From positions 1 through 61,883 of the forward strand of contig JADHNP010000004.1 in assembly GCA_016779445.1 (NCBI GenBank): a stretch of 61,883 nucleotides of DNA, read 5' to 3'. The notes under the pieces were generated by a model, which made no database searches, was not told the origin of the DNA, and saw only the letters and a program-made list of their open reading frames with translations. Both the position numbers and the translations under genes were made by a program. This stretch comes from Luminiphilus sp. GTDB lineage: Bacteria; Pseudomonadota; Gammaproteobacteria; Pseudomonadales; Halieaceae. Of this stretch, positions 1-61,883 are shown one piece after another; the stretch's first letter is position 1, and the number at the start of each line of letters is the position of its first letter.

Positions 1-620
1 GTCAAATTATTCATTTCGATCCCCCGGTGCAGCGCAGCCCGAAGGCATGGTGCATCGGCGCCAATCGCTATCTTCCAGCGGGCGTAAGGTTGCATTGGGT
101 TACCCCCGTCGCGGCGGAGTTTCACGCGCGGTTTAGCGCAGTGTCGCGACGTTATCGATACCTAGTGTTGACGACCCCTACCCGCTCAGCTCTCATCGAG
201 GGTTTGGTGTGTTGGTCTCGACAGGCATTGAATCTTGAACCGATGAATGTGGCCGCTAGCGCCCTGCTCGGCGAGCAGGATTTCAGTGCTTTCCGTGCGG
301 CTGGCTGTCAGTCGGCCACCGCAATCCGTGAGGTAAAGCATTGTGTGGTGGAGCGGATGGGTGACTATGTCGTCATCGACATTACGGCCAATGCTTTTTT
401 GCATCACATGGTTCGCAACATTGCCGGCTCGCTACTGGCTGTTGGTTCTGGCAGGTGCTCAGCAGAGTGGTTTGTGCAGACATTGCACGGGCGCGATCGT
501 AAGGTGGCCGCCGAAACCGCTCCCGCTGCTGGGCTGTATCTCGTCCGGGTGGCGTATCCTGCGATATTTAATTTGCCGGAAACCCCTGACGGCCCGACGC
601 TGCTGACGGGGCGCCTTTAG
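1..620 (+). CDS. truA: tRNA pseudouridine(38-40) synthase TruA, 3' part
   Basis: TruA isomerises uridines 38, 39 and 40 in the anticodon arm of many tRNAs. The reading frame is open from base 3 and has no plausible start inside the window, so the N-terminal part with the catalytic Asp lies upstream. The visible part begins with QIIHFD, which in the family follows the catalytic GTDAGVH region. It continues with a FHARFSA-x-SRRYRY motif (near base 120), then NAFLHHMVRNIAGSLL around base 400, the conserved C-terminal tRNA-binding block. The segment ends with AAPAAGLYLV-like residues typical of the family C-terminus. It sits directly before trpF, as in Pseudomonas. Family assignment is very secure; only the N-terminus is unseen. 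Confidence 0.96.
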   Translation, partial: QIIHFDPPVQRSPKAWCIGANRYLPAGVRLHWVTPVAAEFHARFSAVSRRYRYLVLTTPTRSALIEGLVCWSRQALNLEPMNVAASALLGEQDFSAFRAAGCQSATAIREVKHCVVERMGDYVVIDITANAFLHHMVRNIAGSLLAVGSGRCSAEWFVQTLHGRDRKVAAETAPAAGLYLVRVAYPAIFNLPETPDGPTLLTGRL

Positions 621-635
621 CGGGTGGCGCTATCT

Positions 636-644
636 GCTAGAATG
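636..644 (+). promoter_or_regulatory. Extended -10 promoter for trpF operon
   Basis: TGC followed by TAGAAT (636-644) is a TGn extended -10 element with five of six consensus bases. No good -35 is visible at 615-621, as expected for an extended -10 promoter. Transcription would start near 651 and give a leader of about 20 nt before the GTG of trpF. No trp leader peptide or attenuator fits in this space. This is a prediction from sequence only. Confidence 0.45.
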
Positions 645-669
645 GAGTTTTCATAAAAGGTCTAGTTGG

Positions 670-1299
670 GTGCGCATTAAAATATGTGGCATCACTCGGC
701 ATGAAGATGCGGAACGGGCGTTGCTTCTGGGTGCAGATGCAATAGGGTGCATTTTCTTCCGCGAAAGCGCCCGGTCCGTATCACTCGAGCAAGCCAGAGA
801 GATTAGCCGCGCTGTGAACGGCTTGGGAATGCTCGTGGGCTTGTTCGTGAACCCTACGAAAGGGCAGGTTGAAGAGGCGCTGGCGGCACTGCCGATACAT
901 TGCCTGCAGTTTCATGGGGCTGAGACGCCCGAATTTTGTGCGCAGTTCAACCGGCCCTACATTAAAGCGATACCGATGACAGAAGAGACAGACCTTTCAA
1001 CCGTCGATGCACTTTACCGAGATGCCAGTGGACTGTTACTCGATAGTGTTCACAACGGGCAATTTGGTGGTTCAGGTGCGCCGTTTGATTGGGACAGAGT
1101 CGTCCCCAATTTACGGCACCGAGTGGTATTGGCGGGGGGCCTTTCTCCTGATAATGTCGCGCGCGCCGTTCGCCAAGTTCAGCCCAGCGCCATTGATGTG
1201 AGTAGTGGAGTGGAAAGTCAACGAGGCATCAAAGACAAAGAGAAGATGCGAGCTTTCATCGTGAATGCTCGCCAAGCCGCACAGGACCTAGCGTTATGA
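670..1299 (+). CDS. trpF: Phosphoribosylanthranilate isomerase TrpF
   Basis: TrpF carries out the Amadori rearrangement of N-(5'-phosphoribosyl)anthranilate to CdRP, the third step of tryptophan synthesis, in the cytosol. The 209-residue protein is a complete (beta/alpha)8 barrel. KICGI near the N-terminus holds the general base Cys6. LLLD at 122-125 holds the general acid Asp125. VLAGGL and IDVSSGVE are the phosphate-binding loops. The start is a GTG placed just before RIKICGIT, as is usual in the family; an ATG start would delete the first strand. The stop overlaps the trpB start in an ATGA junction, so trpF and trpB are translationally coupled. trpC and trpD are not nearby, so the tryptophan pathway is split, as in most gammaproteobacteria of this group. 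Confidence 0.97.
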
Positions 1300-2516
1300 C
1301 AGTTGAGGTGACCCCCGAACTTTTCGCATCCGTACCAGACGCCAATGGAAGGTTTGGTCAATTTGGCGGTAAATTCGTCGCCGAGACATTGATGACGGCG
1401 TTGACTGAGCTCGAAGCGCTCTACGCGTCTCTCAAATCGGACGCATCGTTTACCGGTGAGTTTGATCGGGATCTTGCTCATTATGTAGGGCGACCTTCAC
1501 CGCTTTACGAAGCCTCTCGCTTGTCTGACCAAATTGGTGGGGCCCGGATAATGTTAAAGAGAGAGGATCTGAACCACACTGGTGCTCATAAGGTGAATAA
1601 CACGATAGGTCAGGCGCTCCTTGCTAAATACATGGGTAAGCGGCGGGTTATAGCGGAGACCGGGGCTGGGCAGCATGGCGTTGCGACCGCGACCGTGGCA
1701 GCAAGACTTGGCCTCGAATGCCATGTCTTCATGGGGGAGGAAGATATTCGCCGGCAATCGCTCAATGTCTACAGAATGAAGTTGCTAGGCGCCGATGTGG
1801 TGCCTGTAACGTCGGGCTCGCGGACATTAAAGGACGCGATGAATGAGGCGATGCGAGACTGGGTGACCAATGTCGATAGTACTTTTTATATCATTGGTAC
1901 CGTCGCGGGGCCTCATCCTTATCCGATGTTGGTGCGTGATTTTCAGAGTGTTATCGGCAGAGAGGCCCGTACTCAATCTCTTTCCCAAACTGGCAAGCTG
2001 CCAGATGCACTGGTGGCTTGCGTCGGAGGCGGCTCCAATGCAATCGGTTTATTCCACCCGTTTCTTCAGGATTTAGGCGTCGAGATGTACGGAGTTGAAG
2101 CCGGTGGCAAGGGGCTGTCAACAGGGCAGCATGCCGCGCCACTATCGGTGGGTAGTCCGGGAGTTCTCCATGGAAATCGTACTTATTTAATGCAGGACGA
2201 TGATGGGCAAATCCTTGAAACCCACTCGGTTTCGGCGGGCCTTGATTATCCCGGCGTGGGCCCAGAGCACGCGTGGCTGAAGGATATCGGTCGTGTCAGG
2301 TATGTCACTGCCGACGATCAAGAAACTCTAGCGGCCTTCCATAGGCTGACTCGTATTGAAGGAATTATGCCGGCACTTGAAACTGCCCATGCCCTTGCCT
2401 ATGCGGAGAAGTTGGCTTCAGAGATGAGCCCAGATCAGCACATCATTGTTAATCTCTCTGGGCGCGGCGATAAGGATATCCTTACCGTTGCCGCACTTGA
2501 AGGAATAGAGGTCTGA
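1296..2516 (+). CDS. trpB: Tryptophan synthase beta chain
   Basis: TrpB condenses indole with L-serine to give tryptophan using pyridoxal phosphate, in the alpha2-beta2 complex with TrpA. The 406-residue length matches the family. The PLP lysine is Lys99 in [16 protein letters not shown] phosphate-binding loop follows in the middle of the protein, and the monovalent-cation and C-terminal NLSGRGDKD segments are present. The ATG overlaps the trpF stop by four bases and trpA starts nine bases after the trpB stop, so all three are one transcript. Nothing is truncated or unusual. Confidence 0.98.
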
Positions 2517-2525
2517 CTGCGTTTC

Positions 2526-3353
2526 ATGAGCCGGCTAACTGGTGTATTCGCACAGCTGAAAGAGCAGCGAAAAAAGGCGTTGATCCCTTACGTGGTTGCT
2601 GGGGACCCTAGTCCCTCGGGGACCGTTGAGCTGCTGCACCAATTGGTGGCTGCCGGAGCAGATGTCCTTGAGGTCGGGGTGCCGTTCTCTGACCCCATGT
2701 CCGAGGGACTTGTGATCCAATTGGGCCATGAAAGAGCGCTGGCGAATGGGATGACCTTGCGGGGAGTGCTGGAGATCATTACCGATTTCCGGAGGGATAA
2801 CACGCATACGCCCGTAATCATGATGGGATACGCCAATCCTATCGAACGCTTCGGATATGATGCCTTTGCTGATGCCAGTTCTGTCGCCGGGGTAGACGGG
2901 CTAATCACGGTCGATTTGCCCCCCGAAGAAGTGGGGCGGCTTGACCACGCGTTAATTCAGGTCGGCATCGACAATATTTTTCTGATCTCCCCCACTACGG
3001 AGAACGAGCGAATCGAAACCATCGTTGCTCGTGCGCGTGGATTTATTTATTACGTAGCAGTGAAAGGAGTCACCGGCTCCGGGCAGCTCGATGTCAATGA
3101 GGTTGCGCAGCGGGTTGGTGTGATTCGCGGCATGACAGACCTTCCGGTTGCAGTCGGTTTTGGAATCAAAGACGCCGACAGTGCAAGTCATGTGGCGCAA
3201 GTTGCCGATGCAGTTGTGGTGGGGAGCGCACTCATCGATGAAATGGTGAGAAAATCTCGGGCTGACGCCAATTTGGAAGAGATCCAGATTCATGAGGCCG
3301 CGGTACAACTTCTGAAACGCATCCGTTCGGGTGTGGACTCTTCACCTTCCTAG
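2526..3353 (+). CDS. trpA: Tryptophan synthase alpha chain
   Basis: TrpA cleaves indole-3-glycerol phosphate to indole and glyceraldehyde 3-phosphate, and the indole is channelled to TrpB. The protein has 275 residues and the family barrel fold. Catalytic Glu49 is in place (VLEVGVPFSDP). The second catalytic acid, Asp60 in the E. coli enzyme, is Glu60 here: the segment reads PMSEGLVIQ instead of the usual PLADGPTIQ. The residue before it is Ser where Ala is usual, and the following Pro is Leu. The phosphate loops (VKGVTGS, VGFGIKD) are intact, so the gene looks functional. The Asp-to-Glu change is conservative and is allowed in the family signature as I recall it. It is coupled to trpB by a nine-base gap. 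Confidence 0.96.
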   Translation: MSRLTGVFAQLKEQRKKALIPYVVAGDPSPSGTVELLHQLVAAGADVLEVGVPFSDPMSEGLVIQLGHERALANGMTLRGVLEIITDFRRDNTHTPVIMMGYANPIERFGYDAFADASSVAGVDGLITVDLPPEEVGRLDHALIQVGIDNIFLISPTTENERIETIVARARGFIYYVAVKGVTGSGQLDVNEVAQRVGVIRGMTDLPVAVGFGIKDADSASHVAQVADAVVVGSALIDEMVRKSRADANLEEIQIHEAAVQLLKRIRSGVDSSPS

Positions 3354-3375
3354 GGCCCGCTCCCGCTCGTATACT
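3347..3375 (+). promoter_or_regulatory. Putative internal promoter for accD
   Basis: TTCCTA (3347-3352) and TATACT (3370-3375) are separated by 17 bases in the gap between trpA and accD. The -10 matches five of six consensus positions; the -35 is weak. The predicted start is near 3382, giving a 20-nt leader with a GGGGAT ribosome-binding element before the accD ATG. It would allow accD and folC, which are needed in all conditions, to be expressed apart from the trp genes. Confidence 0.4.
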
Positions 3376-3401
3376 GACGCGCAAAGTCGGTGGGGATTCC
3401 C

Positions 3402-4334
3402 ATGAGTTGGATTGACAAGATATTACCTTCCGGTGTGACAAAGGACGACAGTGCCAATCGCACTAGCGTACCCGAGGGCTTGTGGAAGAAGTGCGTCAAA
3501 TGCGAGGCAATACTTTATAAGCCTGATCTTGAGCGGAACGCCGAGGTCTGTCCCAAATGCGACCACCATATGAGAATTGGCGCAAGGCGCAGACTGGAAC
3601 TATGCCTTGATCATGGTGCGGAGGAGTTGTTCGCGGATATTGAATCTGTCGATCATCTGAAATTCAAAGACAAGAGAAAGTACCGTGATCGGTTAACGGC
3701 CGCACAAAGAAGCACGGGCGAAAAAGACGCGTTGATCGCCATGCGCGGCGGCATTCTGGGAGTGCCGGTTGTCGCAGTCGCGTTCGAATTTAATTTCCAT
3801 GGCGGGTCTATGGGCTACGCGGTCGGGGAAAAATTTACTAGGGCAGCTACCGTAGCTCTGGAGACGCGAACTCCGCTCGTATGTTTCTCAGCTTCTGGTG
3901 GTGCACGGATGCAGGAGGCGCTCATCTCGCTAATGCAAATGGCGAAAACCTCCGCAGTCATCGAGCGGCTTAAAGGGCAGGGCATTCCTTATGTCTCGGT
4001 GTTAACTGACCCTATATACGGTGGTGTGTCAGCGTCTCTCGCCCTACTTGGAGATATTAACGTGGCGGAGCCTGAGGCTCGAGCGGGTTTTGCTGGACCC
4101 AACATAATTGAACAAACGATCCGTCAGAAGTTACCCAAGGGATTCCAGCGCAGTGAGTTTTTGTTGGAGCATGGCGCAGTAGACATGATCGTGCACCGCA
4201 ATGACATGCGTGAGACTTTGGCGCGGGTAATGGCTAAATTCAGCGGCCTCAAGGCCCCCGGTCAGATCTCGAATGCCCTGGAGGGCGAGGTCATCACTGC
4301 AGATAATCTCGGTGCATCTTCGGAGCATGCCTGA
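3402..4334 (+). CDS. accD: Acetyl-CoA carboxylase carboxyltransferase beta subunit
   Basis: AccD with AccA transfers the carboxyl group from carboxybiotin to acetyl-CoA, forming malonyl-CoA for fatty-acid synthesis. From the ATG at 3402 the protein is 310 residues and begins [11 protein letters not shown], the standard start. A GTG 12 bases upstream is in frame but would add only four unusual residues. The zinc ribbon cysteines are Cys31, Cys34, Cys50 and Cys53. The crotonase-like carboxyltransferase core follows, with [10 protein letters not shown] and the YGGVSAS and [10 protein letters not shown]-like segments that bind CoA and biotin. The 3' end overlaps folC by eight bases, the arrangement known from Pseudomonas and E. 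coli. Confidence 0.97.
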
Positions 4335-5556
4335 CGAGTCTCTGAAAGCTTGGTTAGATCGTCTGGAGTCCAGACACCCCGTTGAAATTGAATTGGGCCT
4401 TGAACGGGTGTCATCGGTGGCGCGCGCGCTCGGCGTTCTGGATGCGCACACACACACCTTCACCATAGCGGGCACTAATGGCAAGGGCTCCGTTGCGGCT
4501 GTGATAACGGCAGGCCTTCTTTCCGCCGGGTATTCCGTTGGTACTTATACCTCACCCCACTTGTTGAGATTTAACGAGCGTATTCAAATTGATGGCGAGA
4601 TGGTGGATGACGCATGTATTGTCGCTGCCTTTGAGGCTATTGAAGTCGCACGCAATCGCATTTCTCTGACCTATTTCGAGACAGCAACCCTTGCGGCTTT
4701 GTGGATTTTTCGACAAAAAGGTGTGGCACAACAGGTGCTCGAGGTGGGGCTGGGGGGCAGACTCGACGCGGTCAATATCGTGAGCGCCGATGTCACTGTA
4801 ATCACCAGCATTGGTCTCGATCATACAGACTGGCTGGGCGATAACCGCGAGATCATTGCGGTTGAAAAGGCGGGTGTTGCCAGAGAGGGCTGCCCTTGCG
4901 TCGTAGCGGAGATTGATCCGCCGGCCACCCTTGTCGAGACACTTTCTGATAGGGGCGCAATCGCGCAATACATCGATCGGGATTGGCAAATTCTTAACGG
5001 CCGGCTGCAAACTGTCGAAGGCCATGTGATGTCCCTGCCCAAGCCATCTGGTTTGTTGGAGAGCAATATCGGAGCGGCATTGCAGGCGATTGAGTCGAGT
5101 GGGGTAAGTCGGATCACGGATAAGCTTCTCACGGCCGTAAGCACCGTTGCGCTCCCAGGGCGACTCACTCACCGCGAGGTGAGTGGCATACGAGTGGTGC
5201 TTGATGTCGCTCACAATAGGGAGTCGGTAAACAAACTTGTCGAATTTTTGCTTCAAAACTCCTGCGAGGGATCAACACGCGCTATTTTTGGCGTGATGGG
5301 GGATAAGCCGGTCCGTGATATGATCTCTGCTTGCACTGGAGTCTTTACTGATTGGAGTGTGGTTGACCTGTGCCGGACTCCCAGAGCGATGCCCGCAGAG
5401 CATCTCATCAGCGAAATCGGGTCTGATCGGGTGACAGCAAAGGGCACATTCAGTGACGTATGGATAGAGACGCTGAGGCGCTGCCAGCCGGGCGATCGTA
5501 TTGTGGTCTTCGGGTCTTTTCACATGGTGAGCGAGGCCCTCGCGCTGTTAGGTTAA
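4327..5556 (+). CDS. folC: Dihydrofolate/folylpolyglutamate synthase FolC
   Basis: FolC joins L-glutamate to dihydropteroate and then extends the glutamate tail of folates, using ATP. The ATG at 4327 gives 409 residues beginning [15 protein letters not shown], which matches the family start. The frame is open further upstream, but that part lies inside accD. The ATP-binding P-loop is GTNGKGS at residues 49-55. A Mur-ligase type central domain follows, with the [12 protein letters not shown] box, then the DVAHNRE glutamate-binding segment. The start codon lies within the last codons of accD, so translation is probably coupled. No unusual residues were seen. Confidence 0.96.
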
Positions 5557-5583
5557 TCAAGAGGCATTTGAGGAAGAGCGCAA

Positions 5584-6198
5584 GTGGATTCGATGCTCAA
5601 ACAACGTTTGGTGGGGACCTTGGTGCTAGTGGCTCTTGGCATCGTGTTTTGGCCTCTGATATTCACGCAACCTGATACCCGGGACCCTCTTGTTCTCGGG
5701 CCAAGGCCAGAGCAGCCTGAGATTGACCGTACACCAATCGCACCACCCCAAAGCTTGCGTGCATCGGTAGACCCGCTTTTGCCAGACGTCTCAGTGCAGA
5801 GTGAGGGAGAGCAGGCTCACGCAGATAAGACAACATTCCTTGAAGATAGCGTGATTGAAGATGCGGCTAAGTCTGTCCCAGTGCTGAATGAGTCAAAGCA
5901 GACACTCGTGCGAAATAGCTCGTCGGACATGGAGCCGCTGATTGATGCTCAGGGTTTGCCCCGGTTTTGGGTATTGCAAGTTGCTACGGTGAGCAGCGAG
6001 ACACGAGCGGATGTGCTGGTTACAACTTTGCGCGAGCGTGCATATAAGGCGTTCGCCACGCAATTCCAGAAGGAGAATCAAGTCTTATATCGCGTTCAAA
6101 TCGGCCCTAATGTTGATCGTCAGCGTTTAAAAAAGATTAAACCCGATATTGATCAAGCGCTCTCCGTGGATTCTCAAATTCTGAGGTACAGCCAGTAG
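5584..6198 (+). CDS. dedD: SPOR-domain cell-division protein, DedD-like
   Basis: This is a single-pass inner-membrane protein that binds denuded septal peptidoglycan during division. Of its 204 residues, 10-28 form one hydrophobic helix (LVGTLVLVALGIVFWPLIF). Residues 30-125 are a low-complexity, Pro/Glu-rich periplasmic linker. Residues 127-200 form the SPOR domain (FWVLQVATVSS, then YRVQIGP). The start is taken as GTG 5584, eight bases after a GAGGAAG element; an ATG three codons later is an alternative. It lies between folC and cvpA, as dedD does in E. coli. The symbol rests on domain structure and position, since the linker is not conserved. Confidence 0.85.
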   Translation: MDSMLKQRLVGTLVLVALGIVFWPLIFTQPDTRDPLVLGPRPEQPEIDRTPIAPPQSLRASVDPLLPDVSVQSEGEQAHADKTTFLEDSVIEDAAKSVPVLNESKQTLVRNSSSDMEPLIDAQGLPRFWVLQVATVSSETRADVLVTTLRERAYKAFATQFQKENQVLYRVQIGPNVDRQRLKKIKPDIDQALSVDSQILRYSQ

Positions 6199-6199
6199 T

Positions 6200-6769
6200 A
6201 TGAATGACTGGTTAGAAGTATTGCTTGTGAATGTGGGCCGATTTAATGCGTGGGATTGGTTCATTCTGGGAGTGTGGGTTGTTTCATCGGGGTACGGCAT
6301 AGTCCGAGGGTTCGCCAGGGAAGTACTATCGGTTATCGGTTGGGTCTCGGCTTTCTTCTGCGCCAACCTGCTTGCCACATCGGTCGCCAATGTTATGCAG
6401 GCGATGATCGACGAGCCTACCACGCGCTATTTAATTGCCTGGGTGCTGACATTCATTGCGGTGCTGTTGGTGTTTGGCTTGGTTGCCGCCTTCTTATCAA
6501 AGCAGATGCGCCAACCCGGTTTTAACGTGGGCAACCGAATGCTAGGGGCTTTATTTGGACTGGCTAGAGGCATGTTGATTGTCGCGCTCATCAGCGTGGT
6601 ATTGCGGGCGATTGTGCCGAATAAGGAACAAAGCCTTGTGAACGATTCAGTGCTAATGGATCCGGTTGATTGGGTCGCTGAATGGGTAGGGGCGAACTTC
6701 GAGCGCGTCTTGGAGGCCGAGCCCACTGAAGCGGTAAGAGACACCTTAGATTCCACAGAGATGCTTTAG
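6200..6769 (+). CDS. cvpA: CvpA family membrane protein
   Basis: CvpA is a small inner-membrane protein named for its need in colicin V production and also linked to envelope stress and purF expression; its biochemical role is unknown. The 189-residue protein has four predicted membrane helices: about 18-38, 45-66, 76-98 and 112-132. The family pattern GxxRGFxxE appears as YGIVRGFAREV. The ATG is one base after the dedD stop, and purF begins 15 bases after cvpA ends. The dedD-cvpA-purF order supports the assignment. Confidence 0.94.
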   Translation: MNDWLEVLLVNVGRFNAWDWFILGVWVVSSGYGIVRGFAREVLSVIGWVSAFFCANLLATSVANVMQAMIDEPTTRYLIAWVLTFIAVLLVFGLVAAFLSKQMRQPGFNVGNRMLGALFGLARGMLIVALISVVLRAIVPNKEQSLVNDSVLMDPVDWVAEWVGANFERVLEAEPTEAVRDTLDSTEML

Positions 6770-6784
6770 CTCCGAGGTAACATT

Positions 6785-8308
6785 ATGTGTGGATTAGTTG
6801 GAATGGTAGCGGGAAGGGACGTCACCGGGGATATTTATGATGCGCTGACGATGCTTCAACACCGGGGTCAGGACGCGGCGGGCATCATGACATGCTCCGA
6901 TGGCAAGTTGATGCAAAGGAAAGGGGAAGGTCTTGTCCGAGACGTGTTCCGCGCGAGTCATATGGAGCAGTTGCAGGGACGTTTTGGTATAGGCCACGTA
7001 CGCTATCCGACTCAGGGAAGCTCCGGCACCGCCCTCGCACAACCTTTTTACGTCAACTCACCTTACGGCATCGCGCTTGCCCACAATGGTAACCTTACCA
7101 ATTCGGCGTTTTTGTCGGATGAGTTGTTTAAATCTGATTTACGTCATCTCAATACGGATTCCGATTCCGAGGTATTACTCAATGTTTTTGCACATGAGCT
7201 TCACCGACTAGGGAAGCTTGCCCCAAAAGCTGAGGATATTTTTGCTGCCGTCTCGACCCTGCATAAAAGATGTGAGGGTGGGTATGCTGCCGTATCGCTC
7301 ATTTCAGGTTTTGGTTTAGTCGCGTTCCGAGATCCCTTCGGCATCAGACCGCTTGTGGTGGGTCAGCGGGCCGGTGGCGATGGTCTACCGGAGTATATGG
7401 TCGCGTCAGAAAGTGTGGCGCTTGATGTGGCTGGTTACGAACTGCTCGGTGACGTTCTGCCGGGAGAAGCAATCTGTGTAACGCAAACAGGCGAGTTGCA
7501 CAGAAAACAATGTGCGGAACAGCCGAGACTGATGCCCTGCATTTTTGAGCACGTATATTTTGCTCGCCCTGATTCATTGATGGACAGTATTTCTGTTTAT
7601 AAAACTCGCATGCGTCAGGGCGCGGCATTGGCAAAAAAGATCCTTCGAGACAGGCCTGAGCATGATATCGATGTCGTTATACCCATACCCGATACCAGCC
7701 GGGTGGCAGGGCAATCCCTCGCCTACGAACTGGGAGTGAAGTTTCGCGAGGGCTTCATGAAGAATCGGTACATTGGGCGGACTTTTATCATGCCGGGTCA
7801 AAGCGAGCGAAAGAAATCAGTGCGCCAGAAGCTCAATCCTGTTCCGCTCGAGTTTAAAGATAAAACGGTTTTGCTGGTCGATGACTCAATCGTTCGCGGC
7901 ACGACCTGTGGGCAGATCATTCAGATGGCGAGAGATGCAGGTGCCCGCAGAGTATATTTTGCGTCGGCTGCTCCACCCGTTCGGTTTCCCAACGTTTATG
8001 GTATTGACATGCCGGCCGCGACTGAGCTGATAGCCCACGGGCGATCGGTTGAAGAAATCAAAGAGGAGATAGGCGCCGATTGGCTTGTTTATCAAGATTT
8101 ATCCGATTTAATTGAATGCTCCAGAGAGGGAAATCCGGATGTAGATGGTTTCGAGTCGTCGGTATTTGATGGGCAGTATCTGGCTGGCAATATTGATGAA
8201 ACATACTTGCAGGCAATCGAAGCGACGCGTGCAGATGCAGCCAAAGGTAAAGCACGCAGTCTTGGGGTGAGTGATGGCGCGGTGGTCGGTTTGCACAATG
8301 ATGGCTGA
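6785..8308 (+). CDS. purF: Amidophosphoribosyltransferase PurF
   Basis: PurF makes 5-phosphoribosylamine from PRPP and glutamine, the committed step of purine synthesis. The 507-residue chain begins Met-Cys-Gly, so Cys2 becomes the N-terminal glutaminase nucleophile after removal of Met. The Ntn-hydrolase domain covers about residues 2-230 (HRGQDAAGI, HNGNLTN, ASESVALD). The phosphoribosyltransferase domain holds the PRPP loop VLLVDDSIVRGTT. Length agrees with the E. coli enzyme (505). It follows cvpA closely and precedes metZ, as in Pseudomonas. No PurR-type operator was recognised upstream. Confidence 0.98.
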   Translation: MCGLVGMVAGRDVTGDIYDALTMLQHRGQDAAGIMTCSDGKLMQRKGEGLVRDVFRASHMEQLQGRFGIGHVRYPTQGSSGTALAQPFYVNSPYGIALAHNGNLTNSAFLSDELFKSDLRHLNTDSDSEVLLNVFAHELHRLGKLAPKAEDIFAAVSTLHKRCEGGYAAVSLISGFGLVAFRDPFGIRPLVVGQRAGGDGLPEYMVASESVALDVAGYELLGDVLPGEAICVTQTGELHRKQCAEQPRLMPCIFEHVYFARPDSLMDSISVYKTRMRQGAALAKKILRDRPEHDIDVVIPIPDTSRVAGQSLAYELGVKFREGFMKNRYIGRTFIMPGQSERKKSVRQKLNPVPLEFKDKTVLLVDDSIVRGTTCGQIIQMARDAGARRVYFASAAPPVRFPNVYGIDMPAATELIAHGRSVEEIKEEIGADWLVYQDLSDLIECSREGNPDVDGFESSVFDGQYLAGNIDETYLQAIEATRADAAKGKARSLGVSDGAVVGLHNDG

Positions 8309-8329
8309 CAGACAGAGAGTGCGAAAAGG

Positions 8330-9535
8330 ATGACGGGGGATAATGAAGAGTGGCTGGAGTCTTCGGGGCTTCGCACTAGAGCGATTAGGGCGGGTATCAG
8401 GCGCTCACCAGAGGGCGAGCACGGGGAACCCATATTCACTTCCTCCAGCTTTGTTTTCGATTCGGCAGAGGATGCTGCGGCCAAATTTTCCGGTGACGTT
8501 CCGGGTAATGTCTATTCCCGCTACACCAATCCGACGGTACGTACCTTCGAAGAGCGCCTTGCGTCTCTGGAGCATGGCGAGTCTGCGGTTGCTACAGCGT
8601 CGGGAATGTCGGCCATTTTGGCAGTATGTATGGCCCACTTGAAGGCCGGGGATCATGTGCTGTGTTCACATGATGTGTTTGGCGCAACCATTGGCTTGTT
8701 CGAGAATACGCTGAGAAAGTTCGGGGTTGATATTACCTTTGTTCCATTGACCGATATTGATGCGTGGCGCGCGGCTTCTACCCCAGCCACGAAACTATTA
8801 TTTCTGGAAACGCCATCTAATCCGATGAATGCCATTGCAGATCTGTCAGCCATGGCAATACTCAGCCGAGAGATGGGCGCCATTCTTGCCATAGATAACT
8901 GTTTTTGTACGCCGGTTTTGCAGCAACCGTTATTGCTTGGGGCCGATTTGGTAACTCACTCCGCAACAAAGTATCTTGATGGGCAGGGCCGCGTTCTTGG
9001 TGGGGCCGTCGTGGGAAGGAAATCGCTGATCGAGCCAATCGTTGCATTCAATCGCTCTTGCGGGCCTACCATGAGCGCGTTCAACGCCTGGGTGATGTTG
9101 AAAGGCCTGGAAACTCTCGATATCAGAATGAGGGCCCATTGCAGCAACGCTCAGGCACTCGCCGAGTGGTTGGCGGAACAGCCCGGAGTGAGAAGCGTGC
9201 ATTACTGTGGTCTGCCGGGACATTCAGGTCACGACTTGGCGACTCGACAGCAAAGTGGCTACGGTGGCGTGCTCGCCTTTGAAGTGGAGGGGGGCAGGGC
9301 CGGGGCTTTCCGGTTCATCAATGACACACGCATGATGTCTCTGACTGCGAATCTGGGGGACGTAAAGTCTACGATTGTGCATCCGGCTTCCACCACCCAC
9401 AGCCGCCTCACTCAGTCACAGAGAGCGCTAGCAGGTATCAGTGATGACCTGATCCGGATCGCGGTGGGACTTGAAGATCTCTCAGATCTTCAAGTCGATT
9501 GCGAACGCGGGCTTCGGGCTATTTCGGTTGCTTAG
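8330..9535 (+). CDS. metZ: O-succinylhomoserine sulfhydrylase MetZ
   Basis: MetZ uses pyridoxal phosphate to make homocysteine directly from O-succinylhomoserine and sulfide, bypassing cystathionine. The protein has 401 residues of the Cys/Met-metabolism PLP family. The YSRYTNPT segment is at 62-69, SGMSAI at 91-96, and the PLP lysine is Lys214 in SATKYLDGQGR. The DGQGR continuation is typical of MetZ rather than MetB or MetC. The purF-metZ pairing is that of Pseudomonas. The gene ends 42 bases before the convergent acnB stop. Substrate choice (succinyl or acetyl ester) cannot be proved from sequence. Confidence 0.92.
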   Translation: MTGDNEEWLESSGLRTRAIRAGIRRSPEGEHGEPIFTSSSFVFDSAEDAAAKFSGDVPGNVYSRYTNPTVRTFEERLASLEHGESAVATASGMSAILAVCMAHLKAGDHVLCSHDVFGATIGLFENTLRKFGVDITFVPLTDIDAWRAASTPATKLLFLETPSNPMNAIADLSAMAILSREMGAILAIDNCFCTPVLQQPLLLGADLVTHSATKYLDGQGRVLGGAVVGRKSLIEPIVAFNRSCGPTMSAFNAWVMLKGLETLDIRMRAHCSNAQALAEWLAEQPGVRSVHYCGLPGHSGHDLATRQQSGYGGVLAFEVEGGRAGAFRFINDTRMMSLTANLGDVKSTIVHPASTTHSRLTQSQRALAGISDDLIRIAVGLEDLSDLQVDCERGLRAISVA

Positions 9536-9577
9536 CGACGTCAGGAAAACGATCGCCGCTGCGCCGAGGCGTATCAG

Positions 9578-12190
9578 CTACGCTACCTCGTCGATCAAGG
9601 TGGCAGCAATCTTTGCCCCATCCTTCGCCAGTTCCTGAAAAGACAGTACCTGATCAAAGTTCATGTAGCGGTAGATCTCGTCAGACATAGAGTCGATCTT
9701 CTGTGCATACTCCAGATACTCCTCCGGCGTCGGCAGTTTTCCCAGAAGCGCTCCCACCGCGGCCAATTCGGCTGATGTCAGGTAGACATTGGCGCCTTCT
9801 CCCAGTCGATTTGGGAAGTTACGGGTTGAAGTGGACAGCACTGTAGACCGAGGTGCCACTCGAGCCTGATTGCCCATGCAGAGTGAGCAGCCGGGCATCT
9901 CGGTTCTCGCTCCTGCTCGTCCGAAAATAGCGTAGTAGCCTTCTTCCATCAGCTGGTGTTCATCCATACGCGTAGGCGGGCAGATCCACATGCGCGTTGA
10001 GACGGGTGCGCCATGTGCTTCAAGCAACTGCCCCGCAGCTCTGAAATGTCCAATATTGGTCATACAGCTGCCAATAAATACCTCATCGACGTTGTCACCC
10101 TGCACGTCCGAAAGCAGCCGGGCATCGTCGGGGTCATTGGGCGCGCAAACGATCGGCTGATTGATCTCATTTAAATTAATTTCGATGACGGCCGCATATT
10201 CTGCGTTGTCGTCCGCTTGCATGAGTTCGGGCTGTTCCAGCCAGGCTTCCATATTGCGTGCCCGACGTTCCAATGTCCGAGGGTCGCCGTACCCCTCGGC
10301 AATCATAGATCGCAATAACACGATATTAGAACGGAGATAGCCCGCTATCGTTTCCTCACCCAGCTTGATGGTGCAGCCTGCAGCCGACCGTTCCGCTGAT
10401 GCATCAGAGAGCTCGAAGGCCTGCTCAACGGTGAGAGACTCCAGCCCCTCTATCTCAAGGACTCGCCCTGAGAATATGTTTTTCTTGCCTTTTTTCTCTA
10501 CAGTCAGGAGTCCCGCTTGAATAGCGTAATAAGGAATGGCGTGGACTAAGTCCCTCAATGTAACGCCGGGTTGCATGTTTCCGCTAAAACGTACGAGTAC
10601 CGATTCGGGCATGTCGAGTGGCATGACTCCTGTCGCTGCCGCAAAGGCAACCAGACCCGATCCCGCCGGAAAAGATATGCCAATAGGGAAACGGGTATGA
10701 GAATCTCCCCCAGTACCCACCGTATCAGGCAGGAGCATTCTGTTGAGCCAGCTGTGGATAATGCCATCCCCTGGACGCAACGAGACGCCCCCTCTGGTCA
10801 TAATGAAGTCGGGAAGTGTGTGTTGGGTTTCGATATCGACGGGCTTCGGGTAGGCGGCGGTGTGACAGAAAGACTGCATCGTCAAGTCGGCAGAGAATCC
10901 GAGGCATGCAAGATCTTGTAGCTCGTCGCGTGTCATGGGTCCGGTTGTGTCTTGAGAGCCTACGGTTGCCATTCGCGGTTCACAATAGGTGCCAGGGCGA
11001 ATGCCCTCTACACCGCAAGCACGCCCGACCATTTTTTGTGCGAGGGTAAAGCCTTTGTCGGATGCTTCAGGTTGATCTGGCGCACGGAACAAGGTGCTTT
11101 CCTCGAGTCCTAGTGCCTCGCGCGCCTTCGCGGTGAGTCCGCGTCCAATGATGAGATTAATGCGACCACCTGCGCGCACCTCATCGAGCAGCACTTCGGA
11201 ACGCAGTTCAAATTCTGACAAAGTCTCCCCGGATGCCGATAAAATGCGGCCTTCATAGGGTTGTATCTCGATAATATCGCCCATTTGTAGCCGGTCTACG
11301 GGTGCTTCAAAAACCAGTGCACCGGCGTCTTCCATGGTGTTGTAAAAGATGGGAGCGACCTTGCCGCCTATGCAGACGCCTCCGGCACGTTTATTAGGTA
11401 TCCCTGGCGTATCTTCCCCGAAATACCATAGCACTGAGTTAGTAGCCGATTTGCGAGAAGATCCAGTCCCCACAACGTCCCCAACAAATGCAACGGGTAG
11501 GCCGCTGGCTTTAACCGCTTCTATTTGCTCTAACGGACCCGTTACTCCGGGCTCATTGGGTTCGATTCCCTCTCGGGGCATTTTGAACATCGCCAGCGCA
11601 TGTAGCGGTATGTCGGGACGCGACCAAGCATCGGGAGCGGGTGAGAGGTCATCGGTGTTCGTCTCCCCGGTCACTTTAAACACCACCATTTTCAGCGATT
11701 CAGGGACGGTCGCTCTTTTGGTAAACCATTCACCATCGGCCCAACTCTGCAGTACCGACTGCGCATTGTTGGAGCCCTTGCTGGCCAGCTCAACGACGTC
11801 ATGAAAAGCATCAAACACCAGCAGCGTTTGTTTCAATTGGCTGGCGGCATATTCCCCAAGCTCATCATCATCGATCAGCGTGATCAGGGTGCCAATGTTG
11901 TACCCGCCGTGCATATCACCCAATAGTTGAATTGCCGTAATCCGATCAATCACTGGGCATTCACTCTCGCCTTTGGCGATAGCTGATAGGAAGCCGGCTT
12001 TGACGTAGGCGGCCTCATCAACCCCCGGTGGCACCCGCTCAGTGATTAATTCCAACAAAAAGCCACTTTCTCCTTCGGGAGGTGACTTTAAAAGTTCGAT
12101 GAGTTCCGCTACCTGAGCCGGTGACAAGGGTGTTGGGGGAATGCCCAGTGCCGCGCGTTCCGAGACGTGTTGTCGATAGGCATCAAGCAT
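9578..12190 (-). CDS. acnB: Bifunctional aconitate hydratase 2 / 2-methylisocitrate dehydratase
   Basis: AcnB interconverts citrate and isocitrate through cis-aconitate in the TCA cycle and can act on 2-methylisocitrate. The start is set at 12190 because [19 protein letters not shown] is the normal AcnB N-terminus and a purine-rich AAGGAT lies seven bases before it. The frame extends 18 codons further without similarity. The resulting 870 residues match the E. coli length (865). The N-terminal HEAT-like domain (about 1-160) precedes the swivelling domain, unlike in AcnA. The 4Fe-4S cysteines are in FIGSCMTN and GCSLCMGN near the C-terminal third. It is divergent from the DUF1289 gene and convergent with metZ. 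Confidence 0.97.
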
Positions 12191-12242
12191 GAGTCCATCC
12201 TTATACAGAGCGGTAGTGGGAGGTGTCGAAATATCGCGGCGC

Positions 12243-12278
12243 ATTATACCTCGGCATTTGGCAGAAACGTTACCGAGG
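12243..12278 (-). promoter_or_regulatory. acnB promoter with flanking dyad
   Basis: On the minus strand a perfect -10 (TATAAT, 12248-12243) lies 53 bases before the acnB ATG. The -35 position (AACGTT, 12271-12266) is poor. A perfect six-base inverted repeat, CCTCGG at 12249-12254 and CCGAGG at 12273-12278, brackets the spacer and -35. This could be an operator for an activator or repressor that compensates for the weak -35. Confidence 0.5.
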
Positions 12279-12385
12279 GGCTAAATAACCCTTATTCATT
12301 CAACTCATGCGAGTAGATTAGCCTACCCGAAAATCCACAAAGATTGCCCGCACAAACTGCTAAACTAGCCGTTTTTGGAGGCTGC

Positions 12386-12874
12386 GTGTCCCACTTTGCT
12401 CCGATAAGAACGCCTTGCATCGGTGTCTGTTCCACCGGGGTAGGTGACGTTGTTTGTCGCGGCTGCAAGCGTTTTGCGCATGAAGTTATCGACTGGAATG
12501 GATATTCTCACGAGCAAAAGCAGGCGATCGATCGGCGACTGGATGGGTTCTTGGCGCAATGCGTGGCGAATAAGTTACGGATTATCGATCTGCCTTTATT
12601 GAAGTGGCAGTTAGACGTACAGCAAATCCGAATCCAGGCCCAACATGATCCATATTGTCATGTGTTTGCCATGCTCAAAGCAGGAGCGAATCAAATTGCT
12701 TCACCTGAGCAATATGGCTTCGAGATTCTTCCCCCGCACCGAGGCAAGACGCTCTCCGTTATCAGAAATGAAGTCGATGAGGAATTTTGGCTCCTGTCGG
12801 CCGCACACTATGATCGGTATATGGCTACCAGCGATCTTTTCGTTGACGGTTCTCGATCGGAGCTGATCGGGTGA
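12386..12874 (+). CDS. DUF1289 family protein, long form
   Basis: The first 50 residues form a DUF1289 domain with four cysteines (CIGVC, then CRGC) and the typical RFAHEVIDW continuation. The spacing suggests metal or Fe-S binding, but the family has no established function. Most DUF1289 proteins are short (about 60-80 residues, from memory). This one is 162 residues, with a further region of about 90 residues (PLLKWQLDVQQIRIQ, later SVIRNEVDEEFWLLSA) that I do not recognise. The GTG start at 12386 was chosen because GGAGG lies four bases upstream; a TTG 14 codons earlier is in frame but has no ribosome-binding site. Its stop overlaps the miaE start by four bases (GTGA), so the two are coupled, which hints at a role near tRNA or iron chemistry. 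Confidence 0.75.
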   Translation: MSHFAPIRTPCIGVCSTGVGDVVCRGCKRFAHEVIDWNGYSHEQKQAIDRRLDGFLAQCVANKLRIIDLPLLKWQLDVQQIRIQAQHDPYCHVFAMLKAGANQIASPEQYGFEILPPHRGKTLSVIRNEVDEEFWLLSAAHYDRYMATSDLFVDGSRSELIG

Positions 12875-13500
12875 CCTTGAAAGCGGACTTGCAACGAATC
12901 GAGGCATTTTTGCCTTGTCGAACCCCTGATGCATGGATCGAGGCGGCGCTATCTCCCGAGAGGGAATGCTTATTGCTGACCGATCATGCGAACTGCGAGA
13001 AGAAAGCGGCATCAACGGCCTTTGGTTTGATGCACCGCTATGGCAATCATATCTCGCTGCTCAATAAAATGTCTCGACTGGCTCGAGAAGAGCTGCGGCA
13101 TTTCGAGCAGGTGCTCGAAATACTCGGGAAGAGAGGTTTTGAGTATCAAACGCTAAGCGCGTCTCGCTACGCTCAGGGATTGCATGCAGGTATCCGAAAG
13201 AATGAGCCGGCCCGGTTGGTAGACGTTTTGCTAGTCGGCGCGCTCATTGAGGCGAGATCCTGTGAGCGCTTTGCGCGGCTGGCACCCGAGCTGGCCCCGT
13301 CGTTAGGCGCCTTTTACAGTAAGTTGCTGCAAAGTGAGGCGCGACATTTCAAAGACTACTTACAGTTGGCTGAAAACTACTGTGACGCGAGAGAGGTATC
13401 ACGTAGGCTCGATCACTTTAGGAGTCTGGAGGTGCCTTTGATCGAAGGCGCAGATACAGAGTTTCGGTTTCACAGCGGTCCCCCGAGTGCGATTCACTAA
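12871..13500 (+). CDS. miaE: tRNA-(ms2io6A)-hydroxylase MiaE
   Basis: MiaE is an O2-dependent diiron monooxygenase that hydroxylates the isopentenyl group of ms2i6A at tRNA position 37. The 209-residue protein keeps all six diiron ligands. They are Glu43 (DHANCEKKAA), Glu74 and His77 (EELRH), Glu127 (LIEARSCERF), and Glu156 and His159 (SEARH). The start is GTG within a GTGA overlap with the DUF1289 gene. The stop overlaps the convergent lpxH stop by four bases. Its presence implies an aerobic lifestyle. The substrate-forming enzymes MiaA and MiaB are not in this window. Confidence 0.95.
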   Translation: MTLKADLQRIEAFLPCRTPDAWIEAALSPERECLLLTDHANCEKKAASTAFGLMHRYGNHISLLNKMSRLAREELRHFEQVLEILGKRGFEYQTLSASRYAQGLHAGIRKNEPARLVDVLLVGALIEARSCERFARLAPELAPSLGAFYSKLLQSEARHFKDYLQLAENYCDAREVSRRLDHFRSLEVPLIEGADTEFRFHSGPPSAIH

Positions 13501-14210
13501 TGGATGATAAATTGCTCCAGCGTCAGTGAGTCTCCCTGCTCTCTGAGAAGCCAGCCGCTGGTCTCACTCCAGTCTCCCAGCACAATACGTTCCCCCAGGG
13601 GCAGTAAATGCCTGGCTGGTCGGTGGGTATGGCCGTGAATCATTATTGATACACCTACGCTGGCCATCAAGGCGCTGACCGCTTCCGAGTTTACGTCCAT
13701 GATGTCCTCTGGCTTATTACTGGCGGCATCGATGCTCAGTGCACGCAACTGCTGGGCGAGCTCTCGCCGCTCGTCCAGCCCTTTGTTCATCATTTCCGCC
13801 TGCCAATCGGCATCGTGAACCATGGCCCTGAACTGTTGGTAATCCGTGTCGTCAGTGCAAAGGGTATCGCCATGAAGCACAACCGCTGGCTTTTTTGCGA
13901 TCTCAATCAGTGTTTCATCATCGAGTAGTGACGCCCCCACGTCATCGGCGAACCGCTGTCCGAGCATAAAATCACGATTACCTCTGGCAATTGAAATTTC
14001 GCAGCCGCGCTGCGACGTCTTGTAAAGCAGTTCCCGAAGGCGATTTGCCAACGGTGCATTGTCATCATCTCCCACCCAGGCCTCAAAAAAATCACCAAGG
14101 ATCACGAGTGAGTCGGGGAGAGGGTTATCCAGCAGTAGATTTGCCAGGGCGGCCTCAACTTTAGGCGTCTCTTCACTCAGATGAAGATCGCTGATGAAGA
14201 GTCTATGCAC
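13497..14210 (-). CDS. lpxH: UDP-2,3-diacylglucosamine diphosphatase LpxH
   Basis: LpxH hydrolyses UDP-2,3-diacylglucosamine to lipid X and UMP, the fourth step of lipid A synthesis, at the inner face of the cytoplasmic membrane. The calcineurin-like metallophosphoesterase motifs appear in order in the 237 residues: FISDLHL (DxH), LGDFFEAWVGDD (GDxxE), RGNRDFMLG (GNxD), a His in LHGDTL and the final HGHTHRP. Length matches the E. coli enzyme (240). It lies 12 bases downstream of ppiB on the same strand, as in Pseudomonas. Lipid A synthesis confirms a Gram-negative host. Confidence 0.96.
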   Translation of the reverse strand: MHRLFISDLHLSEETPKVEAALANLLLDNPLPDSLVILGDFFEAWVGDDDNAPLANRLRELLYKTSQRGCEISIARGNRDFMLGQRFADDVGASLLDDETLIEIAKKPAVVLHGDTLCTDDTDYQQFRAMVHDADWQAEMMNKGLDERRELAQQLRALSIDAASNKPEDIMDVNSEAVSALMASVGVSIMIHGHTHRPARHLLPLGERIVLGDWSETSGWLLREQGDSLTLEQFIIH

Positions 14211-14222
14211 TTGAGCAAATGC

Positions 14223-14732
14223 CTATTCGCTGATGAGCGTGATGCTCTCGATAATGATGGGCTCAACCGGTACGTCCTGATGGCCTGCTTGGCCACCCGT
14301 CTGAACGCAGCGGATTTTGTCCAGAACATCCTCGCCATCGGTTACTTTGCCGAACACGGCATAACCCCATCCCTGGATATTTTCTCCGGTGTGATTGAGG
14401 AAATCATTATCTTGCACATTGATAAAAAACTGTGCGGTGGCTGAGTGCGGGTCCTGTGTTCTCGCCATGGCGATAGTGCCGCGATTGTTTTTCAAGCCAT
14501 TATTCGCTTCGTTTTCAATAGGCTCATTGGTTTCTTTTTGCTCCATATCAGCGTTGAAGCCGCCACCTTGAATCATGAAATTGTCGATAACGCGATGAAA
14601 TATGGTCTCATCGTAGGAACCGTCGGCCACATAGGAAAGAAAATTATCAACGGTTTTGGGAGCGTTATCCGCATCAAGCTCGAGCGTAATCGGTCCGACG
14701 GTGGTCGTCATCAATACTTGTACTGCTGGCAT
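14223..14732 (-). CDS. ppiB: Peptidyl-prolyl cis-trans isomerase B (cyclophilin)
   Basis: PpiB catalyses cis-trans isomerisation of X-Pro bonds in the cytosol; no signal peptide is present. The 169-residue protein shows the cyclophilin core: [14 protein letters not shown] with the catalytic Arg, [16 protein letters not shown], and WGYAVFGKV. The ATG at 14732 has GAGG five bases upstream; a second Met at codon 8 is less likely to be the start. It is divergent from glnS and precedes lpxH. Confidence 0.96.
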
Positions 14733-14849
14733 AGAAACCTCGAGTGGCTATTGGGGAAAGCGCGCATCGTACTAGACTCGGCGACCTGTGACGATCCCGA
14801 ATTTTTTGATGTTACTAAACACACCGATCTGCCACGCGAGACATCCAGT

Positions 14850-14858
14850 TGTTATAGT
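14850..14858 (+). promoter_or_regulatory. Extended -10 promoter for glnS
   Basis: TGT followed by TATAGT (14850-14858) is a TGn extended -10 element with five of six consensus bases. There is no -35 match at the expected place. The start would be near 14865, giving a leader of about 27 nt before the glnS ATG at 14892. Confidence 0.45.
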
Positions 14859-14891
14859 AGCGCGCTCTTCGATCGCGATTCAGGGTTCAGC

Positions 14892-16550
14892 ATGTCCGCG
14901 GAACTGCGCAGCAATTTTTTACGCACTCAGATTGAAAATGATTTAGCTAAGGGGCAAGTCAGTGAGTTAGTGACCCGATTTCCCCCAGAGCCAAATGGCT
15001 TTCTGCATATTGGCCACGCGAAATCTATTGCCGTGAATTTTGGTCTTGCGGAGCAGTTCGGTGGCCGTTGCCACCTTCGCTTTGATGATACTAATCCTGA
15101 AAAGGAGAGCCAGGAGTTTATTGATTCGATTCAGGAGGATGTGCGTTGGCTCGGTTTCGAGTGGTCGGGGGAGGTCCGGCATGCATCCGACTACTTTGAG
15201 CAATTCTACGAGTGGGCGCTTTACCTCATTGAAAAGGGAATGGCTTATGTTTGCGATTTGTCGCCAGAAGAGGCGCGGGAGTATCGTGGCACTCTGACCG
15301 AACCGGGGAAAAACAGCCCCTATCGCGATCGCAGCGCAGAGGAGAACCGGTCCCTCTTCTGTCGCATGCGAGCAGGCGAGTATGCAGATGGCGAGAGAGT
15401 ATTGAGGGCGAAGATCGACATGGCGTCGCCTAACATCAACTTACGCGATCCGATTTTGTATCGCATTCGTCACGCGACGCATCATCAGACAGGTGATCAA
15501 TGGCCCATTTACCCAACCTATGATTTTGCGCATGGCCAGGGCGACGCTGTTGAGGGCGTTACACATTCGATTTGCACTCTAGAGTTCGAAGATCACCGGC
15601 CGCTTTATGATTGGTTTATCAAGCATTTACCTGTCCCTCACGCCCCTCGACAGATTGAGTTTGCTCGTTTAAATACCAGCTACACGGTCACTAGTAAGCG
15701 CAAATTAAAGCAGCTGGTTGATGAAGGTATCGTTTCTGGATGGGACGACCCTAGAATGCCCACCATCGCAGGGCTGAGACGCCGTGGGTATCCGGCAGAG
15801 GCCATCCGACATTTTTGCGAGGAAGTTGGCACTTCGCGCTCCGATAGCCTTGTCGACGTGGCGATGCTGGAGAGCGCGGTGAGAGACCGCCTCAATAAAT
15901 TTGCTCCGCGTGCGATGTGCGTAATGTCACCCGTGAGAGTGGAGCTGACTAATTTGTTAGTTCCTTTGCAATTATCTGTTCAAAACCATCCATCTGACTC
16001 GAGTTTTGGCCACCGAGAACTCACTATGAATTCGGCGCTGCTCATTGATAGAGACGATTTCCGAGAGCAGGCCAATAAGCATTTCAAGCGACTGGTTCTA
16101 GGCAAGCGTGTTCGGTTACGGGGGTCTGTGGTGATCGAAGCGGAGTCTTGCGACAAAGATGAAAATGGCAACGTTACGACGATTTATGCAAGGTGCGTGA
16201 CACAGGAAGCAGGGCTTGACCCGGAGGACGGCATTAAACCGAAGGGGGTCATTCATTGGGTATGTGCCTCGACAGCAATCCCTGCGGTGGTGCGGCGATA
16301 CGATCGACTATTTTGTACCCCAGAACCCGGGCGATCCGAGAATCTTCTTGATGTCATTAATCCCCACAGTCTCACGATATTAGACGATGTAATGGTTGAG
16401 CCTGCCCTTCGTGACGCTAACCCCGAGGCTGTTTTTCAGTTTGAGCGAGAGGGTTATTTTGTGGCTGACCGGTTTGATCATGTCTCCGAAAAACCGGTGT
16501 TCAATTTAGTCATCGGGCTTCGAGACACTTGGTCTGACAAAAATGTCTGA
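14892..16550 (+). CDS. glnS: Glutaminyl-tRNA synthetase
   Basis: GlnRS charges tRNA-Gln with glutamine. The ATG at 14892 gives 552 residues, close to E. coli (554). The open frame extends 149 codons further upstream over the ppiB gene and is not coding. The class I signature HIGH is at 39-42 ([15 protein letters not shown]). The second signature is the diverged TSKRKLKQL typical of GlnRS, replacing KMSKS. The [10 protein letters not shown] segment follows the first motif, and the C-terminal beta-barrel anticodon-binding domain is complete. The stop overlaps cysS by eight bases. A GlnRS means that Gln-tRNA need not be made by GatCAB. Confidence 0.97.
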
Positions 16551-17931
16551 GTTGAAGCTCTACAATACGCTCACTCGGACCAAAGAGTGCTTCGTCCCGA
16601 ATGATCCTGCGTGTATCACGATGTATGTGTGCGGCCCTACCGTCTATAACTTGGCGCACATTGGCAACGCGAGGCCCGTCGTGGTTTTTGACTGTCTATT
16701 CCGGCTTCTTGACGCGCTCTACCCCAAAGTTATGTACGCCCGCAACATTACCGATATCGATGACAAGATCATTCAAGCGGCTGCCGAGAGAGGCTCTTCG
16801 ATAGATGTGATCACGCGGGAGTTCACGCACAAATACCGCGAGGATATGGGTGCACTCAATGCGTTAACCCCAACTATTGAGCCGTTGGCCACAGAACATC
16901 TTGCCGAGATGATTGCGCTGATAGAGCGCCTGCTTACCAAAAATAGCGCCTACGTGTCTGACCATCATGTTTTGTTTTCTGTTCAGTCGATGCAAGGTTA
17001 CGGCGCACTGAGCGGCAGAAAGCTTGAGGATATGTTGGCCGGGGCAAGAGTGGAGGTCGCCGACTACAAGCGGCATCCTGGCGATTTTGTGTTATGGAAG
17101 CCATCCACTGACGCAGAGCCAGGCTGGGAGAGTCCATGGGGAAGGGGTAGGCCAGGCTGGCACCTTGAATGCTCCGCCATGATCCATGCCCACCTGGGTG
17201 ATGCTATTGATATTCATGGGGGCGGGCGAGACCTCATCTTTCCTCATCATGAAAATGAGCGAGCCCAAAGTTGCTGCGGCTACGGCGGTAACTTTGTTAA
17301 ATACTGGCTTCACAACGCCTATGTCGATATGGAAGGCGAAAAGATGTCCAAGTCTCTCGGTAACGTCCGTACAGTACGAGAGCTACTGAAGCGTCATTCT
17401 GGCGAAGTGATACGCTTTTCTCTACTGTCAGCTCACTATCGTTCCCCGCTTGACTTTTCGGCTGGTGGTCTCGACGCGGCCCGCGCACAGCTGGATACTT
17501 TTTACGCCGCCTTGCGAAAGCATAAGGATTGCGCCCACGACACCGTTTTGGCTGAGGACACCAGTGTTTTTAAAGCCTTGTTGGATGACATTAATACTCC
17601 CGAAGCCATTGCAAATTTGCACTTGGCAGCGAGTAGGCTTAACAAGGCGAAGAATCCCGATGAGGCATCATCAGCCAAAGCCGAGTTGTTGGCTGGTGGG
17701 CGGCTGCTGGGAATACTCGAGTCGGACCCTGAGACCTGGTTCACTGAGGCGATAGCGTCTGGTCCGGCGCTGCCGAGTGCCGAGAAAATAGAAAGTCTTA
17801 TTAAGGAGCGACTCAGGGCGCGGCAGGATCGGGACTTTGTCCGCGCGGATGAGATACGAGAACAACTCCTTGAGCAGGGGGTGCTCTTGGAAGATGGGCC
17901 AGAGGGAACCGTCTGGCGCCGTCGTCACTAG
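16543..17931 (+). CDS. cysS: Cysteinyl-tRNA synthetase
   Basis: CysRS charges tRNA-Cys. The 462 residues match E. coli (461). The HIGN form of the first class I motif follows [12 protein letters not shown], and KMSKSLGN is present in the middle. Zinc ligands are Cys in YVCGPT, Cys in LECSAM, His in FPHHENE and the Glu two residues later; zinc gives cysteine specificity. The ATG lies in the last codons of glnS, so the two synthetases are coupled, as in Pseudomonas. Confidence 0.98.
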
Positions 17932-17954
17932 CCGCTTATGCGACTCCTTTTACC

Positions 17955-18800
17955 CTAAGCGAGCGCTTTTTCGCCTGATTCCACCGTCTGTTGTATCAGC
18001 GTATTGATGGTCATGGGGCCTACGCCGCCGGGCACGGGCGTCAGTGCACGGGCGCGCTCACCCAGCGCCGCGAGTTCGATATCGCCGACGCCACCAGGGT
18101 GGTAGCCTGCGTCCACCACGATCGCTCTTTCTTTGATCCACTCAGCGCGAATAAATTCAGGTCTGCCCACTGCACCCACGACCAGATCGGCCTGGCGGAT
18201 CAAATTATCCAGTCCTCTAGTTCGAGAATGGCAAATGGTCACTGTGGCATTGGCTTCAAGTAGCATCATGGCCATTGGTTTGCCCAATATAGGGCTTCGA
18301 CCGACCACGACGGCATGAAGTCCCTCCAATTCTAATTCGTAATGCTTGAGCAACCGCATAATGCCTTGAGGTGTCGCACAGCCGTAGGCTGGCTCGCCCA
18401 TTGCCATGCGGCCAAAGCCAAGACAGGTTACACCGTCGACGTCTTTTTCCAGGGCGATCATGTCGAAGCACGCGCGCTCATCGATGTGCGCGGGAACAGG
18501 GTGTTGGAGCAGAATGCCATGCACGTCTGGGTTTTGATTCAGTTGCTCAATCTCTCGCAGAAGGTCATTGGTGCGAGTCGTCGCAGGAAGTTCAATGGCC
18601 AGAGATTCCATGCCAACTCTGCGGCACGCATTGCCTTTCATTTTGACGTAGGTAGCCGAGGCGGGGTCGGCACCTACTAAGATGGTGGCCAGTACAGGCG
18701 TTCTGCCATCTGACTTTACTTTCAGGGCGGCGACCCGCTCGGATAGCTCTGATTCTGAGCGTTGTGAAACCTCTTTTCCATCCAGGATGAGTGCCGGCAT
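17955..18800 (-). CDS. folD: Methylenetetrahydrofolate dehydrogenase/cyclohydrolase FolD
   Basis: FolD interconverts 5,10-methylene-, 5,10-methenyl- and 10-formyl-THF, feeding formyl groups to purine and initiator-tRNA synthesis. The protein has 281 residues. The catalytic YVKMK segment (Tyr-x-x-x-Lys) is in TYVKMKGNA, with the family sequence PLPxH replaced by a LLQHPVPAH loop. The NADP-binding region [14 protein letters not shown] and the PGGVGPMT motif are intact. The canonical loop reads LPLP or MPLP; the Gln-His change is within known variation as far as I can judge. It is convergent with cysS, with 23 bases between stops and no clear terminator. Confidence 0.96.
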
Positions 18801-18874
18801 GAGGGATGTTCCTCTTCAAAAAGTCGGGGATTCTTGCAGAGTCTCGTTGCCGAAGGAAGTGTTTTTCTGCGGCA

Positions 18875-18915
18875 TTGCCCAATATTCGCAATGTCGGTAA
18901 ACTGCGCGCCGCGCG
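18875..18915 (+). promoter_or_regulatory. Stable-RNA type promoter for tRNA-Pro/His
   Basis: TTGCCC (18875-18880), a 17-base spacer and TAAACT (18898-18903) precede an unbroken G+C discriminator (GCGCGCCGCGCG, 18904-18915). A G+C-rich discriminator is the hallmark of promoters under stringent (ppGpp) control, as found before tRNA and rRNA genes. Start expected near 18910, 25 bases before tRNA-Pro. Confidence 0.6.
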
Positions 18916-18934
18916 TGGGTGAAGTCCGCGCTTT

Positions 18935-19011
18935 CGGGGTGTAGCGCAGTCTGGTAGCGCGCCTGCTTTGGGAGCAGGATGTCGGGGGTTCGAATCCCTC
19001 CACCCCGACCA
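18935..19011 (+). tRNA. tRNA-Pro (anticodon TGG)
   Basis: A 77-base cloverleaf including encoded CCA. The acceptor stem is CGGGGTG pairing with CACCCCG, the discriminator is A, and CCA is at 19009-19011. The D arm is GCGCAGTCTGGTAGCGC. The anticodon stem CCTGC/GCAGG encloses TTTGGGA, giving anticodon TGG. The T arm contains GGTTCGAATCC. A C at position 1 and the TGG anticodon identify proline. The TGG tRNA can read all four CCN codons if U34 is modified. Confidence 0.98.
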
Positions 19012-19066
19012 TAATTTCCTCGTTGGCGACACCTAGAGGGGATTGAATTCGCCCTTGGGTTAAATG

Positions 19067-19088
19067 TCAGGTGGAAGCCTGCACCTGA
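19067..19088 (+). other. Hairpin between the two tRNAs
   Basis: A perfect seven-base inverted repeat (TCAGGTG, eight-base loop, CACCTGA) lies seven bases before tRNA-His in the 83-base spacer. With no U-tract it is not a terminator. It may be a processing element in a joint tRNA precursor, or have no function. Confidence 0.4.
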
Positions 19089-19094
19089 TCTGAT

Positions 19095-19171
19095 GGTGGC
19101 TGTAGCTCACCAGGTAGAGCACCGGATTGTGACTCCGGAGGTAGCGGGTTCAAGACCCGTCAGCCACCCCA
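19095..19171 (+). tRNA. tRNA-His (anticodon GTG)
   Basis: A cloverleaf of 77 bases including G-1 and the encoded CCA. The acceptor stem is GTGGCTG pairing with CAGCCAC, with the extra G at 19095 opposite C73 (19168), the identity pair unique to tRNA-His. The anticodon stem CCGGA/TCCGG encloses TTGTGAC, giving anticodon GTG. The T arm contains GGTTCAAGACC. No separate promoter was seen in the 83-base spacer, so it is probably co-transcribed with tRNA-Pro. A run of seven T at 19182-19188 follows, but without a clear hairpin. Confidence 0.98.
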
Positions 19172-19310
19172 TTCATTCGCGTTTTTTTCCTCAGCTGATC
19201 GTTGCGGCATCTGCGCCGTTGTCCGTTTTGTGACATTGGGCCAACGATAGGATAGGGGAGGACCTCGCGAGGAAGATCCCCCGGTGATGACATCGCGCGC
19301 TTTGCTTTAG

Positions 19311-19334
19311 AAAAAAAGGGGCAATCTTTGCCCC
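19311..19334 (-). terminator. Rho-independent terminator of predicted sRNA
   Basis: On the minus strand GGGGCAA (19334-19328), a three-base loop and TTGCCCC (19324-19318) form a perfect seven-base stem, followed at once by seven T (19317-19311). On the plus strand the stem is followed by GAGAGG, so termination is minus-strand only. No annotated minus-strand gene lies upstream, which points to a non-coding transcript. Confidence 0.8.
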
Positions 19335-19404
19335 GAGAGGTGCGTTTCAGATCAGAGTCGTGGGGCCTTCCGTGGCCCCCTGTAACGCGCTTGCCATCCT
19401 AGCT
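19311..19404 (-). ncRNA. Predicted small RNA, unknown family
   Basis: A transcript of about 94 nt is bounded by a strong promoter (19440-19412) and an intrinsic terminator (19334-19311), both on the minus strand. The 5' end carries an AGGA close to the start (19400-19397). A stem GGGGCC/GGCCCC (19379-19374 with 19367-19362) then presents ACGGAA in its loop. The next 27 nt look unpaired and include a C-rich segment (ACGCACCTCTC) complementary to Shine-Dalgarno type sequences, followed by the terminator. GGA in a hairpin loop is the binding motif of CsrA/RsmA, but only two GGA are present, fewer than in RsmY, RsmZ or CsrB, and no GacA box was seen. It does not resemble 6S, 4.5S, tmRNA or Spot 42. 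No frame inside it looks coding. Expression is predicted, not shown. Confidence 0.6.
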
Positions 19405-19411
19405 GCGAGCC

Positions 19412-19440
19412 AGTATGTCGCAATTTGCAAACAATGTCAA
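19412..19440 (-). promoter_or_regulatory. Strong sigma-70 promoter of the sRNA
   Basis: On the minus strand a consensus -35 (TTGACA, 19440-19435), a 17-base spacer and CATACT (19417-19412, four of six matches) are present. Upstream, from about 19457 to 19520, the sequence is almost pure A+T and could serve as an UP element. Start predicted near 19404-19405. Confidence 0.65.
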
Positions 19441-19546
19441 CAGCGGCGAGGAGCCCAAATAAATTAAATAAAATGATTAAAAACAATTATATAATGTGAT
19501 TTTGTAATTTTTAAGGCCGATTATTTCTCGAATCGTTATCGGAAAA

Positions 19547-19573
19547 TGCAATATATTGCATATCGCGATATGC
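19547..19573. promoter_or_regulatory. Two overlapping perfect palindromes
   Basis: TGCAATATATTGCA (19547-19560) and GCATATCGCGATATGC (19558-19573) are both perfect palindromes and share GCA. They lie 107 bases upstream of the sRNA promoter and about 300 bases before xthA. Dimeric regulators bind such sites. The bound protein is unknown. Confidence 0.5.
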
Positions 19574-19673
19574 GCGGGCTATTGCCGTCCGGCTCCGTTC
19601 GACAAAAAAGGTCTGAGCGATTGCACGCACGCGCCTTGATGATGTGATGGCGTCCTAGCAGCGGAGGAGATCG

Positions 19674-19689
19674 CGATTAGCAATAATCG
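19674..19689. other. Hairpin with GCAA tetraloop
   Basis: CGATTA and TAATCG form a six-base stem closed by GCAA, a GNRA-type tetraloop, if transcribed on the plus strand. No gene boundary is close by. It may belong to a long xthA leader or be a DNA dyad. Confidence 0.3.
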
Positions 19690-19799
19690 GAACACGCAAA
19701 ATTATTCGACGTTAAGAGATCGCACGGCATAATGACGCAGCAAATTGACGTCTAGCCGGATTGTTAGCGCTTCACTTGTGCGGCGCTCGGTTGTTACGG

Positions 19800-19819
19800 T
19801 TCGACGCTGCTGCGTCGAA
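19800..19819. other. Eight-base hairpin upstream of xthA
   Basis: TTCGACGC, a TGCT loop and GCGTCGAA form a perfect eight-base stem that ends 57 bases before the xthA ATG. There is no U-tract, so it is not an intrinsic terminator. It could be an operator or a leader hairpin. Confidence 0.4.
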
Positions 19820-19876
19820 TGACCATGATATTGTAAATTCCGAGCCCATCAAAACATAACGAGGGTCAGTATCCCG

Positions 19877-20647
19877 ATGTATCGCGTTATTACCTGCAAT
19901 ACCAATGGCATCCGTGCCGCAGCGCGCAAAGGCTTTTTTGATTGGCTGAGCCAGCAGTCTGCCGATGTCGTCTGCATTCAGGAAATCAAAGCAAAAGAGG
20001 TGCAGCTAACGGACTCTGTATTCTACCCCGAGGGATACCACTGCTTTTACAATGAAGCGGAACGTCCGGGGTATTCCGGAACCGCGATCTTTGCGAAGGA
20101 AAAGCCGCAACGAGTGGTTTCTCGTTTGGATTGGGAGATCGTCGATAGTGAGGGCCGTTATCTTCAGGTCGATTTTCCCGGTCTCAGTGTCATTTCACTT
20201 TACGTTCCGTCGGGTTCCGCATCCGAAAAGGCGCAGGCGCGAAAAGACGGTTTCATGGGTCCCTTTTACGAGCATCTTGCTGCGCTGCGGCGCAAGCGTC
20301 GCGAGTTTATTATTTGTGCCGATTGGAACACCTGCCACCAAAATATTGATTTAAAAAACTGGCGAGCCAATCGAAAGAATTCCGGTTTCATGCCGCATGA
20401 GCGTGCCTGGCTGGACCGTATTTACAGCGACCTGAAGTGGGTCGATATTTTTCGTGAGATAACGCAGGAACCTGATCTTTACACATGGTGGTCGAATAGG
20501 GGGCAGGCCTGGAATAATAATGTAGGTTGGCGGCTTGATTACATGTTGGTCACTCCGGGTTTGTCAGGGACGGGGTTGCGTCAATCGATCTATCGAGACG
20601 AGCGATTCTCTGATCATGCGCCGCTGACTATCGATTTTCAGTTGTAG
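19877..20647 (+). CDS. xthA: Exodeoxyribonuclease III
   Basis: ExoIII is the main AP endonuclease and 3'-repair exonuclease of base excision repair. The 256-residue protein has the exonuclease-endonuclease-phosphatase fold with its catalytic residues in place: Asn in TCNTNGIR, Glu36 in CIQEIKA, Asp and Asn in CADWNTCH, Asp in WRLDYMLV, and Asp-His in SDHAPL. All are retained, so this is a nuclease and not the catalytically inactive Pseudomonas Crc paralogue, whose N-terminus it superficially resembles. A GAGGG lies 11 bases before the ATG, rather far. It stands alone after the long intergenic region. Confidence 0.95.
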   Translation: MYRVITCNTNGIRAAARKGFFDWLSQQSADVVCIQEIKAKEVQLTDSVFYPEGYHCFYNEAERPGYSGTAIFAKEKPQRVVSRLDWEIVDSEGRYLQVDFPGLSVISLYVPSGSASEKAQARKDGFMGPFYEHLAALRRKRREFIICADWNTCHQNIDLKNWRANRKNSGFMPHERAWLDRIYSDLKWVDIFREITQEPDLYTWWSNRGQAWNNNVGWRLDYMLVTPGLSGTGLRQSIYRDERFSDHAPLTIDFQL

Positions 20648-20791
20648 TCGCATAATTCATGGGGTTCTTGGCGGCGTTCTTCTGCGCCGTAACTGGTCTG
20701 GCGAATCAAAATTGCTTCACGTGCCTTGCTAAGTATTGTTGTGGGTCCAGACAACATTTAGAGTGTCGCGCTGCGACGAGGAGATAATGAC

Positions 20792-21133
20792 ATGCTAATT
20801 CCCGAGGCATACGCACAGGCCGCTGCCCAGCAACCGCAGGGGGGAGGTCTGTTCTTGCCCCTGATGATGGTGGGTATTTTGGTGTTTATGTACTTCACGA
20901 CCATCCGGCCCCAACGCAAGCGGCAAAAAGAGCATGCAGAGATGGTTGGATCCCTCAAGAAGGGCGATGAAGTCGCATTGTCCTCGGGGATGCTAGGCAA
21001 AATCAGTGGGCTAGACGACAATTATTTGGTGCTAACAGTTGGCAGCAATGTGGAACTCAAATTTCAGAAGATTCACGTTACCTCTGTGCTGCCCAAGGGC
21101 ACATTGAAGTCTGTCGGTGTCGAATCCGCCTGA
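20792..21133 (+). CDS. yajC: Preprotein translocase accessory subunit YajC
   Basis: YajC is a small inner-membrane partner of SecDF in the holotranslocon. The 113 residues comprise a short N-terminus (EAYAQAAAQQPQGGG), one membrane helix (about 26-44), and a cytoplasmic domain starting RPQRKRQKEHAEMV, with the family pattern GDEVALSSGMLGKI. GAGGAG lies 11 bases before the ATG. In nearly all Proteobacteria yajC lies between tgt and secD; here its neighbours are xthA and a D-cysteine desulfhydrase. It may be the only copy, moved, or a second copy; the window cannot tell. Confidence 0.92.
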   Translation: MLIPEAYAQAAAQQPQGGGLFLPLMMVGILVFMYFTTIRPQRKRQKEHAEMVGSLKKGDEVALSSGMLGKISGLDDNYLVLTVGSNVELKFQKIHVTSVLPKGTLKSVGVESA

Positions 21134-22127
21134 GTACCCTCCGCGGCTGAGTCTTGCTCAGACTCCCACGCCATTCCACTGCCTAGCCCGCGCCTCTGAG
21201 CGATGGGGTAATGGCAAGAGATTGTGGATTAAGCGAGATGACCTCACCGGTTCGGTACTGACTGGGAATAAGGTTAGAAAGCTGGAGTTTATTGCAGCAC
21301 ACGCCATAAACCACGGATTTCGTACCCTGGTCACTTGTGGCGGCATGCAGAGCAATCACTGCCGCGCGACGGCGCTAGTGGCCGCTCAGCTTGGGTTGAG
21401 GTGCCATCTGGTATTGCGTTCTGACGGCCCAGATCAGCTCAATACGGGTAACTTCCTACTCGATCAAATCGCCGGTGCGACGCACGAGGTGCTGCCGGCC
21501 AAAGGCTGGGGGAAGGCGTTGCAGTCAGCCTACCGGCGGCTCGAGCAGGCCTATCGAGATTCTGGTGAGCCGGCGCTGATGATTCCTACTGGGGGTAGCG
21601 ATAGCTTGGGCGTATGGGGCTATATTGCCGCAGCCGAGGAACTTGGGGGCGACATTGCAGCCCACAACATTGATAAAGCAGCAGTCGTACTCGCAACAGG
21701 GTCTGCCGGCACTCAAACTGGCCTCACAGCGGGTGTGGCGCTCTGCGCTCTGCCTCTATCCGTAGTGGGCTATGCGGTCTGCGACGACGCGCAGTGGTTT
21801 AACTCAAAGGTCGCCGCAGATTGGGCCGCCGCTGAGCGCCGCTGGAGTCAGTTGCCGGCACTGGCGTTAGCGCCGGTTACTCGTGACCACAGTGCGGGGC
21901 CCGCCTACGGCGTTGCCACCCCGGAGGTTTATCAGCTGATTGTCGAGTTGGCACGTCTCGAGGGCGTGGTCCTGGATCCCGTCTATACCGGCAAGGCCTT
22001 CTGCGGCTTACTCAAGGATGTTCGAGAGGGCTACTTTGATCAGGTGGACGACATTATTTTTGTTCACACCGGGGGTATATTTGGGCTGTTTGCCCATGAA
22101 CATTCGCTTATTCAGGCGGCCAACTGA
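21117..22127 (+). CDS. D-cysteine desulfhydrase / ACC deaminase family PLP enzyme
   Basis: A 336-residue fold-type II PLP enzyme. The PLP lysine is in LTGNKVRKLEF, preceded by LWIKRDDLTGS, and CGGMQSNHCRATA follows, as in DcyD and 1-aminocyclopropane-1-carboxylate deaminase. The likely reaction is beta-elimination of D-cysteine to pyruvate, sulfide and ammonia; ACC deamination cannot be excluded. The start is GTG 21117, which overlaps the end of yajC by 17 bases in another frame. No other start codon precedes the conserved domain except within it. The next gene is an amino-acid/sodium symporter, which would fit D-amino acid use, but this is inference. Confidence 0.85.
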   Translation: MSNPPEYPPRLSLAQTPTPFHCLARASERWGNGKRLWIKRDDLTGSVLTGNKVRKLEFIAAHAINHGFRTLVTCGGMQSNHCRATALVAAQLGLRCHLVLRSDGPDQLNTGNFLLDQIAGATHEVLPAKGWGKALQSAYRRLEQAYRDSGEPALMIPTGGSDSLGVWGYIAAAEELGGDIAAHNIDKAAVVLATGSAGTQTGLTAGVALCALPLSVVGYAVCDDAQWFNSKVAADWAAAERRWSQLPALALAPVTRDHSAGPAYGVATPEVYQLIVELARLEGVVLDPVYTGKAFCGLLKDVREGYFDQVDDIIFVHTGGIFGLFAHEHSLIQAAN

Positions 22128-22288
22128 TACATTGTGAATAGCGGCATTATCGACTGGTGGTCCGTGGATTTAGGGCTGCGTCATACTCCTGCCGAGTCAT
22201 TGTTCTTGTCTGTCAGCGGGCATGAATGGTGCAGGGTCATTTGGAACGCACACACCTGCGGCTGAGATCGACACAGAGAGGATCGAAA

Positions 22289-23638
22289 GTGCAAGCAATC
22301 ATCACAGAAATTAACGCTTGGGCGTGGGGTGTGCCGATGCAGGTTTTACTGCTAGGCACAGGTGTTTTTCTCACCGCAGGTCTGGGCTTCCTCACCTGGA
22401 TTAGACTGGGATTGGCGTTTCGTATGCTGGCCTCTGGAAGGAGTGGTCGCGGCGAGGGTGATATACCCCCGTTTCGCGCGCTGATGACTTCGCTGAGTGC
22501 CACTATCGGCACGGGTAACATTGCCGGTGTTGCTACGGCGATGACGCTTGGCGGGCCCGGCGCGCTCTTTTGGATGTGGCTGACTGCGCTTTTTGGCATG
22601 GCAATGAAATATGCCGAGGCGGTATTGGCGGTTCGTTTCAGGGAGCAGGATGATCAGGGGGGGTACAGTGGCGGACCGATGTACTACATCAAAAATGGTT
22701 TGGGCCCGCGCTTCGCGATCCTCGGAAGTGCTTTCGCTCTGTTTGGGAGCATGGCCGGCTTTGGCTTGGCCAATACCGTACAGTCGAATTCAGTGGCGCA
22801 GGTATTGGCCGACCAATTCCAGATACCCTGGCTATTGACCGGAGCATTACTGATGCTGCTAGTTGGGGCTGTTATTCTCGGAGGAATAAAACGCATCGCT
22901 GCGACCGCAAGCGCGATAGTGCCGACGATGGCCGTTGCCTATATAGCGATGAGCAGTGTCGTACTTATTTTACATTGGGAAATGATCCCGTCCGCCCTAT
23001 CCACCATTGTGAGTACCGCTTTTACTGGCGCCTCCGCGGCAGGTGGATTCGCGGGCGCTACGGTATGGGCTGCGATTCGATTCGGTGTGGCGCGCGGTAT
23101 CTTCTCAAACGAGGCCGGACTTGGCAGCGCCCCCATCGCTCATGCAGCAGCTCAGACCAACGAACCGGTGGAGCAGGGATTGATCGCAATGCTGGGCACG
23201 TTTATCGATACACTGGTGGTGTGCACAATGACTGGCTTAGTCATTATGTTGACCGGCGTATTGGAATCGGGAATTTCCGGCGCAAGCCTTACCGCAATGG
23301 CTTTCGGCAGTGCGATACCGGGTGGCGAACTTGTGGTGACATTAGGCGTGGTGTTGTTCGCCACCACTACTATGATCGGCTGGTCATTCTATGGAGAGCG
23401 ATGCGTTGTTTACTTGTTCGGCACTAGGGCAATCCTACCCTTTCGTGTTTTGTGGGTGTTGGCCATCCCTATTGGTGCGGGCACAGATTTGGGCCTGATC
23501 TGGCTCATTGCTGACACACTTAACGCCTTCATGGCAATTCCGAATCTTATTGCACTGCTGCTGTTATCGCCCGTTGTGTTCGCGTTGTCTAGGGACTATT
23601 TTTTTGCGCGCAGCAGGACAGATCAGTCGGTCGTCTGA
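22289..23638 (+). CDS. AGCS family sodium:alanine/glycine symporter
   Basis: An inner-membrane transporter importing alanine or glycine (possibly the D-forms) with Na+. From GTG 22289 it has 449 residues and about ten hydrophobic segments. The AGCS signature appears as PPFRALMTSLSATIGTGNIAGVATA (split here: PPFRALMTSL, then SATIGTGNIAG), followed by GGPGALFWMW and the MKYAEAVLAV segment. The start was chosen because GAGAGGAT lies seven bases upstream; an in-frame ATG 21 codons earlier has no ribosome-binding site and adds a charged tail. The 5'-nucleotidase gene starts six bases after its stop. Confidence 0.92.
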   Translation: MQAIITEINAWAWGVPMQVLLLGTGVFLTAGLGFLTWIRLGLAFRMLASGRSGRGEGDIPPFRALMTSLSATIGTGNIAGVATAMTLGGPGALFWMWLTALFGMAMKYAEAVLAVRFREQDDQGGYSGGPMYYIKNGLGPRFAILGSAFALFGSMAGFGLANTVQSNSVAQVLADQFQIPWLLTGALLMLLVGAVILGGIKRIAATASAIVPTMAVAYIAMSSVVLILHWEMIPSALSTIVSTAFTGASAAGGFAGATVWAAIRFGVARGIFSNEAGLGSAPIAHAAAQTNEPVEQGLIAMLGTFIDTLVVCTMTGLVIMLTGVLESGISGASLTAMAFGSAIPGGELVVTLGVVLFATTTMIGWSFYGERCVVYLFGTRAILPFRVLWVLAIPIGAGTDLGLIWLIADTLNAFMAIPNLIALLLLSPVVFALSRDYFFARSRTDQSVV

Positions 23639-23644
23639 TTTTTC

Positions 23645-24547
23645 ATGTCGGACCTATCAGCTCAGCGTTTGGTCATAGCAATATCCTCGCGAGCGCTATT
23701 TGATCTGGATGAAGCGCACCGAATTTATGAACAGCAGGGTCTGCAGGCTTATTCTGACTATCAAATTGAGAAGGAAGAAGAAGTGCTTACCCCTGGCCAG
23801 GCGTTCCCTATGGTGCAAAAGTTATTGGCTCTCAACGCCAATCTGCCGGGGCATTTGGGTATCGATGTCATTTTATTGTCCAGAAACAGTGCGGATACCG
23901 GGTTACGGGTTTTTAACTCGATAGAGCATTATGGCCTAAGCATTTCCCGGGCCGCCTTCTGTGGAGGTGAAGCGCCTTGGCGTTATATCAAGGCGTTTGG
24001 GTGCCAGCTCTTTTTGTCTGCAGAGGGCAGCGATGTGCGTGTCGCCTTGGATAATGGTGTGGCGGCCGCAACGTTGGTCTCGAGCGTAGCGAGTCACTCC
24101 GATGACCCGCAGTTACGCTTTGCTTTTGATGGGGACGCGGTGCTGTTTTCCGACGAGTCAGAGCGCATTTTCAAGGCACAGGGACTTGACGCATTTGCGG
24201 CAAACGAGGATGCGGCGCGCAAGCAGCCGATGATGGGCGGGCCCTTTAAAAATTTCCTGGCCTCATTACAGCAATTGCAGCAAGCATTACCTGCAGAAAA
24301 TCCGCCAATTAGAACGGCATTAGTCACCGCGCGCTCGGCGCCGGCGCATGAGCGTGTTATCAGAACGCTGAGAGCGTGGGGGATACGAATAGACGAGTCG
24401 ATCTTTCTTGGTGGGTTGAGTAAAACGGAGTTTTTACGCGCTTATCGGGCGGACGTGTTCTTTGATGATCAGCAGACCCACTGCAAGGCAGCAGGCGATC
24501 ATGTTCCCACAGGCCACGTTCCGCACGGCGTTGCCAACAACGATTAA
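23645..24547 (+). CDS. 5'-nucleotidase family protein (PF06189-like)
   Basis: This 300-residue cytosolic protein belongs to the family of bacterial 5'-nucleotidases related to eukaryotic cN-I. Visible family traits are LVIAISSRALFDLDE at the N-terminus (a DxD-like acid loop, here Asp-Leu-Asp), LSRNSADTGLRVFNS, RAAFCGGEAP and a C-terminal LSKTEFLRAYRADVFFDDQ with the acidic pair. It probably dephosphorylates nucleoside monophosphates; the exact substrate is not visible. It follows the AGCS symporter by six bases and may be co-transcribed. The 103-base gap to cysB holds no clear terminator. Confidence 0.85.
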   Translation: MSDLSAQRLVIAISSRALFDLDEAHRIYEQQGLQAYSDYQIEKEEEVLTPGQAFPMVQKLLALNANLPGHLGIDVILLSRNSADTGLRVFNSIEHYGLSISRAAFCGGEAPWRYIKAFGCQLFLSAEGSDVRVALDNGVAAATLVSSVASHSDDPQLRFAFDGDAVLFSDESERIFKAQGLDAFAANEDAARKQPMMGGPFKNFLASLQQLQQALPAENPPIRTALVTARSAPAHERVIRTLRAWGIRIDESIFLGGLSKTEFLRAYRADVFFDDQQTHCKAAGDHVPTGHVPHGVANND

Positions 24548-24650
24548 AAACGCATAAAAAAACTAAATTTTATTCCTTAAAGGTGGTCCAGTAGGTGAAA
24601 TCGGAGTAATGTCTTGAGCGGTGTGGTCAGCATCGAGAGTGCATTGTCGG

Positions 24651-25625
24651 ATGAAGCTACAGCAACTGAGATACATATGGGAGGTCGCTCATCATGACCT
24701 TAACGTCTCTGCCACAGCGCAAAGTCTATTTACCTCACAGCCGGGCATTAGCAAGCAGATACGGCTTCTCGAAGACGAGCTCGGGGTGGAAATTTTTGCC
24801 CGCAGCGGCAAACACCTAACTCACATTACTTCCGCGGGAGAGGTGATTCTGGACTTGGCGGGTGAAATGCTAAGAAAAGCTGACTCTATCAAGCGGGTCG
24901 CTCAGGAGTTTTCCGATGAGACCGCTGGCACCCTCTCAATAGCTACCACACACACTCAGGCGCGGTATGTGTTGCCAGAGATTATTCAGCAGTTTATGTC
25001 GAGATATCCCGACGTGTCCCTGGTAATGAAGCAAGGGACGCCCCCTCAGGTAGCGCAAATGGCCGCTGATGGAGAGGTTGACTTTGTCATAGCCACCGAA
25101 GCGCTAAACCAATTTTCAAGTCTGGTAACCCTGCCGTGCTATCGCTGGAATCGCTGTGTCGTGGTGCCCAAAGATCACCCTCTAGCGAGCCTAGAGCACT
25201 GCTCCCTTGAGGCGATTGCTGATCATCCCATTGTGACGTACACAACGGGTTTTACCGGTCGCTCGAAGCTCGATGAAGCGTTCAAGGACAGGGGATTGGC
25301 ACCCAGATTCGTCTTCACTGCAGTGGACGCTGACGTCATCAAGACATACGTTAGGCTGGGCTTGGGGATTGGTGTAATCGCTAGTATGGCGTATGACGAA
25401 CATCTGGATAGTGATTTGGTCAAAATTGATGCTTCGCACCTCTTTCCGAGTTCAGTGACCAGTTTGGGGTTTCGTAAGGGCAGCTTCCTGCGAGGTTTTA
25501 TGCACGACTTCATTCATGAATTGGCTCCGCATCTCGGTCGTGAGTTAGTACAAGAGACTCTGTCGCGGGCGAAGCTGTCAGAGCGGGTGGCACTTTATGA
25601 GGGTATTGAGTTACCAGAGCACTGA
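24651..25625 (+). CDS. cysB: LysR-type regulator CysB
   Basis: CysB activates sulfate uptake and cysteine synthesis genes in response to N-acetylserine. From ATG 24651 (MKLQQLRYIWEVAHHDLNVS) it has 324 residues, exactly the E. coli length. The helix-turn-helix spans about residues 18-46 (ATAQSLFTSQPGISKQ). The effector domain contains the family segments TTHTQARYVLP and VDADVIKTYVRLGLGIG, which are specific to CysB and Cbl among LysR proteins. The upstream D-cysteine desulfhydrase-like gene makes a sulfur-related neighbourhood plausible. Its 3' end overlaps the convergent pabB gene by 31 bases. Confidence 0.94.
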   Translation: MKLQQLRYIWEVAHHDLNVSATAQSLFTSQPGISKQIRLLEDELGVEIFARSGKHLTHITSAGEVILDLAGEMLRKADSIKRVAQEFSDETAGTLSIATTHTQARYVLPEIIQQFMSRYPDVSLVMKQGTPPQVAQMAADGEVDFVIATEALNQFSSLVTLPCYRWNRCVVVPKDHPLASLEHCSLEAIADHPIVTYTTGFTGRSKLDEAFKDRGLAPRFVFTAVDADVIKTYVRLGLGIGVIASMAYDEHLDSDLVKIDASHLFPSSVTSLGFRKGSFLRGFMHDFIHELAPHLGRELVQETLSRAKLSERVALYEGIELPEH

Positions 25626-26971
25626 CTCGTGTGCTCCAGAGCGGCCATGATGGGGCCGACTTTGTCTAGCGTTTCCTGATATTCCGCCTCCCAGTTGGAG
25701 CTCGCGGTAATACCGCCTCCACCCCAGCAATAAAGCGTATTGTCCGTGGTTTCTAGTGTCCGGATTGTGATACTGCTTTGCATCCAGTTTCCCCCAGCCA
25801 TGACAAATATGGAGCCGCAATAGGCGCCCCTTGGGTAGGGCTCCAGTTCGCTGATAATCTCTACGGCGCGCTTTTTGGGTGCTCCTGTGATTGAGCCGCC
25901 GGGAGAGGTGGCGATTAAGATCTGTCCAGCGCTGAGATCAGGTTTCAATGCGCCTTGCACCGTACTGATCAGATGATGGACATTACCAAAGCTATGCAAT
26001 GCACACAGTTCAGTAACCTTGACGCTACCGGCCTGACAAAATTGTCCCAGGTCATTTCGCAGTAGATCGGTGATCATGACGTTTTCAGCGCGATCTTTTT
26101 CTGAGTGGACGAGTGCTTGGGCCAGATCGAGATCTTTTTGCGCATCAATATGGCGGGGTGCTGTCCCTTTAATCGGTTGCGTGATGATTTTCCCCTCGCT
26201 TATTTGAAGAAAGCGTTCGGGTGACAGCGATAGAATGGTCCGGTCGCTGTCTACTCTCATAAATCCCGAGAAGCCTCCCGCCAGCTTCTCTCTCGCGGCT
26301 CGGTAACCTTCCCAGCAATCACCCTCGAATGCTGCTTGAAAGCGCTGAGCAAAATTCACTTGATAGCAGTCTCCGGCCAGAATGTATTCTTGAATACGCT
26401 CTACGGCTCGTCGGTACTCATGTTTGGTAATGCTCGCTGCAAAGGATTGGCGAAGTCGAAACGATTCTCTGGCCGTGTTGGCGTCGTTATTGAGTATTGA
26501 CTCGACCTGTTGCCGGGTCCCGACAGGACAGTCCGGGTGATACAGCACTTCAGAAGTGCCGGTTTTGGTATCCGACACCAATACCCAGTGATAGAGCCCG
26601 GCAATAGCTTTAGACCGTTGCGGGCTCGAACGCGCCAAGTCGGCTGCCGGTGTGTCGTAGTCCAGATTGCCAACAACCAGCCCGCCGTTAAAAAGTTCGG
26701 CGGTTCCGAGAGCGGGGCCGGTTCCATACGAGACGGCTAGCGACTGCTCGATATCGGTCATCCAGCTAGTAAGATTGTTCGAATAATCCTGCGCGGAAAA
26801 GGTTTTTGTAGGTAGTGCGGTAATGAGTTCGAGTTCACTACCATTTGTGGTGGTGCCGCTATCCAGATAGACGAAGCCGGGTAAATGGGCGAAGCGGTCT
26901 GCCCAGGTTACGAGAGATCGGGTAAATGTGAGCGATGTGACGCGACCTTTTGGCAGCATAAATAACCCCAT
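25595..26971 (-). CDS. pabB: Aminodeoxychorismate synthase component I PabB
   Basis: PabB aminates chorismate to 4-amino-4-deoxychorismate for p-aminobenzoate and folate synthesis, with ammonia from PabA. The 458 residues match the family. The PIKGTAPR motif carries the Lys characteristic of PabB, where anthranilate synthase has other residues. The chorismate-binding ENVMITDLLRNDLG, SPGGSITGAPK and YCGSIF segments are present. The start is ATG 26971, or the ATG four codons later, which has a GGGG element upstream; they cannot be separated. It is divergent from the carboxylase operon and convergent with cysB. Confidence 0.94.
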   Translation of the reverse strand: MGLFMLPKGRVTSLTFTRSLVTWADRFAHLPGFVYLDSGTTTNGSELELITALPTKTFSAQDYSNNLTSWMTDIEQSLAVSYGTGPALGTAELFNGGLVVGNLDYDTPAADLARSSPQRSKAIAGLYHWVLVSDTKTGTSEVLYHPDCPVGTRQQVESILNNDANTARESFRLRQSFAASITKHEYRRAVERIQEYILAGDCYQVNFAQRFQAAFEGDCWEGYRAAREKLAGGFSGFMRVDSDRTILSLSPERFLQISEGKIITQPIKGTAPRHIDAQKDLDLAQALVHSEKDRAENVMITDLLRNDLGQFCQAGSVKVTELCALHSFGNVHHLISTVQGALKPDLSAGQILIATSPGGSITGAPKKRAVEIISELEPYPRGAYCGSIFVMAGGNWMQSSITIRTLETTDNTLYCWGGGGITASSNWEAEYQETLDKVGPIMAALEHTSQCSGNSIPS

Positions 26972-26988
26972 TTAAAGTAAGGGTAAAA

Positions 26989-27016
26989 TTGACAGTGATG
27001 CATAAGGATAAGTAAT
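26989..27016 (+). promoter_or_regulatory. Promoter of the propionyl-CoA operon
   Basis: A consensus -35 (TTGACA, 26989-26994), a 16-base spacer and AGTAAT (27011-27016, four of six) face the carboxylase genes. Start predicted near 27023, giving a leader of about 86 nt. Confidence 0.5.
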
Positions 27017-27022
27017 GTCTTG

Positions 27023-27080
27023 CCTTGTGCACAGACAAGGTTGTGCAAGGTGTGCGAACGCAGTGACGCATGAACTGCGT
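27023..27080 (+). promoter_or_regulatory. Two dyads in the leader of the propionyl-CoA operon
   Basis: CCTTGT-N6-ACAAGG (27023-27040) and ACGCAGT-N9-ACTGCGT (27058-27080) are perfect inverted repeats between the predicted start and the first ATG. The TTGTGCA core recurs at 27025 and 27041. They may be operators for a propionate- or fatty-acid-responsive regulator, or RNA hairpins. They do not match a cobalamin riboswitch. Confidence 0.45.
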
Positions 27081-27108
27081 GGGTCGATTCCAATCTGAGA
27101 GTTAATCC

Positions 27109-28830
27109 ATGAAAAATGGTACCAAAGAGGCCGGCTCTTCTGCGCAGGGCGTGTCTCTGACTAATCCTTTTGCCGCCGTGCAGGAGCGACAAAGTCGAGT
27201 GGGGCGATATGAGGCCACATTAGAAAGAGGGCTTGAGCTTCGTGAGCTTCCTTATATCTCTGCTGGCATGGCGAGTCGCCAACGTCAGCATCTTAAGGGC
27301 CGGATGACGGTATGGGAAAGAATTCGCTTTCTAGCCGATGATGACCCTCATGTGTTCTATCAAAATTGGGGCCCCAACCTAGACGGCGCCTCCCTCGTTA
27401 CGGCGGTCATAACCGTTGATGGACGCGATGTCGCAGTTTACGGGCACGACTTCACTGTGCGGGCCGGTTCCATGGACGCGACCAATGGAGAGAAGTTGGC
27501 TCGCCTGTTTGAGTTAGCGGCCAAGCGTCGTATCCCTTTGGTCGGCCTGAATGACTCCGCAGGGGCTTATATCCCAGCGGGAGTTGGAGGACTAGACGGG
27601 TATGCGGATGCCTTTACTGCATTGCGAAAAATCAGTGGCATCGTTCCCAGTATCATGTGCATGTTTGGCTTTAACGCGGGCGGGGGAAGTTATTTGCCTC
27701 GTCAAGGAAGTTTTCTCATTCAACCAAAGGACACTTTTTTCGGTCTGACCGGTCCCGGGGTGGTAAAGAGCGTGCTTGGCGAAGACATTACGCCTGATGA
27801 ATTGGGCGGGCCCATGGTGCATAGCCAAACAGGTGTTACCGACTTTGTTGTAGAGGACGAAGTTGCAGCGCTGAGAAAAGTGCGAGAAATTTTGCGGTAT
27901 TTGCCCGATTCCAACGCATCTCTTGCGCCTTACCGGGAGACCTCTGACCCGGTGGATCGAGAGACTATCGATATCGACATATTGCTGAAAAAAGCATTCA
28001 ATTCCCCCACCGGATTCAACACACCGTTTGACATCAGCATCATGATTCAGCAACTGTGTGATCATGGGGACTTTTTAGAGACGCAAGCCGATAGAGCACG
28101 GAATACCATTACCGCATTGGGTCGAATGGCCGGCCATGTAGTGGGATTTGTTGCCAATAATTCTGCAGTCTCATCAGGTCAAATCGATATCGATGCGGCC
28201 TATAAAAATGCGCGATTCATCCGTTTTTGCAATCTCTACAATATTCCCGTGATCTTCCTTGAGGATACCACCGGATTCCTACCCGGTAGCGAACAAGAAC
28301 ACCGCGGTATTGTTCAAGCAGGCCGCGCTATGTTGGACGCCATCGTTGACTTGCGCACGCCGCGGTTTCTGGTTCTTGTCCGAAACGCATTTGGCGGTGC
28401 ATACGCGTCTTATAACAACTACGCCACTGGCGCCGATTTCGTTGTTGCCCTGCCGACCACGCGAGTTGCGGTGATGGGGCCTGCGGGTGTGGAGTATGTT
28501 TATAAGGACGAATTAAAGAAAATTCGCGCCGGTAGAGAGCAGCGGATTGCCAAGGCGATCTCCGACCTCACTGCCTCTGGGGCTGGCGATAGCGAGGCGT
28601 TGAGCGAGGCGTCATCGTCGATTGATGCCTTGATCAAAGCAGAAGAAGCGGCTCTGGTGCAGCGTTACGAGCGGGAAATTATGAATCCTGAGGAAGCCTT
28701 GAGCCTTGGATCTATTTCCGAAATTGTAATGCCCTCTGAGCTTCGTCGGGTGCTCGCGCGCCAGTTGGCTTTTTGCCTACGACATTATGAGCCCGGACCG
28801 ATGCAATCGGTTCAGCGTGAATTCCACTGA
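27109..28830 (+). CDS. Acyl-CoA carboxylase carboxyltransferase (beta) subunit, PccB-like
   Basis: The beta subunit of a biotin-dependent acyl-CoA carboxylase, 573 residues, with two crotonase-like halves. The N half has [17 protein letters not shown] and [21 protein letters not shown], where an oxyanion and CoA pocket form. It also has [11 protein letters not shown]. The C half has [21 protein letters not shown] and [13 protein letters not shown]. From the location before the epimerase and mutase I infer propionyl-CoA as substrate; acetyl- or methylcrotonyl-CoA cannot be ruled out from sequence. It begins the operon, 24 bases before the alpha subunit, and is divergent from pabB. Confidence 0.88.
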
Positions 28831-28854
28831 AGAACGGACGGGAGTACGCCCCAA

Positions 28855-31674
28855 GTGGGAAGTGATCAATATCTCAATAACCCTTTGATCTCCGCTGATA
28901 GGCGAGCAAAGCTGCGTTTGTCCGAATGGTCAGAGCAGTTTCGATGCGCGCATCTCAGGCCGCTGATTATCTGTCGAGGACCCATCAGAAAAGAGGCAAT
29001 GGATGTTTTTGCTGAGATGGGCATTACCGGTTTCGGCATTCTGCTCTCAGAGAAAGACTCTATCGTCTATCGAGGCGCACTCGCTCCCGAGCTCCGCTCT
29101 CTCACCGACCCTAGTCGGGTTCACAGAGTGCCTGACTATAGCGGCGCCACAAAAGAAGAGCGTGAACAGCGTATTCAGGACATCATCAATATAGCCCGTG
29201 ACTGCGGCTATAACGCCATATTTGCGGGCTATGGATTCATGGCCGAAGACGAACAAATGGTGGCGGCGATGGAGGGGGCAGGCCTCACTTTCATCGGGCC
29301 TTGCTCCAGAACCGTCAGGCAGGCCGGCCTAAAGGATGAGGCGAAACGCACGGCACTGCGCGCCGGTGTCTCGGTTACGCCGGGAATTGATAACGGCACT
29401 ACCCTGACGTTGCTCAAAAAGTATCCTGATAAGGACGCCTTGATGGCGCTGGTGGGCAAACATAGCCTGGAGCTCACGGCTTCTGAAAACCCGAACGACG
29501 ATGTCGAATCTCTGGCGGAGCGTGTTCTGGTGGCGGGTTACCGCAAAGGCCTTGATCTTTACACCGTCGATGAATTGAGCGAGACACTTACCGAAGCAGT
29601 ATTGCAGATGGGGGAAGATTTCCCTCAAAACCGTGTGAGACTGAAGGCGATTGGGGGCGGTGGCGGTAAGGGTCAACGGATCGTCCCCCTCGGTGAAGCC
29701 GCGAGAACCCCTGAGTTGGTGAGAGAAATACTCAACGAAGTAAAAGCCACGGGCGTGGGCGATAACAAGAATGTGTTGGTCGAACTCAATATCGAAACCA
29801 CCCGCCACCAGGAAATACAGGTTATCGGAAATGGCGACTGGTGCATTACCCTGGGTGGACGAGACTGCTCTCTGCAAATGCATGAGCAGAAACTATTAGA
29901 GGTGTCGGTGACTCGAGAATCTCTCGAGGGTGCAGAGGCGAGAGCCCGCGCGGCAACTGAAAGCGCTCAGGCAGATGTGCTCGCCCAAGACATCAAAACA
30001 CTCGATGCGATGGAAGAAGAGGCGGCCCGGTTTGGCAAGGCGGTGGGTCTTGATTCTGTTTCGACCTTTGAATGCATCGTCGATCGGGATCGGCACTTCT
30101 TCATGGAGATGAACACGCGCATTCAGGTGGAGCATCGAGTCTCCGAGCTATGCTATGCACTGCGGTTTAGCAATCCTGAGAATGCCAATGAAAGCTTTGT
30201 AGTGGATTCGTTGGTGGAGACAATGGTACTTCTGGCGGCGCATGGGTCGACGTTACCAAAGCCCGAGCGCATTCCCAGGCTGGCTGATAGCCTTGAGGCG
30301 CGTTTGAATGCGACTAACGACGCGCTTCAACCCAGCGCGGGAGGTGTTGTCGAATTTTGGTCAGATCCAATTCAAGGTGAAATAAGAGACGATCAAGGTA
30401 TCAGCCTGCACAATCCCGATACCGATGTGTTCATGAACTACACTTTAGCTGGGGCATATGACTCCAATATTGCTCTCCTGCTTACCGTTGGTGATAGCCG
30501 TGAAGCAGCCTACGAACACATGGCTGAAGTACTCAGAGCAGCGCGCCTCAGAGGTAAGGATCTACAGACCAACCTCGCTTTTCATTACGGGTTGGTCCAT
30601 TGGTTCTTGGGTCGAACAGTGAATGCAAGACCGACCACCCAGTTTGTTGTGCCTTATTTGACTGCAGTGGGTGAGCTTGCTCAAGAGGCGGGTCGAGTTG
30701 ATGTGGACATCGCGTGGCGGCTTATCTGTCAAGCGCAACTGAAAGCGTCGGCAGATCTCGAGCCTGCATTAAAAAGCGTCCTTGCCGCAAAGGAGAGCCT
30801 GTTTATCCGGCCGTTGAAACTGCTGCTAATGTCGCCGCATTTGCTGTCGGGCTGGCTGAGCCTCAATCGCAGAGCTTTTAGATTTCAAAACGACCACTTT
30901 GTGTGGGCCGAAAATCCTATCGAGGTATTGGCTGACACCTACCATTTTTTGCGCTTGGATTGGAATGATCATTTGCCTGCAGCCCACATGATTTGGGACC
31001 ACGATCAAGAACTCTTGAGTGAAGCAGAGGATTTTTATGCCGAGCTTTCGCGGCGATACGGGCTGGAGAATTGGGACGACTTGAGTCATCTGCTCTCAGG
31101 GGAGGCACCTGAGGGGACAGACCATGAACAGTGGCGAGCCATTCAGGCTGCACACGGCGGATTTCAGGCCGGGGCAGATATTTTGGAGCTGTTGCCCTCA
31201 ATTGCCCAATTCACTGGCTTCTTCGATTTGGCAGTAAATCCTGATATGACGATTCATTTCCCAGAGCGGTTATTGGCTCAGAAGCATCAGGTGGCAATGG
31301 CAAAGTTCCTTGCACCCCCGCCGGTAGCCAAGTCTGATGAAATCGTCGCTGCGAGTGGCGGCATGTTTTATGGTCGTGAGGTCCCCGAGGCGCCTTTGTA
31401 CATTGAGGCTGGCCAGCATTTTAATGCCGGTGACCCGCTTTACATTGTCGAGGTCATGAAAATGTTCAATAAGGTCGTTGCGCCATTTTCGGGCACGGTG
31501 GAAGAAGTCTTAGTTGAGGGCGACGGAGCCATCATCACAAAAGGCCAGCCGTTGTTTAAGGTGACACCAGATGAAGTGGTAGAGGTGCTGTCAGAGGCCG
31601 ATCTATCTGCCGCACGAAGGGCGCATACGACAGAGCTTGTGAGTCGCTTTATCTCAACGGATTTTCAGGGGTAG
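28855..31674 (+). CDS. Acyl-CoA carboxylase alpha subunit (biotin carboxylase-BCCP), divergent type
   Basis: This 939-residue protein would carboxylate its own biotin with ATP and bicarbonate and pass the carboxyl to the beta subunit. Order: biotin carboxylase N domain (about 36-150), ATP-grasp (about 150-460), BC C-terminal domain (about 480-590), a long middle part, and a biotinyl domain at the end with Lys869 in EVMKMFN (canonical EAMKM). The glycine loop GGGGGKGQRIV begins near 267 and the catalytic MEMNTRIQVEH lies at 417-427. Three things are unusual. About 60 extra residues lie between the N domain and the glycine loop. The canonical RDCSxQRRHQK reads RDCSLQMHEQK. The Arg of the usual GVRVD box appears replaced (GISLHNPD). 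It starts at a GTG after GGGAG. It is large for a PccA (about 660-700). Confidence 0.85.
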   Translation: MGSDQYLNNPLISADRRAKLRLSEWSEQFRCAHLRPLIICRGPIRKEAMDVFAEMGITGFGILLSEKDSIVYRGALAPELRSLTDPSRVHRVPDYSGATKEEREQRIQDIINIARDCGYNAIFAGYGFMAEDEQMVAAMEGAGLTFIGPCSRTVRQAGLKDEAKRTALRAGVSVTPGIDNGTTLTLLKKYPDKDALMALVGKHSLELTASENPNDDVESLAERVLVAGYRKGLDLYTVDELSETLTEAVLQMGEDFPQNRVRLKAIGGGGGKGQRIVPLGEAARTPELVREILNEVKATGVGDNKNVLVELNIETTRHQEIQVIGNGDWCITLGGRDCSLQMHEQKLLEVSVTRESLEGAEARARAATESAQADVLAQDIKTLDAMEEEAARFGKAVGLDSVSTFECIVDRDRHFFMEMNTRIQVEHRVSELCYALRFSNPENANESFVVDSLVETMVLLAAHGSTLPKPERIPRLADSLEARLNATNDALQPSAGGVVEFWSDPIQGEIRDDQGISLHNPDTDVFMNYTLAGAYDSNIALLLTVGDSREAAYEHMAEVLRAARLRGKDLQTNLAFHYGLVHWFLGRTVNARPTTQFVVPYLTAVGELAQEAGRVDVDIAWRLICQAQLKASADLEPALKSVLAAKESLFIRPLKLLLMSPHLLSGWLSLNRRAFRFQNDHFVWAENPIEVLADTYHFLRLDWNDHLPAAHMIWDHDQELLSEAEDFYAELSRRYGLENWDDLSHLLSGEAPEGTDHEQWRAIQAAHGGFQAGADILELLPSIAQFTGFFDLAVNPDMTIHFPERLLAQKHQVAMAKFLAPPPVAKSDEIVAASGGMFYGREVPEAPLYIEAGQHFNAGDPLYIVEVMKMFNKVVAPFSGTVEEVLVEGDGAIITKGQPLFKVTPDEVVEVLSEADLSAARRAHTTELVSRFISTDFQG

Positions 31675-31679
31675 CTAGA

Positions 31680-32093
31680 ATGATTACGGCACTAGATCAC
31701 ATCGCCATCGCTGTTCCGGACCTGGAGGCCGCTGTGCGTCGATTTCTGGACGATTTTGGCCTCCATTACGACGGTAATGAAATTGTTGAGGCAGCGCAGA
31801 CTACGACCGCTTTCTTTAGCTTGCCAGAGACACACATCGAACTGGTGCATCCGTTGGACGGTAGTGGCCCCATAGCAACTTACCTAGAAAAACGGGGAGG
31901 CGGTTTACATCATCTGTGCTTTCGTACCGATGATATCGATGGTGATGTGGCTCAGTTGCGAGACAAGGGATATCAGTTTATTGGGGAGGCCCCCACGCCC
32001 GGTGCACATGGATCGCGAGTGATCTTTATCCATCCAAAGAGTTGTGATGGTGTGCTGATTGAGCTTTCACAACCGGCGCAGGCCCACGCATGA
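31680..32093 (+). CDS. mce: Methylmalonyl-CoA epimerase
   Basis: Converts (2S)- to (2R)-methylmalonyl-CoA. A 137-residue vicinal-oxygen-chelate protein with two beta-alpha-beta3 repeats. Metal ligands are visible: His in LDHIAIAV, His in GGLHHLCF and Glu in LIELSQP. Length is typical. It starts five bases after the carboxylase alpha stop, with AGGGG upstream, and its stop overlaps the mutase start in ATGA. The neighbours fix the role. Confidence 0.95.
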
Positions 32094-34237
32094 GCGTCTA
32101 CGATCCGGATTCATCTACGCTGTCCGCGTGGGGGGAGTTGGTTGAAAAGCAGAGTAAAGGTCTGACGCCAGACGACCTTCTGTGGCACACCCCCGAGGGT
32201 ATCCCGCTGAAAACGCTGTATACCGCGGAAGACCTCGACGGATTGCCGTATACGAATACTTTGCCGGGTATGTCTCCCTATATACGGGGTCCGCAGGCGA
32301 CTATGTATGCCGGACGCCGATGGACAATTCGTCAGTACGCGGGGTTTTCTACTGCCGAAGCATCCAATGCGTTTTATCGAAAGTCATTAGCCGCCGGGGG
32401 GCAGGGCATCTCTGTCGCTTTCGACCTGGCGACTCATCGAGGTTATGACTCAGATCACCCGCGAGTCTCTGGTGATGTCGGGAAAGCCGGTGTAGCAGTC
32501 GACTCGGTCGAAGACATGAAAGTGCTCTTTGACGGTATTCCACTGGATCAGGTGTCGGTTTCAATGACGATGAATGGTGCGGTGCTGCCCGTTCTTGCTG
32601 GATACATTGTTGCTGCTGAGGAGCAAGGGGTCGCACAGGCTTCGCTTTCAGGGACTATTCAAAACGATATCCTCAAAGAGTTCATGGTACGAAACACCTA
32701 CATTTACCCTCCTGAGCCTAGTATGCGCATTATTGGAGATATCATTGCTTATTGCTCAGCGAATCTCCCTAAATTCAATACCATCTCTATTTCCGGGTAC
32801 CACATGCAGGAGGCGGGAGCGAATGCGGCTCTCGAGCTCGCCTATACCCTCGCTGACGGTAAAGAGTACATTCAAACGGCTATTTCAGCCGGTCTTGGAA
32901 TAGACGAATTCGCCCCGCGGCTCAGTTTTTTTTGGGGTATTGGTATGAACTTCTACATGGAGATTGCCAAAATGCGCGCCGCGAGGTTGCTGTGGTCTGA
33001 GATCGTCGCGACTTTTAATCCGCAAAACCCCAAAAGCAGCATGCTAAGGACTCACTGTCAAACCTCTGGCTGGTCTCTTACCGAGCAGGACCCTTATAAC
33101 AATATCGTTAGAACCACTATTGAGGCTATGGCCGCGGTATTTGGCGGCACACAGTCACTGCATACCAACGCTTTGGATGAGGCGATCGCGCTGCCTTCCG
33201 ATTTTGCGGCACGGATCGCGCGCAACACACAGCTTATATTGCAGGAGGAAACGGGGATAGGTCAGGTAGTAGATCCATGGGGTGGATCCTACATGATGGA
33301 GCAGCTTACCCATGATATGTCAGAAAAAGCCCGGGAGCTGATACGTGAGATAGATGAGCTTGGAGGCATGGCCAAAGCGATTGAACGCGGTTTACCTAAA
33401 CTGCGTATTGAAGAGGCCGCAGCGAAGAAGCAGGCGCGAATTGATCGCGGAGAAGACGTCATCGTGGGGGTGAATAAATTCCAATTAGATGAGCAGGACG
33501 CAGTCGATATTCTCGAGATCGATAATGAGCAGGTTCGCGAGTCACAGCTTGCGCGGCTTAGCGATATTCGTGCCTCACGGGATGGAGAAAGCGTCAGGGC
33601 TGCACTGCAGGCACTAACCGATGCAGCGGAGTCGGGTAGCGGAAATTTGCTTGAGCTTGCAATTAGTGCGACTCGCTGCCGGGCAACCGTAGGTGAGATA
33701 TCCGACGCACTTGAGGAAGTTTACGGTCGTTTTGTGGCGCACGCGCAGACAGTTTCAGGGGTTTATGGGGCTGCCTATGCCGAAGATGCCAACTGGGAGG
33801 GTATCGCCATGGATATCGATGCTTTTGTCGAGCGGCACGGCCGCAGACCTCGTATGTTGGTCGCTAAAATGGGGCAAGATGGGCACGATAGAGGTGCAAA
33901 AGTGGTTGCCACCGCTTTTGCGGATGTGGGCTTTGATGTGGATCTCTCACCTATGTTCTCGACTCCCGAGGAGGTGGCGAGGCAAGCTGTTGAAAATGAC
34001 GTACATGTCGTGGGCGCATCTTCGCTTGCCGCCGGTCACAAAACACTGGTGCCGCAATTGATCGATGCTCTTAAGGCGCAGGGAGCTGATGACATCATTG
34101 TTATTGCAGGCGGTGTAATCCCGCAGCAGGATTATGCGTTTCTTGAGGAACAAGGTGTTGCCTTGATCTTTGGTCCTGGCACCCCGATCCCAGATGCCGC
34201 GCGAAAAGTCCTTGATGCCATCAATTCCAACAGCTGA
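32090..34237 (+). CDS. Methylmalonyl-CoA mutase
   Basis: A coenzyme-B12 enzyme rearranging (R)-methylmalonyl-CoA to succinyl-CoA. At 715 residues it is the single-chain catalytic type (ScpA/MutB); no small MutA-like subunit is present. The N-terminal TIM barrel has [19 protein letters not shown]-like substrate residues ([17 protein letters not shown]) and [11 protein letters not shown]. The C-terminal B12 domain holds DGHDRGAK with the cobalt-ligand His599, then GASSLAAGH and the GGVIP loop. The ATG overlaps the epimerase stop. meaB begins inside its last codons. It requires imported or synthesised cobalamin; no B12 genes are in the window. Confidence 0.97.
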
Positions 34238-35183
34238 AGATATTCTCGCTGGCGATCGGCGCGCACTCGCCAAGGCAATTACGCTAGTAGAGAGCCAACG
34301 GGAGCAAGATCGAAATGCAGCGCAGTTGCTCTTGGGTGAGCTGTTACCTCACACCGGGAAAAGTGTTCGCATTGGGGTCACCGGTGTGCCAGGAGTCGGC
34401 AAATCGACTTTTATTGAGGCGTTTGGCCAATATGTGATCGAGCAGGGGCAACGGCTGGCTGTGCTGGCTGTTGATCCCAGTTCACCAGTAGCGGGTGGTT
34501 CCATTCTTGGTGATAAGACCCGTATGGAGGCGCTAACGCGACTCGACGATGCGTTCATCAGGCCCTCTCCTGCAGGCCAGGCCTTGGGGGGGGTCGCATT
34601 TAAGACTCGAGAGTCGTCACTACTTTGTGAGGCCGCCGGCTTTGACGTTATTCTTGTTGAGACCGTAGGCGTGGGCCAATCAGAACATCAAGTTGCGGGG
34701 ATGGTTGATTTCTTTTTGCTGCTGATGCTCCCCGGCGGCGGTGATGAACTGCAAGGCATCAAAAAAGGGATCTTAGAACTCGCAGATGCGATAGTAGTCA
34801 ACAAAGCAGATGGCGCGAGTGAGTCACTGGCAAAGATCACTCAGCAGCATTACCGCGGCGCCATGACATTGCTTAATCACGGTTCAGCTTGGGAGCCTCG
34901 AGTGATGACCTGCTCGGCACTTCACGGCGCGGGTATTTCTGCTGTTTGGGACATGATTCAAGAGTACGCTGAAGCTGCAAAAATTGAGGGTAGTTTCGAC
35001 AAAGCCAGAGCTGATCAGAACCTAGCGTGGATGCGTCAGCTCATCGATGAGCTATTGCGCGCATCGCTGGCGCAGCATCCCGATGTGAAGGCTGCGCTGC
35101 CCGGGATTGAAGCTGCTGTGACCGCAGCACAGCAAACCCCATTGGCGGCTGCGCAAATCGTCCTGGGGCTCTCCAGGCAGTGA
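34215..35183 (+). CDS. meaB: Methylmalonyl-CoA mutase-associated GTPase MeaB
   Basis: MeaB is a G3E-family GTPase that loads and protects adenosylcobalamin in the mutase. From ATG 34215 ([19 protein letters not shown]) it has 322 residues. The frame extends 15 codons further inside the mutase gene. The P-loop GVPGVGKS is at 57-64. Mg-binding Asp in [16 protein letters not shown] as switch region and NKADG as the guanine-binding motif follow. It overlaps the mutase 3' end by 23 bases, so dosage is likely coupled. Residues [16 protein letters not shown] close the C-terminal dimer arm. Confidence 0.95.
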
Positions 35184-35214
35184 GCACGTCGCGGTTATTC
35201 AAGCGAGCGGGGTA

Positions 35215-36795
35215 ATGAGCAAAGGAGCGTCGACTCAACCGTCAGTGGATTGTTCTGTACCGATGTCTTCGTGTTTTAGCGGTCGATGTTTTGACACGCT
35301 GGCTATGCGTGACCTTGATCGGCGGTCGGCAGCTGCACAGGGGCTCAACGAATTTGATCTCATGCTGCACGCCGGCGGCGCCGCCTTTAATTACCTGAGC
35401 GCCATCTGGCCGGGCGCAACACGTTTTGCCGTTTTCTGTGGCACCGGTAACAATGGCGGCGATGGATGGGTAGTGGCACGACTATTGTTGGAGTCTGGCG
35501 TATCGTGCGATGTGTTCTTGCATGGCTCTGCTGACCGAATCTCAGGTGCTGCGCTGCTTGCCTACGAAGCCTGGCGGCAAATAGCTCCTGAGAGAGAACG
35601 CTCCAGTGACGACTGGTTGAACAGCGCTCGGCAAGGTGAAGAGTACGATGTATTGGTCGATGCGCTTGTCGGAATAGGGTTTCGGGGCCCGGCGCGATCG
35701 GAGTTTGATGCTCTGGTGGAGGGGATCAACGGGGCGTCTATCCCAGTGCTCTCACTCGATGTGCCAAGCGGCCTTAACGCTGACACCGGTGCGGTCGACT
35801 CCTCAGTCATTCAAGCCCACTCAACGGTGACATTTATCGCTATGAAGCCGGGGTTGTTAACGGGAAGGGCGCCAGACGTTGCGGGCCGCCTGATTTTGGA
35901 CTCTCTTGACACGCCACAGTTTATTTTGGATGAAGTGCCCGCGGTGGCAATAAACTGGGCGCGCGACCTTCCTCCTGCTTTCTTACGACCTCGCCGCCCA
36001 ACGACACACAAGGGTGTTTGCGGTCATGTTCTGGTGGTGGGCGGAAACACCGGTATGGGAGGGGCATCTATTTTGTCCGCCTCTGCAGCACTCCGCAGTG
36101 GCGCGGGACTGGTGACATTGGCTACACGCTCGGAACACCTCTGCGCTGCCATATCACGACAGCCAGAGGTCATGGCCCGCGATATTGACTGTCCCGAGTC
36201 TCTGTTTTCGTTACTGGAGAAGGCGTCCGTGGTAGTGGTAGGGCCAGGGCTGGGTGTCGACGATTGGTCGGGGGCGTGTCTGCGGATCGTATTGGAGAGC
36301 CATAAGCCGCTTGTTGTTGATGCCGATGCACTGAACTTATTGGCTACCGATATGAGTTTTCCCAGAGTCACAGCGGGCAGTGTGCTGACTCCGCATCCTG
36401 GTGAAGCCGCCCGCCTTGCCAAGGTCCCCGTTTCCAATATCGAGGCCGATCGACTGTATTGGGCAAAAGCCCTTGCCCGGCAATATGCGAGCTCGATTAT
36501 TTTGAAAGGTGCGGGGAGCATTATCGCCTCGGACAAAGAGGGCTGTGAGCCGAACATATGTTCGGCAGGAAACAGTGGTATGGCAACCGCGGGCATGGGT
36601 GATGTTCTTGCGGGAGTTGTTGGCGCACTGTTGGCGCAGGGCTATGACGCACCCTTGGCCGCATTGGGTGGGACTGTAGCGCATGCAAATGCAGGCGATC
36701 TCGCTTGGCGAGAGCACGGTATTGGCCTAACTGCGACTGATGTGATCAATCACGTAGGGGCTGTATTGACCCCTGGCATCGATACAGCTCGATAG
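35215..36795 (+). CDS. nnrD: Bifunctional NAD(P)H-hydrate epimerase / ADP-dependent dehydratase
   Basis: Repairs hydrated NADH and NADPH. The 526-residue fusion has an N-terminal epimerase (YjeF-N, about 20-240) with FCGTGNNGGDGWVVARLL and DALVGIGFRG. The C-terminal ribokinase-like dehydratase (about 255-520) has VGGNTGMGGASILSA, VVVGPGLG, LTPHPGEAARL and NSGMATAGMGDVLAGVV. Both active sites look intact. It is 31 bases after meaB on the same strand and could be read through from the propionyl-CoA operon. In many genomes nnr is next to tsaE, which is absent here. Confidence 0.94.
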   Translation: MSKGASTQPSVDCSVPMSSCFSGRCFDTLAMRDLDRRSAAAQGLNEFDLMLHAGGAAFNYLSAIWPGATRFAVFCGTGNNGGDGWVVARLLLESGVSCDVFLHGSADRISGAALLAYEAWRQIAPERERSSDDWLNSARQGEEYDVLVDALVGIGFRGPARSEFDALVEGINGASIPVLSLDVPSGLNADTGAVDSSVIQAHSTVTFIAMKPGLLTGRAPDVAGRLILDSLDTPQFILDEVPAVAINWARDLPPAFLRPRRPTTHKGVCGHVLVVGGNTGMGGASILSASAALRSGAGLVTLATRSEHLCAAISRQPEVMARDIDCPESLFSLLEKASVVVVGPGLGVDDWSGACLRIVLESHKPLVVDADALNLLATDMSFPRVTAGSVLTPHPGEAARLAKVPVSNIEADRLYWAKALARQYASSIILKGAGSIIASDKEGCEPNICSAGNSGMATAGMGDVLAGVVGALLAQGYDAPLAALGGTVAHANAGDLAWREHGIGLTATDVINHVGAVLTPGIDTAR

Positions 36796-36850
36796 TGCCG
36801 CTGTCTGAGGATAGAGGGTTGCTTAAAGAGGCTGTCAGCCCGTTCATCTT

Positions 36851-37978
36851 TTATTCATGGTGTGTCTGCCCATCTTCTAACGCGCTCATCGCGATGAGAG
36901 CGTCAAACAGTTCACTGTCGGATTGAGCAAGGCAGGAGAGCGCCACCGGATCACCGCGGCACAGCGCCATGAGGTTCTGTATTGCGTTGAGAGGAACCGC
37001 AAAGGCTTCACCATTAATAAACACATCCAGATACTGTTTGTGCTCTTTCCAAGCGATGCGCGCATGGCTAGACAAGCACACGAGCGGCCCTATGAGAGGC
37101 AGTGCTGCCCCCGATGGGTCATCTGTGTCGATCGTATGATCGTGGGTAACAATTTCCCCAAACCACCGATAATCGTCCAGCGCATCGCAGGCGTTGGCGA
37201 GGGCATCTTTGGCATTGCGGATATGCTCGAGTGTGATTTCACCTGGCCGCCCCGCTGATAGACCAGGCATGTCCTCTAGGAGGGATGCTGGGTTCAATCG
37301 CTCGAGTACATTGTCTGCACGCCTTGCCAACAGGTCCGCAACGGAGGGTGCCCTAAAACCCAAGGAGAAGGTCAACGATTCCTCTAGAGCGACCCCCCAG
37401 TGGGCGACGCCCGGCGGTATATAGAGTATGTCTCCCGGTGACAAAGTGTAGATCTCCGAAGGTTCGAATTCAGAGATAAGATTCAGGCCATTTGTCTGCA
37501 GTTGTAGCGTTTGGTCGTCACAGTGGTCCCCTAGACGCCATTCTCGACACCCGTCTCCCTGTAGAAGAAAGACGTCATAACGATCAAAATGTGGGCCGAC
37601 GCCAGCCCCGTTTACAGCATAGCTCACCATGACATCGTCAAAGCGCCAGCGCGGTAGAAAGTCCACTTGAGTGCGCAAGGCGGCAACACCTTCATGCCAC
37701 TGATCCAGCCCCTGTACGAGGAGTGTCCACTCGTCTTCGCGATGAAAATCTTCCTTGTGAAACGGACCGTCCTGTTTTGTCCAGACTCCTTTGGATCTAG
37801 AAATCAATCGGCTCTCTACGAATTCTTCCATTGCAAATCCCGCCAACTCGCCCGCTGTGACGGGCGAGGTAAAGCCCGGAAGCGCCTGTGGTAACAACAG
37901 GGGAGCTCGCTGCCAATACTGCTGGAGAAATTGTGTTTCAGAGATTGGCAGTTTCAGGGTCGCCCCTCCAATCCGCAC
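36851..37978 (-). CDS. roxA: Ribosomal protein uL16 3-hydroxylase (YcfD/RoxA type)
   Basis: A 2-oxoglutarate/Fe(II) JmjC-cupin oxygenase that hydroxylates an Arg of ribosomal protein L16. In its 375 residues the iron ligands are His130 and Asp132 (GPHFDRYDVF) and His193 (PPGVAHWG). Other family segments are WQRAPLLLPQAL near the N-terminus and PGDILYIPPG. The start is a GTG nine bases after purB; no ribosome-binding site is obvious, so translation may be coupled. Position after purB recalls the Pseudomonas order. The related MINA/NO66-like function on L27 is less likely in bacteria. Confidence 0.9.
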   Translation of the reverse strand: MRIGGATLKLPISETQFLQQYWQRAPLLLPQALPGFTSPVTAGELAGFAMEEFVESRLISRSKGVWTKQDGPFHKEDFHREDEWTLLVQGLDQWHEGVAALRTQVDFLPRWRFDDVMVSYAVNGAGVGPHFDRYDVFLLQGDGCREWRLGDHCDDQTLQLQTNGLNLISEFEPSEIYTLSPGDILYIPPGVAHWGVALEESLTFSLGFRAPSVADLLARRADNVLERLNPASLLEDMPGLSAGRPGEITLEHIRNAKDALANACDALDDYRWFGEIVTHDHTIDTDDPSGAALPLIGPLVCLSSHARIAWKEHKQYLDVFINGEAFAVPLNAIQNLMALCRGDPVALSCLAQSDSELFDALIAMSALEDGQTHHE

Positions 37979-37987
37979 GCACTGATT

Positions 37988-39367
37988 TCAGTGGATCTCT
38001 TTGTCAATGCGCTGCGCCAGACTGGACGCGTAGCCGATGTAGCTCGCGGGTGTGAGTGCCAGCAGGCGCTGTTTCGCCGATTCAGGAATCTCAAGAGTCA
38101 AAATGAAATCATGGATGGTATCGGCCGTGAGTCGTTGCCCTCTGGTAAGCGCCTTGAGTTTCTCGTAGGGCTCCGGCACGCCGTAACGCCGCATCACGGT
38201 CTGTATCGCCTCGCCAAGAATTTCCCAGGTTGAATCAAGATCTGCCTGCATCGGTTCTGATGCCACCTCGAGTTTATCAATGCCGCGTTTCAGCGAGGTC
38301 AGAGCCAGTAGGGCATGGCCAACCGCAACCCCGATATTCCTCAGCACAGTGCTGTCAGTCAGGTCACGCTGCAATCGGCTAACGGGGAGTTTTTCTGCCA
38401 GATGAGAGAGTATCGCATTGGATAATCCGAGGTTGCCCTCAGCGTTTTCAAAGTCGATCGGATTAACCTTGTGAGGCATCGTCGAAGAGCCCACTTCGCC
38501 GGCGATCACTTTTTGGGTGAAGTACCCGAGGGAAATATAAGACCACACGTCGCGGGACAAATCGATCAGGATAGTGTTTATGCGGATCACCCCGTGAAAG
38601 TACTCGGCCATGTAGTCGTGTGGCTCAATCTGAGTGGTGTATGGATTCCACGCTAACCCCAGCGTGGATAAAAAGTCGCGTGAGAGCGTGGGCCAATCAA
38701 TTTCTGGATAGGCTATGTGATGTGCATTGTAGTTTCCCACCGCTCCATTCATTTTGCCCATGGGTTGGATGGCTTCCAGTGCTCGTCTCTGTCTGACTAT
38801 TCGAGCCAACACGTTTGCGACCTCTTTGCCGAGCGTGGTTGGGGTGGCTGCCTGCCCATGAGTGCGGGCTAACATGGATTGCTGGGCCTGCTCCTGTGCC
38901 AGGGTGGCTAGTTGGGTTTGTAGCGCGTCGAGTGCGTCCATCAATACCTGATGGCCGTCTCTGAGCATCAGGGCATGTGAGAGGTTATTGATGTCCTCGC
39001 TGGTACATGCGAAGTGAATAAATTCACTGATAGCCGCTAGTTCTGGGGTATCTGAGATCGCTTCTTTCAAAAAGTATTCAACGGCTTTGACATCGTGATT
39101 GGTGGTCGCTTCGATGGCTTTAATGCGAGCGGCATCCGCCTCATCGAAATGTTCTGAGATATGATCAAGACGTTGAAGTGCCTGGTCAGTAAGCGGCGGC
39201 ACTTCCGCAATGGCGGGACAGCTTGCGAGCATCTTCAGCCAACCGATCTCAACGGCAACCCGGCGTTTATTCAGGCCGAATTCAGTAAAGATGGGCCTGA
39301 GTGCGTCCAGTTTCTCGCAATACCGCCCATCTAGCGGCGAAAGGGCAGTGAGCCGATGGTCCGTCAT
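37988..39367 (-). CDS. purB: Adenylosuccinate lyase
   Basis: PurB splits SAICAR and adenylosuccinate with release of fumarate, acting twice in purine synthesis. The 459 residues match E. coli (456). The fumarase/aspartase signature is SSTMPHKVNPIDFENAEGN, containing the catalytic Ser loop, and the general-acid His region is ARTHGQAATPT. The gene lies upstream of roxA and 94 bases downstream of hflD; the purB-hflD-mnmA grouping is conserved in gammaproteobacteria. Confidence 0.98.
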   Translation of the reverse strand: MTDHRLTALSPLDGRYCEKLDALRPIFTEFGLNKRRVAVEIGWLKMLASCPAIAEVPPLTDQALQRLDHISEHFDEADAARIKAIEATTNHDVKAVEYFLKEAISDTPELAAISEFIHFACTSEDINNLSHALMLRDGHQVLMDALDALQTQLATLAQEQAQQSMLARTHGQAATPTTLGKEVANVLARIVRQRRALEAIQPMGKMNGAVGNYNAHHIAYPEIDWPTLSRDFLSTLGLAWNPYTTQIEPHDYMAEYFHGVIRINTILIDLSRDVWSYISLGYFTQKVIAGEVGSSTMPHKVNPIDFENAEGNLGLSNAILSHLAEKLPVSRLQRDLTDSTVLRNIGVAVGHALLALTSLKRGIDKLEVASEPMQADLDSTWEILGEAIQTVMRRYGVPEPYEKLKALTRGQRLTADTIHDFILTLEIPESAKQRLLALTPASYIGYASSLAQRIDKEIH

Positions 39368-39461
39368 AATAACCGCCTGAAAAAAGCTCAGTTTACCATG
39401 TGCACCATGTGCATCGTTGGGAAGGTATTGGGGGCAAGCAAACTGCGCTTCGGGTGGCGCG

Positions 39462-40106
39462 CTAGTGGCTTACGGTGCCAAGTTCGCGCGCGAGCCGCGC
39501 TGCGGTTTCACGTAGCGCTCCTCGTGTCAGCATCATATTCAATCTCGACCCTCCCAATTGACGCCACAAAAATGCAGCCCTGACGCCGCACAGTAATAGG
39601 GTGCGAACGACATCTGCAACTTGGGGGTTATTCAGGTGCTGGGCACTGCCTGTCACCTTAATACGGTAGGGTAGCGCGCTCAATGTATCCTGATAAATGG
39701 CTGATATATTTGCGCTTAAGCTTTTTATATCATTTGAAAAATTCTCAGCCTTATAGGCCGTGTGTTTTAGTCTTGAATGCACAATCGCCTGCAGATCTTC
39801 TCGCCGGGCAAAACGCTTCTCTAGTTGCAGGATCGCTAGGGTATAGCGCAGCGTGTCGGCTGCTGACTGATCCTGTGAGAGGTGTAGGCAGCCCGCAAGC
39901 TGCTCGAGACCCAGTCGAATGCCTTGGGGAGTGCCAAACACGTTGTCCACGGCGTCAGGTTCAAAGCAAAAAAGGGAATGGATGGAAGCCTCAGCGAAAG
40001 GGGTAGGCCAGCTTCCGGTCTTGGCGGCCACATCGACAATCCTTGCTGCCTGGGCGACGCCAGCCAGAGCGAGGGTGCGCTGCTCTCCGATTGAACGCTG
40101 AGTCAT
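39462..40106 (-). CDS. hflD: High-frequency lysogenization protein HflD
   Basis: HflD is a membrane-associated helical protein; in E. coli it binds phage lambda CII, and its normal role is unclear. The 214 residues contain the family segments [20 protein letters not shown] and [16 protein letters not shown] and are mostly helical. The ATG overlaps the mnmA stop by four bases, and purB follows. Assignment rests strongly on the mnmA-hflD-purB order. Confidence 0.92.
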
Positions 40107-41221
40107 AGTGCGTGTTCGATAACACCGCCGCCAAGGCAGATGTCCCCATCGTAAAAAACAACCGACTGTCCTGGTGTGACGGCTCTTTGCGGAACATCAA
40201 ACTTTACTTCGTAATCTTGTCCTGTGCCGGTGACAACGCATGCTTGATCGGGTTGCCGATAGCGGATTTTGGCATTACACCGGAAAGATCGCTGAGGGGG
40301 CGTTCCGCTCACCCATAGGACGTCGGAGGACTTCAATCGTTGATGAAAGAGGCTGGGGTGCTCGGCGCCCTGAGCAACGACCAAGGTGTTTTGATCCACC
40401 TTCTTGGTGACCACATACCATGGTGCCTCTTCACGATGCGCGAGGCCACCAATACCAAGCCCCTGACGTTGACCTATGGTGTGGTACATCAGGCCCTCAT
40501 GCTCGCCGATTGGCTCATCATCCACGGTGACAATAGGGCCGGGCTGCGCGGGAATATATTGTTTTAAAAAGTCGCGAAAGCGTCGCTCGCCGATGAAGCA
40601 TATGCCGGTGCTGTCTTTTTTCCTGGCATTAGTAAAGCCCGCCTCGATCGCCCTTTCCCGGACCGTTTGCTTGTCGATATCCCCCACCGGGAAAAGGGTT
40701 TTCCCAAGTGCGGTGTGATCTACCTGATGTAAAAAGTAGCTCTGGTCTTTATTGCCGTCTAGGCCTTTCTTGAGTCGAGTTGTGCCTGACTCCTGGTCAG
40801 TACGGACATAATGACCGGTAGCAATGAGGTCGGCGCCAAGATGCGTTGCGTAGTCAATAAAGGCGCGAAATTTGATTTCGCGATTGCACAAGACATCAGG
40901 GTTGGGAGTTCGGCCCGCTCGATACTCGGACAGAAAATGCGCAAACACATCGTCCCAATACTCGGCAGCAAAGTTAGCGCTGTGAAGCGGAATGCCCAGT
41001 TGATCTGCGACCGTCTGAGCGTCAGCAAGGTCGGCGACGGCGGTGCAATATGCCGTGCCGTCATCTTCTTCCCAATTCTTCATGAACAGGCCCTCGACGC
41101 GATAGCCCGCTTCCAGCAGCAGTAGCGCTGCAACCGACGAGTCGACGCCCCCAGACATGCCAACGATGACGGTCTCATTAGTCTTTGCTTCAGATCGAGT
41201 CACTGAGGAGTTCCGAACCAC
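40103..41221 (-). CDS. mnmA: tRNA-specific 2-thiouridylase MnmA
   Basis: MnmA adds sulfur to U34 of Lys, Glu and Gln tRNAs, taking it from the TusE relay. The 372-residue protein has the PP-loop [12 protein letters not shown], the catalytic Cys pair in [10 protein letters not shown] and [12 protein letters not shown], and the tRNA-binding [14 protein letters not shown]. The start is uncertain: GTG 41221 directly follows the rluE stop, while a GTG six codons later (41203) has a GGA-type element upstream. hflD overlaps its 3' end. Confidence 0.96.
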
Positions 41222-41836
41222 TTATTCGATGGAGGCATCAGCATGATGGTAGCCTGACGCGGGGTCAACGGCAGTCGGAGACGATGAGTCCGTCAGGTAT
41301 TCGCCTGGCTGCAGGTCCCCGAGCTGCCAGGGCCCGACGGCCACTCGTATAAGTCGTAGAGTAGGGTGTCCAATGGCAGCAGTCATTCTTCTGATTTGAC
41401 GATTGCGTCCCTCGCTAATGCTTAAGTCTAGCCAGGAGTCCGGAACGGATTTCCGCTCCCTTATGGGTGGAACCCGCTCCCAGATTACTGGTGGGGACAT
41501 CGGTAACGCTCGTGCTGGACGACTGATGCCATCTTTTAAGTGTATGCCGCGGGACAGCTGCAAGCAGGCTTCATCAGTGATACAGCCCTCTACCTGCACC
41601 CAGTAACGCTTCCAGAGTTGCCCTTTTGGATTGGTTATACGCTGTTGTAAATCGCCGTCGGACGTGAGGACCAGAAGTCCTTCTGAGTCGTAATCCAGGC
41701 GTCCGGCGGCGCGGAAATTGGGCGCACTGATAAATTGCGCCAGGGTTGTTCGCGGCGCATGGGGCCGCTCTCGATCTGTGAATTGACTGAGTACGCGGAA
41801 GGGCTTGTTAAGCAGAATAACCGGCGACATTCGCAT
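41222..41836 (-). CDS. rluE: 23S rRNA pseudouridine(2457) synthase RluE
   Basis: A 204-residue RsuA/RluB/E/F-type pseudouridine synthase without the S4 domain, as in RluE. The catalytic Asp is in GRLDYDSEGLLVLTSDG; the C-terminal motif is LSISEGRNRQIRRMTAAIGHPTL-like (key residues RNRQIRRM, then GHPTLRL). The neighbour icd, divergent, supports RluE as in E. coli. The exact rRNA target is inferred from family. It lies directly before mnmA with no gap. Confidence 0.92.
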   Translation of the reverse strand: MRMSPVILLNKPFRVLSQFTDRERPHAPRTTLAQFISAPNFRAAGRLDYDSEGLLVLTSDGDLQQRITNPKGQLWKRYWVQVEGCITDEACLQLSRGIHLKDGISRPARALPMSPPVIWERVPPIRERKSVPDSWLDLSISEGRNRQIRRMTAAIGHPTLRLIRVAVGPWQLGDLQPGEYLTDSSSPTAVDPASGYHHADASIE

Positions 41837-41887
41837 AGTGTGACGGATTTAATGTTAAAATGGTGGCTCAGCTACGCAGTGCTTCAA

Positions 41888-41913
41888 CCCCGGTCCACAG
41901 TGTGGGACAGGGG
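41888..41913 (+). promoter_or_regulatory. Imperfect dyad upstream of icd
   Basis: CCCC, GT and CCACA pair with TGTGG, AC and GGGG around a central G at 41900, with two interruptions. It is 57 bases before the icd ATG, between the divergent rluE and icd genes. A TAAAAT at 41857 region may be the -10 of icd, which would place the dyad in the leader as a hairpin. It could equally be an operator. Confidence 0.4.
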
Positions 41914-41969
41914 TGCGCGGGCGGTGTCTCTTGCAGAGGCAAAGTTTGTAATTTCTGGGGAGTTTCAAA

Positions 41970-43223
41970 ATGGCATACCAACACATCCAAGTACCCGATA
42001 TGGGCGAGAAGATCACTGTAAATGAAGATAACAGTATCTCAGTACCCGACAATCCCATCATTCCCTACATCGAGGGCGATGGAATCGGGGTGGATATCTC
42101 TCCGGTCATGATTGCGGTAGTGGATGCGGCGGTGGCAAAGGCGTACGGGGGCGCTCGCAAAATATCGTGGATGGAAATTTATACGGGCGAGAAAGCCGCC
42201 GAGTTATACGACGGTGATTGGTTCCCGGAAGAAACTCTGGGCGCTATCAAAGCTTATAGTGTGGCGATCAAAGGGCCTCTCACGACACCGGTGGGAGGTG
42301 GATTCCGGTCGCTAAATGTAGCGCTCCGGCAGGAGCTTGATCTGTACACCTGTCTGCGACCGGTTAGATGGTTTGAGGGTGTGCCTTCCCCCGTCAAGCG
42401 TCCGGGTGATTGCAACATGGTGATATTCAGGGAGAACTCCGAGGATATCTACGCTGGTATCGAGTATCAGGCGGGAACTCCTGAAGCACAGAAAGTGGTC
42501 GACTTTATTATCGGAGAGATGGGGGCGACCAAAATACGCTTTCCCGAGAATGTGGGAATTGGAATCAAGCCTGTTTCAGCTGAGGGAACGCAGCGTTTGG
42601 TGCGAAAAGCGATTCAATACGCCATCGATCAGGATTTGCCTTCTGTGACACTGGTTCATAAAGGCAATATTATGAAGTTTACTGAGGGCGCCTTCCGCGA
42701 CTGGGGTTATGAGCTGGCGCAGCAAGAATTTGCGGGTGAATTATTAGACGGTGGACCTTGGGTCAGCATCAAAAACCCCCGTACTGGCAAAGAAATTGTA
42801 ATCAAGGATGTAATTGCTGACGCTATGTTGCAGCAGGTGTTAACTCGGCCGCGAGACTACAGTGTGGTCGCGACGTTAAATCTGAACGGCGATTATCTTT
42901 CGGATGCTCTGGCTGCACAGGTGGGTGGTATTGGTATCGCCCCCGGCGCGAATCTGTCAGATACGGTGGCGTTGTTTGAGGCAACACACGGCACTGCACC
43001 CAAGTACGCGGGGCAGGACAAGGTAAATCCAGGATCTTTGATCCTCTCCGCCGAGATGATGCTCCGGCATCTTGGATGGAATGATGCGGCCGATCTGATC
43101 ATAAATGGTATGAATGGTGCGATTCAGGCAAAAACCGTGACGTACGACTTTGAGCGCTTGATGGACGACGCTACGTTGGTGTCTTGTTCCGCTTTTGGAG
43201 AGTCGATCGTGGCGCATATGTAA
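41970..43223 (+). CDS. icd: NADP-dependent isocitrate dehydrogenase
   Basis: Icd converts isocitrate to 2-oxoglutarate in the TCA cycle, reducing NADP. The 417 residues are nearly the E. coli length (416). The substrate loop and regulatory serine are [13 protein letters not shown] with Ser114, equivalent to E. coli Ser113, the AceK phosphorylation site. NADP preference is supported by [27 protein letters not shown] lies seven bases before the ATG. A strong terminator follows. The glyoxylate-bypass genes are not nearby. Confidence 0.98.
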
Positions 43224-43240
43224 ACCCTGTAGTCGCCAAC

Positions 43241-43267
43241 AAAAAAACCCGCCGATGGCGGGTTTTT
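43241..43267 (+). terminator. Rho-independent terminator after icd
   Basis: ACCCGCC-GAT-GGCGGGT (43247-43263) is a seven-base stem flanked by A on the left and T on the right. Eighteen bases after the icd stop it should end icd transcription. The A-tract on the left makes it usable from the other strand as well. Confidence 0.93.
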
Positions 43268-43376
43268 CTATTTTCACGCTCACAAATTGGAAATTGACTT
43301 TTCCAAAATCAAAGATGTTCTGCCTTGAACCGCTTTTTAGCCATGAACAAGCAAATGTCGGCAGTCTCGACTAACG

Positions 43377-43405
43377 CTCTCAAATCGCTGCGGGTGGATT
43401 ATACT
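43377..43405 (+). promoter_or_regulatory. Putative clpS promoter close to the start codon
   Basis: TATACT (43400-43405) is a good -10; CTCTCA (43377-43382) 17 bases upstream is a weak -35. The clpS ATG begins only seven bases after the -10, so a transcript from here would start on or next to the A of the start codon. Confidence 0.45.
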
Positions 43406-43411
43406 TAAGGC

Positions 43412-43807
43412 ATGAGACGCAACAGCTTATGCAGATATTCTAAGGCTCCGGTCCGCGCCGGCTCCCAAGACAGCGATCGTGAGGGCGACGAAGGTGAGGG
43501 CGGCCTGGCGATCGCGCCGGCCAAGCCGAAGCTCAAGAGGCCGTCACTCTATCAGGTCATTTTGCTCAATGATGATTACACGCCGATGGAGTTTGTCGTG
43601 TACGTGCTCGAGCAATTTTTCGGTATGAATCGTGAGAAAGCCACGCAGGTGATGTTGGCGGTCCATACTAAGGGTAAGGGTGTTTGTGGCATCTATCCGC
43701 AGGACATTGCAGAGACAAAAGCGGCACAAGTTAATCAAAGTGCGCGCGACAGTGGTCACCCGCTATTATGCGAGGTTGAGCCATCCATGGATGATGAAGA
43801 GGGTTAG
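43412..43807 (+). CDS. clpS: ATP-dependent Clp protease adaptor ClpS
   Basis: ClpS recognises N-degrons (Leu, Phe, Tyr, Trp at the N-terminus) and hands substrates to ClpAP. The 131 residues have a disordered N-terminal part (1-44) and the core from about 45: [24 protein letters not shown], with the N-degron pocket residues Asn-Asp-Asp and the helical [15 protein letters not shown]. An in-frame TAA lies two codons before the ATG and no other start codon occurs before the core, so the start is fixed. The AAGG just before ATG is too close to act well. clpA follows after four bases. Confidence 0.95.
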
Positions 43808-43811
43808 CTGA

Positions 43812-46085
43812 ATGCTGAGTAAAGAGCTCGAAAATACGCTCAACGAGACATTTCGTACGGCGCGAGCCCGACGCCACGAGTTCATTACCGTGGAACACTT
43901 GTTGCTCGCATTGCTCGATGATCCCACTGCGGTGCAGGTGTTAAAGGCCTGCCAGATAGACATGGAAGAACTACGCGGCGAGTTAATTGAATTTATTGAC
44001 TCGACAACCCCCTTACTTTCCGACGGAGATGACGGTCGCGATACGCAGCCCACTTTAGGGTTTCAACGCGTTCTTCAACGTGCGGTATTCCACGTCCAAA
44101 GTTCGGGTAAGCAAGAGGTCACGGGCGCCAATCTGCTGGTTGCCATGTTTTCAGAGCAAGAATCCCAGGCGGTGTATTTTCTGAAGGCACAGGGTGTTTC
44201 TCGCTTGGACGTAGTGAACTTCATTACCCACGGCATCGGTAAGGACGGCGAGGAGGCGGGGTCTGATGAGGCCATGTTGGCAGCCGAGGAGGAGGCCGAG
44301 GCCGTCGAAAAACGGCCGCTCGATGCCTACGCCACCAATCTCAATAACGAAGCCGAGGCAGGCAACATCGATCCATTGATCGGACGTCTCAACGAGGTAG
44401 AGCGTGTCGCTCAAATTCTTGCGCGGCGGCGAAAAAACAATCCGTTGTTAGTGGGTGAGTCGGGCGTAGGCAAAACTGCAATTGCCGAGGGCCTGGCGAA
44501 AATGATCGTGGATGGCGAGGTGCCGGAAACACTTAAAGACGCCATTGTTTATTCTCTCGACCTGGGTGCCTTGCTTGCCGGTACCAAGTACCGGGGGGAT
44601 TTTGAGAAGCGGTTGAAGGGGTTGCTGGGTAACCTCAGTGATAACGACAATGCCATTTTGTTCATTGATGAAATCCACACCATTATCGGCGCGGGAGCGG
44701 CCTCAGGCGGTGTAATGGATGCTAGCAATTTGCTGAAGCCGTTATTGGCTTCGGGCAAGATGCGTTGTGTCGGCTCCACCACCTATGCCGAGTACCGCGG
44801 TATATTTGACAAAGACAAAGCGCTGAGCCGTCGCTTTCAGAAGGTGGATGTTTTAGAGCCTTCGGTCGAGGACGCCTACAAGATTCTCAAGGGGCTTAAA
44901 TCGCGTTTTGAGGCCCACCACAAGCTGAGGTACACCGATAAAGCGCTCCGGGTAGCCTCAGAAATGGCAGCGCGATACATCACTGACCGGTTCTTGCCAG
45001 ACAAAGCAATCGACGTCATCGACGAGGCAGGTGCTTTCCAGCAGTTGCAAGTGCCCAGCAAGCGAAAAAAAGTGCTTGGCCCTGGAGATATTGAGGCGGT
45101 AGTCGCAAAGATTGCCCGTATACCGCCTAAAACCGTTAGTAGCGACGATAAAGCGTTGCTAGGTAAGTTGGAAAGTAATCTAAAGATGACAGTTTTCGGC
45201 CAGGATGCGGCGGTGGGCCAAATGGTCGGCGCGATCAAATTGGCCAGAGCCGGTCTTCGAGGCGGACACAAGCCAATCGCCTCCTTTTTGCTAGCGGGAC
45301 CCACTGGAGTGGGCAAGACTGAGCTCACGCGACAACTAGCGTTGCAGATGGGGTTAGAGTTACTGCGCTTTGATATGTCTGAGTATATGGAGCGTCACAC
45401 AGTGTCGAGGCTGATTGGCGCACCGCCGGGCTATGTAGGATTTGATCAGGGCGGTTTATTAACGGATGCCGTCAACAAACACCCGCACTCTGTGGTATTG
45501 CTAGACGAGATCGAAAAAGCGCACCCTGAGGTGTTTAATTTGCTGTTGCAGGTCATGGACCATGGCACGTTGACAGATAATAATGGACGTAAAACGGATT
45601 TCCGTAGCGTGATCTTGGTGATGACGACTAACGCGGGTGCCGAAAATGTGAGCCGCCGCTCCATCGGGTTCTCTATGCAGGATCACTCGACGGATTCGAT
45701 CGAAGCCATCAATAGAACCTTTACGCCAGAATTTCGGAATCGACTGGATGCTGTCGTACCTTTTGGTCCTCTTGGCGAGGACGTCATTCTGACGGTAGTC
45801 GACAAGTTTCTGACCGAACTGCAAGGGCAATTGGACGAGCGACAGGTAGTCATAGAGGTCGACGAGGAAGCCCGGTTGTGGCTTGTTGAAAAAGGCTACG
45901 ACGCTACAATGGGCGCCAGACCGATGGAGCGCGTAATACAGGAGCACATCAAAAAGCCCCTTGCCGATATGGTGTTGTTCGGCGAATTAGCCAAGGGTGG
46001 TGCTGTAGCAATATCGGTCAATGCAGATCGCTCTGACTTGGCCATTACGGTCTTGGTCGAGGAGAGTGAAGCCGTCGAGGCCTGA
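43812..46085 (+). CDS. clpA: ATP-dependent Clp protease ATP-binding subunit ClpA
   Basis: ClpA unfolds substrates for ClpP. The 757 residues match E. coli (758). It has a double Clp-N repeat (about 1-140), AAA+ module 1 with Walker [10 protein letters not shown] and Walker [11 protein letters not shown], and module 2 with GPTGVGKTE and [12 protein letters not shown]. No M-domain is present, which separates ClpA from ClpB. The C-terminal half carries the [14 protein letters not shown] pore loop. It follows clpS by four bases; ClpP is not in the window. Confidence 0.98.
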
Positions 46086-46212
46086 TGAGCCTGCCGCGTT
46101 GTTGTCGACACTAAGCCCAATAAACTTGAGTTCAATAGCCCTCGGTAGGCGCGCCGCCCGGACCCCTCATGCCGCTGAAGACCGGAGGCTTTAGGACTAG
46201 GCGCAATGAGAT

Positions 46213-46431
46213 CTATCGTTCCCGATAGGTAATGCGCCCTTTGGTCAAATCATAGGGTGTCAGTTCTACCCTCACTTTGTCACCGGTCAAAATACGGATG
46301 TAGTTCTTGCGCATCTTGCCTGATATGTGCGCGGTGACGATATGCCCGTTTTCAAGTTTAACCCTGAAGGTGGTATTGGGGAGGGTGTCGACGATCTCCC
46401 CTTCCATTTCGATTTGGTCTTCTTTAGCCAT
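46213..46431 (-). CDS. infA: Translation initiation factor IF-1
   Basis: IF-1 binds the ribosomal A site in initiation. Seventy-two residues with the S1-type OB fold: [19 protein letters not shown] at the start, [19 protein letters not shown] in the middle and the basic end GRITYRER. It lies convergent to clpA with 127 bases between, as in E. coli and Pseudomonas. No clear terminator was found in that gap. Confidence 0.98.
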
Positions 46432-46511
46432 TCAGGCTACGCCCCATTCATTAACAGGCCGGCACTGTATCGAAAAGTCTCGGGTGAGGAAAGCGTAAGT
46501 ACAGCAATTAT

Positions 46512-47294
46512 TCATTCGCTGTCGTCAACGCGCGGATCAAGCAAAGCTACCACCGCTGTCGTGTCTGGTGGAACGGTTTGCTGGGTTTTCTGCTGTTGCC
46601 AGTGGCCATCAATGAATAACTCAAGCGGTGAGAACCGCGCCTTGTAGGACATTTTGCGACAGCCGTCGATCCAGTAACCGAGGTAGATATAGGGCAGTCC
46701 TCTTGCTTTGGCCTCCCTGATTTGAAGGAGAATCGCCTCGGTACCTAAACTCCGCTGAGGCTGATCGGGATCAAAAAAGGTATAAATCGCGGCCAACCCA
46801 TCTAACATCTCGTCGGCGACCGTCACCGCCACTAGTTTGTTGCCCTGATAAAGCCTGTAATAGTGAGCGCAGCCAAGACCGTCATTCAGAAACGATTCAT
46901 ATTGCTCCCGCTCAGGAGGATACATATCCCCATCAGCATGACGTGACTCAATGTAATATCGGTATAGACCGTAGGCTTCATCGTCAAGAATAGATTCTGA
47001 AACCTCTAAACGGAGGTCCGCATTGCGGCGCTCGATTCGCCTTTGCGTGCGACTGAGTGTGAACTCGTTAACGCGAACACGAGAGGCAATGCAGGCACTA
47101 CACTTGCTACAGTGCGGACGGTATACATGATCACCGCTTCGACGGAATCCCAGCAGGGACAGTTGTGTATACAGTTCCTGGCTCAGTTTCTGCCTTGGAT
47201 CCACAAACAGCGTTGTCGCTTCTTCCCCAGCGAGATACGAGCAGCGATGAGGAAAGGTGGTGTACACCTTAATCTCTCTAAGCGAAGCTGTCAT
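46512..47294 (-). CDS. bpt: Aspartate/glutamate leucyltransferase Bpt
   Basis: Bpt transfers leucine from Leu-tRNA to N-terminal Asp or Glu of proteins, creating a ClpS-recognised N-degron. The 260 residues show the ATE-type N domain with the cysteine cluster HCSKCSACIASRV and the C domain with YIYLGYWIDGCRKMSYKARF. Bacterial proteins of this type were formerly called arginyltransferase (ate). The ATG overlaps the aat stop by four bases, so the two aminoacyl-transferases are coupled. Confidence 0.94.
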   Translation of the reverse strand: MTASLREIKVYTTFPHRCSYLAGEEATTLFVDPRQKLSQELYTQLSLLGFRRSGDHVYRPHCSKCSACIASRVRVNEFTLSRTQRRIERRNADLRLEVSESILDDEAYGLYRYYIESRHADGDMYPPEREQYESFLNDGLGCAHYYRLYQGNKLVAVTVADEMLDGLAAIYTFFDPDQPQRSLGTEAILLQIREAKARGLPYIYLGYWIDGCRKMSYKARFSPLELFIDGHWQQQKTQQTVPPDTTAVVALLDPRVDDSE

Positions 47295-48046
47295 AACAGA
47301 CTCCTCACCTCCCGTGGCACCTGCCCTTGCATACGCACATCAAGCGCCGTGGGGGTGATGGGCAGTAAGCAATGTGGGTTGTTTAAAATCGACGCCATAG
47401 GTTGCTTTATAGCGTCCCGCAGGGCTTTTTCAAAGTCTTGACGCGACATTAATGTGGCGCCAAGTGATTCGAGATGAGGATTATAGACCTGGCAGTCTAT
47501 GACCTCGACACCATAATCAACGCAGAGTTTCGCGAGTGCGGTAAAAGCGGCTTTCGATGCGTCGGTCTCCTTATGGAACATGGATTCACCAAAAAAAACA
47601 TTGCCAATCAAAAGGCCATATAGGCCGCCTACCAATGAACCACCGGAGAACACTTCAATCGAGTGCGCAATTCCTAAGTTGTGAAGCGTCGTGTAAGCCT
47701 GCAACATTTCTCCCGTAATCCACGTATCAGCGCCCGTACTTTCACGCTGACGCGTCTTTGCGCAGCAATGGATCACGCTTGTAAAGTCCGTGTCGTAGCG
47801 GATCAACCAATCTTTGTTTCGTAGTGTTCGTCTCAGCGACCGACTGATGTGAATGTCAGAAGGCCTAAGCACCATCCTAGGGTCGGGCGACCACCACAGG
47901 ATCTCTTGTCCCTCATGGAACCAAGGGAAAATACCTTGCGCGTATGCGAGCAGTAACGTTTCCGGAGAGAGGTCGCCCCCGTGAGCCAGAAGCCCATTAG
48001 GCTCTGATAATGCTCGACTTGTCGGAGGGAACGGGTTTGGCGCCAC
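47291..48046 (-). CDS. aat: Leucyl/phenylalanyl-tRNA-protein transferase Aat
   Basis: Aat adds Leu or Phe to proteins with N-terminal Lys or Arg. In its 251 residues the family blocks are visible: FPPTSRALSEPNGLLAHGGDL, AYAQGIFPWF, WWSPDPRMVL, SIEVFSGGSLVGGLYGL and GNVFFGESMFH. The start is GTG 48046 with AGGAC five bases upstream, one base after the trxB stop. The trxB-aat-bpt-infA run is conserved. Confidence 0.97.
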   Translation of the reverse strand: MAPNPFPPTSRALSEPNGLLAHGGDLSPETLLLAYAQGIFPWFHEGQEILWWSPDPRMVLRPSDIHISRSLRRTLRNKDWLIRYDTDFTSVIHCCAKTRQRESTGADTWITGEMLQAYTTLHNLGIAHSIEVFSGGSLVGGLYGLLIGNVFFGESMFHKETDASKAAFTALAKLCVDYGVEVIDCQVYNPHLESLGATLMSRQDFEKALRDAIKQPMASILNNPHCLLPITPTALDVRMQGQVPREVRSLL

Positions 48047-48047
48047 T

Positions 48048-49019
<972 letters not shown>

Positions 49020-49186
49020 TTACAGCTGAGGGCGAGGATTGTAGCCAAGGTTGAAGGGTATCGCAGGTCGTCCCCTTAGACCAGACGAACGGCACGCGAA
49101 GAGCAGAAAATAAACCCGCACTGGCCTTATAAAACGTCGGAAATTCATGCCATTACGAAACTAATCAGCTGAGAGCCTGTGGTAAT

Positions 49187-51559
49187 ATGGGCCTTTACCG
49201 AACGGGTTGCATAGTGGTGGCAAGCAAGGCAAAAACCGCTGAAAAGACTGAAGAGGCTGATCAGGCCCGCGGTCGGCGGCGTATCCGTGACGTCCTGTTT
49301 ATCAGCGTTGGCGCGATGTGTTTGTTTGTGCTGATGGCGCTTATGACCTTCAGTGAGACGGATCCGGGCTGGTCCGCCAGCGGGACTGGGGTGCCAATCC
49401 AAAACCTGGGTGGTGTGACAGGAGCCTTTTTGGCAGATGTCTTCTACGCCTTGGTAGGCTCGGCCGCTTATTTGGTACCGCTTCTACTCGCCTATCGCGC
49501 AATTTCACTGTTATTCACCGAAGACCAGCATCAAGCCATTGACTGGCAGATGATGGGTTTGCGGACATTGGGATTGCTGCTGTTGGTTGTGTCCGCTACG
49601 GCGCTACTGTCACTCAATGATGGAGGTCTTTCTCACCTACCCCAAGGAGCTGGTGGCATTTTGGGTGCGGCGATCGGAGAGGGTTTCGATCAGGCTTTTA
49701 ATCCGGTGGGGGCCCGGCTGGTTCTGGTGAGCCTGTTTTTACTGGGGCTCACCGTATTTGCCGATATCAGTTGGCTCGGAGTGGTCGACTGGCTGGGAAG
49801 CAAGACGCTCAGCGGCGGGCAACAAGTTAGGCAACGATTCGTGGAAAAAATGGATCAACTGCGCGACCGGCGCGCCAGAGAAAAGCAACTTACAGAGCGT
49901 AAGCTGCAGATTGAACAGCATGTGGCCAAGGAAAAGAAGCGAGCGCCCCCCAAAATTAAGGCCCCCAAGCCAGTCGCTGTCACCGGCACTAAAGTCGAGC
50001 AGGAAAAACAGAAGCCCCTGTTTGATATTCCAGTGTCAGGTGAGCTGCCACCGCTGGATCTTTTAGACGCGCCGAGCGAAATAGGGCAGAGGGGATACTC
50101 TGCTACCGAGCTGGAGTCGCTATCTCGTTTGCTGGAGTTAAAACTCAAAGACTTTGGCATCATCGCAGAGGTGGTTGCCGTCTATCCGGGGCCTGTAGTC
50201 ACCCGCTTTGAAATACAGCCAGCAGCGGGGGTGAAGGTATCAAGAATATCCAATCTAGCCAAGGACTTAGCACGGTCTTTGGCAGTAATCTCTGTCCGAG
50301 TTGTCGAGGTGATTCCTGGTAAGAGCGTGGTCGGGGTTGAAATTCCAAACGCTGATCGTCAGACGGTTAATTTCCGTGATGTGCTTGCCTCCCGGACTTT
50401 TGAGGATTCCAAGTCGCCGCTGACACTGGCACTGGGCCATGACATTGCAGGCGCACCTGTAGTAGCCGATTTAAGCAAAATGCCGCATCTGCTGGTTGCC
50501 GGGACAACGGGCTCCGGCAAGTCGGTCGGGGTAAACTGTATGCTGGTCAGCCTGCTGTACAAGGCGACCCCTGCCGAAGTTCGATTAATACTTGTTGATC
50601 CAAAAATGCTTGAGTTGTCAGTTTACGATGGCATTCCGCACTTACTGACCCCGGTCATTACCGATATGAAGGACGCGGCTAACGGATTACGTTGGTGTGT
50701 TGCGGAGATGGAGCGGCGTTACAAGTTAATGTCGTTGTTGGGCGTGCGGAACCTTCAGGGCTACAACCGAAAAGTGTCTGATGCGCTGAAGCAGGGCAAC
50801 CCCATCCCGGATCCTATGTGGAAAATCGATCCTGTACTGGAACTGACGGGAGAGGAGCAGCCGCATCCCTCCTTGGATAAGCTGCCCAGTATCGTTGTGG
50901 TAATCGATGAATTCGCCGATATGATGATGATAGTCGGCAAAAAGGTGGAAGAGCTCATTGCTCGCATCGCCCAGAAGGCTCGGGCAGCAGGTATTCATCT
51001 AATACTGGCGACTCAGCGTCCTTCTGTGGACGTGATCACAGGTCTGATTAAGGCCAATATTCCATCACGAATCGCCTTTTCTGTGAGCTCCAAGGTCGAC
51101 TCGAGGACCATCTTGGATCAGGGTGGTGCTGATCAGCTTCTGGGCTATGGTGACATGCTCTATTTGCCCGCGGGGTCCAGCGTGCCGGTCCGCATTCACG
51201 GTGCATTTTGTTCGGATGATGAGGTGCATCGAGTAGTGGGTGACTGGAAACGACGGGATGACCCTCAATATCTTGATGGGTTATTGGACGAGGGCGGTCA
51301 AACGCCAGTGACCGCGAATGAAATCCAGACGGCAGCGGCGGGAGATGAAGACCCCGAGGCTGATCCGCTTTACGACGAGGCGGTGGACTATGTGTGTCGA
51401 AGCCGGCGCGCCTCTATTTCCTCTGTGCAGCGTAAGTTAAGAATTGGGTATAACCGGGCAGCCCGCCTGATTGAGACGATGGAGATGGCGGGCGTCGTAT
51501 CCGAGATGGGCAGTAACGGCCAACGAGAGGTACTGGCGCCACCGCCGCGGGAAGACTAA
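49187..51559 (+). CDS. ftsK: DNA translocase FtsK
   Basis: FtsK pumps DNA at the septum and activates XerCD recombination at dif. The 790 residues have four N-terminal membrane helices (about 36-56, 85-106, 125-143, 175-195) and a short charged linker (about 210-300). The motor has Walker A GTTGSGKS at 439-446 and Walker [11 protein letters not shown], and a winged-helix gamma domain closes the C-terminus (about 725-785). The linker is much shorter than in E. coli (1329 residues) and similar to Pseudomonas. The start may instead be a GTG at 49214 or 49217, which gives a more usual N-terminus; neither has a clear ribosome-binding site. Confidence 0.96.
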
Positions 51560-52126
51560 ATGCAGCATTTACCCCTATCGATTTTTATTTGGCTGTTTGC
51601 TCCCGCTATGGTTTACGCCGACGTGTTGCATGACCTTGCAGAAAAACACAGTTTTGCTGGACGGTTTACACAGAGAGTGATCAGTCCGGAGGCGACTGTG
51701 CTGGAGACCGCCACTGGCCAATTCCGGTTATTGCGCCCGGATTATTTTTGGTGGGAGATTGAGTCACCTGAACGCCAATTGTTGATTGCGGTGGGCGATA
51801 CATTGACGCAAATCGATTGGGATTTAGAGGTGGTGGTAGAGCGGGAAATTACAAATGAAACGCGCAGCTCATTGCACTGGTTACTCGCTCCTCGGTCAGA
51901 GCTGGAGAGCGCTTTTGAGATAACATTGTCAGATGCTGAGGCGCTGTTAACGCCTGTTGGAGACGGTTCAGGCGTCTTGAGCATTGCCATCAGCCGTGTG
52001 AGCGATGAGGCTTGGACGCTCAGAATTACCGACTTGGGTCGTCAGGTGCTGGAGTTCTCTCTCCTCGAAAACCCGGAATTATCCATAGAAGTCAGCGCGT
52101 TTGACGTGCCAGAAACCGCCTTTTAG
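51560..52126 (+). CDS. lolA: Outer-membrane lipoprotein carrier LolA
   Basis: LolA ferries lipoproteins across the periplasm from LolCDE to LolB. Its 188 residues include a signal peptide (1-20, cleavage after VYA). The mature part shows GRFTQRVISPEATVLETATGQF and RPDYFWWEIESPERQLLIAVGDTL, the typical LolA half-barrel strands with the aromatic cavity. The ATG follows the ftsK stop with no gap, so translation is coupled. ftsK-lolA-rarA-serS is a conserved string. Confidence 0.95.
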   Translation: MQHLPLSIFIWLFAPAMVYADVLHDLAEKHSFAGRFTQRVISPEATVLETATGQFRLLRPDYFWWEIESPERQLLIAVGDTLTQIDWDLEVVVEREITNETRSSLHWLLAPRSELESAFEITLSDAEALLTPVGDGSGVLSIAISRVSDEAWTLRITDLGRQVLEFSLLENPELSIEVSAFDVPETAF

Positions 52127-52147
52127 AAAACGTTCGGAACATTTTGT

Positions 52148-53476
52148 ATGACAGAAGGGGATCTATTTGAGGTGGTGCGTCCGGCACATGAACCGCTCGC
52201 CTCCAGGATGCGACCCCAATCTTTGGAGCAACTGGTGGGGCAGAACCATCTCTTGGGTCCCGGCAAACCGTTACGCCACGCGATTGAATCCGGCAAGCTG
52301 CACTCTTTCCTGCTCTGGGGGCCGCCCGGCGTCGGTAAAACGACCCTGGCACGGATGGTTGCTGGCTACAGCGGCGCCTTGTTTATTCAGGTATCCGCCG
52401 TGTTCTCGGGGATCAAAGATATCCGTGAGGCCGTCGATCAGGCGAGAGCAGCTGCGGCACGACAGCGCGCGACAGTCTTATTCGTTGACGAGATTCATCG
52501 CTTCAACAAGAGTCAGCAAGATGCGTTCCTTCCTCACATCGAGGACGGAACAGTATTCTTTGTCGGTGCCACAACGGAAAATCCCTCCTTCGAAATCAAC
52601 AACGCTTTACTCTCCCGACTACGAGTCTATAAATTAGAGCCGGTTACCGGTGCAGAACTGACCGGTTTGCTGCAGAGGGCCCTGGCAGATTGCTATCCTG
52701 AGATCGAAGTAGAAGCAGATTTTTTGAGTAGCTTGAGTCGCTTGGCCGACGGCGATGTCCGGCAGGGTCTGAACTTGCTTGAGCTGTCCGTGAGTCTCGC
52801 ATCTCGCAAAGGTTCAATTTGTCGTCTTCAGCAGGACCTACTTCATGACGTGGCAAGTGCGACTTCACCGCGGTTTGACAAACGAGGCGATGCGTTTTTC
52901 GACCAGATCAGTGCTTTGCACAAAGCAATCAGAGGCTCTGATCCCGACGCCGCGCTGTACTGGCTTGCTCGAATGCTGACAGCGGGTTGCGACCCGCTTT
53001 ATGTTGGCAGGCGCTGTATTCGAATAGCATCTGAGGACATTGGTTTGGCAGACCCACGGGCCTTGCATCTGGTAATTGATGCAGTATCTGCGCTAGAGCG
53101 ATTGGGGAGCCCCGAAGGAGAACTTGCGCTAGCCCAGGCTGTCACCTATCTGGCGTGCGCAGCCAAAAGTAACGCGGTATATCGAGCTTTTGACAGCGCC
53201 ATGGAAGCGGCGCGAAGTACCGGTTCTCTTGATGTGCCTTTGCATTTGCGTAACGCGCCCACGCGATTAATGCGGGAGCAAGGGCACGGGAAAGGCTATC
53301 ATTATGCGCATGACGCAGAGGATGGTTTTTCGCCTGGCCAGCAATACTTTCCTGATGGTCTAGCACCGATGGTATTTTATGAGCCAACGGGGAGAGGATT
53401 GGAGCAGCGTATCAGCGACAAGTTGACACATTGGCGCGCTTTAAACCAAAAATCAGAAGGCAAAGTGCCCAGCTAG
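52148..53476 (+). CDS. rarA: Replication-associated recombination protein RarA (MgsA)
   Basis: RarA is an AAA+ ATPase acting at stalled replication forks. The 442 residues hold Walker A GPPGVGKTT at 58-66, Walker B LFVDEIHRFNKSQQDAFLPHIE, sensor 1 GATTENPSFE, and the family C-terminal tetramerisation region with GCDPLYVGRRCIRIASEDIGLADP. It starts 21 bases after lolA and belongs to the same unit. Confidence 0.96.
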   Translation: MTEGDLFEVVRPAHEPLASRMRPQSLEQLVGQNHLLGPGKPLRHAIESGKLHSFLLWGPPGVGKTTLARMVAGYSGALFIQVSAVFSGIKDIREAVDQARAAAARQRATVLFVDEIHRFNKSQQDAFLPHIEDGTVFFVGATTENPSFEINNALLSRLRVYKLEPVTGAELTGLLQRALADCYPEIEVEADFLSSLSRLADGDVRQGLNLLELSVSLASRKGSICRLQQDLLHDVASATSPRFDKRGDAFFDQISALHKAIRGSDPDAALYWLARMLTAGCDPLYVGRRCIRIASEDIGLADPRALHLVIDAVSALERLGSPEGELALAQAVTYLACAAKSNAVYRAFDSAMEAARSTGSLDVPLHLRNAPTRLMREQGHGKGYHYAHDAEDGFSPGQQYFPDGLAPMVFYEPTGRGLEQRISDKLTHWRALNQKSEGKVPS

Positions 53477-53579
53477 ACACTGGTATATAGCCACCTAAAT
53501 CCCGGCTCGAGAGGCGTGCGGGGGTCAGACAGCGGTGATTTCGGTTACACTCCGGCTCCCCAAAAAAGGCGACGGCTTC

Positions 53580-54878
53580 ATGCTTGATATTAAAGCAATT
53601 CGACAAGATCCCCAGCGTGTAGTGGACGCGTTGTCAAAGCGCGCTGTGCAATTTGATTTGGTGCAGTTCGAGGCTCTGGATGCGCGTCGAAAAGACGCTG
53701 ACGTTAGGGCTCAAGGGTTACTCGCGGAGAGGAAGGCTGCCTCCAAAAAAATCGGCGAGCTGGTCTCTTCTGGTCGCTCGGTTGAGGAAGCCAAGACGGA
53801 AGTGGAGCAGGTCCTGTCCAAAATATCGAGTGAGTTGGAGGCTGCGACCGAGGAAGCCAGCTCAGTGCAAGCTCAGTTGGATGAGCTATTGCTCCGCACG
53901 CCCAATCTGCCCGATGACAGAGTGCCTTTCGGCGCGTCAGAGGCAGAAAACGTAGAGGTACTGCGTTGGGGGACGCCAAAGCAGTTTTCCTTCTCGCCCA
54001 AGGACCATGTTGATCTGGGAGAAGCGCTGGGGCAAATCGATATTGAGGCCGCAGGGCGTATTGCCGGCTCTCGGTTTTCGGTTTTGAGAGGCGATCTTGC
54101 GCGACTGCATCGGGCACTGATCCAATTTATGCTGGATCGTCACACCATAGAACATGGTTACACCGAGCTCTACGTACCTTATATCGTCAATGAGGCGTCT
54201 CTGACGGGCACGGGTAATCTGCCGAAATTTGCTGAGGATCTCTTTAAGCTGGAGGGTGATCAGGGGTTCTACCTAGCACCAACTGCGGAGGTGCCAGTTA
54301 CCAACATTGCAAGAGACAGGATCTATGACGCAGCGGATTTGGGTGAGGAGGGTATTCGTTACGTTGCGCACACGCCTTGTTTTCGTAGCGAGGCCGGCAG
54401 CTACGGACGAGATACTCGGGGGTTGATCAGGCAGCATCAATTTGAGAAGGTCGAGCTGGTCCGTATTGCTCGCCCGGACCGGTCAGAGGCCGATTTGGAG
54501 GCGCTGACGGGGCATGCCGAGGCGATTCTTCAGGCGCTGGAGTTACCTTATCGAAAGGTGATGTTGTGTGGCGGCGATCTCGGATTCAGTTCAGCAATGA
54601 CCTACGACCTTGAGGTATGGCTGCCCGGACAGTCTGCGTATCGAGAGATTTCAAGTTGCTCCAATTTTGGCGATTTTCAGGCGCGTCGCCTTCAGGCTCG
54701 ATGGCGCAATCCGACTACGGGAAAGCCTGAGTTGGTGCACACGCTGAACGGGTCGGGGTTGGCCGTGGGTAGAACCCTTGTCGCGATCTTGGAAAATGGC
54801 CAGAACGCCGACGGTAGTATTGCGGTGCCCGCGATTATGCAACCCTATTTAGGTGGGCAGAGCAAAATAGGGCCGTGA
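53580..54878 (+). CDS. serS: Seryl-tRNA synthetase
   Basis: SerRS charges tRNA-Ser and tRNA-Sec. From ATG 53580 ([15 protein letters not shown]) it has 432 residues, near E. coli (430). The N-terminal antiparallel coiled-coil arm covers about 30-105. Class II motif 2 is [21 protein letters not shown] and motif 3 is [16 protein letters not shown]. The in-frame extension to 53535 is not typical. It ends 15 bases before the convergent prc stop; no terminator fits between them. Confidence 0.97.
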
Positions 54879-54893
54879 CGATAGCTTCCAAGG

Positions 54894-57035
54894 CTACAAC
54901 CCTTTGTTACCGTGATTTTGCGCTCGTAGAGCGATACTCGTGTCCGGGCGCATCGCTACGGAATCGACCAGAATTCGCCCCGTCTCGAGCAATAAAACGT
55001 CAGCAGTTGCCTCTTCTCGAGTGTCCTCGGGTGATTCTGAGCTAGGCTCTGATGTGGTCGTTGTTTGCTCTGAAGGCGTCATTGCGTCCTCAGCATCGTC
55101 GTTGGCACTCGCCAGACTCTCAAGTGTCGCTAATCCCTTGGCTGATCGACGGCGGTTTTCGATAGCTAGTGCTTTCGCTTCTTGCTCGTCACGCATAGCC
55201 AGGCGACCGGACTCCTGAAGCGGGAGGGCGCTTACTTTGCGTGCTTCTCGCGCCATTTCAACTTGATCCTCCAGGTAACGATAATCAGGATCGTTGGCCG
55301 CCCGCTGCTGGTGTCGAGCCATTAAGCCCGGCAGAATCGTGTTGTAATCTTGGTAGCGGTTGAAGCGGGCCGGCGAGATTTGATCCCAAGACAGCGCGTT
55401 GTCCAGCGCGCTCTCGCCAATCTGAGCCGGATCAAATACTGAAGGGTAATCGATATCGGGGAGTACGCCCTTGTGTTGAGTACTACCGCCGGATATTCGA
55501 TAGAACTTACTTTCTGTGATCTTGAGCTGGCCCTCTTGCAGCGGCACCAAGGATTGAACGGTGCCTTTCCCAAAGGACTGTTCTCCCACGACAATACCGC
55601 GACCATAGTCCTGAATGGCCCCAGCAAATATCTCGGATGCCGACGCGCTCAGGCGATTAATCATCACTGCTAAGGGCCCCTCGTAATAATTGGAGCGGCG
55701 CCGTTTTCCATCACGCCACACCCGGCTCTCGGCCGAGCGGATTTGCACCGTCGGACCATACTCTATGAATAATCCTGTCAGCTGATTAGCTTCCTGTAGA
55801 GAGCCGCCACCATTGTCCCGAAGGTCGATCACAAGGCCCTCCACACCTGCAGCCACTAATTCATCAATGAGGCGCTTCACGTCTCGAGTCGTCGAACGGT
55901 AGTTTTTATCTCCTCGACGATAGGCTTCAAAATCGATGTAAAAAGCCGGAATGTCGATGACGCCAATGCGATGCTTTACCTCGCTTTCGTCTTCGAACTC
56001 AATAATTTCCTTTTGAGCCGCCTGTTCCTCTAGCTTTACTTCATTGCGCTGTATCGGAACCACACGACGCTCGTCTGTTTTGCCCTTACCGGGAATGACC
56101 TCCAAACGCACTGTCGTATTTTGCGGGCCACGAATGAGGTCAACGATCTCATCGAGCCTCCAGCCGACCACGTCTTCGATTGGACCCTCATCTCCTTGGC
56201 CAACCCCGATAATGAGATCAGAGGGTCGTAACTGTCCCTGCTTATCCGCTGGACCCGCTGGCACCAGGCGAGCAACTTTGGCGTATTCATCGTCTATTTG
56301 AAGAATCGCACCAATACCCTCAAAAGACAGGCTCATGTTGATGTCGAAGTTTTCGGCACGTCGTGGCGAAAAATAATTGGTATGCGGATCGTATTGCTCC
56401 GCAAGTGTATTCGCGTAGATCTGGAAAACGTCTTGCGCGTTATATTGATCCAAACGATTCAGTTGATTTTGGTACCGACGCTCGAGCGTGATGGGTATCT
56501 CTTCAGGTGCTTTGTCGGCCATTTTGAGACTCAGCGCCTGATTCTTTAACCGCTTTCGCCACCGATCATCAAGTTCAGATGTGTCATCCGCCCATGGCAT
56601 TAACGAGTGATCAATAACCAGAAACTCTTCAACGCTATAATCGAAGCTCGCTAAGGTGTCGGGAAGCGACGCTAGAATGCTTTCAAGACGCTCCTTAAGC
56701 CTTTGATGATAGCGGTCGAACATCGTAAACGCGGGATCGAGGTTGCCGCTTCTGCCAGCGTTATCGAGTTCCAAGCGCCATTTTGCAAATTCCGAAATAT
56801 CCGCAGCATCGAAAAACATTCTTTGCGGATCAAGCGCATCGATATAGGCCGCAAAGTGCTGCGCGGAAAGGCTGTCATCGTAGCGACGACTGGCGTAATG
56901 TCGCTCCTCTATAACCTCCACGAGCTCCTTAAGCGTGGCACTCTGAGCCTCAGTTGGAGCGAGGGGATACGCTGGCGCGACGATCATGGCCGCGTAGCAA
57001 AAACCAACACTGCGTAATAAAGTCTTCATCGACAA
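54894..57035 (-). CDS. prc: Periplasmic tail-specific protease Prc
   Basis: Prc degrades periplasmic proteins with nonpolar C-termini and, in E. coli with NlpI, trims the peptidoglycan hydrolase MepS. The 713 residues comprise a signal peptide (about 1-26), an N-terminal helical domain, a PDZ domain (about 230-330, SFEGIGAILQIDDEYAKV), the S41 core with the Ser of the SASASE box and Lys of FGKGTVQS, and a C-terminal DUF3340-like helical region. A TTG at 57035 has GAGGAG nine bases upstream and is the preferred start; an ATG two codons later has it 15 bases away. The tail beyond residue 640 is Ser/Thr/Glu-rich. Confidence 0.95.
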   Translation of the reverse strand: MSMKTLLRSVGFCYAAMIVAPAYPLAPTEAQSATLKELVEVIEERHYASRRYDDSLSAQHFAAYIDALDPQRMFFDAADISEFAKWRLELDNAGRSGNLDPAFTMFDRYHQRLKERLESILASLPDTLASFDYSVEEFLVIDHSLMPWADDTSELDDRWRKRLKNQALSLKMADKAPEEIPITLERRYQNQLNRLDQYNAQDVFQIYANTLAEQYDPHTNYFSPRRAENFDINMSLSFEGIGAILQIDDEYAKVARLVPAGPADKQGQLRPSDLIIGVGQGDEGPIEDVVGWRLDEIVDLIRGPQNTTVRLEVIPGKGKTDERRVVPIQRNEVKLEEQAAQKEIIEFEDESEVKHRIGVIDIPAFYIDFEAYRRGDKNYRSTTRDVKRLIDELVAAGVEGLVIDLRDNGGGSLQEANQLTGLFIEYGPTVQIRSAESRVWRDGKRRRSNYYEGPLAVMINRLSASASEIFAGAIQDYGRGIVVGEQSFGKGTVQSLVPLQEGQLKITESKFYRISGGSTQHKGVLPDIDYPSVFDPAQIGESALDNALSWDQISPARFNRYQDYNTILPGLMARHQQRAANDPDYRYLEDQVEMAREARKVSALPLQESGRLAMRDEQEAKALAIENRRRSAKGLATLESLASANDDAEDAMTPSEQTTTTSEPSSESPEDTREEATADVLLLETGRILVDSVAMRPDTSIALRAQNHGNKGL

Positions 57036-57090
57036 AATCTAGATCTCCTCACACCCCGGTTGCACCTCACATCCCCTAAGCCTAATAGAG

Positions 57091-58272
57091 TCAGAAAGAA
57101 TGACCAAACCTGAGGTATATGGCTTCGTTATCACTTTTACCCTTGGCTAATTCCAATCGGATCAATATTGATGCAGCTTCATCTAGTACGTAGGAGACTC
57201 CCACACCAACAGAGGGGTAGGTGTTGTCTTTGCAGTCTATATCTCTTCCGGTGATATCGTCTCCAAACTGGCAACCCACTCCACCAAAAGCAACAAGACC
57301 CAGTTTCCTTGAAAGGGGGAATCGTCCATCCACCAAAAGGTGGGTGAAGTGCTGAGACAGATAGTTGCCCATCGTGTAACCCGGCAACGAGACCGATGAG
57401 TAACCCGATAGCGGTGCATCTGAGGTGAAACGGCCTTTGATTTGAAGGGCGAGAACAGGCGGCCGGTTACTGCGCCCGGACGAGAGGCGATCTATTGCGC
57501 GGTACCAGCGGAGGTCGGCAAAACCCACGTCAAAAGAGGACTCTCCGCCAAAAGTCTCCCGGTAGGCGAAGTTGTGAAAGGTTAAGAGATGTCCCGACTC
57601 GGGCGTTCTTTGCTGGTCCATTGTATCGTGCTGCAGAACCAGTCCCAGCCCGGTGGCGTCAAAGCCCGACAGGCCCACGAGGTTTAGCATTCCATCCATC
57701 AGTCCATCGGCACCCACTGCGTAGTTTGTGCTGACGCCCTGTATTCCGGCAAACCAGCCTGCCTTGTGAAGTTGGTGGAGATAACGAAATCCCATCGTAT
57801 GCACGGTGTCCTGCGTCTCGACTGCTTGTCCAGTGCCCAGAAAATCGTCGTACTCGTTATTGATCTGGGCGCCCCCCAGCAGCATGGTCAGCCGGCGTGA
57901 GTCCGCTCTCCAATAAAGCTGAGCGCCTATGCCACCCGATATCGAGTCAGTGTCGGAATAGGATACCGAGAGTCCTAGCATCGACGGAGTAGATTCGGAC
58001 TCCAACTGTTTCAAGTAGGCAATGACGCCGCCAAGATTGGTGCCCAATTTTGGGTCAGCGGCCAACGTCGGCGTAATAAGCCATGACTTTTGTTCGTCTG
58101 ATTTGCTGCTCTTTGCCTCTACGGTGCCATCCGTATCTTCGGGCTGCATGTCTTCGGGCGGCGATCCTGTTGGCACCGGAGCGGCTGATAGCGCCGCGGA
58201 AAAAAATGAGAAGAGCACGAGTAGCCCCAATGAGGAGGCTCCCCGTGATGTATTGAATATTGGATAAATCAT
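57091..58272 (-). CDS. Omp85-like (Bac_surface_Ag) outer-membrane barrel without POTRA
   Basis: A 393-residue secreted protein: signal peptide (about 14-31), a short acidic linker (35-65), then a beta-barrel with alternating hydrophobic strands ending in YLRFGHSF, with the terminal Phe typical of outer-membrane proteins. The segment GLGLVLQHDTMDQQRTPESG resembles the D15/BamA/TamA barrel signature (DTRD-x-x-PxxG), and LPGYTMGNYLSQ takes the place of RGY. There is no room for POTRA domains, so it is a small stand-alone barrel. Function is unknown; members have been suggested to be transporters or lipid-related. It is 55 bases upstream of prc on the same strand. Confidence 0.75.
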   Translation of the reverse strand: MIYPIFNTSRGASSLGLLVLFSFFSAALSAAPVPTGSPPEDMQPEDTDGTVEAKSSKSDEQKSWLITPTLAADPKLGTNLGGVIAYLKQLESESTPSMLGLSVSYSDTDSISGGIGAQLYWRADSRRLTMLLGGAQINNEYDDFLGTGQAVETQDTVHTMGFRYLHQLHKAGWFAGIQGVSTNYAVGADGLMDGMLNLVGLSGFDATGLGLVLQHDTMDQQRTPESGHLLTFHNFAYRETFGGESSFDVGFADLRWYRAIDRLSSGRSNRPPVLALQIKGRFTSDAPLSGYSSVSLPGYTMGNYLSQHFTHLLVDGRFPLSRKLGLVAFGGVGCQFGDDITGRDIDCKDNTYPSVGVGVSYVLDEAASILIRLELAKGKSDNEAIYLRFGHSF

Positions 58273-58411
58273 AAGAATCTTCTTAACTCTCTTTACCGTT
58301 GGCGTCGATCGAGCTCAATGACATGCTGGTGTCAGTTCGTTGGGGCGTGACGGGTTTCTGTCGAGAGTGCCATAGGGCCAGTGTAACAGGCGGATGAAAT
58401 GTGCAGGTCGC

Positions 58412-59383
58412 CTAATGCGACAACTGGGGCGTTTGTAGTGAAGTTAAAGATTCACGCTGTGAGACCGGATTGGTCAGCGTATCGATGAGAGCTCCACAAG
58501 ACTTCATCATCAGCCACGGCAAGCCTGCTTCTTCGAGCCAGGCTTGCGCGTGGCTGTCTGTTTTCAGGCACGCAACCGTCGCGATTGCTCCAGCGGTAAG
58601 GCATCTTTGATCGAGAACGCTCACGGTTATTGGACCGTTAACTGGCCAACCAGTGCGGGGATTCAAGAAATGGCTCAGTGCACGACCATTGTGCTTTATC
58701 GTTCTGGCGTAGTTACCACTTGTTGCAACGGCCGCGTCTTGGAGAGACAACGTAAGCAGGCTGCCGCTACTGTTGGGGTCTCGTATCCCTATTTGCCATG
58801 GTTTGCCGTTTCCTTGTCCGCCAATGACAACGACATCGCCGGCCAGTTCAATCAGCGCAGATGTGATGCCTGCCTCGCGTATTGATGCAGCGACACAATC
58901 GGCAGCATATTCCTTCACGATGCCACCCAGATCGATTTGCATGCCCTGCAGCGGCAGATAAATCGCGTCATTTTTGTATTCGACAAGGTCCCATCCTACC
59001 TTGGGTAAACATTCAGCTAGCTGCGTGGGTGATGCATTGCCGCCACGCTGGAAGTCCCATGCCTTGCGAAGAACGCCTGACGTGATATCGAATAATCCGT
59101 CAGAGGCCGCCCAAAGTTCGCCTGCAAAATTGAGAAGTGTTGACATTTCAGTGTCGATTTCAGTTTGGATCCCCGAGCCGGCGCGCCGATTTATGGTGCT
59201 GATAAGACTGTCTGTTCGAAATCGACTATATCTCGTCTCGAGACAGGTGAGTTTGGCAAGCAGCGCATCAAGGAGCGGTTCGTAGTTGTCGAAAGGGCGC
59301 TTTGCAGTATCAATGACAATGCAGGCGGGACCTCCCATCATTTTAAATCGCCGCTCTATACGGTGCGACGTGTTGTTAGTCAT
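58412..59383 (-). CDS. ApbE-like FAD:protein FMN transferase, non-canonical
   Basis: ApbE enzymes attach FMN from FAD covalently to Thr/Ser of target proteins. This 323-residue member keeps the fold motifs: ASDGLFDITSG (95-103), IDLGGIVKEYAAD (150-162), SGNYAR (222-227) and HFLNPRTGWPV (238-248). Differences from canonical ApbE: Gly is replaced by Glu158 after the Lys of DLGGxxKG, and the Mg-binding Asp of TADALAT is Gly265 (LTAGAIAT). It lacks a signal peptide or lipobox, so it is probably cytosolic. The ATG overlaps the DUF3570 stop by eight bases. No obvious flavinylation target (FMN-bind domain) is in the window. Confidence 0.85.
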   Translation of the reverse strand: MTNNTSHRIERRFKMMGGPACIVIDTAKRPFDNYEPLLDALLAKLTCLETRYSRFRTDSLISTINRRAGSGIQTEIDTEMSTLLNFAGELWAASDGLFDITSGVLRKAWDFQRGGNASPTQLAECLPKVGWDLVEYKNDAIYLPLQGMQIDLGGIVKEYAADCVAASIREAGITSALIELAGDVVVIGGQGNGKPWQIGIRDPNSSGSLLTLSLQDAAVATSGNYARTIKHNGRALSHFLNPRTGWPVNGPITVSVLDQRCLTAGAIATVACLKTDSHAQAWLEEAGLPWLMMKSCGALIDTLTNPVSQRESLTSLQTPQLSH

Positions 59384-60566
59384 AGCGCCAAGTTAAGCTC
59401 ACTGTGCCGCGCCAAAAGTTGACTAGTGCGGGAGCCTCAGCGCCGCTGTACAAGCTCCAACTGGCATCAGTCTCATAACGCTCCGCTTCAAGCTGCAGGG
59501 TCCACTGGTCTCCGAGCGCAACTGCCCAACGCGCGCCAATCGTCAGCGCACCAAAGGACGACAAACGATAGTCATCGGCGTAGTAACGGGCGTTTGTATC
59601 CGCAATTACGGTATAGAAGTCAGCCTGTCGCTGGCTGTAGTAACGCAAATAGGGAGTAATGAGATGACTAGAAAGGTTTTGTGCCCAACCCAATTCAACT
59701 GTATGGGAGTCTATGCCCCAGCTGTCACCGTAATAACGGTAATCCATCTGAAGTGAAGCATCCGGAACAATAAAAAACTGACGGTAACCCAATGATAGCG
59801 CTACCCGCTCATGGGTCTCTGGCCGCGCATCGAACAGCTTGTAAGGGTCGGATAGGTACCCCTCGCTGTAAGTGTAACTGAGTCCCACTTTCGTAATCGC
59901 TGTACGTGACAGAATTTGCGAAACGCCAAAATAGGCTGACTGTGTGTCGAGCTCTTCTCGTTCGACGAAGACCGGTATCGCACCCTGAGTGGGAGTGAGG
60001 GTGTCCTCGGATGAGCTGAGCGAGGCACTCCATGTCCTCGAGTCGTCATCGGTATTCCATGAGGCGTCCATGGCAAGTGCGGTCGCAGCGTAGTCGTCTT
60101 CATCCGAGTGGCTTGCTGTGAAGCCGGCATTCCCGTCGGCCCAAAAGTAACGCGTCGTAACGCCAACTTCCAATCGATTATCCTCAATGCTTGCGCCGCT
60201 CATAATGACGCCCGGCTCGCCATTTTGTTGCGTGCCGACAAACCAGGGAGATGCCCCAGTTTGATAGTCATTTTGTATGTCAAGAGCGACGGACCAGTTA
60301 GCGCCGATTGGGCCCTCGATCCAGAACTGCGTGATGTCGATATCGTAGCGTCCGCGCGAGCCAAATATCCACTTGTCCGCGCCCAGACTGTCCTCGCTGT
60401 AGCGGCTATAACGAAGCCCCACTTCAGTAAAGGCAGGGGGGGCGTCTGCATGCGCCGGGATTGTCTGGTAGGCGGGCAGCACAGCGAGCGCGTTGCCAAG
60501 ACGACGCATTAGCCGACTGCGGGGGTGAAGCGCGCGGTTTCGAGGTTCAGTTACAGCCACAGCCAC
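59376..60566 (-). CDS. DUF3570 family outer-membrane protein
   Basis: Of 396 residues, about 1-40 form an N-terminal region (AVTEPRNRALHPRSR, then RLGNALAVLPA) that could include a secretion signal. The rest reads as amphipathic beta strands (RYYSQRQADFYTV, YADDYRLSSFGALTIGARW) ending SLTWRYD, as in porin-like barrels. DUF3570 has no assigned function. The start was set at GTG 60566 (or GTG 60560), inside the end of the DUF4266 gene, with GGAG nine bases upstream, because MAVTEPR-like starts are usual in this family. The longer frame to 60617 would run through DUF4266. Confidence 0.82.
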   Translation of the reverse strand: MAVAVTEPRNRALHPRSRLMRRLGNALAVLPAYQTIPAHADAPPAFTEVGLRYSRYSEDSLGADKWIFGSRGRYDIDITQFWIEGPIGANWSVALDIQNDYQTGASPWFVGTQQNGEPGVIMSGASIEDNRLEVGVTTRYFWADGNAGFTASHSDEDDYAATALAMDASWNTDDDSRTWSASLSSSEDTLTPTQGAIPVFVEREELDTQSAYFGVSQILSRTAITKVGLSYTYSEGYLSDPYKLFDARPETHERVALSLGYRQFFIVPDASLQMDYRYYGDSWGIDSHTVELGWAQNLSSHLITPYLRYYSQRQADFYTVIADTNARYYADDYRLSSFGALTIGARWAVALGDQWTLQLEAERYETDASWSLYSGAEAPALVNFWRGTVSLTWRYD

Positions 60567-60771
60567 CGCCAGCCGCTCCAGCGTCTCCGGAAGAGGCCTC
60601 CTTGCTCGTGTGAACATGGCCTCTCAGCTTGGCACTCCGTGTATCGGGCTCCCAAGCCATCCCCGGCTCCGCTAGGTGGCCCCGGTCGAAAGCAGGGACC
60701 GGCTCCGTCGTGGCGCATCCAGAAGCGCACAAACACGACAAGACCAATCCGCAAAGGCGTAGAGCGGTCAT
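60547..60771 (-). CDS. DUF4266 small lipoprotein
   Basis: A 74-residue protein. Residues 1-18 form a signal peptide and CASGC a lipobox with acylated Cys19. The middle (RGHLAEPGMAWEPD) matches DUF4266, and the tail is Gly/Cys-rich (GGGCGCN). The family is short and always of this form; its role is unknown. It is the first gene of the DUF4266-DUF3570-apbE unit. The tail codons overlap the DUF3570 start in another frame. No ribosome-binding site is visible before the ATG. The 184-base divergent gap carries no strong promoter that I could identify. Confidence 0.85.
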   Translation of the reverse strand: MTALRLCGLVLSCLCASGCATTEPVPAFDRGHLAEPGMAWEPDTRSAKLRGHVHTSKEASSGDAGAAGGGCGCN

Positions 60772-60955
60772 TACTGGCTACATATCCACAAGTTTCGGAC
60801 TTATATGATGAGCGACTGCCAGTGGTTTCACAACGGGCAAGAAGAAAGCTAAGTGAGGTCGTCGACAAAAAAACAGGTCAAAACTGCGCCTTTTTTCTTC
60901 TTGGCGCGTAGCAAGCAACATTGAGTACTGGCTTATCTTTCCCGGGAGGCTTTTT

Positions 60956-61883
60956 GTGAAAAGCATGTTGCATAAGGTTGTAGAGGCCATTTTGTTGTTA
61001 ACGATCCCCCTATGGAGCGTTAGCGCACTGCCTCAAGACGCTGAGTCTTATTACGTCGAGAACGTAGAGACCATCATTCAGTCCAAATGTATTGGTTGTC
61101 ACCGTTCGGGGGGGCAGGCTGGCGGTACGTCGTTGAGGTTTACGTCTTCAGCATCGTCTAACCACGACGTGTTCGATTCCTACGTCAATACCCCGACACC
61201 CGGCTCCCGCGCGAATACTGTACTCACTAAAATTCGAGGTGGAGCAGGACATGGCGGCGGTGTTCAGGTCACGGAGGGCTCAAGTGAGTACCAAAGATTT
61301 ACCCAGTACATGGATTTGTTATCGGAAGTGCCTGAACCCACGCCGTCGTTGCCCTCAGCACCTCTTAATGTCTCAGCTGCCGCAGGCAATGCAAGCGCGA
61401 CCGTGAGCTTCTCAGTGCCCTCTGACGACGGGGGCGCCACGATCATTTCCTATGCTGCGACCAGCTCCCCTGGATCGCTTTCGGGCAGCTGCACCGCCTC
61501 ACCCTGTCTTGTAGAAGGTTTATCCAATGGCACTGCTTACACCTTTACCGTGAGCGCTACAAATGAGGCGGGTGAGGGGCCTGATTCAGACTCCAGTAAC
61601 GCAGTTACACCTAGCGCCCCTGAGGTATTTCGTATGACCTTAGAAGAGCCCATAGATGGTAAAATTCACACTGGCGTGGGTAATCTCCGGGGTTGGGCTG
61701 TGGCGTCGTCAGGCATCACAAAAGTCGAGATTCTTATCGACGGTGCGTATGCCTACGACGCCCCTTATGGAGGCTCAAGACCCGACCTAGGTGCCGTGTT
61801 TCCAGATGTAGAGGGCTCACTGAGCTCAGGATACTCGCTAGCCTATAACTATAGTGAATTGCCGGTTGGAGAACATACCATCA
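60956..61883 (+). CDS. Secreted CxxCH / fibronectin III protein, 5' part
   Basis: The frame is open to the window end (309 codons seen). GTG 60956 has GGGAGG six bases upstream; an ATG three codons later is possible. Residues 1-26 are a signal peptide. One CIGCH (45-49) lies in a small cytochrome-c-like domain (about 28-120, with a Gly/His stretch GGAGHGGG). Residues 130-214 are a fibronectin type III domain. From about 226 a third domain begins (LEEPIDGKIHTGVG, GWAVASSGITKVEILIDG), resembling Ig-like repeats of large surface proteins. It is probably exported with covalent haem. Function unknown; the C-terminus with any anchor is outside. Confidence 0.8.
   Translation, partial: MKSMLHKVVEAILLLTIPLWSVSALPQDAESYYVENVETIIQSKCIGCHRSGGQAGGTSLRFTSSASSNHDVFDSYVNTPTPGSRANTVLTKIRGGAGHGGGVQVTEGSSEYQRFTQYMDLLSEVPEPTPSLPSAPLNVSAAAGNASATVSFSVPSDDGGATIISYAATSSPGSLSGSCTASPCLVEGLSNGTAYTFTVSATNEAGEGPDSDSSNAVTPSAPEVFRMTLEEPIDGKIHTGVGNLRGWAVASSGITKVEILIDGAYAYDAPYGGSRPDLGAVFPDVEGSLSSGYSLAYNYSELPVGEHTI

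Follow-up and report, generated by a model that had tools for sequence, protein, structure and literature searches.

A conserved, structured small RNA of Luminiphilus with GGA-bearing loops, a candidate CsrA/RsmA sponge

Sequence comparison confirmed that a minus-strand small RNA (sRNA) gene at positions 19311-19440 of a Luminiphilus contig is real and evolutionarily conserved. We consider it probable (about 0.7) that segment 19311-19405 is, as a whole explanation, the gene of a compact CsrA/RsmA-binding RNA, a candidate sponge, of Luminiphilus and its close relatives. The window, by which we mean the entire 61,883-nt stretch analyzed, is contig C92 of genome G000 (2.47 Mb, 87% complete). We observed a conserved, structured RNA gene that occurs at two loci, has invariant GGA loops and, in its A type, to which the window copy belongs, carries a palindrome in the promoter. 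The features discussed are the following.

18935-19011, plus strand: tRNA-Pro
19096..19171, plus strand: tRNA-His, convergent neighbor of the sRNA
19311..19405, minus strand: small RNA of ~95 nt, 5' end predicted ~7 nt past the -10 hexamer
19311..19334, minus strand: intrinsic terminator, stem GGGGCAA/TTGCCCC of 7 pairs with loop AGA (19334-19318), followed by seven T (19317-19311)
19342..19351, minus strand: 3' strand of the long-range stem
19362..19379, minus strand: hairpin 2, GGGGCC-ACGGAA-GGCCCC, with an A-N-GGA-N hexaloop
19379..19388, minus strand: 5' strand of the long-range stem, which encloses hairpin 2
19393..19403, minus strand: hairpin 1, GCU-AGGAU-GGC, with GGA in the loop
19412..19417, minus strand: -10 hexamer CATACT, matching TATAAT at 4/6 positions
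19418..19430, no strand assigned: palindromic operator TTGCAAATTGCGA between -35 and -10
19435..19440, minus strand: -35 hexamer TTGACA
19539..19568, no strand assigned: pair of single-mismatch operator-like sites in the sRNA-xthA interval
19877..20647, plus strand: xthA, exodeoxyribonuclease III (TIGR00633), divergent neighbor used as synteny marker

The -35 and -10 hexamers are separated by a 17-base spacer, and the terminator stem begins 78 bases after the -10 hexamer. These elements, including the seven-pair stem and the seven T, lie on the minus strand exactly where a preliminary description of this DNA had placed them, and the A+T-rich block that it noted upstream of the promoter is real. 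Taken singly, promoters and terminators are common in the window (6 versus 2.1 expected and 5 versus 3.6 expected, respectively). A scan for a promoter matching at least 10 of 12 positions and, 50-160 nt beyond it, a terminator with 7 or more pairs found a single pair in the window, at the sRNA locus, and none in 12 dinucleotide-shuffled windows, which bears out the suggestion that the combination is unlikely by chance. Among relatives the -35 element is TTGACA, TTGACT or TTTACA in many, and several A-type members match at just 3-4 of 6 positions. The segment had also been described as non-coding, and we agree: no start-to-stop stretch in 23 members exceeds 35 codons, whichever strand is read, and a reading frame is not kept, because the distance from hairpin 2 to the 3' hairpin covers all three modulo-3 classes (2, 6 and 7 of the 15 A-type members). 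Antisense frames, inspected in six members, are open and common to some close relatives, and are shifted in L069.

The gene order in the window is folD (-), tRNA-Pro (+), tRNA-His (+), sRNA (-), xthA (+). A DNA search gave clear matches to the sRNA region within the genus, and a profile made from nine seed sequences located the relatives' copies, which lie upstream of xthA. When the window and 12 relatives were aligned, mean identity was ~0.6-0.8 over 19450-19311 versus ~0.1-0.5 in the flanking intergenic sequence; tRNA-His in the same 13-locus alignment reached 0.57-0.76, comparable to the sRNA. Next to xthA in relatives from Luminiphilus (Halieaceae), the sRNA thus stands out as a conserved island. 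The earlier proposal to align the xthA/tRNA region has been borne out, with the promoter-to-terminator stretch conserved and the stems showing compensatory changes; together with synteny, this backs the claim of an unannotated minus-strand sRNA gene.

We searched 57 genomes of the genus with a covariance model (R1) built from 15 sequences, the window copy among them, and obtained matches in 32 genomes at E-values up to 1 (41 rows). The A type was kept in 16 of the 57 genomes, always with E-values of 5.7e-13 or better; 14 of these 16 had supplied R1 sequences, so that only those in G061 and G059 are new finds. A divergent B type occupies a second locus in seven genomes (G002, G068, G034, G016, G065, G032 and G073), with E-values of 7e-9 to 0.019 and none of the seven in the model. 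Homologues were thus counted in 23/57 genomes, comprising 14 model members and nine others. Nine weak R1 rows, with E-values of 0.09 to 0.8, were left out of the counts; the nine rows L143, L147-L152, L155 and L156 were dropped as terminator-only. A joint alignment of both types by R1 misaligned several B members, and two models were therefore used. The second model (R2), built from six B-type members only, finds 14/16 A-type genomes and all seven B-type genomes, with one match each. The window copy scores 93.2 bits (E 4.4e-18) against R1, which was built with it, and 34.6 bits (E 3.9e-4) against R2, which was not.

Beyond the genus, searches were run with stricter filters, at which weak matches are lost. 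At family level, R2 matched 21/140 genomes and 1/28 genera, and R1 matched 28/140 genomes and 3/28 genera at E-values up to 0.1, the matches outside the genus being L153 and L154. L154 was dropped. L153 is too weak to count as a member, despite three GGA hairpins, and is kept as a lead: in G087, from another Halieaceae genus, a promoter-like sequence is followed by an 89-nt segment (L153:1501-1589) with three GGA-loop hairpins, the last of them the terminator. It has little sequence likeness to the window family and, from its sequence, looks like another Csr-type sRNA. Across 390 genomes drawn from the order, R1 gave four matches at E-values up to 0.01, namely G000, G016, L208 and L209; L209 was discarded as terminator-only, and L208, from another family (E 6.6e-4), was discarded with one GGA-loop hairpin and a terminator loop without GGA. 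Neither model found the sRNA at 22 xthA loci of more distant Halieaceae, including L. syltensis NOR5-1B (L080). Scanning L076-L097 for a GGA hairpin plus terminator returned three matches, one of which is the known member L093, while the other two were read as coding sequence. At L076 and L078, where tRNA-His lies upstream of xthA, a search with filters off found the RNA absent and gave nothing convincing; the distribution of the sRNA is therefore patchy.

The A-type sRNA lies upstream of xthA on the same contig in 15/16 genomes; G059 is the exception, with the sRNA at the end of a contig and next to tRNA-His, tRNA-Pro and folD. In a tRNA scan over the full length of five other A-type loci, both tRNAs were found in L065, L066, L067 and L073 and none in L093. 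The B-type loci examined adjoin an Lrp/AsnC-family gene in opposite orientation to the sRNA, with an indolepyruvate oxidoreductase-family gene beyond it where the contig reaches, and a gene without assigned family on the other flank; these families were assigned by tests on L145 and by eye at the remaining loci. Where the contigs of L139-L146 (without L143) extend far enough, they also encode, beside the B-type sRNA, a conserved protein that looks secreted (QDLGC..., by eye); for its copy in L145, Pfam and NCBIfam gave no match. As a separate observation, L061 (NZHT01000058.1), labelled Flammeovirgaceae (MED636), encodes an XthA 99% identical to that of the window together with the same sRNA, and the label is probably wrong.

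RNAalifold recovered the core of the predicted structure unprompted. The long-range stem has 10 pairs, six of which show changes on both sides, with 83.3% of cells paired. In a fuller A-type structure 89.7% of 360 cells are paired, and pairing drops to 30-48% when the partners are slid by 1-3 columns. Eight A-type pairs are changed on both sides, a number reached by 3/500 shuffles, and 15 cells carry such changes versus 5.9 in shuffles (0/500); further pair types, one of five covariation measures, were no better than shuffles (202/500). For the B type, five of 29 pairs are changed on both sides (22/500 shuffles), the covariation score is equaled in 3/500 and further pair types in 245/500. The stems change in a compensatory way while their loops keep GGA. 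Hairpin 1 has the stem GUC/GAC in 12/15 and GCU/GGC in 3/15 A-type members around a retained AGGAN loop, and the GGCC/GGCC stem of A-type hairpin 2 gives way to GAGUC/GACUC or GGGUC/GACCC in L139 and several B-type members, with a constant loop.

We examined the loops in 23 members, comprising 15 in alignment A1, six in A4, and L138 and L139. All 23 have at least two hairpins with a GGA loop and 17 have three or four; three or more are found in 9/15 A1 members, 6/6 B members, L138 and L139, the last with four. The total of 64 GGA-loop hairpins compares with 16.9 expected from shuffles, in a set of members that are related and not independent, and the two in the window copy are not significant alone (55/400 shuffles have as many). 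In 23/23 members, four or more pairs close an A-N-GGA-N hexaloop; a loop of this kind is the one seen in RsmE complexes, and in most SELEX-selected ligands a short hairpin displays GGA in its loop, according to a passage of PMC7652899. The element CAGGA(U/A/C)G, the CsrB repeat in the same passage (PMC7652899), occurs in 12/15 A-type, 5/6 B-type and 1/2 other members, and reads UAGGAUG in the window. The terminator loop also contains GGA in 9/15 A-type members (AGA in the window). In all six modelled B-type members the 3' hairpin and its GGA loop are kept while the T run is absent, and termination is therefore not what preserves the hairpin there. The CsrA/RsmA-like GGA loop proposed earlier is thus among the best-conserved features of the RNA. 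One such loop was described, whereas the window has two, the second being in the 5' GCU-AGGAU-GGC hairpin.

CsrA, the presumptive partner, is encoded in the genome of the window and was detected in 39/57 genomes of the genus and in 16/17 near-complete ones. It was found in 13/23 sRNA-bearing genomes versus 26/34 without the sRNA, and the single near-complete genome lacking it (G070, 95%) carries the sRNA. This shortfall among carriers may be explained by incomplete metagenome-assembled genomes (MAGs) and by csrA lying near contig ends. In several MAGs csrA is close to a contig start (G024 C90:285, G004 C84:49, G035 C13:95 and G062 C4:957), which may reflect an adjacent repeat or merely short contigs. 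A search for UvrY/GacA in the 87%-complete genome gave a best match of 42.5 bits versus a cut-off of 280, and the best-matching stretch scores highest against a PleD-type receiver. The GacA box is TGTAAG-N6-CTTACA; upstream of the sRNA no good box was found in 21 members, the best matching at 7-9 of 12 positions. Control through a GacA/UvrY box is common, yet it is not required of every CsrA-binding sRNA.

The promoter instead carries an operator with the consensus TYGCA-N3-TGCRA, matched at 8-10 of 10 positions in 14/14 A-type members scored and lying between -35 and -10, at -23 (13 members) or -22 (one) relative to the model start; B-type promoters match at just 7-9 of 10. By eye, several A-type members have a second, weaker copy ~21 bp upstream. 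The placement of the operator in the -35/-10 spacer suggests that it would act by repression. Between the sRNA and xthA, 19539-19577 is a palindrome-rich stretch, within which lie the two operator-like sites listed above (10 window matches at this stringency versus 11.1 expected); the stretch may serve in the control of either gene, xthA or the sRNA, or be due to chance.

In the genome of the window the operator also precedes a type IV pilin gene, a minor-pilin cluster and a small gene without assigned family, and equivalent places carry it in relatives: the pilin gene and the small gene in G025, and the minor pilins in G011. The G025 pilin gene sits between genes that we take by eye to be malate-synthase-like and pilB-like. 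Exact operator sites versus a reversed control numbered 12 versus 4 in the window's genome, 15 versus 2 in G025, 11 versus 7 in G016 and 2 versus 8 in G011, so that enrichment is clear in 2/4 genomes only. With a post hoc restriction to A/T-only operator centers, each of the four sites in the window's genome precedes the sRNA, the pilin gene, the minor pilins or the small gene; 4/5 sites in G025 lie at those places (two at the pilin gene) and the fifth inside an ORF; the one site in G011 is upstream of the minor pilins, and the one in G016 is inside an ORF. The small gene (L184:1242-1562 and L207:1239-1499, from two species) has operator-like sites over its -10 region much like those of the sRNA promoter, and the L184 copy has no Pfam match. 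We tentatively envisage a regulator that binds tandem TYGCA-N3-TGCRA and switches the candidate sponge together with major and minor type IV pilins, outside Gac control, in an attachment or DNA-uptake regulon.

These findings are consistent with a mechanism in which the RNA would be transcribed from a sigma-70 promoter whose -35/-10 spacer carries the palindromic operator and would form, from 5' to 3', a short hairpin, a long-range stem bearing a second hairpin, and a hairpin/terminator. By presenting GGA in its loops, a single RNA molecule could accommodate one or two dimers of CsrA, which would leave less free CsrA, in the manner of the sponges CsrB, RsmY and RsmZ. The regulator of the shared operator may set the sRNA together with type IV pili, because a like operator precedes the pilin gene, the minor-pilin cluster and the small gene. 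Binding of CsrA by the sRNA is highly likely; like it, CsrA titration and the regulator of the operator are inferred. Several points count against the sponge reading: the number of GGA loops is small compared with classical Csr sRNAs, and that of the window copy alone is not significant, CsrA is found less often among carriers, the usual controller is missing, L076 and L078 lack the RNA, and one covariation measure does not exceed shuffles. An independent transcription unit is indicated by sequence for the window and the A type; the six modelled B-type members have no T run after the 3' hairpin.

We weighed several other explanations. That promoter and terminator are arranged by chance, with no gene between them, might be argued from the fold of the single window sequence, which is just modestly better than that of shuffles (z -1.73; 12/200 shuffles equally good). 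Conservation is the decisive evidence, and as conservation, covariation and synteny all contradict a chance arrangement, we give it almost no credence. Were the RNA the leader or attenuator of another gene, folD would be the candidate, as it follows the sRNA on the minus strand of the window; two opposite-strand tRNA genes intervene, however, and at the second locus the next gene, of the Lrp/AsnC family, points the other way. We rejected this very improbable reading on the latter orientation.

The RNA could alternatively be an Hfq-type base-pairing sRNA whose C-rich linker binds the Shine-Dalgarno sequence of mRNAs, with the GGA loops incidental or serving a McaS-like CsrA helper role. The linker is indeed unpaired in the fold of the window copy, which also has a U-rich terminator tail, and CACC occurs in the linker of 6/15 A-type and 5/6 B-type members. 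We found no conserved unpaired seed region, however: the linker differs among members in both its length and its sequence, and in several of them just a few bases are left, whereas the GGA loops are invariant, and the six B-type members lack a U tail. Base pairing as the main function is unlikely, and the C-rich anti-Shine-Dalgarno segment of the preliminary description proved a weak feature, given this pattern of CACC retention. Still another reading, that the conserved sRNA binds a different protein or works by some other mechanism and that its GGA loops are not CsrA sites, could draw on the 10/23 sRNA-bearing genomes in which CsrA was undetected; we judge it quite improbable, as the A-N-GGA-N hexaloop persists in members whose hairpin stem has been replaced. 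The CsrA-binding RNA remains our preferred explanation.

We compared the RNA to known families and systems. ARAGORN and Rfam at gathering score identified only tRNA-Pro and tRNA-His in the whole window, and none of 4227 Rfam families (including CsrB, RsmY and PrrB_RsmZ) matched the RNA at gathering score in the window or at L123, L139, L145 and L153, in agreement with the earlier impression that no known family fits. A relaxed search over 19180-19870 returned OrzO-P (17.2 bits), sau-6072 (14.2) and the CPEB3 ribozyme (12.7), all far below their gathering scores and rejected. The RsmZ model RF00166 reached at best 13.8 bits in the window's genome versus a cut-off of 44, and 12/14 control genomes also gave sub-cut-off matches. 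RsmX, RsmY and RsmZ of Pseudomonas resemble the Luminiphilus RNA in their length of ~100 nt, in GGA hairpin loops that include A-N-GGA-N hexaloops, in having their own promoter and terminator, and in CsrA/RsmA protein as the likely partner. They differ in that no sequence-structure match connects them, in having ~5 or more GGA loops compared with 2-4, and in a GacA box upstream where the Luminiphilus RNA has a palindromic operator and no good GacA box. McaS of Escherichia coli is likewise a short sRNA with few CsrA sites. According to part of PMC7652899, this CsrA-binding RNA also pairs with mRNAs, whereas a conserved pairing segment was not found in the Luminiphilus RNA. CsrB and CsrC of Enterobacteria and Pf1-Pf3 of Pseudoalteromonas share the GGA motifs and the CAGGA(U/A/C)G element and contain 9-25 GGA motifs versus 2-4 GGA loops in Luminiphilus members, and CsrB and CsrC are driven by BarA-UvrY, unlike the RNA described here. 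Counts of 22 GGA for CsrB, 14 for CsrC and 9 for Pf3 are given in passages of PMC11882849 and PMC7652899.

Taken together, the evidence supports a new family of a known kind, the CsrA-sponge type. Among open-licence papers we found no report on a Csr sRNA of Luminiphilus or Halieaceae and none on the RNA at 19311-19405. As a rule, Csr/Rsm sRNAs show no sequence conservation and are difficult to detect, as stated in a section of PMC11882849; here, a structurally defined and covariance-supported sRNA family is described in Luminiphilus (Halieaceae), in which a stem has been wholly replaced and its GGA loop retained. If our reading is true, a sponge RNA would reside at two different genomic loci in different species with its loops retained, and the operator common to type IV pilin promoters would offer a testable link of signal, surface life and Gac-independent post-transcriptional control.
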